This document shows, piece after piece, positions 1 through 64,000 of a stretch of 64,000 bases of DNA. Below the pieces are notes generated by a model. That model was given only the letters and a program-made list of their open reading frames with translations. It did not search any database and was not told where the DNA came from. The first letter of the stretch is position 1; each line of letters opens with the position of its first letter. Origin of the DNA: an uncultured Ruminococcus sp. (GTDB lineage: Bacteria > Bacillota > Clostridia > Oscillospirales > Ruminococcaceae); NCBI GenBank assembly GCA_902762785.1, contig CACWPL010000007.1:29702-93701 (forward strand), given 5' to 3'. Made by a program: the position numbers and the translations under genes.

Positions 1-144
1 AGTATCTGTAGAGGAGCGTCTGTCCTCTGTTCATGCTGCCGGGAGGCGGCGGGTGCAGGGCGCAGTGCTCGAAGCTGGGTGGCACCACGAGTCGATCGTC
101 CCATGAGCCTTGTTACAAGGCCGTGCGGCGTCGGCTCTTTTTTT
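1..144 (+). promoter_or_regulatory. T-box leader (3' part), probably tRNA-Trp responsive
   Basis: The conserved T-box core lies at 77-90. GGG (77-79), a 7-base bulge UGGCACC (80-86) and ACGA (87-90) pair with UCGU (96-99) and CCC (100-102) around a 5-base loop, which is the standard antiterminator shape. The UGGC of the bulge would pair with a tRNA ending GCCA; tRNA-Trp usually has G as discriminator base, which fits the trp genes downstream. A competing terminator follows: GAGCC (105-109) with GGCTC (133-137) and a T-run at 138-144. Stem I with the specifier codon lies before the window, so the Trp specificity comes from the discriminator match and the gene content. Confidence 0.88.
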
Positions 145-204
145 ATTCCCTGGACATATCCACATCGTAGGCATCCGACATCATCATCCAAGGAGGAGAA
201 GACC

Positions 205-1671
205 ATGCTATTCCCGACACTCGACGAGGTCCGCTCGCTCGCGGCGCAGTACCGCACCGTCCCGGTGAGCTTCACCTTCCCGGCGGACCATCGAACGCCC
301 ATCAGCATCTTCACGGCGCTGTCACAGGGGGAGGAGACCGCCTTCCTGCTCGAGAGCGTCAACAACGGCACCCAGTGGGACCGCTATTCGTTCATCGGCG
401 CCCGCCCGCGCACGGAGTACCGTGCCAACGGCGCCACGCTCCAGATCACTCAGGACGGCGTGAGCCGTACCGTCACCGAGACCGCGCCCTTCGCCTACCT
501 TCAGGCGCAGCTCGATGCCAGCACCTCGCCCAAGCTCGAGGCGATGCCGTATTTCACCGGCGGTCTGATCGGCTATTTTGGCTATGACGCCGTCCGCTAC
601 ACGGAGACCCGCCTGACCCAGGTGCCGGAGGACGACATCGGGATGCCCGACATCCACCTCTTTGCCTATGACGAGATCGTGGCCTATGACCACCTCAACA
701 GCAATGCCATCGTGATCGTCAACATCCATGCCGATGGGGACCTCGAGGCGCAGTACCGTGCTGCCGAGGTGCGAGCTGCCGAGATCGCCGCGAAGATCGA
801 CAGCGTCCACTGCCGCGGTCAGTTCCGCGATGATGAGCCGGCTGTCCGCGTGACCTCGAACGTCGAGAAAGAGGGCTTCATGGACATGGTGCGCCGCGCG
901 AAGGACTACATCGTCGCCGGCGACATCTTCCAGGTCGTGCTCTCGCAGCGCTTCGAGGTGGACTGCCCGCCCGACAGCTTCGAGGTCTACCGCCGTCTGC
1001 GTGCGACGAACCCCTCGCCGTACCTCTACTATTTCAAGACGAAGGACTACCAGATCGCCGGGGCATCTCCCGAGCTGCTGGTCAAGGTCACGGACGGTGT
1101 CGCCGCCACGCGCCCCATCGCCGGGACGCGTCCGCGCGGGAAGGACCGCGCCGAGGACATCGCTCTGGAAAAGTCCCTCCTTGCCGACGAGAAGGAGCGC
1201 GCCGAGCACACCATGCTCGTCGACCTCGGGCGCAACGACCTCGGCCGCGTGAGCGAGTTCGGCACCGTCAAGGTCACGGACTTCATGCGCGTGGAGCGGT
1301 ATTCCAAGGTGATGCACCTCGTCTCGGACGTGGAGGGAAGGCTCCGCGAGGGGATGCGGCCGATGGACGCGCTCCAGGCCGTGCTCCCGGCGGGGACGCT
1401 CTCGGGTGCGCCGAAGGTGCGCGCCATGGAGATCATCGACGAGCTCGAGGACCACAAGCGCGGCCTTTACGGCGGCACGGTGGGCTATTTCGGATGGAGC
1501 GGGGACATGAACACCTGTATCGCCATCCGCACGATCCTGTACCGGGGCGGCAAGGCCTATGTCCAGGCAGGCGCCGGGATCGTGGCCGATTCCGACCCGG
1601 AGAAAGAATTTGAGGAGACGACACACAAGGCCGGCGCGATGCTCGCTGCATTGAAGGAGGCAAGAAAATGA
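205..1671 (+). CDS. trpE: Anthranilate synthase component I
   Basis: TrpE makes anthranilate from chorismate, the first step of tryptophan synthesis, using ammonia supplied by the TrpG amidotransferase. The 488-residue product has the usual family length and the chorismate-binding C-terminal half with motifs such as IAGASPELLV, RPIAGTRPRG and LPAGTLSGAPK. The start at 205 is chosen because AGGAGGAGA lies just upstream; an in-frame ATG at 79 falls inside the T-box. It is the first gene of the trp operon, and its stop overlaps the start of trpGD by four bases (ATGA), so the two subunits are probably translationally coupled. Confidence 0.97.
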   Translation: MLFPTLDEVRSLAAQYRTVPVSFTFPADHRTPISIFTALSQGEETAFLLESVNNGTQWDRYSFIGARPRTEYRANGATLQITQDGVSRTVTETAPFAYLQAQLDASTSPKLEAMPYFTGGLIGYFGYDAVRYTETRLTQVPEDDIGMPDIHLFAYDEIVAYDHLNSNAIVIVNIHADGDLEAQYRAAEVRAAEIAAKIDSVHCRGQFRDDEPAVRVTSNVEKEGFMDMVRRAKDYIVAGDIFQVVLSQRFEVDCPPDSFEVYRRLRATNPSPYLYYFKTKDYQIAGASPELLVKVTDGVAATRPIAGTRPRGKDRAEDIALEKSLLADEKERAEHTMLVDLGRNDLGRVSEFGTVKVTDFMRVERYSKVMHLVSDVEGRLREGMRPMDALQAVLPAGTLSGAPKVRAMEIIDELEDHKRGLYGGTVGYFGWSGDMNTCIAIRTILYRGGKAYVQAGAGIVADSDPEKEFEETTHKAGAMLAALKEARK

Positions 1672-3287
1672 TCCTGATCATTGACAATTACGATTCTTTC
1701 ACTTATAATATAGTACAGATGCTCGGTGAGATGCACCCCGACATCACCGTCCGCCGCAACGATGCGATCACCCTTGACGAGATCGCCGCGATGGCGCCGG
1801 ACGCGATCGTCATCTCCCCCGGCCCCGGCTACCCGGCGTCGGCGGGCATCTCCGTGGAGACGGTGCGGCGCTTCAGCGGCCAGATCCCGATCCTCGGCAT
1901 CTGCCTCGGCCACCAGTCCATCGTGGAGGCCTTCGGCGGCAGCATCATCCCCGCCCGCCAGCTCATGCACGGCAAGACGAGCCGCCTCAAGTTCGAGGAG
2001 AAGCATCCGCTCTTCCGCGGCGTGCCGATCCCCTGCATGGTGGGGCGTTATCACTCGCTGATCGCGGACGAGAGCGTACTCCCGGACTGCCTCTACGTCA
2101 TCGCCCTTGATGAGAACGGCCAGATCATGGGCGTCTCCCACAAGGCGCACAAGACCTACGGCCTCCAGTTCCACCCCGAATCCGTGCTCACGCCGGAGGG
2201 ACGGCAGATGCTGCGCAACTTCCTCGTGACCGCCGGTCTCCTCGAGGCCGAGCCGGAGCACCGTCCCGCCGACCTCAAGCCCTATTACGCCCGCCTCATG
2301 GAGGGCAAGGACCTGACCTGTGAGGAGGCCGAGGACTGCATGGCGCAGATCATGAGCGGGGAGGCGTCCCAGCTCCAGATCACTGCTGTCCTCTCCGCGC
2401 TCGAGGCCAAGGGCGAGACGATCGACGAGATCTCCGGCTTTGCCAAGGGCATGCGTGCCAAGGCGGCGCTCGTGCCGGATGCGACGGACACCATCGACAT
2501 CGTCGGCACCGGCGGCGACAAGGCGTTCACGTTCAACATCTCCACCACCTCGTCCTTCGTGGCGTCGGCGGCGGGCGCGCGGGTCGCCAAGCACGGCAAC
2601 CGCAGCGTCTCCTCCAAGAGCGGTGCCGCGGACGTCCTCGAGGCGCTCGGCGTGCGCATCGCGACCAAGCCCGAGCAGGCGAAGGCCTGCATCGAGGAGG
2701 TCGGCCTGAGCTTCCTCTTCGCGCAGAGCTATCATGCGAGCATGCGCTTCGTCGGCCCGGTGCGCGGACAGCTCGGCGTGCGGACGGTGTTCAACATCCT
2801 CGGGCCGCTGACCAATCCGGCCAAGGCGGACTACATCGTCCTCGGCGTCTATCAGAAGCCCCTGACCGAGATCATGGCGCATGTGCTCCAGCAGGTCGGC
2901 ATCAAGCGGGCGATGGTCGTCTACGGGAACGACTGCCTCGATGAGATCTCCGTCTCCGATGCGACCACCGTCACCGAGGTCGACGGCGACACCGTCCGCA
3001 CCTACGAGATCGCGCCGGAGGACTTCGGTCTCCCGCGCTACCGCAAGGACGAGGTCGTCGGCGGCACGCCTGCGGAGAACGCTGCCATCACGCGCGGCAT
3101 CCTCGACGGCAGCGTGACCGGGGCGAAGCGCGACATCGTGCTGATGAACGCCGGCGCCGTCCTCTACACCTACGGCATCGCCGAGACCCTTGCGGACGGC
3201 GTCAAGCTCGCGGCGGAGACGATCGACAGCGGCAAGGCGCTCGCCAAGCTCGAGGCGTTCGTCCGCTTCACGAACGAGATGGAGTAA
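1668..3287 (+). CDS. trpGD: Fused anthranilate synthase component II / anthranilate phosphoribosyltransferase
   Basis: A 539-residue bifunctional protein. Residues about 1-190 are a class I glutamine amidotransferase (TrpG) with nucleophile motif GICLGHQ and the late FHPES motif carrying the catalytic His and Glu. Residues about 200-535 are TrpD, which transfers phosphoribose from PRPP to anthranilate; the PRPP-binding glycine motif DIVGTGGDK and the KHGNRSVSS segment are intact. It overlaps trpE by four bases and trpC starts three bases after it. TrpG-TrpD fusions are known in enterobacteria and some other groups; here both domains look active. Confidence 0.96.
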   Translation: MILIIDNYDSFTYNIVQMLGEMHPDITVRRNDAITLDEIAAMAPDAIVISPGPGYPASAGISVETVRRFSGQIPILGICLGHQSIVEAFGGSIIPARQLMHGKTSRLKFEEKHPLFRGVPIPCMVGRYHSLIADESVLPDCLYVIALDENGQIMGVSHKAHKTYGLQFHPESVLTPEGRQMLRNFLVTAGLLEAEPEHRPADLKPYYARLMEGKDLTCEEAEDCMAQIMSGEASQLQITAVLSALEAKGETIDEISGFAKGMRAKAALVPDATDTIDIVGTGGDKAFTFNISTTSSFVASAAGARVAKHGNRSVSSKSGAADVLEALGVRIATKPEQAKACIEEVGLSFLFAQSYHASMRFVGPVRGQLGVRTVFNILGPLTNPAKADYIVLGVYQKPLTEIMAHVLQQVGIKRAMVVYGNDCLDEISVSDATTVTEVDGDTVRTYEIAPEDFGLPRYRKDEVVGGTPAENAAITRGILDGSVTGAKRDIVLMNAGAVLYTYGIAETLADGVKLAAETIDSGKALAKLEAFVRFTNEME

Positions 3288-3290
3288 GCC

Positions 3291-4076
3291 ATGGCAGACA
3301 TCCTCACGACCATCTGTGAGCATCGCCGCGTACAGCTCGACCGCGAGATGCGCCTCGTCCCGCTTGCGGAGATGCGCCGTCTTGCGGAGGCCGCGCCGGC
3401 GCGGCCCGGCTTCATCGCAGCGCTCGAAAAGCCCGGTCTTTCGTGCATCTGCGAGGTCAAGAAGGCATCCCCGTCGAAGGGGCTCATCCGGCCGGACTTC
3501 CGTCCCGTGGAGCTGGCGCAGCAGTACGAGGCCGCCGGTGCGGACTGCATCTCCTGCCTGACGGAGGAGCATTTCTTCCAGGGCAGCAGCGACTACCTCC
3601 GTGCCATCGCGGATGCCGTCTCCCTCCCGATCCTCCGCAAGGATTTCGTCATCGACGAATACATGATCTGGGAGGCCAAGGCCATCGGTGCGAGCGCGGT
3701 GCTGCTGATCGCGGCCGTCCTTGATGATGCGCGTCTCGCGGACTATCTCGCGCTCGCCCACGCGCTCGGGCTCGACGTCCTCCTCGAGGTCCACACGCCC
3801 GAGGAGACCGCCCGTGCCCAGCGGCTCCATCCGCGGCTCCTCGGCGTCAACAACCGTGACCTCAAGACCTTCACGGTCGACCTGGGGCACACGGCGGCGC
3901 TCGCGGCACTGCGGGAGCCGGGGCAGCTCTTCGTCTCCGAGAGCGGCATCAAGGACAACGCGGACATGCACACGGTCCAGCAAAACGGCGCCGACGCCGT
4001 CCTGATCGGGGAGACGCTGATGCGCGCCGCGAGCATCCCCGACACCCTCCGCGCCCTGCGGGAGGGGACGCGATGA
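3291..4076 (+). CDS. trpC: Indole-3-glycerol phosphate synthase
   Basis: This (beta/alpha)8-barrel enzyme closes the indole ring: it converts 1-(o-carboxyphenylamino)-1-deoxyribulose 5-phosphate to indole-3-glycerol phosphate with loss of CO2 and water. The 261-residue product shows the family landmarks: the early EVKKASPSKG segment with catalytic lysine, LRKDFVIDEYMI, LGVNNRDLKTF and the phosphate-binding SESGI. It starts three bases after trpGD and overlaps trpF by four bases. It is a stand-alone TrpC, not the TrpC-TrpF fusion of E. coli. Confidence 0.97.
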   Translation: MADILTTICEHRRVQLDREMRLVPLAEMRRLAEAAPARPGFIAALEKPGLSCICEVKKASPSKGLIRPDFRPVELAQQYEAAGADCISCLTEEHFFQGSSDYLRAIADAVSLPILRKDFVIDEYMIWEAKAIGASAVLLIAAVLDDARLADYLALAHALGLDVLLEVHTPEETARAQRLHPRLLGVNNRDLKTFTVDLGHTAALAALREPGQLFVSESGIKDNADMHTVQQNGADAVLIGETLMRAASIPDTLRALREGTR

Positions 4077-4693
4077 CCTACCTCAAGATCTGCGGCATCC
4101 GCCGAATGGAGGACGTGGCGTTCCTCAACGAGACGCCGCCGGCGTTCGCAGGCTTTATCTGCTCGCGTCCGTTCTGGCGCTATGTGCCGCCGGAGACGTT
4201 CCGGGCGCTGGTGCTGGCGCTGCGCGGGGAGATCGGGCGGGTCGGCGTGTTCGTCGATCCTGCTTTGGAGGACATCGCGCCCTATGCGCCGTATCTGGAC
4301 GTGATCCAGCTCCATGGGGACGAGGATGCGGCGTTCCTCACGGCCGTCCGTGCGACATTTCCCGACTGCCAGATCTGGAAGGCCGCTCGTGTGCAGACGG
4401 CAGCGGACATCGCCCGCGCCGATGCCCTCGGTGCCGACAAGCTCGTCCTGGACAGCTTCTCCGCCAAGAGCGTCGGCGGGACAGGCGAGGTCGCGCCGTG
4501 GGACATCATCGTCCAAAACAGGCCGCGCACGCCGTTTTTGCTTGCCGGGGGCATCTCCCCGGAGAACGTCCGGCAGGCGATTCGCGAGGTCGCGCCGTGG
4601 GGCGTGGACGCCTCGAGCAGTCTGGAGACGGACCGCTGCAAGGACGGCGCGAAGATCTCCGCGATGGTCGAGGCCGTGCGGTCTCTGCCGTAG
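4073..4693 (+). CDS. trpF: Phosphoribosylanthranilate isomerase
   Basis: TrpF catalyses the Amadori rearrangement of N-(5'-phosphoribosyl)anthranilate in tryptophan synthesis. The 206-residue barrel begins with the diagnostic KICGI motif (catalytic Cys) and has the later IQLHGDE and LVLDSF segments and the phosphate-binding LLAGGISPENV. The start overlaps the trpC stop by four bases. The C-terminus ends about 20 bases before an unrelated methyltransferase start, inside the same operon. Confidence 0.96.
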   Translation: MTYLKICGIRRMEDVAFLNETPPAFAGFICSRPFWRYVPPETFRALVLALRGEIGRVGVFVDPALEDIAPYAPYLDVIQLHGDEDAAFLTAVRATFPDCQIWKAARVQTAADIARADALGADKLVLDSFSAKSVGGTGEVAPWDIIVQNRPRTPFLLAGGISPENVRQAIREVAPWGVDASSSLETDRCKDGAKISAMVEAVRSLP

Positions 4694-4716
4694 CATCCCA
4701 TGAAAGGGGCGATAGG

Positions 4717-5373
4717 ATGGCATTTCAAGTCACAGGCTATGATGCCCAGGTACGGCAGGTCATCCCGCTGTACGACGAGATCCACGCGCAGATTCTCGAT
4801 CTGATCGAGACCTGGCGCGCAGGGCGGCCGATCGCGTGGCTCGACACCGGCTGCGGCAGCGGCACGCTCGCCCTGCGCGGCGCCCAGACGCTCGACCTCA
4901 CGCGCCTCGTCCTCTGTGACCCGAGCGAGCAGATGCTCGCCGACGCGCGGCAAAAGCTCGCGGGCACCCCCGCGGAGCTGCGGTGCATCGGGTCGGAGGC
5001 GATCGGGTACGAGGGGCAGTTCGACGTGGTGACGGCCGTCCAGTCCCACCACTACTTCGACCCCGCGACCCGTGCGCGGGCCGTCGCGAACTGCTACCGT
5101 GCGCTCAAGCCCGGCGGCCTGTTCATCACGTTCGAGAACACCGCCCCGGATACGGACGTCGGCAAGCAGCTCGTCCTGCGGCGCATCGAGCGCTACGGCC
5201 TCGCCGCCGGACGCAGCGAGGAGGCTGTCGCCGCCCACACGTCCCGCTATGGCACGGAGTATTACCCCCTGACAGCGGGCGACCACCTCGATCTGCTCCG
5301 GCAGACCGGCTTTTCCGCCGCAGAGCTGTTCTGGCGCTCCTATCTGCAATGCGGCTTTTACGCCATTCGTTAA
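4717..5373 (+). CDS. Class I SAM-dependent methyltransferase inside the trp operon
   Basis: A 218-residue Rossmann-fold methyltransferase. The SAM-binding glycine motif reads LDTGCGSGTLA (about residues 42-52), followed by an acidic strand LVLCDPSEQML, and a post-motif segment RALKPGGLFITFEN. The start at 4717 has a GAAAGGGG ribosome site and lies just after trpF; trpB begins about 50 bases downstream with no visible terminator. It is therefore probably cotranscribed with the trp genes, but no known tryptophan step needs a methyltransferase and the substrate cannot be told from the sequence. It could modify a small aromatic metabolite or simply be a passenger gene. Confidence 0.82.
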   Translation: MAFQVTGYDAQVRQVIPLYDEIHAQILDLIETWRAGRPIAWLDTGCGSGTLALRGAQTLDLTRLVLCDPSEQMLADARQKLAGTPAELRCIGSEAIGYEGQFDVVTAVQSHHYFDPATRARAVANCYRALKPGGLFITFENTAPDTDVGKQLVLRRIERYGLAAGRSEEAVAAHTSRYGTEYYPLTAGDHLDLLRQTGFSAAELFWRSYLQCGFYAIR

Positions 5374-5424
5374 AAAGCACGCGGCCTCGCCGCGGCGCCA
5401 TGATATCAGAAAGAAGGATACATA

Positions 5425-6612
5425 ATGGACAAGATCGGAAGATTCGGCGACCTCGGCGGACAGTACGTCCCTGAGACCGTCATGAACGCGGTCACGGAGC
5501 TGCAGGAGGCCTACGACCGCTACAAGAACGACCCGCAGTTCCTCGCGGAGCTGCATGAGCTCTACCGCAACTACGCCTTCCGTCCCTCGCTGCTCTACTA
5601 CGCAGAGAAGATGACGCGCGACCTCGGCGGCCCCAAGATCTACATCAAGCGTGAGGACCTCAACCACACCGGCTCCCACAAGATCAACAATGCCCTCGGT
5701 CAGGTGCTCCTTGCCAAGCATATGGGCAAAAAGCGCATCATCGCCGAGACGGGCGCCGGCCAGCACGGCGTCGCCACTGCGACCATCTGCGCCTATTTCG
5801 ACATGGAATGTGAGGTCTACATGGGGCGTGAGGACATGGAGCGTCAGGCGCTCAATGTCTACCGCATGGAGCTCCTCGGTGCCAAGGTGACGGGCGTCGA
5901 TTCCGGCACGGCCACCCTCAAGGATGCCATCAACGAGGCCATGCGCGACTGGGCGACCAACATCGAGACGACCTTCTACTGCATCGGCTCCGTCATGGGA
6001 CCGCATCCGTATCCGACCATGGTACGCGATTTCCAGAAGATCATCGGCGAGGAGGCCAAGGCACAGATCCTCGAGGCCGAGGGACGTCTGCCGGACTGCG
6101 TGGTCGCCTGTGTCGGCGGCGGCTCGAACGCCATGGGCATCTTCTATGACTTCATCGGGGACAAGAGCGTCCGTCTCGTCGGCGCAGAGGCCGCAGGCCG
6201 CGGCATCGAGACCGGGGAGCATGCGGCGACCGTCTCCAAGGGCTCGCTCGGCATCTTCCACGGCATGAAGTCCCTCTTCCTCCAGAACGACGAGGGCCAG
6301 ATCGCGCCGGTATTCTCCATCTCCGCAGGCCTGGACTATCCCGGCATCGGCCCGGAGCACGCCCATCTCCACGAGACCGGCCGTGCGGACTATGTCGCTG
6401 TGACGGATGAGGAGGCTGTGCAGGCCTTCGAGTACCTGTCCAAGACTGAGGGCATCATCCCCGCCATCGAGTCGGCACACGCCGTTGCCGCCGCGCGCCG
6501 GATCGCCCCGACCATGGGCAAGGACCAGATCATGATCATCAACCTCTCCGGCCGCGGAGACAAGGACGTGCAGCAGATCGCCAGATACAGAGGAGTGGAT
6601 ATCAATGCGTAA
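5425..6612 (+). CDS. trpB: Tryptophan synthase beta subunit
   Basis: TrpB is a PLP enzyme that joins indole and serine to give tryptophan. The 395-residue product starts with the typical [13 protein letters not shown] and carries the PLP-lysine motif [14 protein letters not shown], the [11 protein letters not shown] segment, and the phosphate-binding glycine loop [10 protein letters not shown]. Length and motifs fit TrpB1, the partner of TrpA. The stop overlaps the trpA start by eight bases, which favours balanced synthesis of the two subunits. Confidence 0.98.
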
Positions 6613-7399
6613 CAGGATCGATGCAAAGTTTGAGGAACTGAAGAACGCCGGGAAAAAGGCGCTCATCACCTATATCGTCGCCGGTGACGGCGGCATGGAG
6701 CTGACCGAGCAGGCCGTGCTCGGGATGCTCGAGAACGGGGCAGACATCGTGGAGATCGGCGTGCCCTTCTCCGACCCCATCGCCGAGGGCGAGGTCATCC
6801 AGGAGGCGAGCCTGCGTGCGCTCCGTGACCACCACACCACGCTCCAGGGCGTGTTCGGCCTCGTGGAGCGCCTGCGTCAGAAGACCGACAGCCCCCTGCT
6901 GCTGATGCTCTATGCCAACACCATCTTCCGCTCGGGGACGGACGCATTCTTCGCCAAGTGCCGCACGCTCGGCATCGACGGCGTGATCGTGCCGGATCTG
7001 CCTTTCGAGGAGCACGACGAGTTCCGTGCGGCCGCCGAGGCCAACGGCATCTACAACATCAGTCTCGTGACCCCCGCCTCCCACGGCCGCATCGCCAAGA
7101 TCGCCGCTGCCGCCGAGGGCTTCCTGTACTGCGTCTCCTCCGTCGGCGTGACGGGCATGCGTGACAAGTTCACCACCGATCTCGACAGCTTCTTCCATGA
7201 CGTCTCTGCCGCGGCCAAGGTGCCGTATTGCGTGGGCTTCGGCATCCGCGACGGCGAGGCCGCGGGGAAGATGGCTGCCTACTGTGACGGCGTCATCGTC
7301 GGCAGTGCGGTCGTGAATCAGGTCGCTGTCCACGGACAGGACGCCGTGCCGCACATCGAAGCGCTCTGCCGCGACCTCCGCGCCGGCATCGACGGCTGA
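6605..7399 (+). CDS. trpA: Tryptophan synthase alpha subunit
   Basis: TrpA cleaves indole-3-glycerol phosphate and channels indole to TrpB. The 264-residue barrel contains the [14 protein letters not shown] segment with catalytic Glu, the second catalytic acid in [11 protein letters not shown], and the phosphate-binding VGFGIRDGE and VIVGSAVV. It is the last gene of the trp operon; a strong terminator follows 22 bases after the stop. Confidence 0.97.
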
Positions 7400-7421
7400 T
7401 CCAGTCCAAGAAAGACGAAGA

Positions 7422-7455
7422 CCGCCGCAGTCCCTCGGGACTGCGGCGGCTTTTT
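7422..7455 (+). terminator. Terminator of the trp operon
   Basis: A 13-base perfect inverted repeat (7422-7434 with 7437-7449, GC-rich) is followed by T7451-T7455. It separates trpA from the convergent minus-strand gene at 7479. Confidence 0.92.
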
Positions 7456-7478
7456 ATCAGATCTGTGTCAGGGATGCC

Positions 7479-8267
7479 TCAATTGCGGCGGAAGCGGTCG
7501 AGCTTTTCCTCGACCTTCTCCTCGAGCTGTTCCTTGTGCTCGAGATGGCGCTCGTTCATGCGGCGGTTCTTGCGGAGGATGGCCTCCTGCATGTCGCTCA
7601 GGTCAGAGCGGATCCAGGTGGGCGTGCGGTCCATCAGCTTGTAGGAGATGCTGCGGAACTCGCGGTTGAGCATCCGATGATAGCGGATGTAGAAGCGGAA
7701 CAGCCGGCGGCTCTTGCGCGAGAACGCGACAGCCGACAGCACGGTATCTGCGAACAGCACGATCGCGAGCAGCGCGGCCGTGGTGGTGACGATCTCCGGC
7801 CGGATGTGGTCGAGCATCATCACAAAGAACGGCTCCACGAACTTGCTGATCGTCGTGGCTGCGAGGCCGAAGAAGAGGAACCCGATCAGGCAGATGCGCC
7901 CCTTGAAATTGAAGGGGATGCCGGAATAATCCCAGAGCTTGACATGGAAGATGTCCTCCAGGATGGTCGCGCAGAGCAGCTCACAGCAGATGCACAGGCA
8001 TCCAGACGTGAAGAACAGCATCAGCGGGTTCTGGATGTAGCTCCCCATGACGATGCCCAGGATCGCGCCGCCGCCGTAAACGGGGCAGTACGGGCCGAGC
8101 AGCGAGCCGCGGTTCAGGAAATGGCCGGACTCCCACAGGGAGACGATCGTCGTTTCAAAAAGCCAGCCCAGGAAGCTGTAGAGCATGAAGCTCAAGAACA
8201 GGTAGTCCAGGCTCATGCTGGCAAAGTTCTCGAAGCTCTCGAGACCCATTCTCATCGTTTCAGTCAT
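7479..8267 (-). CDS. Putative ABC-transporter type IV / CmpB-like membrane protein
   Basis: A 262-residue integral membrane protein with about five hydrophobic segments in the first 170 residues and a basic, charged cytoplasmic tail of about 90 residues. The opening hydrophobic stretch followed by SFLGWLFET and the GSLLGPYCPVYG motif match the family annotated as putative ABC-transporter type IV (CmpB, PF06541). Its biochemical function is not established. It is the second gene of a two-gene operon: its start overlaps the stop of the HD-domain gene by four bases. Confidence 0.72.
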   Translation of the reverse strand: MTETMRMGLESFENFASMSLDYLFLSFMLYSFLGWLFETTIVSLWESGHFLNRGSLLGPYCPVYGGGAILGIVMGSYIQNPLMLFFTSGCLCICCELLCATILEDIFHVKLWDYSGIPFNFKGRICLIGFLFFGLAATTISKFVEPFFVMMLDHIRPEIVTTTAALLAIVLFADTVLSAVAFSRKSRRLFRFYIRYHRMLNREFRSISYKLMDRTPTWIRSDLSDMQEAILRKNRRMNERHLEHKEQLEEKVEEKLDRFRRN

Positions 8268-8803
8268 AGTCTTACACGCTCCGATCGGAACACCTCCAGG
8301 ATCGTGCAGATCTTATCGGCCGTCGTGACGAGCCACGCCTCACGGCAGGTGGGCGGGATGATGGTCACAGGCCACATGTGACGCTTGATGATCTGCATCT
8401 CCTTTTCGGTCAGTTCGTAGTCCTCGACGGCATTCAGGAGCGCCGCTGTCGGGTGATACCACGCATGGCGGGTACCGCCGCTGGCGGAACGGTCATGCCA
8501 GTCGTAAAGAAAATAGTCGTGTAAAAGAGCGCCGCGGATCAGCTCGTCCCAGCTCACACGGATGCCGAACGTCAGCGCGAGCACGCAGCTCACATACGCC
8601 ACATGGGCACAATGCTGGAACACGCTCATATCAGCGTGCTGGATGAAGTCTTTCGTCATATGCAGCCGCCCATCCTGCAAGAGGCGGTCGGCATGTGTGC
8701 GGATCGCCGCGATGATCTGCGGCTTGCTATAGCGGACACCGCTCCGAAGCACCGGCGCACCGATCTGCGGCGCAGCAAGTGTCCTTTCCGTGTAGTCTCG
8801 CAT
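8264..8803 (-). CDS. HD-domain phosphohydrolase
   Basis: A 179-residue protein with an HD metal-dependent phosphohydrolase core: the His in FQHCAHVAY, the HD pair in GALLHDYFLYDWHD, a later KRHMWP and an Asp in TTADKIC, in the order H...HD...H...D. Substrate unknown; nucleotide or phosphoester hydrolysis is typical of the family. The start at 8803 is preferred because a GGGGGGAT site lies upstream; the longer frame back to 9064 crosses the gene's own promoter. Its 5' untranslated region would be about 220 bases. It is translationally coupled to the CmpB-like gene. Confidence 0.75.
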   Translation of the reverse strand: MRDYTERTLAAPQIGAPVLRSGVRYSKPQIIAAIRTHADRLLQDGRLHMTKDFIQHADMSVFQHCAHVAYVSCVLALTFGIRVSWDELIRGALLHDYFLYDWHDRSASGGTRHAWYHPTAALLNAVEDYELTEKEMQIIKRHMWPVTIIPPTCREAWLVTTADKICTILEVFRSERVRL

Positions 8804-9007
8804 CGGTCTATCCCCCCATGTCCGCGCAGATGCCCGCTCGTGGTGCGGTGCGGCGCGGCCCTCGCGCCATGGAGGCGCGTGCTGTGGTCTCTGTTTTCTA
8901 TCTTGATCCGTTCCGTCCTGCGGCCTTGTCGCGCCGCAGGTGTCATGGGAAAAGTGCGGTTTTTGCGAAAACGTTGCAGTGATGGATGATACAGTAGTCC
9001 CCGCATG

Positions 9008-9036
9008 TTGACATTTTCCCTTTATCGTATTATAAT
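9008..9036 (+). promoter_or_regulatory. Promoter of the TetR-family gene
   Basis: TTGACA (9008-9013), 17-base spacer, TATAAT (9031-9036). It overlaps the divergent HD-operon promoter, so binding at the shared -10 region would affect both directions. Confidence 0.85.
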
Positions 9037-9057
9037 ATATATGCAAATAAAAATCAA
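9029..9057 (-). promoter_or_regulatory. Promoter of the HD / CmpB-like operon
   Basis: Minus strand TTGATT (9057-9052), 17-base spacer, TATAAT (9034-9029). Its -10 box shares bases with the -10 box of the oppositely directed TetR-gene promoter. Bases 8804-9028 between this promoter and the HD start hold no gene; an inverted repeat CCTGCGG/CCGCAGG is the only structure seen there. Confidence 0.72.
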
Positions 9058-9114
9058 TAGGCAAAACGACTAAAAATGATGATTATGCCACAGAAAGCGA
9101 GGAAGTGTGGAGAA

Positions 9115-9675
9115 ATGGACAAGCGAAAGGAGAAGACGCGCGCCGCGATCCGCCGCGCCTATATCGCGATGCTCACGCGCAAGGGCAGCACGCGCCTGAC
9201 CGTTACTGCGCTGGCCGCCCAGGCCAACATCGACCGCAAGACCTTTTACCTGCACTACGACACGCTCGAGGACGTCATGGCGGACTGCTGCGCGGTCATG
9301 ATCGACCGGCTCCTCGAGCTGCTCGACGCGCAGCGATTCTTCGAGCGGCCGTTCGACCTGCATTATTTCTACAGCGCGGTCGGGCAGCTCGTGAACGAGA
9401 ATATGCCGTTCTTCCAGCATCTGGCGGCACGGTCGAACATGGAGCTCTTCTGGGACCAGGCCAAGCGCCGCCTCGCGGACGCCGTGGTGCAGCGCTACAA
9501 GGACCGCGTCATGCTGCGCGAGGAGGTGCTGTATGTCTATGTGCGCTTCGTGCTCGCAGGGATGCAGGACCTGTACCGTGAATGGCTCCGCGGGGAGCTG
9601 CCGTTCTCCCTTGAGGAGCTCGGCCGTATGACCGGCGATGCGGCCTTCGAGGGCTTCTCGACCGTACTGAAATGA
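9115..9675 (+). CDS. TetR/AcrR-family transcriptional regulator
   Basis: A 186-residue regulator. The N-terminal 50 residues form the TetR helix-turn-helix: a basic start with TRAAIRRAYIAML, then LTVTALAAQANIDRKTFYLHY, matching the family's DNA-binding segment closely. The remaining helical part would bind a ligand and dimerise; ligand unknown. The start at 9115 is chosen for its purine-rich upstream site (GGAAGTGTGGAG); an earlier ATG at 9076 is possible. It lies divergent to the HD operon across overlapping promoters, suggesting autoregulation and control of that operon. Confidence 0.85.
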   Translation: MDKRKEKTRAAIRRAYIAMLTRKGSTRLTVTALAAQANIDRKTFYLHYDTLEDVMADCCAVMIDRLLELLDAQRFFERPFDLHYFYSAVGQLVNENMPFFQHLAARSNMELFWDQAKRRLADAVVQRYKDRVMLREEVLYVYVRFVLAGMQDLYREWLRGELPFSLEELGRMTGDAAFEGFSTVLK

Positions 9676-9701
9676 ACGTCTTACCAAGAAAGGGGTACAC
9701 C

Positions 9702-10373
9702 ATGCAAAGACCAAAGCTCGCACTGTTCGACCTCGACGGCACCGTCCTCGATACGCTCCAAGACCTCGCCGATTCGATGAACGCCGTCCTCCGTGTGTAC
9801 GGGATGCCCGTCCACACGATCGAGGAGATCCGCTGGTTCGTGGGGAACGGCATCCCCAAGCTCGTGACGCGCGCCGTCCCGGAGGGGACGGACGAGGCGA
9901 CCCGCGACCAAGTCCTCGCGGCCTTCCATACCTATTATAAAGCCCACTGTGCGGACCGCACTGCGCCCTATGCCGGGGTGAACGAGATGCTCGCGGCGCT
10001 GCGTGCGGCGGGCGTGCAGACGGCGCTCGTCTCGAACAAGGCGGACTTCGCCGTGCAGGCGCTGCGGGAGCAGTTCTTCCCGGACGTCTTCGATGCCGCG
10101 ATGGGCGACCACGAAGGGATGCGCCGCAAGCCCGCGCCGGACATGGTCGACGCCGTCCTCGCACAGCTCGGCGTCAGCAGGGAGGAGGCGGTCTACATCG
10201 GCGACTCGGACGTGGACATCGAGACGGCGAACAATGCCGGTATGCCGTGCATCAGCGTGACGTGGGGCTTCCGTCCGGCCGACTTCCTGACAGCACATGG
10301 GGCAGCGACCCTCGTGGACACGCCCGCCCAGCTCCTGGACATCCTCCTCGGATCGTCTGCCAATGTAAACTGA
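9702..10373 (+). CDS. HAD-family hydrolase, phosphoglycolate-phosphatase-like
   Basis: A 223-residue haloacid-dehalogenase-type phosphatase. Motif I is LFDLDGTVLDT with nucleophile and acid Asp, motif II is ALVSNK, and motif III/IV appears as RKPAPDM followed by YIGDSDVDIETANNAG. The helical cap between motifs I and II is of the Gph/PgmB type. Substrate cannot be assigned; phosphoglycolate or another small phosphomonoester is likely. It starts 26 bases after the TetR gene with a good AAAGGGG site, probably in the same transcript. Confidence 0.85.
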   Translation: MQRPKLALFDLDGTVLDTLQDLADSMNAVLRVYGMPVHTIEEIRWFVGNGIPKLVTRAVPEGTDEATRDQVLAAFHTYYKAHCADRTAPYAGVNEMLAALRAAGVQTALVSNKADFAVQALREQFFPDVFDAAMGDHEGMRRKPAPDMVDAVLAQLGVSREEAVYIGDSDVDIETANNAGMPCISVTWGFRPADFLTAHGAATLVDTPAQLLDILLGSSANVN

Positions 10374-10387
10374 TAGAAAAATAATAG

Positions 10388-10416
10388 TTGACAAACTGGA
10401 AAGAACGTGGTATAAT
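10388..10416 (+). promoter_or_regulatory. Consensus promoter of bioY
   Basis: TTGACA (10388-10393), exactly 17 bases, TATAAT (10411-10416), with TG just upstream of the -10 box. A BirA-like inverted pair, TGTAAAC (10364-10370) and GTTGACA (10387-10393), overlaps the -35 box. Confidence 0.92.
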
Positions 10417-10451
10417 AAAGGACGTAAACTAAAAACAAGGAGATGTCGACA

Positions 10452-11039
10452 ATGACAGAAGTAACTGCAACTGCTGTACCCGAGAAGCCCGGCAAGGGCT
10501 TCAGCACCCGCGAGATCGTGATGATCGGCGCATTCGCCGCGCTGATGGCGGTCTGCTCGTGGATCTCGATCCCGGCGCCCGCGCCCCTCGCCCCGTTCAC
10601 GCTCCAGACCTTCGCCGTGTTCTGCGCGCTGGAGATGCTCGGCGGCAAGCACGGCCTGTTCGCCATCCTCAGCTATGTGCTGATCGGACTGGTGGGCGTG
10701 CCGGTGTTCGCGCAGTTCACGGGCGGTCCGGCGGTGCTCTTCGGCTCGACGGGCGGCTACATCATCGGTTTCATCTTCTCCGCGCTGGTCTACTGGGCGC
10801 TCGAGCGCGTCCACGGCGGCAAGCTCTGGGGACGCATCCTCGCGCTCGTGCTGGGGCTCGCGGTCTGCTACGCGTTCGGCACGGCATGGTTCATGGTCGT
10901 GTACGCGCGTGACAACGGCGCTGTCGGCCTCATGACGGCGCTGGGCTGGTGCGTGATCCCGTTCATCATCCCGGATCTGGTGAAGATGGCGCTGGCCATG
11001 GGCATCAGTGCGAGACTGCGCCGGTATGTCAAGCACTGA
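10452..11039 (+). CDS. bioY: Biotin transporter S component BioY
   Basis: BioY is the substrate-binding membrane subunit of energy-coupling-factor biotin uptake. The roughly 195-residue product has six hydrophobic segments and family motifs: an early PFTLQTFAVF segment, then GGPAVLFGSTGGYIIGF and a late AWFMVVY region. ATPase and EcfT subunits are not nearby, so it would share a general ECF module or act alone. The start at 10452 sits nine bases after AAGGAG; the ATG at 10443 is too close to that site. No biotin synthesis genes are present here. Confidence 0.93.
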   Translation: MTEVTATAVPEKPGKGFSTREIVMIGAFAALMAVCSWISIPAPAPLAPFTLQTFAVFCALEMLGGKHGLFAILSYVLIGLVGVPVFAQFTGGPAVLFGSTGGYIIGFIFSALVYWALERVHGGKLWGRILALVLGLAVCYAFGTAWFMVVYARDNGAVGLMTALGWCVIPFIIPDLVKMALAMGISARLRRYVKH

Positions 11040-11415
11040 CCGCGCAGACGGCATCGCGCTGCGTCCGCACCATCTGCTGTGCATCGGCTATTTCCGCGGA
11101 AATGGCTACAGTCCCGCGTTCGTGGAGAACATGCAGCGCGTCATCGCCCGACTGGAGAAAGAGAATCCGGCGGTGACGCTCGTGTGCGGGGGCGACGTGC
11201 TCTGCGCGTCCTGCCCGCATGATGCGTTCGGTCGGTGCGACTCCGCCGACAAGGTGGATCGCTACGACGCTGCCGTCCTGCGTCTCTGCGGTCTGCGGGA
11301 AGGGGATAGGGCACGCTGGTCCGACCTGCGGCGTCTCGTCGTGGAGAGGATCCTGCGCCCGGATCTGCGTCCGTCCGTTTGCGGCGGATGTCAATGGGAA
11401 ACGCTCTGCCGTTGA
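11026..11415 (+). CDS. DUF1284 cysteine-rich protein
   Basis: A 129-residue cytoplasmic protein matching the DUF1284 family: it begins LRPHHLLCIGYF, continues with GGDVLCASCPHD and ends CGGCQWETLC. At least seven Cys and two early His suggest a metal or iron-sulfur site, but no function is established. The start lies inside the 3' end of bioY (14-base overlap), so expression probably depends on bioY translation. A weak hairpin (TGCCG/CGGCA at 11407-11421, spanning the stop codon, then T427-T432) could end the transcript. Confidence 0.8.
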   Translation: MSSTDRADGIALRPHHLLCIGYFRGNGYSPAFVENMQRVIARLEKENPAVTLVCGGDVLCASCPHDAFGRCDSADKVDRYDAAVLRLCGLREGDRARWSDLRRLVVERILRPDLRPSVCGGCQWETLCR

Positions 11416-11440
11416 TCGGCAGGGCATTTTTTGCCGATGG

Positions 11441-11469
11441 TTGACGAGATCGTGATAATATGCTATACT
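11441..11469 (+). promoter_or_regulatory. Promoter of the first ECF sigma operon
   Basis: TTGACG (11441-11446), 17-base spacer, TATACT (11464-11469). This looks like a housekeeping promoter. The 150-base leader to the sigma gene start has no obvious strong hairpin. Confidence 0.75.
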
Positions 11470-11620
11470 CGAATCAGCCGGCGAGGACGGGTAACACATC
11501 GTACAAATAATAAAACTGAACTTTGTGCAGATCGACCCATACATCCGCACCGGCCAAAACGTATCCATAACAGAGACGGGGAGAGACCTCCCCCACCTCG
11601 CAGAAAGGAGCATCAAAAGC

Positions 11621-12169
11621 ATGACAGATGCGGAATTTGAAGCGGCGGTCGGCAAGATCCGTGCAGGCGACAAGTCCGGCCTGCGGGCACTGTACGAGGC
11701 CTATGGCGATAAGATGTACCGCCTCTTCCTCTCGCGTGTCCACAGCCACCAGGACGCCGAGGATCTGACCTCCGAGCTGTTCCTGAAGCTCTGGGAGCAG
11801 GCGGGACGCTACCGTCCCGGACAGGGACACTGCGCGTGGATGGCGACCATCGCACGCAATATGGCCACCGACTTCCAGCGACACCATGGGCGCATGATGC
11901 CCGTAGAGGATGCCGAGGCCGCCGCGCCCGGCGCCCTGACCGAGCACACCACCGCTGAGGACACCGTCCTTGGTGACATGCAGGCCGCCGACATCCTCTC
12001 CTCCCTGAGCGAGGACGAGCAGGAGATCGTGCGGCTCCACATCGCCGCGGAGCTGACCTTCCGGGAGATCGCGGAGGTGCTGCGGCGGCCGCTCGGCACC
12101 GTGACCTGGAAATACCGCCGGGCGATGGATCGGCTCAGAAAACTGGCAGAGGAGGGACGTTTGGCATGA
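11621..12169 (+). CDS. ECF-type RNA polymerase sigma factor (first copy)
   Basis: A 182-residue sigma-70-family protein with region 2 (EAYGDKMYRLFL... DAEDLTSELFLKLW, the core-binding and -10 recognition part) and region 4 near the C-terminus (LSEDEQEIVRLHIAAELTF followed by a helix-turn-helix that reads EIAEVLRRPLGTVTWK). The start at 11621 follows AGAAAGGAG. The stop overlaps the start of a single-span membrane protein by four bases, the usual arrangement for a sigma factor and its anti-sigma partner. Confidence 0.92.
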   Translation: MTDAEFEAAVGKIRAGDKSGLRALYEAYGDKMYRLFLSRVHSHQDAEDLTSELFLKLWEQAGRYRPGQGHCAWMATIARNMATDFQRHHGRMMPVEDAEAAAPGALTEHTTAEDTVLGDMQAADILSSLSEDEQEIVRLHIAAELTFREIAEVLRRPLGTVTWKYRRAMDRLRKLAEEGRLA

Positions 12170-13248
12170 CAAGAGAAGAGATGGAAGCGCGGTGCAGAAA
12201 AGAGATGCAGCATATGATCCCGGATAAGGAAGCGCTCTGGGCGCGTATCGAGGACAGTCTGCCGGAGCAGACGCAGACGGAGCAGGAGGCGCCGAAGCCT
12301 CGCATCCGCATGACGGTCATCTACCGTGCGATGGCCGGTGTAGCTTGCTTGATGCTGGTGGTCGCGGGGGCGAGCCTGATCGCGCCGCTGCGGAACGCCA
12401 AGACGACGGACACCACCATGAAGAACAATGAGGCCGCCGCTCCCCGGGACGCCGTGCAGGACAACGCTGCCGACCAGGCGGATGGCGGGGCGTATGCAGA
12501 GGACGATGCCGCTGCCGAGGCCTATGAGGAGGACGAAGCTGCCCCCGCTCCCGCGGCCGATGCCGCACCAGATCGCGACGACATGCGGCAGGAGTTCGGT
12601 AACGTCAATGGAGATGTGCAGTTCAGCGCCGGTGCCTCTGCGTCCCCGAAGGCGGATAACGCGGCGGATGATGCGGCGGACGGCGGCGAAGATGACGGTA
12701 TGCTGGACTATTCCGACCTCGCCGTCCCGCAGGATACGCCACTTTACGACAGCATCGCCCCCGATTCCCTCAAGGGCTATCGCAGCGGGTACAGTGACCC
12801 GATCACCATCCTCGATGAGACGACCGTCTTTGCAAAGGTCACGATCGACCACGCCGACCAGTCGGAGGATCTGCTCTATTATTATATGGATCTGGACTGG
12901 GCGCGCGGCTCGGACTACTACGCCGACGAGGTCCGCGAGGAATATGAACGCCACGGCTCCTTAAGCATCACCAGCGGCTCGGACTATTACCTCGAGCCGG
13001 GGCACACCTACCTGCTCCCGCTCTTCTACGGCGCGGACGGTTGGATGCTCACCTGCGACTGCATCGCCCCGATCGAGTACACGAGCGATGGGATGCTCCT
13101 CATCCCCGCGGAGTGGAGCGAGATCATCGGCGACGGCACGACCCGGGTCCGCTGCCGGGTGCCCTGGGGCAGCGAAACGCGCTATCTCGTCAAGGAGGAC
13201 GCGCTCGATGATCTTTTCATGATCTGGGAAGACATACACGGCGAATGA
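12166..13248 (+). CDS. Membrane-anchored probable anti-sigma partner
   Basis: A 360-residue protein with a cytoplasmic N-terminus of about 50 residues (many Glu, Lys and Arg), one transmembrane helix around residues 52-72 (YRAMAGVACLMLVVAGASLI), an acidic, Ala-rich extracellular linker (about 80-190), and a folded extracellular C-terminal part rich in Tyr and Trp. I do not recognise the C-terminal domain, and no zinc-binding HxxxCxxC motif is visible. Position directly after the sigma gene with a four-base overlap, and topology, suggest that it holds the sigma factor until an outside signal is sensed. Confidence 0.68.
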   Translation: MTREEMEARCRKEMQHMIPDKEALWARIEDSLPEQTQTEQEAPKPRIRMTVIYRAMAGVACLMLVVAGASLIAPLRNAKTTDTTMKNNEAAAPRDAVQDNAADQADGGAYAEDDAAAEAYEEDEAAPAPAADAAPDRDDMRQEFGNVNGDVQFSAGASASPKADNAADDAADGGEDDGMLDYSDLAVPQDTPLYDSIAPDSLKGYRSGYSDPITILDETTVFAKVTIDHADQSEDLLYYYMDLDWARGSDYYADEVREEYERHGSLSITSGSDYYLEPGHTYLLPLFYGADGWMLTCDCIAPIEYTSDGMLLIPAEWSEIIGDGTTRVRCRVPWGSETRYLVKEDALDDLFMIWEDIHGE

Positions 13249-13292
13249 CACACGCCCGCGCGGGCGACACCTATCACAAGGAGGTCATCATC

Positions 13293-15277
13293 ATGAGAAA
13301 ACACAGGAACATCGCGCTTTTGACGGCGCTGCTCTGCCTGACGTCCGCCGCCCTGACGGCCTGCGGAAGCAAGGAGAGCTACGAGACGAATGGAGACTAT
13401 CGTGTGAAGTCGGATATGGCGCTCCAGGATGGCGGCCTCTCCTATGAGATGGGCGCGGCGGAGATGTACGTGCCGGAGATGGAGCACGGCGAGACCTATG
13501 CGCCTGTCACCGAGAGCGGCTTCATCCTCACCGCCGACCAGCCGCTCTCGACCTTCTCCGCCGATGTGGACACGGCCTCCTATGCGAACGTCCGCCGGAT
13601 GCTCCGCGAGGGGTCGGAGGTGCCGCACGACGCTGTCCGCATCGAGGAGATGATCAACTACTTCTCCTACGACTACCCCGCCCCCACGGACGGCAACCCC
13701 CTCTCCGTGACCACCGAGCTGTATGACTGCCCGTGGAACGAGGACAATGCCCTCCTCCTGGTCGGTCTCCAGGCCGAGAAGATCGACCTCTCCGACCGCA
13801 AGCCAATGGATCTGGTCTTCCTGATCGACGTGAGCGGGTCGATGTATTCTGCCGATAAGCTGCCGCTCGTGCAGCGGGCGGTGTCCATGCTCGCTGAGGA
13901 GCTTGATGCGCGCGACCGCATCTCCATCGTGACCTATGCCGGGTCGGACAGCGTGGTGCTCGAGGGCGTCCCCGGCGACCAGACCGCTGCCATCTCCGAC
14001 GCGATCTACAGCCTGACCGCCTCCGGCTCGACCAATGGTGAGCAGGGCATCCAACGTGCCTATGAGATCGCAGAGGCCAACTATATCGAGGGCGGCATCG
14101 ACCGAGTCATCCTCATGACGGACGGCGACCTCAATGTCGGCATCTCCGACCCGGACGCGCTGACCAAGCTCGTGGAGGAGAAGCGCGAGAGCGGCGTTTC
14201 CCTGTCCGTCCTCGGCTTCGGCACGGGCAACATCCGCGATGACAACATGGAGGCCCTCGCCGACCACGGCAACGGCAATTATGCCTACATCGACACCCCG
14301 CTCGAGGCGCGGAAGGTCCTCGTGCAGGAGATGGGCGGCACGCTCTACACGGTCGCCAAGGACGTCAAGCTCCAGATGGCGTTCGACCCGGACTATGTTG
14401 AGGGCTATCGCCTGATCGGCTACGAGAATCGGCTCCTCGAGGCAGAGGACTTTGAGAACGACGCGGTCGATGCGGGGGAGATCGGCTCCGGCCATTCCGT
14501 CACTGCGCTCTATGAGCTGGTGATGGATAAGACGGCGGCCGATGATGAAGGCGCGTCCTTCGCCAAGGTCTCGATGCGCTGGAAGGCGCCCGATGCCGAT
14601 ACGAGCGAGCTCTATGAGCAGGACGTGTTCGCGAATTTCCCCGAAAAGATGCCGAAAAACCTCGCTTTCGCCGCGGCCGTGGCGGAGTTCGGGATGCTCA
14701 CCGGCCACCGCACGCCCTATGGCGCATGCTATGACCAGATCAAGTCCCTCCTTGCCCAGACCGACCTCCAGGATGCCTACCGGCAGGAGTTCGCAGAGCT
14801 CGTGGACCATCTGAAGGACGACCGCTACGCTCCGATCGAGGTGCCCGATCTGATCTCCCACGCCCCGGCCGATGGGGAGACTACGGATGCCGATCAGTCC
14901 GTGGCCAGGGTGCAGGCGATCATGCAGGGCAAGACGATCACGCTCCCGGATCCCGACCGCCTGGTCACGGTCACGGAGGCAGAGCTGGATCTCTCCGCCC
15001 CGATCGACTACTCTGCCGCGCTCTTCGAGCAGGAGATCCAGGACGCCGGGGAGAACGACCTTTGCGTTTGCCTTGCCTATGGCAGCGCAGGCAAGCCGCT
15101 CTATTTCCACGGTGAGCAGGAGCCGACCGCTGTCCAGGCCATCTACCTGCTCTTCGATGGGGCACATGACTGGCTCATCCTCGAGGTCGACGACGAGCTC
15201 TCGGCCTACGAGCTGCCCGACCCGATCTACCGCGAGCTGAAGGACCAGTGGACGCAGATCATGTACGGTGCCGAGGA

Positions 15278-15281
<4 letters not shown>
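13293..15281 (+). CDS. von Willebrand factor type A lipoprotein (YfbK-like)
   Basis: A 662-residue secreted lipoprotein. The signal peptide ends in lipobox LTAC (Cys24). An N-terminal YfbK-type domain (FSTFSADVDTASYANVRRML) precedes a vWA domain whose metal-ion-dependent adhesion site is intact: DVSGSMYSADK near residue 178, a later Thr in GSTNGEQG and Asp in MTDGDLNVG. A C-terminal YfbK-like segment follows. It starts 44 bases after the anti-sigma-like gene with an AAGGAGG site and overlaps the next lipoprotein gene by four bases. It probably works on the outer face of the membrane in adhesion or protein assembly, linked to the envelope response controlled by this sigma factor. Confidence 0.88.
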
Positions 15282-18831
<3,550 letters not shown>

Positions 18832-18843
18832 TCCGCATAAGAC

Positions 18844-18875
18844 CGGCCATCCTCCGCGATGAGGATGGCCGTTTT
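18844..18875 (+). terminator. Terminator after dapL
   Basis: Perfect 11-bp stem (18844-18854 with 18861-18871, loop of six) and TTTT. A second inverted repeat, CCCCTCTC/GAGAGGGG (18895-18902 with 18914-18921), lies between it and the end of purF; it lacks a U-run in the minus direction, so the purF terminator is uncertain. Confidence 0.85.
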
Positions 18876-18927
18876 ATGATACTTCGATACTGCGCCCCTC
18901 TCACCAGGCGGGCGAGAGGGGCCGGTA

Positions 18928-20346
18928 TCATTTGATCTTTTGGTCGAAGATGCTCTTCTGCCGCGCGCCGGAGACGTCCACGGGGTAGTCGCCGGTGAAG
19001 CATCCCTTGCAGAAGCCGTCCGTCCGCCCGATGAGCGCGCCGAGCGACTCGACGGGGAGATAGGCGAGGCTGTCCGCGCCGATGTATGCGGCGATGGCGT
19101 CGGCATCGTGGTAGCGGTCGGCGATGAGGGTCGTCTCGGAGGCGATGTCCGTGCCGAAATAGCACCCGTGCAGGAAGGGCGGCGAGGAGATGCGGACATG
19201 CACCTCGGCCGCGCCCGCGTCACGCAGGAGCCGGATGATCTTGGTGATCGTGGTGCCGCGGACGATGCTGTCGTCGATCATGACGACCCGCTTGCCCTCG
19301 ACCGTCTCCCGGATGACGTTCAGCTTGATCCTCACGGCGTTCTCGCGCATGGACTGCTCCGGCTGGATGAAGCTCCGGCCGATGTATTTATTCTTGATGA
19401 AGCCGATGCCATAGGGGATGCCGCTTTCCTGCGCGTAGCCGAGGGCGGCGTCGAGCCCGGAATCCGGGACACCGATGACCACATCGGCATCGACCGGGGC
19501 GTGCTGTGCGAGGAGATGCCCCGCGCACATCCTGGCATGATGCACCGATACGCCCCCGATCACGGAGTCCGGCCGTGCGAAGTAGATGTATTCGAAGATA
19601 CAGAAGCTCGTGGGACATTTGCCGCAGTGCGTGCGAACGGCGCGTACCCCCTCGCTGCTGACGATGACGATCTCGCCCGGGTCGATGTCCCGCACGAACG
19701 ACGCCCCGACCGCATCGAGCGCACAGCTCTCCGAGGCGATGACATGGGCGCCGTCCGCCATCTGCCCGAGGCAGAGGGGACGGAAGCCGTTCGGGTCGCG
19801 GAAGGCGATGAGCTTTTGCGCCGTCATGACGATGCACGAGAACGCCCCGCAGAGCTGCCCCATCGCCTGCTCGACGGCCGCCTCGGTCGAGCCGCAGGTG
19901 AGCCGGTGCCGGACGATCTCATAGGCGATGGCCTCCGTGTCGGACGTGCCGTGGAAGATGGCGCCGGACAGCTCGAAGCTCCGGCGCAGAGCGGCTGCGT
20001 TGGTCAGGTCCCCGTTGTGGACGAGGGCGAGATTGCCCTTGACATGGCGGATGACGAGCGGCTGGATGTTGCTGCGCTCATGGCCGCCGGTCGTGGCATA
20101 CCGCACATGCCCGACCGCCATCTGACCGCTGCCCAGCTTTTGCAGCGTCTCCTGCGTGAACACCTCGGAGACCAGTCCGTCCGCGCGGTGCTGCGTCATC
20201 ACGCCGCCGTCGCAGACCGCGATGCCGCAGCTCTCCTGCCCGCGGTGCTGGAGCGCGTAAAGTCCCAGATAGGTGCTCCCTGCCACGTTCATCGTTTGCG
20301 GTGCGAAGATGCCGAACACGCCGCACTCTTCATGAAGTCCTGCCAA
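18928..20346 (-). CDS. purF: Amidophosphoribosyltransferase
   Basis: PurF starts purine synthesis by making phosphoribosylamine from PRPP and glutamine. The 472-residue protein has a short propeptide and the nucleophile Cys at residue 8 (HEECGVFGI), the N-terminal glutaminase domain, and the PRPP-binding motif MIDDSIVRGTT. Four Cys matching the iron-sulfur ligands of the Bacillus-type enzyme are visible (CIFEYIYFARPD, HGCYFG, FCKGCFTG). It starts 41 bases after the ANTAR gene and looks like the last gene of the glt operon, which ties a glutamine-consuming purine enzyme to nitrogen control. Confidence 0.96.
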   Translation of the reverse strand: MAGLHEECGVFGIFAPQTMNVAGSTYLGLYALQHRGQESCGIAVCDGGVMTQHRADGLVSEVFTQETLQKLGSGQMAVGHVRYATTGGHERSNIQPLVIRHVKGNLALVHNGDLTNAAALRRSFELSGAIFHGTSDTEAIAYEIVRHRLTCGSTEAAVEQAMGQLCGAFSCIVMTAQKLIAFRDPNGFRPLCLGQMADGAHVIASESCALDAVGASFVRDIDPGEIVIVSSEGVRAVRTHCGKCPTSFCIFEYIYFARPDSVIGGVSVHHARMCAGHLLAQHAPVDADVVIGVPDSGLDAALGYAQESGIPYGIGFIKNKYIGRSFIQPEQSMRENAVRIKLNVIRETVEGKRVVMIDDSIVRGTTITKIIRLLRDAGAAEVHVRISSPPFLHGCYFGTDIASETTLIADRYHDADAIAAYIGADSLAYLPVESLGALIGRTDGFCKGCFTGDYPVDVSGARQKSIFDQKIK

Positions 20347-20387
20347 ATGATCGCCCTCTCTCGTCGTTCTGTGATAGGATCCATGCG

Positions 20388-20969
20388 TTACAGGTAACGC
20401 TCATTGATCCGGTCGATGATGTCCATGGCGGCCAGCGGCTTGCGCTTGCGCTTGTCCATCGCGTATTTTTCCAGGTAGGCATGCGCCTGCGCCTCGGTCA
20501 TGCCCTCGTACTGCATCATGAGGAACTTGGCGCGGTCGATCGTGCGGACGTCGCGCAGCTTTTGGGAGAGGCGCTCGTTCTCCTCGACGATCGTCCGTGC
20601 GCGCTGCATGACGATGTCCACGGTCTGCACCATGCGGTACAGCGTCTGCTTGTCGAGCGGCCGCGAGAGCACGATCACCTGATGCCGCTCCGAGAGCCAT
20701 GTGAGCTGCGCCGCCTCCTCCTGTCCGAGGATCAGGATGCAGTTGCTGTTCGTGTGCTGTGTCACATAGCACGCAAGATCGGTCCCGTTCTCGTCGATCA
20801 GCGGCCCGTGGATGATGACCAGCTCGGTGTGACGGTCATTCTCGAGCGCCGACCTTGCCTGATAGGCCGAGGGCAGTGTCGTGACCTTGTACGGGAAAGA
20901 TGCCTTCAGGAATCCTTCGAGCGATGCCGCAGCGCCGTTGCTGCCTGACAGGATCATGATCTGCTCCAT
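20388..20969 (-). CDS. ANTAR-domain antiterminator with degenerate receiver domain
   Basis: A 193-residue protein. Residues 1-115 have the fold pattern of a response-regulator receiver, but the phospho-acceptor position is His54 (ELVIIHGPL, where active receivers have LLD) and the N-terminal acidic pair is replaced by Ser-Gly-Ser. A coiled-coil linker (about 118-140) leads to an ANTAR RNA-binding domain (about 136-188: RTIDRAKFLMMQYEGMTEAQA, then YLEKYAMDKRKRKPLA). ANTAR proteins bind leader RNA hairpins and prevent termination. It lies 30 bases after a degenerate glutamine synthetase gene, as nitR follows glnA in Clostridium saccharobutylicum. It is probably controlled by protein contact, not phosphorylation. 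Confidence 0.88.
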   Translation of the reverse strand: MEQIMILSGSNGAAASLEGFLKASFPYKVTTLPSAYQARSALENDRHTELVIIHGPLIDENGTDLACYVTQHTNSNCILILGQEEAAQLTWLSERHQVIVLSRPLDKQTLYRMVQTVDIVMQRARTIVEENERLSQKLRDVRTIDRAKFLMMQYEGMTEAQAHAYLEKYAMDKRKRKPLAAMDIIDRINERYL

Positions 20970-20999
20970 AGCATGCCTCCTTGCTGCGTCGGTGTTCGG

Positions 21000-22217
21000 T
21001 CATGTCGTCTCATGCTGCTCCCATGCCGTGCGGCGGCGTGCGAGGAGGCTGTCTAGGACTGCCGGCGGGACGTGCGCAGCCAGGAACGCCGACTGCGCCG
21101 CACAGTCGACAGCCTCGCCCAGGTCATGGGGGAGCGTCTCGGTGCCGGACTTCTCAGGCGGCAGCGGCAGTGCCTCCTCGATGCCCTCGAGCGCCGCCGC
21201 GATCATCAGGCCGAATACATAGTACGGGTCGCAGACACAGTCCGCCGCGCGGAGGGTGAGGCCCTCCTCGGCAGGGTCGTCGTAAAGACGGAAGAGCTGC
21301 TCCTCCTCCCGCAGTGACCATGTCACCGTGCGCGGGACGGAGAAAGCGCCGAGCCGCGCATACGAGCTGACGGCCGTGTTGGTGAACAGCGTCATCTCGC
21401 GGATGCGGCGCATGAGTCCGGCTGCGGCCTGCTGCTGGAGACGGCGGTCGATCGTCTCCTCGTCGTCACGGTAGACGGTCATGGTGATGTGCATGCCGTT
21501 CCCGAAGGTGTCCGGGAGGGGCTTGGGCCCAAAGGACGCATAGACGCCGTGGACGCTGCTGACGGAGCGGACCGCCGAGCGGAAGCTCAGGAACGCGTCC
21601 GCTGCCCGGAGCGCAGACGCAGCATCGAAGTCGATCTCATGCTGTCCCGGGGCGGCCTCATGGTGCGAGCAGACGGGATGGATCCCCATCTGCTCGAGGA
21701 CGAGGCAGACGTCTCGGCGCAGATCCTCGCCCTTATCGGCCGGTGCCGTGTCGCAGTAGCCGGCATCGTCATGCGGACGGTCGGTCGGCATCCCATTGCT
21801 GTCGAGGCGGAAGAGCATGAACTCACAGGCCGTCCCGAAGCGAAAGCGATACCCTCTGCGGACGGCGTCCTTCGTGATGCGCTTGAGGAAATAGCGGCTG
21901 TCCGCCTCGAAATGTGTCCCGTCCGCATAGCGGATGTAGCAGAACATGCGGATGACGCGCCCCTCCTGCGGGCGCCAGGGCAGGGGCGTCATGGTCTGGA
22001 TGTCCGGGAAGAGGAAGAGGTCGCGCCCCTCTGCCGCCTCCAGGCCAGCAACCTTTTTCGGCGTGATGCGCACGCCCTTGACGAAGGCATTGGCAAGTCC
22101 GGCGGCGGGGATGGAGAGATTCTTCATCTTCCCGTTGCCGTCACAGAACGTGAGCTTGACGAACTTGACATCATTGTCCTCGATGTATTGCAGGATCTCG
22201 TCTTCCGAATAGATCAT
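21000..22217 (-). CDS. Glutamine-synthetase-like protein, probably non-catalytic
   Basis: A 405-residue GS type I homologue, shorter than the usual 440-470. The fold is clear: HHEAAPGQHEIDF (184-197), FGPKPLPDTFGNGMH (to His243), DCVCDPYYVFGLMIAAALEGI. Key residues are missing. The DGSS ammonia-site loop is replaced by TPKK (52-55); the first Glu of GPEPEF is Ala130; the flap Glu position is Ser293; the Glu of the RxEFRxP motif is Thr321. Metal-site residues Glu132, Glu187, Glu194 and His243 remain. It is cotranscribed between gltD (four-base overlap) and the ANTAR gene, and true synthesis could come from glnN nearby. I infer a glutamine or nucleotide sensor for the ANTAR protein. Confidence 0.85.
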   Translation of the reverse strand: MIYSEDEILQYIEDNDVKFVKLTFCDGNGKMKNLSIPAAGLANAFVKGVRITPKKVAGLEAAEGRDLFLFPDIQTMTPLPWRPQEGRVIRMFCYIRYADGTHFEADSRYFLKRITKDAVRRGYRFRFGTACEFMLFRLDSNGMPTDRPHDDAGYCDTAPADKGEDLRRDVCLVLEQMGIHPVCSHHEAAPGQHEIDFDAASALRAADAFLSFRSAVRSVSSVHGVYASFGPKPLPDTFGNGMHITMTVYRDDEETIDRRLQQQAAAGLMRRIREMTLFTNTAVSSYARLGAFSVPRTVTWSLREEEQLFRLYDDPAEEGLTLRAADCVCDPYYVFGLMIAAALEGIEEALPLPPEKSGTETLPHDLGEAVDCAAQSAFLAAHVPPAVLDSLLARRRTAWEQHETT

Positions 22218-23698
22218 CTCGCACCTCCCGGCAGTCCGGTGTAGCCCATCAGGAAACGGTCGACCTCCGCGGCTGCGTCCCGTCCCTCGGCGATCGCACG
22301 CACCACGAGGGACTGCCCGATATGCATGTCACCGGCGGTAAAGACCTTGTCGGCGCTCGTCCTGTGGGCGTCCTGCGCTGTGCGGACGTTCCCGCGTTCG
22401 GTCAGCTCGGCACCGAACGCGGCGGCAAGTGTGCTGTCACACCCGACGAAGCCCGCCGCGATCAGGCAGAGCTCGCAGGGGAGCACCTCCTCGCTTCCCT
22501 CGACCTCGTGCGGACGGCGATCCTCATCGAAGGTAAGGCGGACGGTCTGGACGCCGGTGAGCTTGCCGTCCTCGTCCTTCAGGAATGCTTTGACGGTGGT
22601 GCAGTAGCGGCGGGGGTCCTCACCGAATACGGCGATCGCCTCCTCCTGGCCGTAGTCCGTCTTGCAGACGCGCGGATACTCCGGGAAGGGATTCGACTCC
22701 GCACGCGTGTCGGGGAGCTTGGGCATCATCTCGAGCTGCACGATGCTCGCGCATCCGTGGCGGATGCTCGTGCCGACACAGTCGTTGCCCGTATCGCCGC
22801 CGCCGATGACGACGACATGCTTGTCCTTCGCAGAGATGTGGTCATTTTGGTCGAGACCGCCGCCCAGGAGCGCCTTGGTGGTCGACGTCAGGAAGTCGAC
22901 CGCGAAATAGATGCCCTTTGCATCGCGCCCCTCAGCCTGGATGTCGCGCGGACGGGACGCACCGCACGCGAGGACGACGGCGTCAAAGTCTTCCAGGATC
23001 GTCTCGGCCGATACGTCCTGTCCGACGGCCGTCCGGAGCCGGAACGTCACGCCCTCCTGCTCCATGAGCGCCGTGCGGCGAAGGATCACGTCCTTCTCGA
23101 GCTTCATGTTCGGGATGCCGTACATCAGCAGTCCGCCCGGACGGTCGGCCTTCTCGAAGACCGTGACGTCGTGGCCGCGGTGGCAGAGCTGGTCGGCGCA
23201 GGCGAGTCCCGCAGGGCCGGAGCCGATGACGGCCACGCGCTTGCCGCTCCTGACGGCCGCGATCTGCGGCTGCATGAGGCCGTTCGCCCAGGCGTGCTCG
23301 ATCAGCTCGTATTCATTGTCACGGACGGTCACGGGATCGCCGTGGACGCCGCAGATGCAGGCCTTCTCACAGAGCGCCGGGCAGACGCGCGAGGTGAACT
23401 CCGGGAAGCTGTTCGTCAGGAGCAGACGCGCGACGGCCTGCGATTCGTAGCCGTTCCAGAGCAGGTCGTTCCACTCCGGGATCAGGTTGTGGAGCGGACA
23501 TCCGGAGATCATGCCGCAGAGCATCTGCCCGTTCTGGCAGAAGGGCACGCCGCAGTCCATGCAGCGCCCCGCCTGCTCCTGCCGCACGTCATGCGGCAGG
23601 GGCTTGTGGAACGGCTCGTAGCTTTGGATACGCTCCAGCGGCGGGACGGTCGTGTTCTCCGTGCGTGCATAGTCGAGGAAACCAGTCGCCTTTCCCAT
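22214..23698 (-). CDS. gltD: Glutamate synthase small subunit
   Basis: GltD passes electrons from NAD(P)H through FAD and iron-sulfur clusters to GltB. The 494-residue protein has N-terminal cluster cysteines (CMDCGVPFCQNG, CGMISGCPLHN, CPALCEKACICG), an FAD dinucleotide fold (AVIGSGPAGLACADQL) and an NAD(P)H fold (VVVIGGGDTGNDCVG). It starts two bases after gltB and overlaps the GS-like gene by four bases. Confidence 0.96.
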   Translation of the reverse strand: MGKATGFLDYARTENTTVPPLERIQSYEPFHKPLPHDVRQEQAGRCMDCGVPFCQNGQMLCGMISGCPLHNLIPEWNDLLWNGYESQAVARLLLTNSFPEFTSRVCPALCEKACICGVHGDPVTVRDNEYELIEHAWANGLMQPQIAAVRSGKRVAVIGSGPAGLACADQLCHRGHDVTVFEKADRPGGLLMYGIPNMKLEKDVILRRTALMEQEGVTFRLRTAVGQDVSAETILEDFDAVVLACGASRPRDIQAEGRDAKGIYFAVDFLTSTTKALLGGGLDQNDHISAKDKHVVVIGGGDTGNDCVGTSIRHGCASIVQLEMMPKLPDTRAESNPFPEYPRVCKTDYGQEEAIAVFGEDPRRYCTTVKAFLKDEDGKLTGVQTVRLTFDEDRRPHEVEGSEEVLPCELCLIAAGFVGCDSTLAAAFGAELTERGNVRTAQDAHRTSADKVFTAGDMHIGQSLVVRAIAEGRDAAAEVDRFLMGYTGLPGGAR

Positions 23699-23700
23699 CT

Positions 23701-28227
<4,527 letters not shown>

Positions 28228-28246
28228 CGTATCCAGTCCTTTCCGT

Positions 28247-28296
28247 AAAAAAAGAAAAAGCGCCCACGATCGGACACCTCGCCCGTTCGTGAACGC
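28247..28296 (-). terminator. Leader terminator (attenuator) in front of gltB
   Basis: On the minus strand GCGTTCACGA (28296-28287) pairs with TCGTGGGCGC (28269-28260), ten pairs including two G-U, followed by a U-rich run (28259-28247). An A-A mismatch and CGG/CCG close an apical loop GCGAGGTGT (28282-28274). The structure lies between promoter and start codon, so gltBD expression needs read-through. The loop is nearly identical to that of the glnN leader hairpin. Confidence 0.85.
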
Positions 28297-28312
28297 CTTT
28301 GTTCTGTATGCC

Positions 28313-28341
28313 ATTATATCACACACGCGGACACTTGTCAA
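28313..28341 (-). promoter_or_regulatory. Promoter of the gltB operon
   Basis: Minus strand TTGACA (28341-28336), 17-base spacer, TATAAT (28318-28313). Expected start near 28306. The 311-base region 28228-28538 has no gene; it holds this promoter, the gltB attenuator, the divergent glnN promoter and the glnN leader hairpin. Confidence 0.93.
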
Positions 28342-28432
28342 TCCCTGACGGACAAATTTATGCAGGTGTGATAAATTTTCACGACCTTTGTTGTGCAGGA
28401 TAGACGAGGACGCCAAAGTTTCTCCAGACCCC

Positions 28433-28461
28433 TTGACAGATCGGCCGAAATGGGGTATACT
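28433..28461 (+). promoter_or_regulatory. Promoter of glnN
   Basis: TTGACA (28433-28438), 17-base spacer, TATACT (28456-28461). Divergent from the gltB promoter about 90 bases away. Confidence 0.88.
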
Positions 28462-28477
28462 GGGAGCGTAAACAGCA

Positions 28478-28516
28478 AGGGAGCTGTGGAGCGAGATGTT
28501 CCACAGCTCCCTTTCT
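28478..28516 (+). promoter_or_regulatory. Leader hairpin of glnN
   Basis: A perfect 13-bp stem (28478-28490 with 28500-28512) closes the 9-base loop GCGAGATGT, followed by TTCT. It starts about 10 bases into the transcript. It may act as a terminator with a weak U-run or as a protein-binding hairpin. The loop differs by one base from the gltB attenuator loop while the stems differ completely. Confidence 0.82.
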
Positions 28517-28538
28517 GCATCTCAAAGGAGGTATTCAT

Positions 28539-30629
28539 ATGGAAAAGGTCACGGAAATTTTCGGCTCGATGGTGTTCGATGACAGACAGATGAAGGCGCG
28601 GCTCTCCGATAAGGTATATAAGAGCCTCAAGCGTACCATCGACAGAGGGACGAAGCTCGACGGCTCGGTCGCTGATGCGGTCGCCGCTGCGATGAAGGAT
28701 TGGGCACTGGAGAAGGGCGCCACTCATTATACCCACTGGTTCCAGCCGGAGACCGGCCTGACCGCCGAGAAGCACGACAGCTTCATCAGCCCCGCCCCGG
28801 ACGGACGCGTCATCATGGAGTTCTCCGGCAAGGAGTTGGTCAAGGGCGAGCCGGATGCCTCCTCGTTCCCGTCGGGCGGTCTGCGTGCGACGTTCGAGGC
28901 AAGAGGCTACACGGCATGGGACCCGACCTCCTATGCGTTCATCAAGGACGGCACGCTCTACATCCCGACTGCGTTCTGCTCCTATACGGGCGAGGCGCTC
29001 GACAAGAAGGTGCCGTTGCTGCGCTCGATGGAGGCCATCAACAAGCAGGCGCTGCGCATCCTGAAGCTCTTCGGCAATGACAAGGTCCGCAGCGTGCGCA
29101 CGTCGGTCGGGCCGGAGCAGGAGTATTTCCTGGTCGACCGTGAGATGTGGAAGCAGCGCAAGGATCTGGTCATGACCGGCCGCACGCTCTTCGGTGCGAT
29201 GCCGCCCAAGGGGCAGGAGATGGACGATCACTACTTCGGCTCGATCAAGCCCCGCGTGGCAGAGTACATGGCCGACCTTGACCGCGAGCTGTGGAAGCTC
29301 GGCATCTACGCGAAGACCAAGCACAATGAGGTCGCGCCTGCACAGCACGAGCTCGCGCCCATCTACGACACGACCAACATCGCCGCCGACCACAACCAGC
29401 TCACCATGGAGATCATGCAGAAGGTGGCGCAGCGTCACGGTCTGGTGTGCCTGCTGCATGAGAAGCCCTTCGCCGGTGTGAACGGCTCCGGCAAGCACAA
29501 CAACTGGTCGATCTCGACGGATCTCGGCGAGAACCTGCTCTCGCCCGGTGAGACCCCGCAGGAGAACGCGCAGTTCCTGCTGTTCCTGACGGCCGTCATC
29601 AAGGCAGTGGACGACTACCAGGATCTGCTGCGCCTGTCCGTGGCGACGGCCGGCAACGACCATCGTCTCGGCGCGAACGAGGCACCGCCCGCCGTCATCT
29701 CCATCTTCCTTGGTGACGAGCTGACCGCGATCCTCGAGGCGCTCGAGCAGGACGTCCCCTACGGCGGCACGAAGAAGGAGAAGATGCAGCTCGGTGCCGA
29801 TGTCCTGCCGAAGTTCAGCAAGGACACCACCGACCGCAACCGCACCTCGCCCTTCGCCTTCACCGGCAACAAGTTCGAGTTCCGTATGCTCGGCTCGTCG
29901 AACTCCATCTCCTGCGCGAACATCCATCTGAACGCGGCTGTCGCGGAGGTCCTGCGTCAGTTCGCGGACGAGCTCGAGGGCGCAGCGGACTTCCACAAGG
30001 CGCTGCACGACCTGATCCGCCGCACCGTCCGCGACCACAAGCGCATCATCTTCAACGGCAACGGCTACGATGACGCATGGCTCGCCGAGGCAGAGAAGCG
30101 CGGTCTGCTGAATCTCCGCACGACGGCCGACGCTATGCCGCATCTGTGCGATGAGAAGAATGTCAAGATGCTCACGGCGCACGGCATCTTCACCGAGCCG
30201 GAGCTGTATTCCCGCCGCGACATCATGCTCGAGAACTACGTCAAGACCGTCAGCATCGAGGCGAAGACGATGGTCGACATGGCCGACAAGGAGATCATCC
30301 CGGCCGTCATCGGCTTCACCGCGGATACTGCGGCGGCGGCGGCCTCGAAGCGTGCGGTCGTGCCGGATGCGGCTTGTGCCCGCGAGGCACGCGTCGTCTC
30401 CGCGCTCTCCGCGCTCACGGACGAGATGGATGCCGCGACCGCCGCGCTCTCCGCAGACATCGAGACGCTCCGCGGCATGACGGACATCCTCGCCGCATCG
30501 GCCTATGTCCGCGACACGCTGCTCCCGGCGATGGCTACCCTGCGTGCCGCCGCCGACAAGGCAGAGACGCTGACCGGCGCCGCCGCCTGGCCGTTCCCGG
30601 CCTATGACGCGCTGCTGTTCGGCGTTTGA
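28539..30629 (+). CDS. glnN: Glutamine synthetase type III
   Basis: GSIII makes glutamine from glutamate, ammonia and ATP in a large homododecamer typical of Bacteroides, cyanobacteria and Ruminococcus. The 696-residue product has the GSIII-specific N-terminal part ([30 protein letters not shown]), the catalytic segments [38 protein letters not shown] and [12 protein letters not shown]. All main acid and Arg residues appear present, in contrast to the GS-like gene at 21000. ATG at 28539 follows AAAGGAGG. It is transcribed alone. Confidence 0.97.
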
Positions 30630-30643
30630 CGATGAAGGCTCCT

Positions 30644-30708
30644 ATCTCAATATAACGCTGTGAAGTGACGGCCGGTCCGCCGGCCGTTCGCCCCACAGCG
30701 CCTGAGAT
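30644..30708 (+). promoter_or_regulatory. Large stem-loop between glnN and amtB
   Basis: Three nested helices separated by internal loops: ATCTCA (30644-30649) with TGAGAT (30703-30708), CGCTGTG (30656-30662) with CACAGCG (30694-30700), and ACGGCCGG (30668-30675) with CCGGCCGT (30680-30687, loop TCCG). No U-run follows at once. It may protect or end the glnN mRNA, or bind a protein; its last arm sits at the -35 position of the amtB promoter. Confidence 0.6.
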
Positions 30709-30725
30709 GGTCTGACATACATATA

Positions 30726-30731
30726 TATAAT
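30726..30731 (+). promoter_or_regulatory. -10 box of the amtB promoter
   Basis: TATAAT at 30726-30731. The sequence 17 bases upstream (TGAGAT, 30703-30708) is a poor -35 match, so this promoter may need an activator or depend on read-through from glnN. Confidence 0.55.
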
Positions 30732-30739
30732 ACAGCAAT

Positions 30740-30773
30740 GGCGCTGGGAGGATCGTTCTCTCGGCGCCTTTTT
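30740..30773 (+). terminator. Leader terminator (attenuator) in front of amtB
   Basis: GGCGC (30740-30744) pairs with GCGCC (30764-30768) and continues inward through U-G, G-C, G-U, G-C, A-U, G-C pairs to a 7-base loop GATCGTT (30751-30757). TTTTT follows at 30769-30773. The ribosome site GAAAGGA begins at the next base, so the amtB gene lies beyond an intrinsic terminator. Confidence 0.8.
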
Positions 30774-30788
30774 GAAAGGATGAGATCT

Positions 30789-32579
30789 ATGGATGTAACG
30801 ACACTCATGCCCCAGGTCGATGGCGAGATCTTCGGAATCTGGTACCTGATCGGCGCGGCGCTCGTATTCTTTATGCAGGCGGGCTTCGCGATGGTGGAGA
30901 CGGGCTTTACCCGTGCCAAGAACGCCGGCAACATCATCATGAAGAACCTGATGGACTTCTGCATCGGCACGGTCGTCTTCATGCTCCTCGGCTTCGGTCT
31001 GCTGCTCGGGGAGGACGCCCTCGGCGGCTTCCTGGGTCTTCCGACGCTGGGCATCTTCACGGACTACCAGAGCTTCGACTGGCCGAACTTCGTCTTCAAC
31101 ATGGTCTTCTGCGCCACGACGGCCACGATCGTCTCCGGCGCGATGGCCGAGCGCACGAAGTTCCTCTCGTACTGCGTCTACTCCGGCGTCATCTCCGCCG
31201 TCATCTACCCGATCGAGGCACACTGGATCTGGGGCGGCGGCTGGCTCGCACAGCTCGGCTTCCACGACTTCGCAGGCTCCTGCGCGATCCACATGGTCGG
31301 CGGCATCGCAGCACTGATCGGCGCGGCCATGGAGGGCGCGCGTATCGGCAAGTTCAAGCGTGATAAGGACGGCAAGGTCATCAAGGTCCGCGCGATCCAG
31401 GGCCATAACCTGACGATCGGCGCGCTCGGCTGCTTCATCCTCTGGTTCGGCTGGTATGGCTTCAACGGTGCTGCCGCGACCTCCGGCGGACAGCTCGCCT
31501 CCATCTTCGTCGCCACCACCATCGCCCCCGCGATCGCGACCTTCGTCTGCATGATCTTCACCTGGGTCAAGTACGGCAAGCCCGATGTCTCCATGTGTCT
31601 GAACGCCTCCCTCGCCGGTCTGGTCGGCGTGACGGCGGGATGTGACGTGGTCGACGCCATCGGCGCGACGCTCATCGGTGTGGTCTCCGGCCTGCTCGTG
31701 CCGTTCGGCATCTGGCTCCTCGACCACAAGCTCCATGTCGACGACCCGGTCGGTGCCGTCGCAGTCCACATGTGCAACGGCATCTGGGGCACGTTCGCGG
31801 TCGGCCTCTTCGCCACGACGTCCGTCCCTGGCAATGACACGCTCTCCGGCCTCTTCTACGGCGGCGGCCTGCATCTGCTCGGCCTCCAGTGCCTTGCCAT
31901 CCTGACGGTCGGCACGTGGACGGCCGTGACCATCTCGGCGACGTTCTTTGTCATCAAGAAGACCATCGGTCTGCGTGCGTCTGCTGAGGAGGAGATCGTC
32001 GGTCTCGACCTCACGGAGCATGCCCTCGCAAGTGCCTACGGCGACTTCGCTCCGGCGGCCGACACCGTCCTCCAGCAGAAGCGTCAGGCGATCCGCCACA
32101 GCGTGGACAGCAGCGAGCTCAAGGACGTGTACGGCACCGACGCCGAGCGTATCACCGCGCCGACGCCCGCAGCCGTAAAGCCCGCCCCGGCGATGCAGAC
32201 CGCGGCGCCCGGCGCGAAGTACACCAAGCTCTCCATCGTCTGCAAGCAGGGCAAGCTCGAGGAGCTCCAGGCCGGTCTTGCGGCCGTGGGCATCGACGGC
32301 ATCACGGTGACACAGGTACTCGGCTACGGCACGCAGCTCGGCCACACGACCTATTACCGCGGCGTCAAGCAGGAGATGCCTTCGCTGCACCCGAAGGTCA
32401 AGGTCGAGGCCGTCGTGACGAAGGTCCCGGTCGAGACGGCGCTCGAGGCGGCGCGGAAAGCGCTGTATACCGGCAATATCGGCGACGGCAAGATCTTCAT
32501 CTACGATGTCGAGGACGTCGTCAAGGTCCGTACCGGCGAGCGCGGCTACGATGCGCTCCAGGACTCCCCGGCGCCGTAA
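30789..32579 (+). CDS. amtB: Ammonium transporter fused to a PII signal domain (AmtB-GlnB)
   Basis: A 596-residue fusion. Residues about 10-410 form the ammonium channel with eleven helices; the paired pore His lie in GSCAIHMVGG and AVHMCNGIWG. A linker leads to a PII/GlnK domain (about 478-596) with the ATP/2-oxoglutarate-binding pattern KLSIVCKQGKLEEL, a T-loop (GYGTQLGHTTYYRG), and KVKVEAVV and GDGKIFIYDVEDVVKVRTGE. The usual uridylylation Tyr of the T-loop (RGAEY) is replaced by Gln (RGVKQ), so control would be by ligand binding alone. Start at 30789 chosen for GAAAGGA eight bases upstream; the longer frame begins inside the attenuator. Confidence 0.94.
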   Translation: MDVTTLMPQVDGEIFGIWYLIGAALVFFMQAGFAMVETGFTRAKNAGNIIMKNLMDFCIGTVVFMLLGFGLLLGEDALGGFLGLPTLGIFTDYQSFDWPNFVFNMVFCATTATIVSGAMAERTKFLSYCVYSGVISAVIYPIEAHWIWGGGWLAQLGFHDFAGSCAIHMVGGIAALIGAAMEGARIGKFKRDKDGKVIKVRAIQGHNLTIGALGCFILWFGWYGFNGAAATSGGQLASIFVATTIAPAIATFVCMIFTWVKYGKPDVSMCLNASLAGLVGVTAGCDVVDAIGATLIGVVSGLLVPFGIWLLDHKLHVDDPVGAVAVHMCNGIWGTFAVGLFATTSVPGNDTLSGLFYGGGLHLLGLQCLAILTVGTWTAVTISATFFVIKKTIGLRASAEEEIVGLDLTEHALASAYGDFAPAADTVLQQKRQAIRHSVDSSELKDVYGTDAERITAPTPAAVKPAPAMQTAAPGAKYTKLSIVCKQGKLEELQAGLAAVGIDGITVTQVLGYGTQLGHTTYYRGVKQEMPSLHPKVKVEAVVTKVPVETALEAARKALYTGNIGDGKIFIYDVEDVVKVRTGERGYDALQDSPAP

Positions 32580-32614
32580 CGTGTCGGCAAGACAGGATCG
32601 ATCTGACATCCCGG

Positions 32615-32641
32615 AAAGGACGTCCCGCGCGGACGTCCTTT
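32615..32641 (+). terminator. Terminator after amtB
   Basis: Perfect 11-bp inverted repeat AAAGGACGTCC / GGACGTCCTTT (32615-32625 with 32631-32641). The U-run is short, so efficiency is uncertain. The rest of 32642-32756 shows nothing clear. Confidence 0.72.
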
Positions 32642-32756
32642 CGTTGTCACTGATAGGATAATGGTATCACGCGATATATCGCCAAAAACGGGATGCTGCT
32701 AGCCGCCGCAGATGTCCTCGGAAAGAGAAAAATAGATGAAAATTTCCGAAAAGGTG

Positions 32757-32785
32757 TTTACAGCCGCGAAAATATATGCTATAAT
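32757..32785 (+). promoter_or_regulatory. Promoter of the VanY-like gene
   Basis: TTTACA (32757-32762), 17-base spacer, TATAAT (32780-32785) with upstream TGC. The first bases after the -10 box, AGATGTTGAGACAAAAACG, resemble the pyrG start region. A small GCCGC/GCGGC hairpin follows in the leader. Confidence 0.8.
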
Positions 32786-32859
32786 AGATGTTGAGACAAA
32801 AACGACACTGCCGCCTTTTGCGGCTCACATAGGCAAAGAGATAAGAGAGGAGACTATCC

Positions 32860-33918
32860 ATGGCACAAAACAATGGGAAAAAACGCGGCTACCGTGTGCG
32901 GTATGACCGCATCATCTTCTGCGTCGTCATCTTGGTGGTGCTGATCCTGCTGCTGACCTCGTGCATCCGGAGCTGCGGCAAGAAGGACACGCTCCCGGCC
33001 GAGTCACAGGCCGATTCGCTCCAGGACGCGCTCGAGACAGAGCCCGCGACCGGGGCGACCGATGGGGCCGTGACCTCGAAGGCCGAGGTACCGCCCTCCG
33101 GGTATTCCACCATCACGATGGATTCGGACGACATCCACACCGGCGACCTCATCCTCGTCAATACCGATTATCCCTGTGAGTTCAACGGGGACGACGTGGC
33201 AGACGGCACCTCGCCGGACATCAACTTCGTGACCATCCGCATGGCGATCCTCGAGAACAAGGAGCGCCCGTGGCACTACAGCGCTGCCGACTGGGAGGTC
33301 GGCCTCGACCGCACGGCCGCCTTCGCGATGGACTCCTGGTTCGAGGGCTTCTTCGACGCCACCCGCAATACCGATCTGCGTATGATCGGCGGCTATCGTG
33401 CCGATGCCGGCGACCCGGATTTCCGCACGGGACGCACGCTCACCATCGGCATCTACCCCGAGAGCGGCAGCTCGAACTTCTACCGCGCCGACGAGGAGCA
33501 TGCATGGCTCGCCGAGCATGCCCATGAGTATGGCTTCATCCTGCGCTATCCCGAGGGCAAGGACGACTACTTCGACAGCAACATCACCTCTCGCCGCACC
33601 GCGACCTTCCGCTATGTCGGCATCGCGGCCGCGACCTATATGGCCGAGAACGACCTCTGCCTGGAGGAGTTCCTCGATGCTGTCAAGCGCTATTCCATCG
33701 ACAGCATGCTGACCGTCACCTGCGGCAGCGCGGAGTATGGCATCTACTACATCCCCGCTAACGCCACCAGCAGCTCCACGAGCTTCTCCGTGCCGAAGGA
33801 CTACACCTACACCGTCTCCGGCAACAACATGGACGGCTTCATCATCACCGTCGCCCTGAACGATGCCGCTGCCAACGTCAAGAACGCCACCCCTGATTAC
33901 GAGGACCTCGACGGCTGA
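32860..33918 (+). CDS. Secreted VanY-like (M15B) protein without zinc ligands
   Basis: A 352-residue exported protein: basic start, one hydrophobic helix (about 19-33) ending in a possible lipobox LTSC, a Thr/Ala linker, and a domain (about 90-300) that follows the D,D-carboxypeptidase VanY pattern: IGGYRAD (176), WLAEHAHEYGFILRYPEGK (216-234), FRYVG (250-254), LEEFL. The catalytic motif SxHxxGxAxD reads DFRTGRTLTI (187-196), and the EPWH motif reads RTAT (246-249); both His and the Asp are gone. It is probably a non-catalytic cell-wall-peptide-binding protein. It stands alone between its promoter and a terminator. Confidence 0.72.
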   Translation: MAQNNGKKRGYRVRYDRIIFCVVILVVLILLLTSCIRSCGKKDTLPAESQADSLQDALETEPATGATDGAVTSKAEVPPSGYSTITMDSDDIHTGDLILVNTDYPCEFNGDDVADGTSPDINFVTIRMAILENKERPWHYSAADWEVGLDRTAAFAMDSWFEGFFDATRNTDLRMIGGYRADAGDPDFRTGRTLTIGIYPESGSSNFYRADEEHAWLAEHAHEYGFILRYPEGKDDYFDSNITSRRTATFRYVGIAAATYMAENDLCLEEFLDAVKRYSIDSMLTVTCGSAEYGIYYIPANATSSSTSFSVPKDYTYTVSGNNMDGFIITVALNDAAANVKNATPDYEDLDG

Positions 33919-33935
33919 CCCATCCCCGACACACG

Positions 33936-33969
33936 ACGCCCCTCTGCGAGAACAGAGGGGCGTTTCTTT
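33936..33969 (+). terminator. Terminator after the VanY-like gene
   Basis: Perfect 11-bp stem ACGCCCCTCTG / CAGAGGGGCGT (33936-33946 with 33953-33963), then TTCTTT. It may also serve the convergent radical SAM gene. Confidence 0.88.
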
Positions 33970-33987
33970 CTACATCGCAGATGCGGC

Positions 33988-34878
33988 TCACAGTCCCTGG
34001 AGGGAGAAGTCGGGGGTGTAGCTGCTGTCGGCGGAGGACTTGTCCTGCGTGAAGCCGGAGAATCCCAGCTCAGCGGCGGTATCGGCCACGGAGCGGTATT
34101 CCATCTTGGTGACGCGCCGCTCCAGCTCGGGACATCCCGGGTCGGGATGCATGGGCGTGTACTGCGCCATGAGACTGAGCAGGAAGGCGTCCGTCCCGAA
34201 GCGGTCGGCGAGCGAACGGAGGAGCGCGATGGACTCGTGCCGATGCCCGGGCAGCACCAGATGCCGCACGATGGTGCCGCGCCGCATGAGCCCGTCCTCG
34301 ACGACGGGCGCCCCGCCCATTTGGAGCATCGTCTCGAGCGCTGCCATCGCGACGGTCGGATAATCGGGCGCGTTCGCGTAACGCCGGGCGGTCTCGGGGT
34401 CGAAGAACTTGAAGTCCGGGAGCCAGATGTCGACCAGGCCCTCGAGCATCGCGAGCGCCTCGGGGCGTTCATAGCCCCCGCTGTTCCACACGACCGGGAT
34501 CGCAAGATCGTCCTTGACGAGGGCGAGCGCCTCGGCGACCCACGGGAGAAAGTGCCCGGCGGTCACGAGGTCGATGCAATGGGCGCCTTGGCCTTGGAGA
34601 TCTAGCATGATCTCGCCGAGCCGGGCAGGGGAGAGGGGCTTGCCGAACGGTGTCTCCGAGATGACGGCGTTCTGGCAGAACCGGCAGTGCAGCGGGCAGC
34701 CGGAGAAAAAGACCGTCCCCGCGCCGCGCGTCCCGCAGAGCACAGGCTCCTCCCAAAGGTGGAGCGACGCGCGTGCGGCGAGGATGCCGTCCCGTCCGCC
34801 GCAGACGCCGGCGCGCTGGGTGCGGTCAGCGCCGCACTGGCGGGGGCAGAGGGTGCAATGATGGATGTCGAAGGTCAT
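33988..34878 (-). CDS. Radical SAM protein, PflA-like family (COG1313 type)
   Basis: A 296-residue iron-sulfur enzyme. The SAM-cluster motif is GCPLHCRFCQN (CxxxCxxC). An additional N-terminal Cys group (CTLCPRQCGADR ... GVCGG) is typical of the uncharacterised PflX-like group. The later TAGHFLPWV and WNSGGYERPE segments fit the barrel. Target unknown; pyruvate-formate-lyase-activase-like proteins usually make glycyl radicals, but no glycyl radical enzyme gene is nearby. It is 22 bases downstream of the GNAT gene at 34900 and probably cotranscribed with it. Confidence 0.85.
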   Translation of the reverse strand: MTFDIHHCTLCPRQCGADRTQRAGVCGGRDGILAARASLHLWEEPVLCGTRGAGTVFFSGCPLHCRFCQNAVISETPFGKPLSPARLGEIMLDLQGQGAHCIDLVTAGHFLPWVAEALALVKDDLAIPVVWNSGGYERPEALAMLEGLVDIWLPDFKFFDPETARRYANAPDYPTVAMAALETMLQMGGAPVVEDGLMRRGTIVRHLVLPGHRHESIALLRSLADRFGTDAFLLSLMAQYTPMHPDPGCPELERRVTKMEYRSVADTAAELGFSGFTQDKSSADSSYTPDFSLQGL

Positions 34879-34899
34879 GAGCGTCCTCCTTATGATGGG

Positions 34900-35352
34900 T
34901 CAGAGCCGATATTGCATGAAATTCCCGTTTTTGACGAAGCCGAAGCTCGTATACAGCAGCACACCCATGTCCGAGGCCGTGATCTGCACTGTGCCGCATC
35001 CCTTGGCCCGCGCCTCCTCGACCACACGCGAGAGCAGCGTCCGCGCGATGCCCTGACGGCGGTAGGCAGGATCGGTGAACATGCTCGAGAGGAGCCCGAT
35101 CCGGCCGGTGGGGCAGCCGAAATACGGCGGCTTTTCGACGATCGACATCCCGCTCGTGCCGACCACGCGTCCCTCATCGAGGGCGAGCCAGGAGACGAAG
35201 GTGCCGTCGGCCATGTGGCGTGTATAATAGTCATAGAGAGCGGGACGCAGGTCGATGTCGTCCGTCGCGCCCTCCTCGCGGAGCTGCCGGATGCGCAGCG
35301 CGATGAAGGTGTCCAGGCGTTCGGCGGTCAGTTTCTCATAGATGATGGACAA
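34900..35352 (-). CDS. GNAT-family N-acetyltransferase with TTG start
   Basis: A 150-residue acetyltransferase. The acetyl-CoA-binding motif appears as LLSSMFTDPAYRRQGIARTLL, with a C-terminal TASDMGVLLYTSFGFVKNG segment of the usual fold. Substrate unknown. The start codon is TTG at 35352-35350, supported by AGGAGGG six bases upstream. It heads a two-gene minus-strand unit with the radical SAM gene. Confidence 0.82.
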   Translation of the reverse strand: MSIIYEKLTAERLDTFIALRIRQLREEGATDDIDLRPALYDYYTRHMADGTFVSWLALDEGRVVGTSGMSIVEKPPYFGCPTGRIGLLSSMFTDPAYRRQGIARTLLSRVVEEARAKGCGTVQITASDMGVLLYTSFGFVKNGNFMQYRL

Positions 35353-35441
35353 AATGATCCCTCCTAAGCGTGATACTATCTATACTATAGCAGAGACGGC
35401 GCGGCATGTCAAGTGAAGGTGCATGATAGGCGGCCAAACAC

Positions 35442-35470
35442 TTGACGTACCGATAAAAATGTGGTATAAT
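35442..35470 (+). promoter_or_regulatory. Promoter of the small membrane protein gene
   Basis: TTGACG (35442-35447), 17-base spacer, TATAAT (35465-35470) preceded by TGG. Confidence 0.88.
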
Positions 35471-35495
35471 ACAGCCAGAAAAGGAGGCGATGGCC

Positions 35496-35678
35496 ATGAC
35501 GTTCGTACCTGCTGTCGTACAGCGGCTCGCGCTCGAAACGCCTGTTGCGACCGGTGATACGCGCAATATCGTGCTTTGGATCGTGCTGGCAGTGCTGGCG
35601 CTCGGACTGCTGATCCTGAGCTCCGTACTCTCGGCGAACGGGAAGAAAAAGGACAAGAAAAAGAATAAGAAGTCGTGA
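35496..35678 (+). CDS. 60-residue single-span membrane protein
   Basis: A small protein with a short extracellular or N-terminal part, one strong transmembrane helix (IVLWIVLAVLALGLLILSSV, about 25-44) and a Lys-rich tail (GKKKDKKKNKKS). The start at 35496 is eight bases after AGGAGG; ATG 35490 is too close. It resembles the tail of a surface protein but has no sorting motif. Its own consensus promoter and strong ribosome site argue that it is a real gene. A hairpin CCTGATCT/AGATCAGG (35684-35691 with 35706-35713) followed by GGGTTTTT may end it. Function unknown. Confidence 0.7.
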   Translation: MTFVPAVVQRLALETPVATGDTRNIVLWIVLAVLALGLLILSSVLSANGKKKDKKKNKKS

Positions 35679-35750
35679 TTCGTCCTGATCTTGTATAGGA
35701 TGACGAGATCAGGAGGGTTTTCCACGATCATATTCTACGAAGAAAAATGA

Positions 35751-35777
35751 GAGCGCCTCTTGCATCAGGGGCGCTCT
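35751..35777 (+). promoter_or_regulatory. Inverted repeat overlapping the rpsB promoter
   Basis: GAGCGCCTCT (35751-35760) pairs with AGGGGCGCTC (35768-35777), ten pairs with one G-U. The loop holds the -35 hexamer TTGCAT. It could end upstream read-through, or in DNA form act as an operator. Confidence 0.6.
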
Positions 35778-35789
35778 TGTGATATAATA
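35761..35789 (+). promoter_or_regulatory. Promoter of rpsB-tsf
   Basis: TTGCAT (35761-35766), 17-base spacer, TATAAT (35784-35789) with TGA before it. The following 133-base leader has a CCCGG/CCGGG repeat and may carry a ribosomal-protein autoregulatory structure, but I cannot assign a known leader motif. Confidence 0.8.
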
Positions 35790-35922
35790 AAAAGGATCTC
35801 ACACGCTCAGCGATCTCGTGGCGTGGTGCCCGGATCACGACCGGGTCGTCAGACGAGCAGCGAGCGGCGGATACAACAACATCGCGCAAGCGAAAAACCA
35901 AACATTTTTAGGAGGAACTACA

Positions 35923-36657
35923 ATGAGCGTAGTATCTATGAAGCAGCTTCTCGAAGCCGGCGTACACTTTGGTCACCAGACCAGACGCTGGAACCCCAAG
36001 ATGGCCCCGTACATCTTCACCGAGCGTAACGGCATCTACATCATCGACCTGCAGAAGACCGTGAAGAAGCTCGAGGAGGCCTACAACTTCGTTCGCGACC
36101 TGTCCGCACAGGGCAAGGAGGTGCTGTTCGTCGGCACCAAGAAGCAGGCGAGCGATTCCATCCGCGACGAGGCGACCCGCGCAGGCGCACACTATGTCAA
36201 TGCCCGCTGGCTCGGCGGTATGATGACCAACTTCAAGACCATCCAGAGACGTATCCAGAGACTGGAGCAGCTCCATCAGATGGCCGAGGACGGCACCTTT
36301 GCCCTCCTGCCGAAGAAGGAGGTCGTAAAGCTGAACCTCGAGATCGAGCGTCTCGAGAAGTTCATGGGGGGCATCAAGAACATGAAGAAGCTCCCCGGTG
36401 CGCTCTTCATCGTTGACCCCCGCAAGGAGAAGATCGCTGTTGCCGAGGCCAAGAAGCTCGGTATCCCGATCGTTGCGATCGTTGACACCAACTGCGATCC
36501 GGATGACGTTGATCACGTGATTCCGGGCAACGACGACGCGATCCGCGCTGTCAAGCTCATCGCCGGCACCATCGCCAATGCCATCATCGAGGGCAGACAG
36601 GGCGCTGACGAGCAGGCTGCCGCTGAGGCCGCCGCTGCTGCTGACGACGCTGAGTAA
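35923..36657 (+). CDS. rpsB: 30S ribosomal protein S2
   Basis: S2 is a small-subunit protein next to S1/S21 positions on the ribosome. The 244-residue product shows the family signature: [20 protein letters not shown], then [12 protein letters not shown] and [13 protein letters not shown], and [13 protein letters not shown]. The start at 35923 follows AGGAGG. It is followed by tsf after a 153-base gap, the common rpsB-tsf pairing. Codon use is highly biased, as expected for a highly expressed gene. An Ala-rich acidic tail ends the protein. Confidence 0.98.
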
Positions 36658-36726
36658 GGAACTGAACAAATGCGGTACCGCCCGTCTCGGGCGGTCTCTG
36701 CATTGCATTTGCCCATCCATGGGCGC

Positions 36727-36783
36727 GAGACTGGTGTCACTGAGACTGAAACCTCACTGAAGTCTCTTTGGATCAGTCTCTTT
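36727..36783 (+). promoter_or_regulatory. Nested inverted repeats between rpsB and tsf
   Basis: GAGACTG (36727-36733) can pair with CAGTCTC (36774-36780), and inside it GAGACT (36742-36747) with AGTCTC (36761-36766). Each right arm is followed by TTTG. Cross-pairing between the repeats is also possible, so alternative structures exist. A separate CCGCCC/GGGCGG hairpin lies just after the rpsB stop. Likely a partial terminator or processing site that sets the S2 to EF-Ts ratio. Confidence 0.6.
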
Positions 36784-36810
36784 GAATAATAATAGAAAGT
36801 AGTGATATAC

Positions 36811-37737
36811 ATGGCAAAGGTAACTGTACAGGACATCAACGAGCTGCGCCAGATGACTGGTGCCGGCATGATGGATTGCAAGAAGGCACTGACTGAGGCT
36901 GAGGGCGACAAGGACAAGGCCATCCAGATCCTCCGTGAGAAGGGCCTCGCGACCCAGGCGAAGAAGGCTGGCCGTGTAGCGGCTGAGGGCCTGGCTCTCG
37001 CTCTGGTCAACGACGAGCACACTGTCGGTGCTGTCGTTGAGGTCAACATCGAGACCGATTTCGCTGCCAAGAACCCGAAGTTCAAGGAGTTCGTAGAGGC
37101 TGTTGCCAAGACCGTTATCGAGCAGAATCCGGCTGACCTCGATGCACTGAACGCAGCGACCATCTCCGGCGGCACCAAGACCGTTGCCGAGGAGCTCCAG
37201 GAGCTGTTCCTCTCCATCCGTGAGAACATGAAGATCCGTCGCTTCGCCCGTCTGACCGGCGATGCCGTCGTTCCGTATATCCACCAGGGCGGTCTGGCAG
37301 GCGCGCTCGTCGCTGCCAACACCACTGCCGGTGCTTCTGAGCCCGTTCTCGAGGCACTGAAGGACCTCGACTTCCAGGTAGCTGCGATGCATCCGGAGTT
37401 CCTGAATTCTGCTGATGTTCCGCAGTCTCGCGTTGACGAGGAGAAGGAGATCATCATGAAGCAGATGGCTGAGGATCCCAAGCTCGCTTCTAAGCCGGAG
37501 CAGGCCAAGGCCAAGATCGCTGAGGGCAAGCTCGGCAAGCTCTATTCTGAGATCTGCCTGATGGAGCAGTCCTTCGTTAAGGAGAACAAGCTGACCGTCA
37601 AGCAGTATGTGGACAGCAAGGCCAAGGAGGCCGGCGCTCCCATCGAGGTAACGGCTTACGTTTGCTTCGAGCTCGGCGAGGGCATCGAGAAGAAGGCCGA
37701 CGACTTCGCAGCTGAGGTCGCCAGCATGATCGGCTGA
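36811..37737 (+). CDS. tsf: Elongation factor Ts
   Basis: EF-Ts recycles EF-Tu by exchanging GDP for GTP. The 308-residue protein has the N-terminal UBA-like module (VTVQDINELRQMTGAGMMDCKKAL), the TDFAAKNPKF-type segment of the core domain, and a C-terminal dimerisation part (LYSEICLMEQSFVKE). Start at 36811 with a modest AGAAAGTAGTG site. A strong terminator follows. Confidence 0.98.
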   Translation: MAKVTVQDINELRQMTGAGMMDCKKALTEAEGDKDKAIQILREKGLATQAKKAGRVAAEGLALALVNDEHTVGAVVEVNIETDFAAKNPKFKEFVEAVAKTVIEQNPADLDALNAATISGGTKTVAEELQELFLSIRENMKIRRFARLTGDAVVPYIHQGGLAGALVAANTTAGASEPVLEALKDLDFQVAAMHPEFLNSADVPQSRVDEEKEIIMKQMAEDPKLASKPEQAKAKIAEGKLGKLYSEICLMEQSFVKENKLTVKQYVDSKAKEAGAPIEVTAYVCFELGEGIEKKADDFAAEVASMIG

Positions 37738-37755
37738 TCCAAACGAACAGGATAC

Positions 37756-37784
37756 AAAGCGGCAGCGTCATGCTGCCGCTTTTT
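37756..37784 (+). terminator. Terminator after tsf
   Basis: Perfect stem AAAGCGGCAGC / GCTGCCGCTTT (37756-37766 with 37772-37782), loop of five, T-run to 37784. Confidence 0.92.
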
Positions 37785-37862
37785 GTCTATCACGGAGAAA
37801 CGTTTATCGACCCTTGAGAGTCGTCAAATATGCGTTTCTTTTCAGAAATTTCAGGAAAAGGC

Positions 37863-37891
37863 TTGCAGATCGCAAGGAAATGTGGTATAAT
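37863..37891 (+). promoter_or_regulatory. Promoter of the SipW-like gene, with two leader hairpins
   Basis: TTGCAG (37863-37868), 17-base spacer, TATAAT (37886-37891) preceded by TGTGG. The 100-base leader holds two hairpins: GTGCTGCA/TGCAGCAC with a 14-base loop, then GGCATCC/GGATGCC with a hexaloop GCGGTC, just before the ribosome site. Confidence 0.8.
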
Positions 37892-37992
37892 AGTAGTAAG
37901 CGCGAGGTGAGCCGATGTGTGCTGCACCTTGCAGACATCATGCAGCACCGCTGTCGGCATCCGCGGTCGGATGCCAGAAAGGAGTACCAAGC

Positions 37993-39201
37993 ATGAGTAC
38001 CAGATTCAAGAAAAAGTCAAAGTCCGCCTTTTTCCCGTTGCTCGTGATCATTCTGCTGCTCGCAGTCATCTCGACCATCGCCGTGAACGTGATCTTCAAC
38101 AATGACAGTGCCGTTGTTCCGAAGGTCGGTCCCTATTATCTGTACATGCAGGAATCGGACGAGCTCGAGCCGGACATCGCCAAGGATTCGCTGGTGTTCG
38201 CACGTGAGGCGAACAACACCTCGCTGATGCCGGGCAATAAGGTCATGTGTTATCTTTCGGACGGTCATCTGGCGCTGCGCGTCATCTACAATATCGCTGT
38301 GAACGAGGACGGCTCCACCAGCTATTTCCCCGGCACGGCAGTCGATCAGGGCAGTGAGCTGGCGATCCCGCGGACGAACATCTTCGCCGTTTGCAAGTGG
38401 TATAGCCGTGAGCTGTTCTCCTATATCCGCTTTGCGACCTCTGTAGCAGGCCTGATGGTGCTGCTGGTCGTTCCCTGCGTCCTGCTGATCGTCCTCCTGC
38501 TCGTGAAGATCGCACGGAGCAGCCGCGAGGAGATCGACGAGGAAGATTTCTACTTCGACGAGGAGGAGGCCGAGCAGATCAGCCGCAAGTCCTCCAAGAA
38601 GGCGCCGCTCTTTGACCCTGAGCAGGCGAACACGAGCGATGAGAAGCTCGAGAAGAAGAAGGAGTCGCTGACGCAGAACTTCTCTGCGAAGCCTGTCAAC
38701 GAGGATTCGCCCTATCAGAAGTCCATGCAGGAGCGCACGATGAAGTTCCAGAAGATCCAGCAGGAGGACATCGAGCGTGCCAAGGCCGAGGAGGCCGCGA
38801 AGGCATCCGGCGCACACCGTGCCAATGATAATGCCGGTACGCGCGTGTACAAGACCTCCGAGCTGCGCGGTGAGACGAACCCGAATGCGAAGGCCGCTGC
38901 CCCGGCAGTAGAGCCGCCGACCGTTTCTGTCAAGGTGAAGAAGACCGAGGACGGCAGGATCGAGCCCGTTACCACACCCAAGCCCGCCCCTGCACAGGTC
39001 CAGGCCGCCGCGCCCGCACCGAAGCCGGCATCGGAGCCGAGGCCCGAGCGCCACTACTCGACCCCGAACATCGACGACATCATCAACGCCTCCGAGCTGC
39101 GTGCCGCCAAGTCCGGCACCAAGATCAACCGCGAGATCGCCGCGACCGACTCGATCGACGACCTGATCTCCGCGCTCGAGAAGGAAAAGAAGAAGCTGTG
39201 A
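37993..39201 (+). CDS. Signal-peptidase-I-like (SipW type) membrane protein without catalytic residues
   Basis: A 402-residue protein with two transmembrane helices (about 12-35 and 150-172) around an extracellular domain of about 115 residues, then a long charged cytoplasmic tail with an acidic patch, coiled-coil-like stretch and Ala/Pro linker. The extracellular part follows the SipW/ER-type signal peptidase pattern, but the SMEP motif reads ELEP (Glu57 in place of Ser) and the THRV motif reads ALRV (Leu95 in place of His). So it should not cleave. It may bind secreted proteins or act as scaffold. Start at 37993 with AAAGGAG. Confidence 0.65.
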   Translation: MSTRFKKKSKSAFFPLLVIILLLAVISTIAVNVIFNNDSAVVPKVGPYYLYMQESDELEPDIAKDSLVFAREANNTSLMPGNKVMCYLSDGHLALRVIYNIAVNEDGSTSYFPGTAVDQGSELAIPRTNIFAVCKWYSRELFSYIRFATSVAGLMVLLVVPCVLLIVLLLVKIARSSREEIDEEDFYFDEEEAEQISRKSSKKAPLFDPEQANTSDEKLEKKKESLTQNFSAKPVNEDSPYQKSMQERTMKFQKIQQEDIERAKAEEAAKASGAHRANDNAGTRVYKTSELRGETNPNAKAAAPAVEPPTVSVKVKKTEDGRIEPVTTPKPAPAQVQAAAPAPKPASEPRPERHYSTPNIDDIINASELRAAKSGTKINREIAATDSIDDLISALEKEKKKL

Positions 39202-39207
39202 TACCAG

Positions 39208-39233
39208 GCCTCCATATCGCGCGATATGGAGGC
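39208..39233 (+). terminator. Inverted repeat after the SipW-like gene
   Basis: Perfect 13-bp palindrome GCCTCCATATCGC / GCGATATGGAGGC (39208-39220 with 39221-39233), followed by TCTCCTATT. The U-run is weak. Confidence 0.7.
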
Positions 39234-39281
39234 TCTCCTATTGCAATGATCGGCTGAAATGTTGCGATCTTTTGTGTCATA

Positions 39282-39310
39282 TTGACAGTGCGGGGCAGTT
39301 TTGCTATAAT
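39282..39310 (+). promoter_or_regulatory. Promoter of the GH43 gene
   Basis: TTGACA (39282-39287), 17-base spacer, TATAAT (39305-39310) with TGC before it. Confidence 0.92.
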
Positions 39311-39339
39311 GGGAGAAGAAACAGGACAGGAGGTACCCT

Positions 39340-40842
39340 ATGCAATACCGAGACCCCGTGATCCCGGGCTTTTTCCCGGATCCCAGCTGCTGCCGTGTCG
39401 GCGACACCTATTATCTCGTGGCCAGCTCGTTCCAGTTCTTCCCCGGCGTGCCGCTCTTCGAGAGCCATGACCTGGTCAATTGGACGCAGATCGGCCACGT
39501 CCTCACGCGCGAGAGCCAGCTCCCGCTCATGCAGGCGGATTCTACCGGCGGCATCTATGCGCCGACCATCCGTTACCGGGATGGGCGGTTCTACATGGTC
39601 ACGACCAATGTCACCCATGGCGGCAATTTCTACGTCTGGACGGACGACATCCACGGAGAATGGTCGGACCCGATCTACGTCGAGCAGGACGGCATCGACC
39701 CGTCGCTCTATTTCGAGGACGACAAGGTCTATTTCATGTCCAACGGCACGGATGACGCCGGGGAGCATGGCATCGTCCAGTGCGAGATCGACATCGAGAC
39801 GGGCAAGAAGCTCACTCCCGCGCGCTGCATCTGGAAGGGCGCGGGCGGGCGGTTCCTCGAGAGCCCGCATCTCTACAAGATCGGCGGCTATTATTACCTG
39901 ATGGCGTCCGAGGGAGGCACGGAGTACGGCCACATGGTCGTCTATGCCCGCGGGACGAACGTCTATGGCCCATTCGAGAGCTATGCGGGGAATCCCGTGC
40001 TGACCAATCGCAACTTGGGAGGCTATCTCCTCCAGGGCTGCGGCCATGCCGATCTGGTGGACGATCCTGCAGGAAATTGGTGGATGGTACATCTGGGGTT
40101 CCGTCAGCTCAACGAGTGGGTGATGCACCACATCACGGGACGAGAGGTCTACCTGACACCGGTGACTTTCGGTCAGGACGGCTGGTTCACCGCCGGTGAC
40201 GACGGCACGGCGCGGCTCTACGTCGAGACCGACCGCATCCCCGACACCGTGACGCAGCGTCCCCCCGAGACGATGACCTTTGCGAACACGCGCCCGGGCG
40301 TGGAGTGGTGCTGGATGAAGGCGCCGCAGCGCGACCGCTACGACCTCTCCGAGAAGGCCTACCGTCTGCGGAGCTGTGGGAACAGCCTCGACAGTCCCGT
40401 CGAAGCGCCGACTTTCCTCGGAATCCGGCAGCAGGAGATGATGTTCCGTCTGTCCGTGACGCTCGATGTGGCGGCGGAGGAGGCGGGCGTCACCTGCTAC
40501 ATGACCCCGGAGCAGCACTACGAGCTCGCTGTCCGCAGGACGGAGGACGGCATCGAGGTGTTCAAGCGCCGCACCATCGGCGACCTCTCCGTCGAGTCGG
40601 ACCACGTCGCGCTCCCGGCGGGGCCGGTGGAGCTCAGCATCGAAGGGAGCCATTTCACCTACACGTTCAGCGTCAAGGCGGGCGGTGAGATCCACTGGCT
40701 CGGCAGCGCACTGACCAAATATCTCTCCACCGAGGTCGCCGGGAACTTCACCGGCGTGATGCTCGGCCTGTACGCACAGGGGGCGGCGAGCGAGTCGTTC
40801 GCGACCTTCACCGCGTTCTCCTGCAAGTGGCAGCAGGACTGA
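39340..40842 (+). CDS. Glycoside hydrolase family 43, beta-xylosidase / arabinofuranosidase type
   Basis: A 500-residue cytoplasmic enzyme (no signal peptide). The five-bladed propeller has the three family acids: Asp14 in FFPDPS (base), Asp120 in GIDPSLYF (pKa modulator) and Glu174 in FLESPHLYK (acid). The C-terminal half (about 310-500) is a beta-sandwich accessory domain as in family 43 xylosidases. It would split short xylo- or arabino-oligosaccharides brought into the cell. It is monocistronic or read together with the ArsC-like gene 40 bases on. Confidence 0.9.
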   Translation: MQYRDPVIPGFFPDPSCCRVGDTYYLVASSFQFFPGVPLFESHDLVNWTQIGHVLTRESQLPLMQADSTGGIYAPTIRYRDGRFYMVTTNVTHGGNFYVWTDDIHGEWSDPIYVEQDGIDPSLYFEDDKVYFMSNGTDDAGEHGIVQCEIDIETGKKLTPARCIWKGAGGRFLESPHLYKIGGYYYLMASEGGTEYGHMVVYARGTNVYGPFESYAGNPVLTNRNLGGYLLQGCGHADLVDDPAGNWWMVHLGFRQLNEWVMHHITGREVYLTPVTFGQDGWFTAGDDGTARLYVETDRIPDTVTQRPPETMTFANTRPGVEWCWMKAPQRDRYDLSEKAYRLRSCGNSLDSPVEAPTFLGIRQQEMMFRLSVTLDVAAEEAGVTCYMTPEQHYELAVRRTEDGIEVFKRRTIGDLSVESDHVALPAGPVELSIEGSHFTYTFSVKAGGEIHWLGSALTKYLSTEVAGNFTGVMLGLYAQGAASESFATFTAFSCKWQQD

Positions 40843-40881
40843 TCCCATCGACGTCGACACATCTTTACAAGGAGGCACACC

Positions 40882-41235
40882 ATGCTGTTCATCTGCTATC
40901 CCAAATGCACCACCTGTCAAAAGGCTGAAAAATGGCTCGATGCCAACGGCCTTGCCCACGAGACGCGCCACATCGTCGAGGAAAAGCCGACCGTCGACGA
41001 GCTGCGTGACTGGCAGCAGCGGAGCGGTCTGCCGCTGCGGCGGTTCTTCAACACGAGCGGGATGCTCTACCGTTCCCTTGGCCTGAAGGACAAGCTCCCG
41101 ACCATGTCCGAGGAGGAGCAGCTCGCGCTCCTGGCGACGGACGGGATGCTCGTCAAGCGCCCGATCCTCGTAGCGGGGGAGACCGTCCTGGTGGGATTCC
41201 GACAGGCGGAATGGGAGCAGGCGCTCCTGAAGTGA
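40882..41235 (+). CDS. ArsC/Spx-family thioredoxin-fold protein
   Basis: A 117-residue protein with a CxxC at Cys9-Cys12 (CYPKCTTCQKAEKWL) and the family segment RRFFNTSGMLYRSLGLK, LLATDGMLVKRPIL and VGFRQAEWE. It belongs with the YffB/YusI-type arsenate-reductase-related proteins. It may be a reductase or an unknown redox regulator; no arsenic genes are nearby. Good AAGGAGG site. Confidence 0.85.
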   Translation: MLFICYPKCTTCQKAEKWLDANGLAHETRHIVEEKPTVDELRDWQQRSGLPLRRFFNTSGMLYRSLGLKDKLPTMSEEEQLALLATDGMLVKRPILVAGETVLVGFRQAEWEQALLK

Positions 41236-41286
41236 CGTCTGCGCGTTTTGGATGATCCTCCACGGTGGATATGTGGAAAGAAACTG

Positions 41287-41318
41287 GCGGCTCCGTCAAT
41301 TGACGGGGCCGCTGTTTT
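41287..41318 (+). terminator. Terminator after the ArsC-like gene
   Basis: A 12-bp stem (41287-41298 with 41301-41312, one G-U) followed by GTTTT. The right arm also contains the -35 box of the next promoter. Confidence 0.82.
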
Positions 41319-41328
41319 GTGGTATCAT
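41300..41328 (+). promoter_or_regulatory. Promoter of the DUF2798-like gene
   Basis: TTGACG (41300-41305), 17-base spacer, TATCAT (41323-41328) preceded by TGTGG. Built into the preceding terminator. Confidence 0.78.
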
Positions 41329-41374
41329 AGTAATGGACTGAGGTCCGACGATCTCATATCCCCATCGGCAACGA

Positions 41375-41465
41375 CACATGTAGTATGCGAAAGTGTACAT
41401 AAACCTGATCACGGTACAGCCACCTGTGCAGGTATGTATTTTTTCGCAGAGGCATGTGTTTTTTT
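41375..41465 (+). promoter_or_regulatory. Structured leader with two possible terminators
   Basis: The 150-base leader has two U-runs. TACAT-AA-ACC (41396-41405) can pair with GGT-ATGTA (41431-41438), followed by TTTTTT (41439-41444). CACATG (41375-41380) can pair with CATGTG (41453-41458), followed by seven T (41459-41465). ACCTG/CAGGT (41422-41433) is an extra small hairpin. This suggests a riboswitch or attenuator; I cannot match it to a known class. Confidence 0.5.
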
Positions 41466-41489
41466 GTTGCCCCCCTGAAAGGAGTCCCC

Positions 41490-42062
41490 ATGCCTAGGAA
41501 CCGATTTGAGAGAATGATGTTCGCTCTGATGACCGTCCTCGTGACCGTCCATGCCTATGTGTTCTACAGCCTCTATGTCGTCAATGGCGGCACGTTCACC
41601 GCGATGACGGGGGAGGCGCATGTCCTCGATGCCGTCCGCGCGATGGGCGGCGTGTCCGTCTTGGGGCGGATGGTGCCGATCTGGGCGGTCGTGCTGATCG
41701 AGTTCGTGCTCGCGTATACGCTCGAGGTCACGGTCGGCAGCCCTTGCTCGTTCAAGCTCGTATGCCGCGTGTTCGACCCGCGCGAGACGCACCCCGTCCT
41801 CTTTGAAACGGCGATCATCTGCGCGACCGTCGGCATCATGTGCCCGGCCATGAGCTTCCTCGCCGCGATCCTCTACTATCCCTACCAGTATATGGAGTTT
41901 TCGGTGGTGACTCTGCTGGCCAACTGGGTGAAGCTCGTGTGCTTCAATTTCCCCTTCGCGTTCTTCTCGCAGCTCTTCTTCATCCAGCCGCTCTTCCTCA
42001 CCTGCTTTAAGGCCGTTTTTCGCCGGAACGAGGCCCCGCAGACCGCACAGGCCGAGGCCTGA
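41490..42062 (+). CDS. Four-helix membrane protein, DUF2798-like
   Basis: A 190-residue integral membrane protein with four hydrophobic segments (about 10-30, 55-80, 100-125, 140-170) and short charged ends. The layout and the NRFERMMFALMTVLVTVHAYVF start resemble DUF2798 proteins. No function known. Start at 41490 with GAAAGGAG upstream. It lies behind a structured leader. Confidence 0.65.
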   Translation: MPRNRFERMMFALMTVLVTVHAYVFYSLYVVNGGTFTAMTGEAHVLDAVRAMGGVSVLGRMVPIWAVVLIEFVLAYTLEVTVGSPCSFKLVCRVFDPRETHPVLFETAIICATVGIMCPAMSFLAAILYYPYQYMEFSVVTLLANWVKLVCFNFPFAFFSQLFFIQPLFLTCFKAVFRRNEAPQTAQAEA

Positions 42063-42064
42063 TC

Positions 42065-42586
42065 CTAGCCCTCGGAGATGGCGCGTTCCTTTTGGAGACG
42101 GCGGATCTTCAGGATGATCCTCACGATCCCATAGGTGACGAGCAGGCCGACCGCGCCGGTCACGATGCCGACCCAAGACCCCAAGTTGTGGAACTGTAAC
42201 ACGGAGCTGCAGATCATGAGCGGCAGGATCGGCGTCAGCATCACGAGCATCCGACGCAGATGGGCGATGCGGCTGTCGAAGTCGGAGAAGAGGTCGAACG
42301 GCCCATCCTCCGTGCGCTTGCGGAAGTAGACCCAGCGCAGCAACGTGCCGACCTGCTCAGCGCCGGTGTCCTCAAGGAATCGGATGTAGCTATGCCCCTC
42401 AGGCGAGGAGGGGGCGTCCTCGAGGAGCTCGAGGCGGTACTGATAGACGCCCGGCTCGCCGTCCTCGAAGACATAGCGGCAAAAGCCGACATCGGTCAAG
42501 AGCTGTCCCTTCGCGGCCATCTCATTGAGCCAGCGCTCCTCCTTGTCGAATTCCCAGACAAAGAATACCTTATGGATCGTTTTCAT
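42065..42586 (-). CDS. DUF2812 membrane protein
   Basis: A 173-residue protein. The N-terminal half is the DUF2812 domain (FFVWEFDKEERWLNEMAAKGQLL, then YRLELLED). Two transmembrane helices follow (about 112-160). It starts one base after the PadR gene, the usual pairing of DUF2812 proteins with PadR regulators. It is probably the target gene that the regulator controls; its function is unknown. Confidence 0.85.
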   Translation of the reverse strand: MKTIHKVFFVWEFDKEERWLNEMAAKGQLLTDVGFCRYVFEDGEPGVYQYRLELLEDAPSSPEGHSYIRFLEDTGAEQVGTLLRWVYFRKRTEDGPFDLFSDFDSRIAHLRRMLVMLTPILPLMICSSVLQFHNLGSWVGIVTGAVGLLVTYGIVRIILKIRRLQKERAISEG

Positions 42587-42587
42587 G

Positions 42588-42905
42588 TCAATTCCCTCCC
42601 AGCAATGCGCGGCCGTTGTCGAGGAGCTCCTCGAGCCTTTTCAGCTCGTTTTGGAGCACGGTCCGGCCTTCATCGGTGATGACGTATTCCTTCTTGCGGG
42701 AGCTTTTCTCTCCCGGCAGGGCGGTGATCCACCCTTTTTCGAGCAGCGTATTGATCGCGCCGTAGAGCGTCCCCGCCGCGAGCCGCACGCGCCCGTTCGA
42801 GAGCGCCTCGGCGTTCTGCATGATGCCGTACCCGTGGCGCGGCTCGAGCAGCGAGAGCAGGATATAATACACCGCCTCCGTGAGCGCACCGTTCGCAAAA
42901 TTCAT
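42588..42905 (-). CDS. PadR-family transcriptional regulator
   Basis: A 105-residue winged-helix repressor. The pattern LTEAVYYILLSLLEPRHGYGIMQ, SNGRVRLAAGTLYGAINTLLEKGW and RKKEYVITDEGRTVL fits the small PadR group (subfamily 2). Ligand unknown. It is first in a two-gene operon, behind a promoter that carries two copies of a TATATC-based repeat, which suggests autorepression. Confidence 0.92.
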   Translation of the reverse strand: MNFANGALTEAVYYILLSLLEPRHGYGIMQNAEALSNGRVRLAAGTLYGAINTLLEKGWITALPGEKSSRKKEYVITDEGRTVLQNELKRLEELLDNGRALLGGN

Positions 42906-42966
42906 CTGCCATACCTCCCTTTCGCCCCTTGGTGTGAGGGACGTTTTCCGTTATAACGGCTTTAGA

Positions 42967-43017
42967 TATATCACATCCCGTTATATCGTTGAACTTATTA
43001 TATCACATCCCGATATA
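42967..43017. promoter_or_regulatory. Two operator-like repeats for PadR
   Basis: TATATCACATCCCG occurs at 42967-42980 and again at 42999-43012, 32 bases apart (three helical turns). The second is a perfect inverted repeat TATATC-N7-GATATA (42999-43017), the first an imperfect one. The second lies in the spacer of the PadR promoter and reaches its -10 box, the first just past the expected start. Confidence 0.72.
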
Positions 43018-43025
43018 GTTGTCAA
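42997..43025 (-). promoter_or_regulatory. Promoter of padR-DUF2812
   Basis: Minus strand TTGACA (43025-43020), 17-base spacer, TATAAT (43002-42997). Confidence 0.9.
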
Positions 43026-43053
43026 GGGTTTTTTTCATTTTTTTGAAAAAACA

Positions 43054-43082
43054 TTGACAGACCGGCCGTTTTGCGGTATGAT
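43054..43082 (+). promoter_or_regulatory. Promoter of the GNAT / GyrI-like genes
   Basis: TTGACA (43054-43059), 17-base spacer, TATGAT (43077-43082). Confidence 0.8.
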
Positions 43083-43104
43083 GATAGGGAAGGGGGTGGA
43101 TACG

Positions 43105-43551
43105 ATGGAGATCCGAGAGGTCAAGGCGGATAAAAAGCGCTATCTCCCGCTGCTCCTCCTTGCCGACGAGCAGGAGGACATGATCGACCGTTACCTGGAT
43201 AGGGGGACGATGTACGTTCTCGACGACGGCGGCGTGAAGGCGGAGTGCATCGTGACGGACGAGGGCGGCGGCGTGCTCGAGCTCAAGAGCCTCGCGGTCA
43301 CGCCCGAGGCGCAGGGCAGGGGATATGGGCGGCAGATGGTCGCCTTCATCGCCGCGCAGTACGCGGGGACGTTCACCTGTCTCCAGGTCGGCACGGGCGA
43401 TTCACCGCTGACCGTTCCATTTTATGAGCGCTGCGGGTTCCGGCGGCATCACGTCGTCCCGCGCTTCTTCCTCGACCACTATGACCACCCGATCATCGAG
43501 GCGGGCGTGCAGCTCGTGGACATGATCTATCTGCAAATGCCGCTCGCATGA
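43105..43551 (+). CDS. GNAT-family N-acetyltransferase
   Basis: A 148-residue acetyltransferase with the core motif LKSLAVTPEAQGRGYGRQMVAF (V/I-x-P-x-x-x-G-x-G/A type, acetyl-CoA pyrophosphate loop) and YERCGFRRHH near the end. Substrate unknown. Start at 43105 with AGGGGGTGG. The GyrI-like gene begins 13 bases later, so the two form an operon. Confidence 0.85.
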   Translation: MEIREVKADKKRYLPLLLLADEQEDMIDRYLDRGTMYVLDDGGVKAECIVTDEGGGVLELKSLAVTPEAQGRGYGRQMVAFIAAQYAGTFTCLQVGTGDSPLTVPFYERCGFRRHHVVPRFFLDHYDHPIIEAGVQLVDMIYLQMPLA

Positions 43552-43564
43552 CAGGAGGAGACAC

Positions 43565-44200
43565 ATGGCTTTCGACTTCAAAAAAGAGTACAAGGAATAC
43601 TACCAGCCCCCGGCCGCGCCGACGATCGTGACGGTGCCGCCGATGGCGTACCTCGCGGTGCGCGGCGAGGGCGACCCGAACGCGGAGGACGGCGCCTATC
43701 AGGACGCGATCGCCCAGCTCTACGGCGTCGCGTACACGATCAAGATGAGCAAAAAGACCGATCACGCGATCGAGGGCTATTTCGACTATGTCGTGCCGCC
43801 GCTGGAGGGCTTTTGGTGGCAGGACGGCGTGCAGGGCATGGACTACGCGCGCAAGGCCGATCTGCACTGGATCGCGCTGCTGCGGCTCCCGGAGTTCGTG
43901 ACGCAGGACGATGTCGCGTGGGCAGTCGCGGAGGCGGCGCGCAAGAAAAAGGCCGACTTCTCCAAGGTCGAGCGCCTGGCCTATGACGAGGGCCTGTGCG
44001 TGCAGTGCATGCACATCGGCAGCTATGATGACGAGCCCGCGACCGTGGTGCGGATGCACGAGGCGATGACGCAGGCTGGCTATGCGCTCGACCTTTCGGA
44101 TACGCGTTTCCACCACGAGATCTACCTCTCCGACCCCCGACGCGTCCCCATGGAAAAACGCAAGACCGTCATCCGCCACCCGATCGTCCCCATAAAGTAA
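43565..44200 (+). CDS. GyrI-like small-molecule-binding protein
   Basis: A 211-residue protein with the GyrI/SOUL-like binding domain: an early TVPPMAYLAVRGEGDP strand, DYVVPPLEGFWW, and late QCMHIGSYDDEPATV and HHEIYLSDPRRV. No DNA-binding region is present. Such proteins bind small hydrophobic or cationic compounds, sometimes for resistance. Good AGGAG site; second gene after the GNAT gene. Confidence 0.85.
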   Translation: MAFDFKKEYKEYYQPPAAPTIVTVPPMAYLAVRGEGDPNAEDGAYQDAIAQLYGVAYTIKMSKKTDHAIEGYFDYVVPPLEGFWWQDGVQGMDYARKADLHWIALLRLPEFVTQDDVAWAVAEAARKKKADFSKVERLAYDEGLCVQCMHIGSYDDEPATVVRMHEAMTQAGYALDLSDTRFHHEIYLSDPRRVPMEKRKTVIRHPIVPIK

Positions 44201-44207
44201 AAAACGA

Positions 44208-44234
44208 CCGCCCCGTGGGAGCTCCACGGGGCGG
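44208..44234. terminator. Bidirectional terminator-like repeat
   Basis: Perfect 11-bp stem CCGCCCCGTGG / CCACGGGGCGG (44208-44218 with 44224-44234) between convergent genes. On the minus strand it is followed by TCGTTTTTTAC, a good U-run for the LURP-type gene; on the plus strand the U-run is poor. Confidence 0.82.
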
Positions 44235-44250
44235 CCTTGCGTTCGTGTAT

Positions 44251-44748
44251 TCAGTTGCTGGATGCGGCGGACGCGGCGGCCTGGTCGGCATCGAGCACGG
44301 CGTCGATCGCGAGCACGACGGCGAGTGCCGTGATCTCGTCGGCATCGTCCGCGATGTCCATCTCGTAGCTGTCGCCCCAGGACATCCACTTTTTGTGGAT
44401 CGCGGCGATCGTCCGGCCGTTGTCGCGGATGGTGTAGTCATGCTGGAGCACCTCACCGATGACCTCCCAGCCGAGTCCCTCCACGAGGAACTTGGAACGG
44501 AACATCGTCATTTTCCGCGCGATCTGCGCAGTCTCCTGCCCGTTCACGAGCACGAGGAAGCGCGGCAAGAGCGTCAGCAGCTTCTGCTTGACGAGCGCGA
44601 GCTCCCGGTGGCTGCTGTCAAAGATGTGCAGACGCTTGCCGAGCGAGATCAGCTCTCCCTCGACCGTGTAGCGGATCTGTCCCTCCGCATCGGTGACGCT
44701 GAACTTGTCGCCGATCGCGAAGACCTTTTGCTTGATATAGAGCTTCAT
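44251..44748 (-). CDS. LURP-one-related (Tubby-like fold) protein
   Basis: A 165-residue protein of the YxjI/LURP-one-related family: LYIKQKVFAIGDKFSVTDAEG at the start, then LHIFDSSHRELALVKQKLL and the WSWGDSYEMDI strand. Known members are thought to bind membranes or lipids; function uncertain. Its start overlaps the hslO stop by four bases; it ends the minus-strand operon. Confidence 0.85.
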   Translation of the reverse strand: MKLYIKQKVFAIGDKFSVTDAEGQIRYTVEGELISLGKRLHIFDSSHRELALVKQKLLTLLPRFLVLVNGQETAQIARKMTMFRSKFLVEGLGWEVIGEVLQHDYTIRDNGRTIAAIHKKWMSWGDSYEMDIADDADEITALAVVLAIDAVLDADQAAASAASSN

Positions 44749-45620
44749 GTCGCATCCTCCATCATCTTGACGATCTCCGCGGGGGAGAAGGTGTACTTCT
44801 TGTCGCAGAAATGGCAGCAGACCTCGATCTCCTCGCCGCCCGCGGCCAGGCCGTCGAGCTCCTTGCGGCCGAGCGAGATGAGCATGCGGCTCGTGCGCTC
44901 GCGGCTGCAGTCACAGTGGTAGACCGGCGCGGCCTCGTCCAGGAGATTCGGGTCGAGACCGGCGAGGCACTGCATCACGATCTGCTCGGCATCCATCCCG
45001 CTTCGCAGCATCTCCGTGACAGGGGGCATCGCCTTGACGTTCTGCTCGAGGATGTCGATGCAGGACTCGTCCGCGAAGGGGAGGAGCTGGATCAGATAGC
45101 CGCCCGCATGCTGCACATGCAGATCCGGCGCCACGAGCACGCCAAGACTGAGCACGGTCGGCACCTGCTCGCTGACGGCGTAGTAATTGGCGATGTCCTC
45201 GGCGATCTCGCCGGAGACGAGCGGGATAGTGCCGACATACGGGTCGCGCAGGCCCAGGTCCTTGATGACCGAGAGCGTGCCCGCGCCGACGGCCCCGCCG
45301 ACGTCCAGCTTGCCCACGGCATTGAGCGGCAGCTCGACGATGTAGTTGTCGGCGCAGCACTTGACATTGCCCCAGCTATCGGCCACGGCGATCATCCCGC
45401 CGATCTGCCCGTCGCCGTCCACACGGAGGGTGAGCTGGTCGCCCTCGTTCTTCTGGCTATAGCCCATGAGGGACGCGGCAGTCGCGAGGCGTCCGAGCGC
45501 GGCCGTCACCACGGCGGAGCTCTTGTGGTACTGCTCGATCACGGACACGATGTCCGTAGAATCGATGGCAGAGGCGACCACGCTGCCGTCTGCCGAGATG
45601 GCTCTTTTCAGGGTACTCAT
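44745..45620 (-). CDS. hslO: Redox-regulated chaperone Hsp33
   Basis: Hsp33 is activated by oxidation and unfolding and holds unfolding proteins. The 291-residue product has the N-terminal substrate domain (VTAALGRLATAASLMG) and the C-terminal zinc-binding CxC (CDCSRERTSRML) and CxxC (CCHFCDKKY) pair that forms the redox switch. It lies between a methyltransferase gene and the LURP-type gene. Confidence 0.96.
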   Translation of the reverse strand: MSTLKRAISADGSVVASAIDSTDIVSVIEQYHKSSAVVTAALGRLATAASLMGYSQKNEGDQLTLRVDGDGQIGGMIAVADSWGNVKCCADNYIVELPLNAVGKLDVGGAVGAGTLSVIKDLGLRDPYVGTIPLVSGEIAEDIANYYAVSEQVPTVLSLGVLVAPDLHVQHAGGYLIQLLPFADESCIDILEQNVKAMPPVTEMLRSGMDAEQIVMQCLAGLDPNLLDEAAPVYHCDCSRERTSRMLISLGRKELDGLAAGGEEIEVCCHFCDKKYTFSPAEIVKMMEDAT

Positions 45621-45647
45621 AGTGATAGACCTCCTATGTTCGTAGGA

Positions 45648-46424
45648 TCAGGCGAGCGGCTTCCTTGCCACGAACAGCATCCGCTCGGTCGTTTCTGTGA
45701 CAGGGGAGAGGCTGTCGGGCGTGTCGAGGTCCTTGTCTGCATCGAACACGGCCAGCGGCTCGAGCCCCGCCCGGATGAGCGCGGCACGGATGTCGGCCTC
45801 GGGATAGGCGCGCTCGGTGATCGTCTCCTCGCTGCGCTGCCAGCCGTTCTCGTCGGGCGAGAAGAACGTGAGCTGCATCTCGACCGTGGCATTATCCTCG
45901 AGGAGATGGTTCTCCCACGCGCAGAACACCTCGTCTGTGTCATAGAGGAAGACCTTGTCGGCGAGGACGATGCGGTGTTTGTAGAGCGTGTTCATGTCGA
46001 AGAGGAAGAGCCCGCCCGGCTGCGCGAAGAGCGACACCCGCCGGAACACCTGCTCCACGGCCTCGAGATCGGGCAGATGGTCGAGACTGTCGAGCATACA
46101 GGTGGTGACGTCGATGGTGCCGAACATATCGAGCTCGCGCATGTCCTGGCAGAGATACTGGATCGGCAGGCCGCTCTCGAACTTCTTCTCCATCGCTTTC
46201 TGGAGCATGGCAGGGGAGTTGTCGACACCGATGACGTCGAAGCCGCGCCGCGCGAGCGCCTCGGACAGCGAGCCGCTGCCGCACGCGAGATCGGTCAGGA
46301 GGGTGCCGTCCGTCTCCGTTTGCAGGTACTGCCGGATCAGGCAGCAGATGCGGTCCGCCCGCTTCTCATACTCGACGTTACGGGTGAGCGCATCGTAAAA
46401 CGACGCAAATTCCATGTAATCCAT
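45648..46424 (-). CDS. SAM-dependent methyltransferase
   Basis: A 258-residue class I methyltransferase with SAM loop LLTDLACGSGSLSEALAR, acidic strand end VIGVDNSPAML, and CMLDSLDHL. Substrate unknown; it resembles the small-molecule methyltransferases of the YodH/UbiE type. Start at 46424 chosen because AGGAGG is six bases upstream. It heads the operon with hslO. A hairpin GCAAGCCC/GGGCTTGC separates it from secA. Confidence 0.82.
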   Translation of the reverse strand: MDYMEFASFYDALTRNVEYEKRADRICCLIRQYLQTETDGTLLTDLACGSGSLSEALARRGFDVIGVDNSPAMLQKAMEKKFESGLPIQYLCQDMRELDMFGTIDVTTCMLDSLDHLPDLEAVEQVFRRVSLFAQPGGLFLFDMNTLYKHRIVLADKVFLYDTDEVFCAWENHLLEDNATVEMQLTFFSPDENGWQRSEETITERAYPEADIRAALIRAGLEPLAVFDADKDLDTPDSLSPVTETTERMLFVARKPLA

Positions 46425-46484
46425 GCGCATCCTCCTATCCTGCGGCAAGCCCCCTCCGGTCGGGAGAGGGCTTGCTCGGCATGA

Positions 46485-49223
<2,739 letters not shown>

Positions 49224-49289
49224 TTGTTCTTTACCGCCTTATATCTTGATCGGTACAGAGACGGTCCGCCTCTATGTACACTATTTATT

Positions 49290-49318
49290 ATTATATATGA
49301 TTTTCCGGGGTTTGTCAA
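49290..49318 (-). promoter_or_regulatory. Promoter of secA
   Basis: Minus strand TTGACA (49318-49313), 17-base spacer, TATAAT (49295-49290). Confidence 0.92.
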
Positions 49319-49331
49319 TAGGGACGCCCCC

Positions 49332-49958
49332 TCATGCCTTAGACGGGCAAATGTCGGCGAGCGGACATCCCTCGCATTTGGGGCGTCTGGCCGTGCAGAC
49401 GTCGCGCCCGAAGAGCACGACCCGGTGGCAGAAGTCCGAGGACTTCTCCGGCGGGAGGAGCGCCTTGAGGTCGGTCTCGACCTTTTCCGGCTCCTTGTGC
49501 TTCGTCAGACCGAGCCGCCCGGTGATGCGGATGAAGTGCGTGTCCGCCACGACAGCGGGCTTGCCGTAGACATCGCCCAGTAGCAGGTTCGCGGTCTTGC
49601 GGCCGATGCCGGGGAGGGTGAGCAGCTCGTCCATCGTATCCGGGATGACGCCGCCATAGACGTCCACCAGACGCGCACACGCCGCCTGGATGCTCGCCGC
49701 CTTGGTGCGGTAGAAGCCGCACGGCCGGATGATCTCCTCGATCTCGGCGACATCCGCCTCCGCGAAGGCCTCGACCGTGGGGTACTTGGCGAACAGCGCC
49801 GGCGTGACCTGGTTGACGCGGGCATCCGTACACTGTGCGGAGAGCCGCGCCGCGATCATCAGCTCGTAGGGCTTCTCATACGTCAGCGAGCAGAGCGCGT
49901 CCGGGTAGCGTGCCTCCAGCGCCTCGACGGCGCGGAGGGCACGTTCCTTCTTCGTCAT
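49332..49958 (-). CDS. nth: Endonuclease III
   Basis: Nth removes oxidised pyrimidines and nicks abasic sites. The 208-residue protein has the helix-hairpin-helix LLTLPGIGRKTANLL with catalytic Lys, the later Asp in VADTHF, and the C-terminal iron-sulfur pattern CTARRPKCEGCPLADIC (C-x6-C-x2-C-x5-C). It is the last gene of an operon with the parvulin-type gene, three bases after it. Confidence 0.97.
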   Translation of the reverse strand: MTKKERALRAVEALEARYPDALCSLTYEKPYELMIAARLSAQCTDARVNQVTPALFAKYPTVEAFAEADVAEIEEIIRPCGFYRTKAASIQAACARLVDVYGGVIPDTMDELLTLPGIGRKTANLLLGDVYGKPAVVADTHFIRITGRLGLTKHKEPEKVETDLKALLPPEKSSDFCHRVVLFGRDVCTARRPKCEGCPLADICPSKA

Positions 49959-49961
49959 CCG

Positions 49962-51767
49962 TCAATCCCCGATGCCCGCGAGGAGCTCGTCGTTCTTGGT
50001 GACAGGATAGAGCGCCTCCTGCTCGGCGTACCAGGTCTGATACCGCTCATCCTTGAGCGCGGAGATGACCTGGGACTTCCAGAGCGGATCGGCCGTCCCG
50101 GAGAAGTACATCACATGCACACCGTACTCCGTCTCCACGATGCCGGTATCGCCGGTCTGACGGGACGGGTCGAAGCACCAGTCATTGAACGCCGGGACCA
50201 TCTGCCCCTGCTGCACGTTCTCATAGAGACCGCCGGTGGAGCGGGAGCCGGGATCCTCGGTGTACTGCTCGGCGAGCGCCGCGAAGCTGTCCTCGGTCGC
50301 CTCACCGTTCTGCCACTCGGCAAGGACGCGGTCGGCCTCGGCATGTGCCTTCTCCATCGCCTCGGCGGTGACGGCAGGATCGGAGCTGTCAGCGCCCTCG
50401 GGGAGGAAGCTGTCGGTCGTAAAGAGGATGTGGCGCACGTTCACGGTCGCGCTCTCGTCACGGCCGGGCTCACGGGTCAGCAGGTAGACATAGTAGGCAC
50501 CGTCGCCCTCGATGACATGGGTATCACCGACCTTCGCACCGCCGAATGCCCAGTCGCTCAGCGCGAGGCCCTCCTGCTTGCTGAAGGCGTCATTGCTGAT
50601 CTGCGGGATGATCGAATCGAGCTCGTCGCCCGAATAGCCCTCGTACTCCGCCAGATAGCTGCGGACGACGCTCTCGAACTCCTCGGGAGACTTGACGGCC
50701 TCCAGCTCGTCGGCGATGCCCTTGGCGATCTCCTTGGTCATGTCGGGCTTGCCGTCATCCTCGGTGGCTGCCTCTGTCGCCGCCTCGGTCTCGGCTTCTG
50801 TCTCGCCTTCCGTCTCGGCTTCGGTCTCTGCCTCGGTCTCCGCATCTGCCTCTGTCGCGGCGTCTGCATCGGCCTCGTCAGTGGCAGCATCGGTCGTCTC
50901 CTCCTCGGTGGGGTAGCTGATCGTGAAGCCCATCAGGCCGCAGGTGACATACTGGTCCTCGTGGGCATCGTAGTATGCCTGGATCTCGTCATCCGTGAAC
51001 GTCATCGAATCCATGACATAGGTATAATAGCTGGAGACATAGGCCTGCATCTCGGCGGCCATGCGTGCGGTCTCCTCGGTGACGCCATAGGCGGCCAGAT
51101 CAATGGACGCGAGCTGCTCCTCGGCCTGCTTGTGGGCGGCATCGTCCATCTTGAAGCCCTCTGCGCGGCCCGCCTCGGAGAGGATGAGCTGCTGGATGAC
51201 ACTGGCGACGGCCTGATCGACCATCATATCGCGCCATGTGGAGCCATCCTCCTCGGAATACGTCTGCGAGGAGAGCGGTGCGGACAGATCCAGGCCGTAG
51301 TAGGACTTGAGCATATCCTCACCGTAGTAGCTGCGGAAGGACTCGATCATGTCCTTGTAGTAATACTGCATCATCTCGGGAGAGACGGACAGATTCTCGG
51401 TGTAGACGGCAGCCTCGCTCTTGTCGCCGGTCGGCAGACCGGGGGTGGGGGCGGTGCGCATCCTGTAGATGCCGTAGCCGCCGAGCGCACCGAGCAGCAG
51501 CGCGCCGATGGTGACGCCTGCGATGGCCGCGCCCTTGCCGGACTTCTTCGGCGCCTCGGCAGCCTTCTCAGCCTCGGCAGCCTGCTCCTCGGCCTTGGCC
51601 TCTGCCTCGGCAGCAGCCTCTGCGGCCTCCTCGGCCTCCGTCTCCTGGAAATCGCCGAGGATGCCGGTATAGGCCTCCTCCTCGGGCGCGGTGTCGGCGG
51701 TGGTCTCCGGGGACTCGTCCTTGGCGGTCTCCGGCTTTTCGTTCTCTGTTTGCTTGTGATCCTTCAT
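49962..51767 (-). CDS. Membrane-anchored parvulin-type peptidyl-prolyl isomerase (PrsA/SurA-like)
   Basis: A 601-residue protein: a Glu/Ala/Lys-rich cytoplasmic part (to about 75), one transmembrane helix (IAGVTIGALLLGALGGYGIY), an extracellular SurA-N-like helical chaperone part, a low-complexity insertion of Glu-Ala/Glu-Thr repeats (about 295-340), then a PpiC parvulin domain (NVRHILF ... GSRSTGGLYENVQQGQMVPAFNDW ... GVHVMYF). It probably folds secreted proteins after SecA-dependent export. The start at 51767 was preferred over 51779. It lies between a small membrane protein gene and nth. Confidence 0.85.
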   Translation of the reverse strand: MKDHKQTENEKPETAKDESPETTADTAPEEEAYTGILGDFQETEAEEAAEAAAEAEAKAEEQAAEAEKAAEAPKKSGKGAAIAGVTIGALLLGALGGYGIYRMRTAPTPGLPTGDKSEAAVYTENLSVSPEMMQYYYKDMIESFRSYYGEDMLKSYYGLDLSAPLSSQTYSEEDGSTWRDMMVDQAVASVIQQLILSEAGRAEGFKMDDAAHKQAEEQLASIDLAAYGVTEETARMAAEMQAYVSSYYTYVMDSMTFTDDEIQAYYDAHEDQYVTCGLMGFTISYPTEEETTDAATDEADADAATEADAETEAETEAETEGETEAETEAATEAATEDDGKPDMTKEIAKGIADELEAVKSPEEFESVVRSYLAEYEGYSGDELDSIIPQISNDAFSKQEGLALSDWAFGGAKVGDTHVIEGDGAYYVYLLTREPGRDESATVNVRHILFTTDSFLPEGADSSDPAVTAEAMEKAHAEADRVLAEWQNGEATEDSFAALAEQYTEDPGSRSTGGLYENVQQGQMVPAFNDWCFDPSRQTGDTGIVETEYGVHVMYFSGTADPLWKSQVISALKDERYQTWYAEQEALYPVTKNDELLAGIGD

Positions 51768-51797
51768 GCTTCCTATCATCCTTTCTGTGATCCGTCG

Positions 51798-52172
51798 TCA
51801 GATCTTGCCGTTCGGATCGGTATTGGGGTAGTCGATGCGGTCCTCGAGCGCTGCGAGCGCGTTACTGAGCACATACATGCGCTGTGTCGTGTTCTCGAGA
51901 TAATAATAATGCAGGAGATACGGCACCAGCAATCCCAGCAGCAGCAGGTCGAGCAGGAACAGCCCGATCGTGCGGAAATACAGCACCAGACCCAGCCCGA
52001 TGAAAAAGGCCAGTCCCACGAGGATGCACACCAAAAAATGCACAAAGCGCTCGTGCTGCATGTAGCCGATCTGCACCTGGGTCTCCCGCCGCACGGCCGC
52101 GATCTGGTCGGGCTTCGGGTCGGCGAGGAACGCCTTGAGGAATCTCTCATAGGCATCCATATAATAACGCAT
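51798..52172 (-). CDS. Small two-helix membrane protein of unknown function
   Basis: A 124-residue protein with two adjacent transmembrane helices (about 43-65 and 68-90) and amphipathic ends; Tyr-rich at both termini. No family recognised. Strong GGGAGGGAAG ribosome site, first gene of the operon with the parvulin gene and nth. Confidence 0.72.
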   Translation of the reverse strand: MRYYMDAYERFLKAFLADPKPDQIAAVRRETQVQIGYMQHERFVHFLVCILVGLAFFIGLGLVLYFRTIGLFLLDLLLLGLLVPYLLHYYYLENTTQRMYVLSNALAALEDRIDYPNTDPNGKI

Positions 52173-52225
52173 AGACTTCCCTCCCTTGCGTGAAGCGATG
52201 CCGTGTCAAGACACGACATATTATT

Positions 52226-52254
52226 ATTATACCACGATCTGCCGTCAATTGCAA
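52226..52254 (-). promoter_or_regulatory. Promoter of the small membrane protein / parvulin / nth operon
   Basis: Minus strand TTGCAA (52254-52249), 17-base spacer, TATAAT (52231-52226) with TGG before it. Confidence 0.82.
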
Positions 52255-52300
52255 GACTTTCACAAAAATATCACCATTTTTTGCGATGAGACAGCGCCTC

Positions 52301-52330
52301 TTGACTTTTCCGCCGTCCACATGTTATCAT
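52301..52330 (+). promoter_or_regulatory. Promoter of the second ECF sigma operon
   Basis: TTGACT (52301-52306), 18-base spacer, TATCAT (52325-52330). No other clear signal in the leader to 52408. Confidence 0.7.
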
Positions 52331-52407
52331 GAAAGCAGAAATTTATGAAAAAATATGTGACCGATCGCATCGAGAACGCGACTACATAGATAGAGGGGGG
52401 TGAGGCG

Positions 52408-52968
52408 ATGGCCGAAGATGCCAATATCATCGCAAAGCTGAACGCACGCGATGAGTCCGCGCTCGCGGACATCCGCGGCCGCTATGGCGCGCTGTGCAGC
52501 CAGATGGCGCACAGGGTCCTGGGCGACCGGGACGAGGTGGAGGAGTGCATGGACGATATGCTGCTGGCTGTCTGGGAGAGCATCCCCCCACAGCATCCCG
52601 AGAGTCTGCGGGCATATCTGATCGCACTGATCCGACGAGCGGCCATCGACCGTGTGCGGCATGAGACGCGCCAAAAGCGCGGCGGCACGCAGTTCGCGCT
52701 CGCCCTCGATGAGCTCACCGACATCCTCCCATCCGGCGAGCATGTCGAGGAGGACGTGGAGCGCCGCGCCCTCTCGGCGGCTGTCCGCACGTTCCTCGAC
52801 GGGCTCAAGCCGCAGACGCGCCGGATCTTCCTCAAGCGCTATTATCTGTCCTGGACCGTGCAGGAGATCGCGGCGGCCGAGCACCTCACCCAGAGCGCCG
52901 TCAAGATGACGCTCCTGCGCACCCGAAAAAAGCTCGGCGACTTCCTAGGAAAGGAGGGGATGCTGTGA
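52408..52968 (+). CDS. ECF-type RNA polymerase sigma factor (second copy)
   Basis: A 186-residue sigma factor. Region 2 covers ALADIRGRYGALCSQMAHRVLGDRDEVEECMDDMLLAVW; region 4 covers TRRIFLKRYYLSWTVQEIAAAEHLTQSAVKMTLLRTRKKL. The GTG start of the anti-sigma-like gene overlaps its stop by four bases. Strong G-rich ribosome site. Confidence 0.92.
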   Translation: MAEDANIIAKLNARDESALADIRGRYGALCSQMAHRVLGDRDEVEECMDDMLLAVWESIPPQHPESLRAYLIALIRRAAIDRVRHETRQKRGGTQFALALDELTDILPSGEHVEEDVERRALSAAVRTFLDGLKPQTRRIFLKRYYLSWTVQEIAAAEHLTQSAVKMTLLRTRKKLGDFLGKEGML

Positions 52969-54179
52969 ACGAGCTCGACTTGATGGATGCCCTCGGCGAC
53001 CTCCCGGAGGCCTATGTCGAGGAGGCTTTGGAAACGCCGCAGCAGCGCCGCGGCATCTGGCGCACGATCGGCTATGTCGCGGCGGCGGCCTGTCTCGTGG
53101 CGGCCGTCGGGCTCGTGCAGGGCGTATGGCGGCAGCGCATCCCCACCGTCCCGCTCCCTGAGACGGTCACAGAGACCGTTGTGACCACGACGGACACGAC
53201 CGCACCGTCCACGACCGAAGCGCCTGCCACATCCGCTCCCGCTCCGACCGACGCGACCGAGCCGACTGACGAGACTGCACCTCATCAGACGGACGCGACC
53301 GTCCTGACAGACGAGACGGGTCTTTCCACGACCGCCCCTCTGTCCGCGCGCGTCCCGGCGGAGACTGCTGCGTCTACCTCCGCGCAGCGCTCCGTCGAGA
53401 CGGCACCTGTCACGGCATCGCCATCGCCCACAGAGCGCGCGACCGTGCCGTCCGTGACGGCATCGCCCCCGGCGACTACCGTCCTCCCGGTCACGACCGC
53501 CCCCACACCTACGGAGACCGGCCCTGTCATGACCACGATGGAAGTGCCGGAGATCATAGAGGATCCTACTGAGGTGACCGACCCTATTACCGAAGCGACG
53601 ACCGTCACTGAGAGCCCAGTCACATTCGTGACGTTTACCGAAGCGACGACCGTCACTGAGAGCCCAGTCACATTCGTGACGTGCGTGACGGAGGTCGCCA
53701 CGGATGATCCCACGGATGATTCCACTACGAACGAACAAGAGACGACGACCACCTACCCGGAGATCCTGCCGGGATTCCGTATCACGGATGATGTACGGGG
53801 CCTGAACGATCAGATCACATATACCACCGCCGTCAAGCCCTCGCCGGCGACCTTCGAGCATTACACGCTCCCGGGCGCGTACAGAGTACGTCGGACAGAG
53901 AAGTCGCGTTTCCTCATGCAAAACGAGATACTGCCCGAAAAGGGCACGTCGACCTACAAGATCATGCAGTACCGCCGAGAGCAGTTCTCGGTGACCGTCC
54001 GCAAGGATGCCGCGCTCTATCCCGCAGACGTCGGCGGATATCCTGCCTTCTATGCCTCCGATCCGGAGGGCGGCACCCTGTTCTGGGACGATGGACAGTA
54101 CACCTTCCAATTTGCTTCGTCGACCATGACACAGGCACAGCTCGAGGCGATCGCATCGCAGTTCGTCCCGGTATCCTGA
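52965..54179 (+). CDS. Membrane anti-sigma-like protein with Thr/Pro stalk
   Basis: A 404-residue protein with GTG start: about 30 cytoplasmic residues, one transmembrane helix (about 37-52, YVAAAACLVAAVGLV), a Thr/Ser/Pro stalk of about 200 residues (60-260) and a compact C-terminal extracellular domain (about 270-404). The end (DDGQYTFQFASSTMTQAQL) resembles the DUF4367 type found on Clostridial anti-sigma proteins. A perfect 48-base tandem repeat lies in the stalk. By position and topology it is the partner of the sigma factor and may sense material at the cell surface. Confidence 0.75.
   Translation: MNELDLMDALGDLPEAYVEEALETPQQRRGIWRTIGYVAAAACLVAAVGLVQGVWRQRIPTVPLPETVTETVVTTTDTTAPSTTEAPATSAPAPTDATEPTDETAPHQTDATVLTDETGLSTTAPLSARVPAETAASTSAQRSVETAPVTASPSPTERATVPSVTASPPATTVLPVTTAPTPTETGPVMTTMEVPEIIEDPTEVTDPITEATTVTESPVTFVTFTEATTVTESPVTFVTCVTEVATDDPTDDSTTNEQETTTTYPEILPGFRITDDVRGLNDQITYTTAVKPSPATFEHYTLPGAYRVRRTEKSRFLMQNEILPEKGTSTYKIMQYRREQFSVTVRKDAALYPADVGGYPAFYASDPEGGTLFWDDGQYTFQFASSTMTQAQLEAIASQFVPVS
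53587..53682 (+). repeat. Perfect 48-base tandem duplication in the stalk
   Basis: Bases 53587-53634 and 53635-53682 are identical over all 48 positions, giving a duplicated 16-residue unit (contains EATTVTESPVTFVTF). The stalk before it has only short, imperfect repeats, so this looks recent. Confidence 0.93.
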
Positions 54180-54204
54180 TAAAGACTAAAAATGAGGTGA
54201 TCCT

Positions 54205-55287
54205 ATGAAAAAAACGATGAAGATGCTGACAGCCGCGCTGCTGGCGCTGGCATGTCTCCCGATGCCGATCCAGGCACAGGCCGCGCCGCACGGGTGGTAC
54301 GGGACTGCCGACCAGACGGCCTTCAGTGACCTCGATGAGGTGGATGTGAAGGGGATGTTCGATGCGTGGAGCATGGGGCAGTCCACGGATGGGACCACGC
54401 ATGTCTACCGCAAGTCCAATGTCAGCAGCCTGTTTTATCTTGTCCGTTCGCGTGAGAACGTGCTGCGCTTCACCCTTCGTGAGGATACGGACGCCGCGAT
54501 GGCCGAGGTGCTCGAGGTCCTTGAGCCCTATTGCCCCGGTCTGTCGGCGGCCTATGATGCGCAGCAGCGCAGCGGCACGGTCTGGCAGGAGGGGAGGGCG
54601 CCGACCTATGGAGAGCGTGTCGGTGACTTCCATAGCTGCTACCAGATCTACGATGTGGAGCGGTGGGTAGGAGAACGTTCGGATACGTTCGATGTCGAGT
54701 TCGGAGAGGGGTACCGGCCGGACGATGCGGCGGCGGACGCGATCTGCAAGGCGCTCGCCGCGCGCGGTCTCATCACGTCCTTCTACGGATGGGGCGAGAC
54801 GGCGGACTACAATGAGATCTGCTCGATGACGAACGATGTCCTCTCCTATACGCCCGGCAAGCTCGACGCGGGAGCGGTGCAGGCGTATCTCGATGAGGCG
54901 CTGCCCGGATGGACGCTGAATCTGGGTGGAGAGGGTCACAACGAGGATCATATCGTTCCCCCGGCGGGGACCTCTTCGATCGAGGTGATCGAGGCGGCCG
55001 GTGAGATCTACGAGGCGTTCGGGATCACCGCGCTCTTTCTCGCGCTGGAATCCGCGAACGACCCGCTGCAGGGCACCAACGCCCTCGCGTGTCCCGGTGA
55101 CGTCACCCTCGACTGCGAGATCGGCATGACGGATGTCGTGGCGGCAGGGGAGTCTCTCCTCGGCGCACGCTCGCTCTGTGACACCGAGCAGGCGAACTTC
55201 GATGTGGACGGCGACGGTGTCCCCTCCACGACCGATCTGCTCTGCATCTACAAATACGTCCTCGGCATCACCGACACGCTCGGCTAA
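54205..55287 (+). CDS. Secreted protein with C-terminal dockerin-like module
   Basis: A 360-residue exported protein. Signal peptide (about 1-27, ending QAQAA), a middle domain that I do not recognise, and a C-terminal pair of dockerin repeats (about 298-358): GDVTLDCEIGMTDVVAAGESLLG and NFDVDGDGVPSTTDLLCIYKYVLG. The first calcium loop is degenerate. Dockerins dock proteins onto cohesin scaffolds at the cell surface. It follows the anti-sigma-like gene by 25 bases and is probably cotranscribed with it. Confidence 0.8.
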   Translation: MKKTMKMLTAALLALACLPMPIQAQAAPHGWYGTADQTAFSDLDEVDVKGMFDAWSMGQSTDGTTHVYRKSNVSSLFYLVRSRENVLRFTLREDTDAAMAEVLEVLEPYCPGLSAAYDAQQRSGTVWQEGRAPTYGERVGDFHSCYQIYDVERWVGERSDTFDVEFGEGYRPDDAAADAICKALAARGLITSFYGWGETADYNEICSMTNDVLSYTPGKLDAGAVQAYLDEALPGWTLNLGGEGHNEDHIVPPAGTSSIEVIEAAGEIYEAFGITALFLALESANDPLQGTNALACPGDVTLDCEIGMTDVVAAGESLLGARSLCDTEQANFDVDGDGVPSTTDLLCIYKYVLGITDTLG

Positions 55288-55300
55288 ATGACATACGACC

Positions 55301-55335
55301 CGCCCGGCATCTGCACGCCGGGCGGCGTCTTTTTT
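55301..55335 (+). terminator. Terminator after the first dockerin gene
   Basis: Perfect 8-bp stem CGCCCGGC / GCCGGGCG (55301-55308 with 55317-55324) followed within five bases by TCTTTTTT. Confidence 0.88.
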
Positions 55336-55355
55336 GGCAAGGGATCGCATATCAC

Positions 55356-55384
55356 TTGACATATCGCCGCATCTATGGTATCAT
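55356..55384 (+). promoter_or_regulatory. Promoter of the second dockerin gene
   Basis: TTGACA (55356-55361), 17-base spacer, TATCAT (55379-55384) with TGG before it. Confidence 0.85.
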
Positions 55385-55420
55385 GATAAAAAGACCCGCC
55401 CACGACCAAAGGAGGACGAT

Positions 55421-56746
55421 ATGAGACATTTTCAGAAACGACTTCCCGCCGCTGTATGCGCTGTCCTCACAGCCGCGATGATGGGAGCGCTCCCCGCGGA
55501 GGCCTACTGGCTGCGGCAGAGCGGCGATGTGGATCTCGATGAGACATTTGGTGTCAAGGACGTGATCGCGTTCCAAAAATACCTGCTCGGCGTCGGCCGG
55601 ATCGACGGCGGGGACAATGCCGACTTTGACGGCAACGGCGTCCTCGACGTGATGGATCTTGCCTACATGAAGCGCGCGCTCCTCCACAAGGGGTCCCTCA
55701 CGCCCCGCCCGGGCATCTGGTACGCCTACAATGGCAACAGCAGCCTGTTCTACTGGTTCGGCGAGGACGGGACAGGCCGCACGATCTGGCAGTTCAGCGG
55801 CGAGGAGGACTCCTTCACCTTTGACTACGACGGCCGGAGCATGACCATCCACCATCCCCAGTGGGACGACCATGCGACCGTCGCGGTCTATTCGCTCTCG
55901 GAGATGGCGCTCTTCTACCCGGACGGCACCCGCGAGTCTCTCTACTGGTACGGCGACATGACCATGGAGGAGCTGGCCTTTTACACGGACGAGGTGCTGA
56001 TCGGCTTGGCGAAGGACTATTATCAGAACGTGAATGGCATCTATCCGCGCCTCGCGGAGGTGCGGCATAACACGCGCGACACCGTTCAGGTCTATCTCTA
56101 TGACTATGAGGATGGCCGCGAGATCCCCTATGAGGTCTACACGGTGAACTGGTCGACGGCCACCGGCATCGACGATAACGGCAATGTCATCGACCTCTCG
56201 AGCGCGCCCAGTGTGGGCGGCGTGATGCACAACGGCGTCTATGCTGCCACGGGCGACCTCCCGGATCATTACTATTATTTCGCGGAGGACGGCGGCGGTG
56301 TGGATGCCGAGCAGTCCTACAGCGCCGTCGCTCATCTCACTTGGGCGGTGGACGGCCGCGTCCTGACGATCTCGTACCCGGATGGTGGGGACGAGATCTG
56401 CGACATCGTCGACGTGGCCGGGGACGACCTGACCATCCGCCACCGCTCCACGAGCCAGACCGAGACGCTCGACTACCTCGGCGACTTCCGCTTCGAGGAC
56501 TTCGTCTACTTCCCGAACGATGTCCTCGGGCAGCTCTCGCTCGACTATTACGAGATGCAGACCGGCTACCGTCCGGGCGCGTATGAGGCCACGATCGGGG
56601 AGGACGGCCTGATCGCGATCCGTCTCTATGATGACATGGGCGACCGCGAGTCCACCGTGACATGGTACTACATCGACCGCTACACGGCCATGGGCGAGGA
56701 TCTCATCGGCACCCCCGTCGACCTCCACCCGAACGCGGCCGAATGA
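55421..56746 (+). CDS. Secreted protein with N-terminal dockerin module
   Basis: A 441-residue exported protein. After a signal peptide (about 1-28, ends AEA), the dockerin comes first (about 33-93): GDVDLDETFGVKDVIAFQKYLLG and NADFDGNGVLDVMDLAYMKRALL, both with good calcium-loop residues. Then two similar beta-rich domains follow (about 100-260 and 270-430), each starting with a G-x-Y/W-Y-A segment and containing SFTFDYDGRSMTI or TWAVDGRVLTISY; they look like an internal duplication. No catalytic residues recognised. Start at 55421 with AAAGGAGG. Confidence 0.8.
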   Translation: MRHFQKRLPAAVCAVLTAAMMGALPAEAYWLRQSGDVDLDETFGVKDVIAFQKYLLGVGRIDGGDNADFDGNGVLDVMDLAYMKRALLHKGSLTPRPGIWYAYNGNSSLFYWFGEDGTGRTIWQFSGEEDSFTFDYDGRSMTIHHPQWDDHATVAVYSLSEMALFYPDGTRESLYWYGDMTMEELAFYTDEVLIGLAKDYYQNVNGIYPRLAEVRHNTRDTVQVYLYDYEDGREIPYEVYTVNWSTATGIDDNGNVIDLSSAPSVGGVMHNGVYAATGDLPDHYYYFAEDGGGVDAEQSYSAVAHLTWAVDGRVLTISYPDGGDEICDIVDVAGDDLTIRHRSTSQTETLDYLGDFRFEDFVYFPNDVLGQLSLDYYEMQTGYRPGAYEATIGEDGLIAIRLYDDMGDRESTVTWYYIDRYTAMGEDLIGTPVDLHPNAAE

Positions 56747-56758
56747 CCGCAGAATCGA

Positions 56759-56790
56759 AAATGCCAGTGCAGCGCGACACTGGCATTTTT
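56759..56790 (+). terminator. Terminator after the second dockerin gene
   Basis: Stem AAATGCCAGTG / CACTGGCATTT (56759-56769 with 56778-56788) ending in a T-run to 56790. Confidence 0.9.
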
Positions 56791-56813
56791 GGTATCACGG
56801 CAGGCCATCCTCC

Positions 56814-56842
56814 TTGCATGATGCGGAAATATATGGTATAAT
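56814..56842 (+). promoter_or_regulatory. Promoter of the GH3-dockerin gene
   Basis: TTGCAT (56814-56819), 17-base spacer, TATAAT (56837-56842) with TGG before it. Confidence 0.85.
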
Positions 56843-56886
56843 AGAGACAGAACGCATCCGCCAAGTCGTTCAGAAAGGAGGCTCAT

Positions 56887-59082
56887 ATGAAAAACAGCTT
56901 TATCAAACGAATCGCAGCGGCCTTGTGTGCCGGGGCGCTCTGTGTGGGCAGTCTGGCATGGCCGATGCCATCGCGTGCAGAGGAGACCGACGATGCACAT
57001 GCGTTTGCCGTGCAGATGACCGCCTCCATGCCGCTTCGCCAGAAGCTCGCGCAGATGATCATGCTCAACATCCGCTACTGGAGCCCGAACGGCACCGAGG
57101 CGTCACGCGTCGGCCAGACCTCCGTCAACAGCGAGATGGAGGCCCTGCTCGAGAAGTACGAGTTCGCGGGCGTCCTGATCTTCGCCGAGAACGTCACCGG
57201 CACCGCGCAGACCACGCGCTTCATGGACGAGCTCCATACGGTCTCACGCAAGAGTCCGTTCGGCATCCCGGTCATGGCCGCAGTCGACCAGGAGGGCGGT
57301 ACCATCGTCCGCCTCGGCACCGGTACGAACACCTGCAGCAGCATGGCGCTCGGTGCCACGCGCGATCCGCAGCTCGCCTACGACAATGCCGCGATCATCG
57401 GTGAGGAGCTCGCTGCCGTTGGCATCGACGTGGACTTCGCGCCCGTCATGGACGTCAACAATGAGCCGCGCAACCCGATCATCAATGTCCGTTCTTTCTC
57501 GTCGGATCCGGCGCTCGTCAGTGAGATGGGGCCCGCTTTCCTCCGCGGTCTGACCGACAACGGCATCATCACCACCGCGAAGCATTTCCCCGGCCACGGC
57601 GATACCGCCACGGACAGCCACACCGGCCTTCCCCTCATCGACCGCTCCTATGCCGAGCTCCAGGCGCGCGAGCTCATCCCGTTCCAGGCGGCGATGGATG
57701 CCGATGTCGATATGGTCATGACGGCACACATCCAGTATCCCCAGATCGAGACCGGCACCTATACCTCCATCTCCACCGGCCAGAAGATCTATCTCCCCGC
57801 CACGCTCTCCAAGACGATCCTGACCGACATCGTCCGCGGGGACATGGGCTATGACGGCCTCATCGTCACGGACGGCATGCAGATGGATGCGCTCAAGAAG
57901 AATTTTGACATCTATGATACGGCCATCTATGCGATCAATGCCGGTGCGGACGTGCTGCTCGAGCCGGTCGTCACATGGTCGACGAAGGACATCTCGACCC
58001 TGGAGGTCTACCTCGATAAGCTCGAGAACGCTGTAACGACCGGCGCCATCCCGGAGAGCCGGATCAACGAGTCCTGCACCCGTGTCATCGAGCTGAAATA
58101 CCGGCGCGGGATGTTCGAGCCGGAGACGGAGGATATTGAGACACGCGTCGCGCATGCGCTCGAGGTCGTCGGCTCCAAGGCGCACCATGACCGCGAGATG
58201 GCCATCACCAAGAAGGCCGTCACCCTCCTCAAGAACGAGGACGACCTCCTCCCGCTGACTCTCGAGGCAGGGGAGCGTGTGGCATGCTTCTACCCGCTCG
58301 ACAGCGCGGCGAACGCGTTCACCTATGCGTTCGATCGGCTCAAGGCAGAGGGCGTGATCCCGGCGGATGCCGCAGCCGACCTGCGCTGCTACAACGGCGC
58401 CACGGCGTCCTCCTATTCGACCGTCATGAAGAACGCCAAGGCCGTCGTGATCGCGACCGAGAGCACCTATGAGAGCCACCTCGACCCGAACGGGACGACC
58501 GCGGCAGGACAGCGCTCGAAGGTCGTCGACGCGATGATCGCCCTCGCGCACAGCCTGGGTAAAAAGGTCGTCCTGCTGAGCATGAGCCTGCCCTATGATA
58601 CGGCACGCTTTGGCGCAGCCGATGCGATCCTGGCCGCCTACAGTAACAAGAAGATGCCCGTCATCCCCACGAGCTACAACGGCGAGCTCACGGCCTATGG
58701 GCCGAACTATCCGGCCGCGGTCATGACCGTGTTCGGGGAGAGCGCGCCGACCGGCAAGCTCCCGGTCGAGGTGTATACGGTCGATTCGTCGTATCATTAT
58801 ACGAATGTCGTGCTCTACCCGCTCGGCTACGGTCTGACCTACAAGGGCCTGCTCGGTGATGTGAACGATGACGGCGATGCCGACGCAGTCGATGCGTCGC
58901 TGATCCTTGTGGCTGCGACTCGGAAGGGCGTCGGCAAGGAAAGCGAGCTCACGGCCGATCAGGAGGAGCGCGCGGATGTCAACAGCGACGGCGAGAGGAA
59001 CGCCGTCGATGCCTCCATCATCCTGGTCTACGCCACCGCCAAGGGCGTCGGCCGTGACGTGAAGCTCGAGGACTTCGTCTGA
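56887..59082 (+). CDS. Glycoside hydrolase family 3 enzyme with C-terminal dockerin (NagZ-like)
   Basis: A 731-residue secreted enzyme: signal peptide (1-31), GH3 catalytic barrel (about 45-395) with the NagZ-type KHFPGHGDTATDSH motif (His/Asp catalytic dyad, about 232-245) and nucleophile Asp329 in VTDGMQM, a GH3 C-terminal alpha/beta sandwich (about 430-650), and a dockerin (about 656-728) with two calcium loops (GDVNDDGDADAVDASLILV, ADVNSDGERNAVDASIILV). The motif points to beta-N-acetylglucosaminidase activity, perhaps on chitin or peptidoglycan fragments, though beta-glucosidase is possible. The dockerin implies binding to a cellulosome-like scaffold. Confidence 0.9.
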   Translation: MKNSFIKRIAAALCAGALCVGSLAWPMPSRAEETDDAHAFAVQMTASMPLRQKLAQMIMLNIRYWSPNGTEASRVGQTSVNSEMEALLEKYEFAGVLIFAENVTGTAQTTRFMDELHTVSRKSPFGIPVMAAVDQEGGTIVRLGTGTNTCSSMALGATRDPQLAYDNAAIIGEELAAVGIDVDFAPVMDVNNEPRNPIINVRSFSSDPALVSEMGPAFLRGLTDNGIITTAKHFPGHGDTATDSHTGLPLIDRSYAELQARELIPFQAAMDADVDMVMTAHIQYPQIETGTYTSISTGQKIYLPATLSKTILTDIVRGDMGYDGLIVTDGMQMDALKKNFDIYDTAIYAINAGADVLLEPVVTWSTKDISTLEVYLDKLENAVTTGAIPESRINESCTRVIELKYRRGMFEPETEDIETRVAHALEVVGSKAHHDREMAITKKAVTLLKNEDDLLPLTLEAGERVACFYPLDSAANAFTYAFDRLKAEGVIPADAAADLRCYNGATASSYSTVMKNAKAVVIATESTYESHLDPNGTTAAGQRSKVVDAMIALAHSLGKKVVLLSMSLPYDTARFGAADAILAAYSNKKMPVIPTSYNGELTAYGPNYPAAVMTVFGESAPTGKLPVEVYTVDSSYHYTNVVLYPLGYGLTYKGLLGDVNDDGDADAVDASLILVAATRKGVGKESELTADQEERADVNSDGERNAVDASIILVYATAKGVGRDVKLEDFV

Positions 59083-59122
59083 TCGTCTAAGGGACGGCAG
59101 CGGATGAGATAACGACAAAAAC

Positions 59123-59158
59123 AGAAGCGATGGAGCCAGACGACTCCATCGCTTCTTT
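59123..59158 (+). terminator. Terminator after the GH3 gene
   Basis: Perfect 13-bp stem AGAAGCGATGGAG / CTCCATCGCTTCT (59123-59135 with 59144-59156), then TTTGG. Confidence 0.85.
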
Positions 59159-59254
59159 GGGTATCAGGTGCATTCGGTCATTCATGCTCAGGCATCATGG
59201 ATCTCGTCCTTCAAGAGAGATCCAGATCGATCGAGGCCGCGATGCCCTCTATCG

Positions 59255-60142
59255 TCATTTGATCTTCTCGAGGATGTCTTGGAATCTCGCGTAGTTGACC
59301 TTGACGCCGTCATCAAGGTCGATGTCGATCATCTGGTCGGCGAGATGATGCACTTTTTCCTCATAGGCGTCGATCTCGGCGAGCTGAGCAGTGAGCTTTT
59401 CCTGCCGTTTTTTCAGCTTGACGTGATCGGACGCCGAGACGGTCTGCATCTGATCGGCGAGCAAAGCGAGCTGGGTGCGGTAGCGCTCCTGGAGCTCGTG
59501 GACGTAGTCGGTGCGAATGGTCGCGACGGTCGTCCGCTGCCAGCGGTGCAGATAGACGAGCGCCTTGAAGCCGTTTTTTTTGCCGGAGCTGAAGAGCCAG
59601 TAGATGGGACGCTTTTGATAGACCTTGCAGTGGTCGGCGAAGAAGCCGTTCAGGAGGTAGCTGCGGAGCACCTCGCGGGGGGCGCCCTTTCCGCCGAGGG
59701 CATCGGCGATGAAGCGCAGGTTCTCCACGAGGGTGTCCTCACCGTAGACCGTGCGGATGAGGTCGATCACACGGGAGGTCAGGTCGTCTTCGAGATAGTC
59801 GTCATCACAGATGGGGAGGACGTTGTCGGGAACAGGGATGATCGTGTGGTACTTGTCGGGATCCCACGCGCCGCCGGCATAGGCGATGCCGTCGACATCG
59901 AGGGAATAACGGCCGAAGAGACACCCCACCGCATAGGAGATCAGGCTTCGGATCTCGCGTCCGAGGTCGGCACGGCGCACAGTGACGTCCTTGTCCTCGA
60001 CCTCGGGCGTCAGCTCGTCCTGGAGGCCGTAGATGCCGATAAAGAGGCGGTTGAGCGCCTCCTCGTTTTGTTTGAGCTTTTGGAAGCGGGACTCGCATTT
60101 TGCTTCCCATTCCTTGTATCTGTCAGAGATCAGTCTGCCCAT
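59255..60142 (-). CDS. pglX: C-terminal part of BREX methyltransferase PglX
   Basis: A 295-residue protein that matches only the last quarter of the roughly 1200-residue PglX: RLFIGIYGLQDELTPEV, SYAVGCLFGRYSLD, YQKRPIYWLFSSGKK, FKALVYLHRW, and the ending DIDLDDGVKVNYARF. The methylase domain with its SAM and NPPY-type motifs is absent. The start at 60142 has an AAAGGTG site, so it may be translated as a separate domain. The C-terminal region of PglX is thought to take part in DNA target recognition. It starts 53 bases after brxC. Either a decayed gene or a reused domain. Confidence 0.85.
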   Translation of the reverse strand: MGRLISDRYKEWEAKCESRFQKLKQNEEALNRLFIGIYGLQDELTPEVEDKDVTVRRADLGREIRSLISYAVGCLFGRYSLDVDGIAYAGGAWDPDKYHTIIPVPDNVLPICDDDYLEDDLTSRVIDLIRTVYGEDTLVENLRFIADALGGKGAPREVLRSYLLNGFFADHCKVYQKRPIYWLFSSGKKNGFKALVYLHRWQRTTVATIRTDYVHELQERYRTQLALLADQMQTVSASDHVKLKKRQEKLTAQLAEIDAYEEKVHHLADQMIDIDLDDGVKVNYARFQDILEKIK

Positions 60143-60194
60143 CCATACTTCACCTTTCCCTTCGTCTTTGCGCCGCTGGCCGATGATCGTCATC

Positions 60195-63100
60195 TCAAAT
60201 GACACGCAGCACATCATGGCCGTCGAAGCGCTCCATGAGGCGTTTTTTGATCTTCGCGAGGTAGGCGTCGACGTCTGCCTCGCTCTGCAGCTTCGCGGCC
60301 GTGCAGATCGTGCTGCGCTCTATCGTCACTGTATCGGCCCTAGGATCGACGGTCAAGAGCTTTTGCAGATACCGCGCATGGATGCCGCCGATCTGCTGCT
60401 TCATGGCATCGAGCTCCGTGAGCCGATCGGCATGCGCGGCGGCATGCTTCATCTCTGTGAGCTCGGCGTCCGCTCGGCGCACGAGGTCGGCCTGCTCGAC
60501 GTCGGCCGTCTGCTGGATGTCGCCCATCACGGCACGGATCTCGGCATCGACCTCCTCCCGCTTTTCCGCAAGGAGCCTGTCGCAGACGTCACGGATGGAC
60601 TGTGTCAGATCTGGCAGCGCCGAGATCCGGCGATAGGGCCTGGGATCGTCCAGGATCGCCTGCACCTGTGTGATGGCCGTCTGGGCGTCTCGCTCGGCAG
60701 TGAGATAGGGCTTCTCCGGTTTGAGTGCTTCGAGCAGATCCAGGGCACGGTCGAAGAGCGGCTGCTGCGTGTGGAAGAACGTTAGGACCTCTGCGATGTC
60801 CTCCGCATTGTCGAGGAGGTCGTCCTCCATATGCACGGCCTGCTCGAGGAGGGCGATGCTGTCGTGCTCGTGCATCAGCAGATCGGTGCAGAGCTTGGCG
60901 CCCTGCTCCACGATGCTGCGGCCGGGGTACTGGCGGCGGCTGTACTGCGTCGAGAGGAGCTCGTCGAGCGCGGTGCGCTGTTTCGTGAACGCCTCGACGA
61001 TGTAGGCGACCAGCTCGTTCTCCGTATCGGGGATGAGGCCGAGGCCGCAGTTGAAGTATTCCCCGAGGAGATCGCGGGCTTTTTTGATGAGCGCGACGGG
61101 CGGTGCCATGCGGAAGCTGACCATCGTCTTGTCGATCAGCGGCTTGCGGCGCAGATGCGCGAGGATGTCCTTGCTGTCCGGGGAGAGGATGCTGCCCGCG
61201 TACTGGAGGACGATGGTGCCGTTCGCGGTGAGCGCGGCGGTGACGGCGGCGATGTCGATCTCGCGCCACCCATACGGGACCGCGGAGAATCGGCGCTGGA
61301 TGTCGCCCATGGACGTGGGGAGGGATCTCTCCTTCTGGAGGAGGAGGTAGTCTGTCACCTCCCGGACGGCATCGGCGTTCATGCCGCCGAGATCGGCGAG
61401 GCTCATCTGCTCGTTTTGCCCGGAGATGATCTCGAGCAGCTCGGTGTCGGTATCGCAGCAGCGGCGGACGTAGCCGAGCTTCGTATAAACGCGCTCGATC
61501 AGCATGCCGAGCGCCTGGTCGATCCTTTCCTTGACGCCGGTGATCCGGAGCTTCATGCGGTCGCCGGCGACATAGATCCGGCCGTCGGAGATGGCCTGGG
61601 AGATGAGGCGTTCCGCCTCCTGCTCATGGGTGGACGCCTCCGTGATCCGGCTGCGGATGATCGACACGATCGCCTCGGGGAGCTGCGCGACGTTCTTGCA
61701 CTTGACGTAATTGCGGATCTTCATGGCACGCTCGAGCGCCTCAAAGTAGGGGAGCGTGTCGGAGAGGACGATCATCGCGGCATCGTCCGTGCCGGACTTG
61801 TGCAGGAAGACATTGTCGTCCGTGCTGTAGATCTCGGACGCGACGGTGATGAACTGCAGTCGGATATGGCCGGACGGCTGGCCGATGGGGGTCTCGTCGA
61901 TCTGGCGGTCGAAGGGGAAGTCGTACTTTCCGCAGCGGAATCTCTTGTTGGTGTAGAGCTTGTTGAAGATGACGTCCCCGATCGCGCGCGTCATGTCCGC
62001 ACTGTTGACGGGCGTGCTGCGGATCTCGCGGGCGATGTCCTGCTCGTCGTCAGTCAGGAAGGTATAGGTATCGCCGGTCCGGGAGACATAGTTCTGCGAG
62101 ACGAGACGGTCGAGCGACGCCTGGATCATCGGCCGCAAGGTGATGCGGTCGACACGGATGTCGTCCGTCATCAGGATCGTGATAGTATCCAGATCAGCCT
62201 TGACATCATCGACATAGCGGATCAGATAGAGCAGCTTGAGGATGCTGACGTCGAATGGCTCGATGCCGTCCCTGTTGTCGGCAGCGGTCTGGCAGCGGTC
62301 GATGACGCGGCGGATCGAGTTCTCGAGGAAAGTGTGGACGGTGTCATAGAACAGATAGAAGGGGATGAGGGCGTTCTCGTCCTTCTCCTTGATCTGCTGT
62401 GCGGCCTCCTGGAAGCCGGAGAGCATGGAGCGCTCACCGCCGGAGAGATGCTTGCCGGAATTGCCGTGCTTGCGGATCTGTGCGAGGACGTCCTGCATGA
62501 GGCGGAACTGGTAGGGGACGAAGGGGTAGGTATCGACGAACTCGTCCGCTCCCTCGTAGCCTTTCATGTCGAGCACGGCGCCGGTGAAGGAGAAGAGATT
62601 CCGCAGCACGGCCTGATGTGCCTCATACTGCGCCAGGAGGACCTCCTTGGCAGCATCCGTCTTGGCGAGGATGCGCTTGCGGATGACCTCATCCACGGAG
62701 GAGGAGGAGAGGTGCAGGCGCGTGTGGAAACGGCCCTGGATCTTGGAAAAATCGTTGCCGCTGATCTTGGTGATGCTGTCGATCGCCTCCTGGCTCGTGA
62801 CCATGACCCAGACACGGCCGGCGCACTTCGTACCGATCTCCTCGACGATGGTCTGGAGGTCGAGCATCAGGTCGGGATCGGAGCCGATGTACTGTCCCAC
62901 CTCGTCGATCATGAAGAGCAGCCGGGCGTCCTTGCCGCGGCTGTCGATGTAGGCACGGATCTCCTTCACGAGCTGTTCGATGCTCAGGTCGATCTCCTTC
63001 CCGCCGTTGGACCAATTGCGGGCGGCGGTCTCGCTGATGCCGAGCGCGGTCGTCATCGCCTCGACGATGTCGTCCTCGAGGAAGGCGAAGGAGTCACGCG

Positions 63101-63680
63101 AGTCCTCCCATGCACCGCCGTTGATCTCCTCGAAGGCCGCACGGAACGCTTTCGTCTTCCCGGACTTCTCGATGAACTGCTCGAGCTTTGCGACCTTCAG
63201 GTCATTGCCATAAAAGCCGAGATGCTCATAGAAGACCTTCGCGAACACGCGCAGGATCGCCTTTTTGTCCTTCGTCATCGGGCTTTTGGAATCGATGTTG
63301 AAGAGGATGGTCTCGGTCGGCACCTTCACGCAGCGCGCGAGCCGGCTGAACATCGTCGGATCGTCGAACTTGTCCGCGAAGTAGTCGACGGCCCGTTTCC
63401 CGGCTACGACGGGATCGGCGAGCAGGTAGGAGAGGATCTTCAAAAAGTGCGATTTACCGCTCCCAAAGAAGCCGGAGATCCACACGCCGATCTTGTCGGT
63501 CGGTGTCTCCAGGGAGCGCTCATAATGATCGAGAAAGGTGCTGAAATGCCGGCGCAGCTCCTTGGTGACGATGTATTCTCGGAGCTCCTGCTCGAGCGAA
63601 CGCTCGTCGTCCTGTGCGACCTTGATGACACTGTTGATGTCACGGTCGATGTCGGCCTTGTAGATGGTCTGTAGTCTCAT
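60195..63680 (-). CDS. brxC: BREX P-loop ATPase BrxC
   Basis: BrxC is the large AAA-like ATPase of BREX phage-defence systems. The 1161-residue frame is complete: N-terminal INSVIKVAQDDERSLEQEL and YIVTKELRRHFSTF, Walker A in GVWISGFFGSGKSHFLKIL (near 70), Walker B in LLFMIDEVGQYIG, and a long helical C-terminal part. Start at 63680 with AGAGGAG. It lies between a brxB tail and a pglX C-terminal fragment; pglZ, brxA and brxL are not seen. An open frame of this length suggests recent decay or continued selection. Confidence 0.92.
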   Translation of the reverse strand: MRLQTIYKADIDRDINSVIKVAQDDERSLEQELREYIVTKELRRHFSTFLDHYERSLETPTDKIGVWISGFFGSGKSHFLKILSYLLADPVVAGKRAVDYFADKFDDPTMFSRLARCVKVPTETILFNIDSKSPMTKDKKAILRVFAKVFYEHLGFYGNDLKVAKLEQFIEKSGKTKAFRAAFEEINGGAWEDSRDSFAFLEDDIVEAMTTALGISETAARNWSNGGKEIDLSIEQLVKEIRAYIDSRGKDARLLFMIDEVGQYIGSDPDLMLDLQTIVEEIGTKCAGRVWVMVTSQEAIDSITKISGNDFSKIQGRFHTRLHLSSSSVDEVIRKRILAKTDAAKEVLLAQYEAHQAVLRNLFSFTGAVLDMKGYEGADEFVDTYPFVPYQFRLMQDVLAQIRKHGNSGKHLSGGERSMLSGFQEAAQQIKEKDENALIPFYLFYDTVHTFLENSIRRVIDRCQTAADNRDGIEPFDVSILKLLYLIRYVDDVKADLDTITILMTDDIRVDRITLRPMIQASLDRLVSQNYVSRTGDTYTFLTDDEQDIAREIRSTPVNSADMTRAIGDVIFNKLYTNKRFRCGKYDFPFDRQIDETPIGQPSGHIRLQFITVASEIYSTDDNVFLHKSGTDDAAMIVLSDTLPYFEALERAMKIRNYVKCKNVAQLPEAIVSIIRSRITEASTHEQEAERLISQAISDGRIYVAGDRMKLRITGVKERIDQALGMLIERVYTKLGYVRRCCDTDTELLEIISGQNEQMSLADLGGMNADAVREVTDYLLLQKERSLPTSMGDIQRRFSAVPYGWREIDIAAVTAALTANGTIVLQYAGSILSPDSKDILAHLRRKPLIDKTMVSFRMAPPVALIKKARDLLGEYFNCGLGLIPDTENELVAYIVEAFTKQRTALDELLSTQYSRRQYPGRSIVEQGAKLCTDLLMHEHDSIALLEQAVHMEDDLLDNAEDIAEVLTFFHTQQPLFDRALDLLEALKPEKPYLTAERDAQTAITQVQAILDDPRPYRRISALPDLTQSIRDVCDRLLAEKREEVDAEIRAVMGDIQQTADVEQADLVRRADAELTEMKHAAAHADRLTELDAMKQQIGGIHARYLQKLLTVDPRADTVTIERSTICTAAKLQSEADVDAYLAKIKKRLMERFDGHDVLRVI

Positions 63681-63692
63681 CGTGATCTCCTC

Positions 63693-63824
63693 TTAAAGCA
63701 TGCTGAAGGCACGGCAGTCGTTCCCGTCGTGGGATCCATCGAACAGGGCGAGCTCCTGTCCGTCGGACCGGCCGGGATAGAGCACCACGACCGGGATGCC
63801 TGCCTCGACCTCCGGATACAAAAA
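63693..63824 (-). pseudogene. brxB: 3' remnant of brxB
   Basis: The minus-strand frame ending at 63693 (TAA) encodes about 40 residues matching the end of BrxB: IPVVVLYPGRSDGQELALF, then a DCRAFSML ending. The preceding frame shows no BrxB similarity and no start codon with a ribosome site, and the promoter is only about 35-60 bases upstream. So about 80 percent of brxB has been lost. Confidence 0.75.
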
Positions 63825-63857
63825 AACAGGCCGGATCGCGGCACCGATACATCCTCT

Positions 63858-63886
63858 ATTGTACCATGTGATCGGAGATCTGTCAA
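63858..63886 (-). promoter_or_regulatory. Promoter in front of the stripped BREX locus
   Basis: Minus strand TTGACA (63886-63881), 17-base spacer, TACAAT (63863-63858) preceded by TGG. A short GCCG/CGGC hairpin and seven T follow in the leader. No gene is evident in 63887-64000, which may belong to a gene outside the window. Confidence 0.78.
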
Positions 63887-64000
63887 GGGTGCGAAAGGTA
63901 TGGGAGTGTCCAACCGCGCATATTAAAGGAAATCGACGAGGCCAAGAGGATACTTGTGGTCTGGGAACTGTTGCCGGTGCTTGTAAACGGCTAAATGGAA

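Follow-up and report, generated by a model that had tools for sequence, protein, structure and literature searches.

The model we propose for this locus of an uncultured Ruminococcus sp. joins a decayed enzyme and an RNA-binding partner in one switch: a glutamine synthetase (GS)-like protein that has apparently lost catalysis, together with the ANTAR protein encoded directly after it, would form a 2-oxoglutarate sensor and an antiterminator gating the leaders of nitrogen genes, a reading to which we give slightly better than even chances. A wider formulation, which we hold more tentatively and at a little short of even chances, is that the pseudo-GS is a dedicated 2-oxoglutarate receptor gating a phosphorylation-independent ANTAR protein on single hexaloops at the 5' ends of leaders, that the resulting amide-nitrogen regulon is wide in Clostridia, and that the system evolved stepwise from an active GS-ANTAR pair once the type III synthetase (GSIII) had taken over catalysis. 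The predicted RNA control of the leaders and the pairing of the two genes are well supported; we infer the physical complex, its ligand, the state in which the ANTAR protein is bound and the sign of the response.

The window, that is the whole stretch of 64,000 nucleotides analysed, presents on its minus strand the gene order gltB-gltD-GS-ANTAR-purF (Table 1). Since gltD overlaps the start of the GS-like gene by 4 bases and the ANTAR gene comes 30 bases after the latter, the pair most likely belongs to the GOGAT operon; purF follows on the same strand after a gap of 41 bases. The full GSIII gene (glnN) noticed nearby in the preliminary description of this DNA is indeed present, and a second GSIII is found elsewhere in the genome. 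The Gln-synt_C domain occurs at four genome places, two GSIII and two GSI-like, and the two ANTAR genes of the genome each lie directly 3' of a GSI-like gene. The second pair, on contig C5, has been degraded separately (E132K, E189K, H245T, E304G), and no GSI with intact catalytic residues was found in the assembly, which is rated 92% complete.

Table 1. Genes and predicted leader elements of the locus, in window coordinates
Feature	Position	Strand	Remarks
pyrG leader element	15913..15973	+	GAAC[AAAGAC]GTTC overlapping terminator
pyrG, glutamine-hydrolysing CTP synthase	16041..17672	+	predicted regulon member
purF, amidophosphoribosyltransferase	18928..20346	-	glutamine user
ANTAR antiterminator gene	20388..20969	-	193 aa, pseudo-receiver with His54, beta-1 acidic pair replaced
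GS-like gene	21000..22217	-	405 aa, type I GS, apparently degraded catalytically, 2-oxoglutarate pocket conserved
gltD, glutamate synthase small subunit	22214..23698	-	
gltB, glutamate synthase large subunit	23701..28227	-	first gene of the operon; start codon as read by us
gltB leader element	28250..28305	-	hairpin GAAC[AAAGGC]GTTC overlapping terminator
glnN leader element	28472..28519	+	CAGC[AAGGGA]GCTG from 28473, overlapping long hairpin, weak T tail
glnN, type III glutamine synthetase (GSIII)	28539..30629	+	
amt leader element	30732..30777	+	CAGC[AATGGC]GCTG overlapping terminator GGCGC..GCGCC TTTTT
amt-PII, ammonium transporter with fused PII domain	30780..32579	+	start 30780 or 30789; listed ORF from 30738

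The GS-like protein shows the GSI fold over its whole length, with both the beta-grasp and the catalytic domain present, and its three best sequence matches in the PDB are those of Methanosarcina mazei GS; the NCBIfam model TIGR00653 scores 224.8 bits, under its cut-off of 429.15. Its earlier description as a GS fold deprived of catalysis is confirmed at the level of residues: 5 of the 12 core catalytic residues are lost (the DGSS Asp, two metal Glu, the flap Glu and a catalytic Arg). The metal ligands E132 and E333 are gone, as are R316 and the flap Glu, and S and A stand at E304 and Arg62, while the amino-acid site is mostly retained (E134, E189, H245, R298, R335). N240, in the Asn loop, was rejected as a catalytic loss, free-standing GSIs having N, A, P, S or C there. 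The protein is predicted to be non-catalytic, glutamine being made by GSIII instead.

The ANTAR protein (PF03861, 50.7 bits for a cut-off of 27.3) possesses the C-terminal three-helix domain after a coiled coil, and AmiR is the second-best solved match of its profile. The structure model (mean pLDDT 96.8) consists of a receiver fold, a 49-residue helix (107-155) and the three-helix ANTAR end, with further helices at 159-173 and 177-192; its structure-neighbour list (VIA) is made of receiver domains throughout and is uninformative on the ANTAR half. The receiver had been described as non-phosphorylatable and appears so: in the profile alignment His54 sits at the acceptor Asp position of Rv1626 and EutV, and S8-G9 replace the beta-1 acidic pair. 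At position 54 the family ANTARs have N in 64 cases, H in 3, D in 1 and other residues in 6, one fragment having no letter there, and at class level the acceptor position of ANTARs adjoining a GS is Asp in 7 of 37. Since Asp54 is found in only 1 of the 74 family proteins with a letter at this position and is in the minority in the class, phosphorylation is unlikely as the control in the window lineage. ANTARs without a GS neighbour have Asp at the acceptor in 7 of 20, and four of these 7 (L187, L190, L195, L203) have the full acidic pair.

The two genes stay paired across the loci read. In the family survey of 119 genomes, ANTAR domains were found in 85, GSI-like matches (E 1e-10) in 75 and GSIII in 109, and the 81 proteins read, which are all the GSI-like genes found except that of G001, comprise 74 diverged GSI-like proteins and 7 free-standing GSI/GS. 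Each of the 74 diverged genes is followed on its own strand by an ANTAR gene, at 107 nt or less in 73 of them and at 704 nt in one (L013); none of the 7 free-standing genes has one in its fetched stretch. A scan of named genomes gave the same picture, the best 80 of at least 580 confirmed loci all having an ANTAR gene after the GS gene and in its orientation, with gaps of at most 84 nt in 79 and overlapping open frames in the other (L146). These best 80 include Clostridium sp. DSM 8431, Marasmitruncus massiliensis, Defluviitalea phaphyphila, Treponema, Sphaerochaeta and an Erysipelotrichales bacterium; besides Clostridia, some Spirochaetes and Erysipelotrichales records show the pairing.

In a family tree built by a quick method, four distant free-standing rows being left out, the 74 diverged GS form one group (support 100), whose stem is 1.0 changes per column long; the window protein is one of six rows that group with support 96, and the C5 copy one of eight that do so with support 99. 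All 12 core residues are kept in 32 of the 74, one is lost in 20 and two to seven are lost in 22, a graded decay in which the window protein is among the most advanced. The preliminary description had expected the same residues to be lost wherever an ANTAR gene is adjacent, an expectation contradicted by these 32 proteins and by 16 of the 40 class-level GS rows, picked by hand, which are canonical GSIs, with DGSS, H195 and the 12 core residues, and have an ANTAR gene immediately after them. Intact homologues beside ANTAR genes, which it had counted against its own reading, do therefore exist in the family, whereas the window protein itself is not one of them. Because intact GSI genes also adjoin ANTAR genes, catalysis would have been lost after pairing: the pairing would be older than the catalytic loss, and catalysis would have eroded later and repeatedly. 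In one genome (G160, locus L234), consecutive genes encode an intact GSI, a diverged GS and an ANTAR protein. On a FastTree tree of 138 rows, built with the active-site and pocket columns removed, the fewest changes are 10 for E132, 12 for E304, 8 for R316 and 5 for E333, rough counts since many forks are weak. The association of core-residue loss with GSIII presence was not significant (8 of 32 with GSIII, 0 of 8 without; about 0.14 by hand calculation).

In Enterococcus, EutV is described as binding a hairpin with a hexaloop containing A1 and G4, thereby excluding a terminator (PMC3369931, PMC8934654), and its antitermination as needing two hexaloops, P1 and P2 (PMC8934654). The predicted ANTAR target, a hexaloop with A1 and G4 on a short stem overlapping an intrinsic terminator, is present in the window leaders, which share these features with the EutV system and differ from it by one apparent hexaloop near the 5' end and by a receiver that is not predicted to be phosphorylated. 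The hairpin starts 8 nt after the -10 element of the gltB promoter (TTGACA-17-TATAAT at 28341-28313), 11 nt after that of glnN (promoter 28433-28461) and 8 nt after that of pyrG; in the amt leader the best-scoring -10 lies merely 1 nt from the hairpin and the putative start is uncertain. The glnN leaders of relatives display the same module right after the -10, namely the short stem, the hexaloop with A1 and G4 and the terminator, whose 5' arm begins inside the hexaloop. Over the 105 elements gathered from the loci and the window, a sigma-70 type promoter was found for 89, the hairpin starting at a median of 10 nt after the -10, whereas shuffled upstream sequences gave a promoter in 28. With the hairpin so near the predicted -10, there seems to be no room for an upstream P1, and each leader seems to carry a single hexaloop.

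Three window elements, those of gltB, amt and pyrG, came out of the strict scan, and 10 shuffles of the window all gave zero; in 82 loci (L007-L088, 1.14 Mb) there were 102 matches, against 1 in a single shuffle. The scan missed the glnN leader, with its weak T tail, which the covariance models found. Model R2, built from 46 sequences, none of them from the window, matches all four window leaders in a search of the window with E from 1.7e-7 to 1.7e-5, together with a reverse-strand shadow of the glnN palindrome (E 0.0017). Beyond the window, it matches the leader of pyrC (dihydroorotase) on contig C9 (L177, E 0.006), where hairpin, terminator and gene all fit; the weak matches of models R1 and R2 elsewhere in the genome (L173, L174, L175, L176) lack parts of the motif and were rejected. 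In the genome-wide search with R2, 150 of 1216 candidates were scored and the pyrG leader was missed, so the regulon list may be incomplete. A promoter-plus-loop pattern occurs at 7 genomic places and the reversed control gives 2; the window accounts for 3 of the 7, and at the other four no full stem was seen. Rfam at gathering scores gives no match in the window, and the matches at E up to 1 on 28180-28560 are all far below those scores.

Base pairing of the stem was also evaluated on elements picked without demanding it, by promoter, loop AANGRY and T-run, AANGRY having replaced a looser pattern that gave shifted registers. Of 148 distinct elements, 114 pair at four positions, leaving 34 that lack the full stem, whereas 500 rounds of reshuffled 3' tetramers gave 31.8 on average and 49 at most; the pairing elements use 15 different stems, such as CAGC/GCTG, GAAC/GTTC, GGAC/GTCC and TAGC/GCTA. 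In alignment A2, of 50 hand-chosen rows, at least 46 of which come from the scan that requires pairing, the covariation of both mutually exclusive structures exceeds that of all 500 shuffles, and slid versions score far lower; for the short stem, the measure of pairs with both sides changed, one out of five, did not rise above the shuffles (219/500).

The predicted regulon serves the use of ammonia and of amide nitrogen. Downstream of the 105 elements, the first suitable frame is glnN in 28, a class-II glutamine amidotransferase in 23, the GS gene of the pair in 9, pyrG in 9 (window included), asnA, an N-acetyl sugar amidotransferase and amt in 5 each, gdh and gltB in 4 each and purA in 2, in loci that were chosen for their GS-like genes, neighbours of which are over-represented in these counts. 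One element each precedes asnB, carA, purC, glmS, an amidase and an LL-diaminopimelate aminotransferase, four stand before unnamed frames and one at a contig end. The naming rests, outside glnN, amt, gltB and GS, on one tested member per group (two for gdh); the class-II amidotransferase group is assigned as the GOGAT subunit by its gltB neighbour, PF00310 being over its cut-off in the one tested. One of the four elements assigned to gltB (L050) lies inside that gene and looks like a chance match, and element L071, first labelled purF, actually stands before glmS.

As for the ligand, M. mazei GS is reported to be assembled and activated by 2-oxoglutarate through F24, R26, R87, R172, R173 and S189 (PMC11957540). 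The corresponding pocket of the window protein reads F, K, R, R, R, S, that is five of six residues identical with R26 conservatively replaced by K, as in its whole six-row group, and the C5 paralogue keeps all six. Across the 74 family members, the M. mazei residue stands in 429 of 444 pocket cells; 62 rows have the complete set, a number that rises to 69 when R26K is tolerated. For the 14 rows with the greatest degradation, which make up two tree groups and were picked once the residue table was in view, mean pocket retention is 0.90, a value matched by 28 of 20000 residue-matched random sixes; these rows keep E304 in 7%, E132 in 21% and R26 in 57%. The pocket is absent from B. subtilis GS (Y24, T87, E at position 40). 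At class level, 35 of 40 rows have all six residues: the two rows without ANTAR linkage and 33 of the 38 counted as linked, among which L215 has its ANTAR gene about 0.9 kb away. GS proteins without an ANTAR neighbour can also possess the pocket, which is complete in 5 of the 20 free-standing GSIs of the class and in 1 of the 7 of the family, and a phylogeny-aware sign test of ANTAR linkage against R87 was not significant (median p 0.25, too few pairs).

The glutamine lock of B. subtilis GS is reported to be formed by E304 with R62 (PMC9249791, PMC10799026). All 20 free-standing class GSIs have Arg62, which is found in 2 of the 74 family members; E304 is retained by 38 of the 74. Since the pocket is kept while R62 is lost and E304 is gone from the window protein, the evidence points to 2-oxoglutarate as the ligand and disfavours glutamine as the first choice. 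The ligand list of the preliminary description is thereby reordered, glutamine, which headed it, losing ground and 2-oxoglutarate, named as an alternative, gaining it.

Nitrogen shortage raises 2-oxoglutarate. In the switch we propose, when nitrogen is plentiful and 2-oxoglutarate low, the GS-like protein would hold the ANTAR protein, and the leaders of gltBD-GS-ANTAR, glnN, amt-PII and pyrG would terminate. Upon its rise, 2-oxoglutarate would bind at the subunit joints of the GS-like oligomer and provoke a change of shape that would release the ANTAR protein, or present it. The latter would pin the hexaloop at the 5' end of the leader as the RNA leaves the polymerase, and the bound hexaloop would block the overlapping terminator, leading to the production of GS, GOGAT, Amt and the users of amide nitrogen. 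The proposed sign fits because NitR, an ANTAR protein of C. saccharobutylicum, is reported to induce GS/GOGAT genes on nitrogen limitation (PMC6316151).

The same switch could respond instead to glutamine or glutamate lodged in the old substrate site, the glutamine-bound GS-like protein holding the ANTAR protein in the way that Bacillus GS under feedback inhibition binds TnrA or activates GlnR. This is unlikely in our opinion: the five amino-acid-site residues listed above persist in the window protein, the 12 catalytic positions are all kept in 32 of 74 relatives, and glutamine-bound GS is reported as an established regulator for GlnR (PMC9249791), but the lock is dismantled (A at R62 and S at E304 in the window, against R62 in all 20 free-standing class GSIs) and the C5 paralogue is also without E189 and H245. 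We judge it quite unlikely that the ANTAR protein regulates the leaders with the GS-like protein not being its sensor, the ANTAR protein being constitutive or served by another partner such as PII, and the GS-like gene a relic or in another, structural role. A PII domain is available in the window, fused to Amt, and 13 of 20 ANTARs without a GS neighbour have a non-Asp acceptor; however, the pairing is kept across the loci read, from Clostridia and some Spirochaetes and Erysipelotrichales records, and a relic would not be expected to leave GS-like frames open over a large divergence with one pocket selectively retained.

Two further explanations leave the GS-like protein an enzyme. A changed chemistry, for instance that of another gamma-glutamyl ligase with the ANTAR gene merely co-transcribed, would agree with the other ligases held by the superfamily (the gamma-glutamylputrescine synthetase model gives 154.7 bits for a cut-off of 650) and with the relatives that look intact at the catalytic positions; it is nevertheless very improbable, as an ATP-dependent ligase of GS fold is expected to need metals, E132, E333, R316 and the flap Glu are gone, and the losses recur (at least 10 changes for E132 and at least 12 for E304 on the FastTree tree with its many weak forks). 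As to an ordinary glnA-nitR pair with an active GS, as in Clostridium saccharobutylicum with its NitR (PMC6316151), the class has many intact GSI-ANTAR pairs (16 of 40 rows), but 5 of 12 core residues lost and two GSIII in the genome make it scarcely credible for the window protein. We retain a GS-like 2-oxoglutarate sensor paired with an antiterminator as the preferred reading.

In Pseudomonas, AmiC is the ligand-binding partner of the ANTAR protein AmiR, without phosphorylation (AmiC-AmiR, 1qo0), and AmiC and NasS are binding-protein folds. NasS-NasT is likewise described as a ligand-binding partner with an ANTAR protein acting without phosphorylation (PMC3795266). The GS-ANTAR pair resembles both in its adjacent sensor and ANTAR genes and in an ANTAR protein that, judging from its sequence, is not phosphorylated, and it differs in that the partner would be a former enzyme with a GS fold. 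That the two proteins may form an AmiC-AmiR-type pair, as first suggested, gains from the conserved adjacency (74/74, and 80/80 in the best 80 of at least 580 loci) and from the ANTAR-type hairpins before nitrogen-assimilation operons. GlnA of C. saccharobutylicum is a functional GS; in contrast with that NitR system, GS catalysis is apparently lost here, GSIII is present and candidate target hairpins are identified. In the Bacillus GlnR/TnrA control, an active GS senses glutamine via E304-R62 and has DNA-binding partners, whereas here E304 and R62 are both lost and the partner is a predicted RNA binder. The GS of M. mazei and Methanothermococcus share F24, R87, R172, R173 and S189 with the window protein, R26 being K in the latter; they are active, allosterically regulated enzymes, while here the pocket survives without the active site.

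To our knowledge, nitrogen sensing in Clostridia of this kind is poorly worked out. Sensor-ANTAR pairs, NitR beside GS-GOGAT genes and GS as a regulator are each already known; the open-licence PMC literature, as far as titles and the opening parts of abstracts tell, gave no description of a pseudo-GS that has kept its 2-oxoglutarate pocket and acts on leaders with one hexaloop. Within the family one can follow the steps from an active enzyme to what looks like a pseudoenzyme sensor, catalysis having apparently been lost many times independently and one pocket having stayed. It also supplies many natural single-hexaloop ANTAR candidates, and the EutV-RNA structure study states that single-hexaloop ANTAR cases need further work (PMC8934654). 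To the original observation are now added target RNAs and a specific ligand prediction, and the pocket argument makes the ligand question directly testable. The putative sensor, transducer and target RNA all lie inside one 17-kb stretch.

The genome carries a second GS-ANTAR pair (contig C5), whose GS has losses at other residues than that of the window, namely E189K and H245T, and keeps the whole of the 2-oxoglutarate pocket. No hexaloop element was seen in the leader of this pair itself; in genome G028, of the same genus, a pair of the C5 type is followed by a hexaloop element and then by amt. G028 also encodes an ANTAR frame devoid of a receiver, with no GS match within the fetched stretch around it, which is perhaps a decayed copy of a window-type pair.

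In genome G160, where GSIII has no match, an intact GSI, a diverged GS and an ANTAR gene are consecutive, an arrangement that likely represents a duplication stage. Records of Treponema, Spirochaetaceae, Spirochaetales and Sphaerochaeta contain GS-ANTAR pairs as well (L102, L108, L109, L113, L114 and L123), some of them adjoined by purF-like frames; this distribution suggests that the unit was moved between phyla by transfer. The ANTAR proteins of loci L187 and L190, which have no adjoining GS, display a classical receiver (DDE, Asp54, KP) and two ANTAR domain matches in each frame.

Coordinates of the features
Feature	Location	Strand	Remark
Ammonium transporter with PII signalling domain fused at C-terminus	window 30738-32579		
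Second GS-ANTAR pair	L007:6767-8656		contig C5
98-aa ANTAR frame without receiver	L088:6388-6681		genome G028
Hexaloop element	L177:1501-1549		5' of dihydroorotase gene
Two serial hexaloop-terminator modules	L061:1551-1671	-	ahead of glnN
Two serial hexaloop-terminator modules	L065:7633-7756	+	ahead of gdh

The Amt-PII fusion gene of the window stands behind its own hexaloop leader. Upstream of the dihydroorotase gene, about 50 nt separate the hexaloop from a -10-like box that precedes it, so that a second hairpin may be formed in this leader. In both tandem arrangements, every module possesses a separate terminator.
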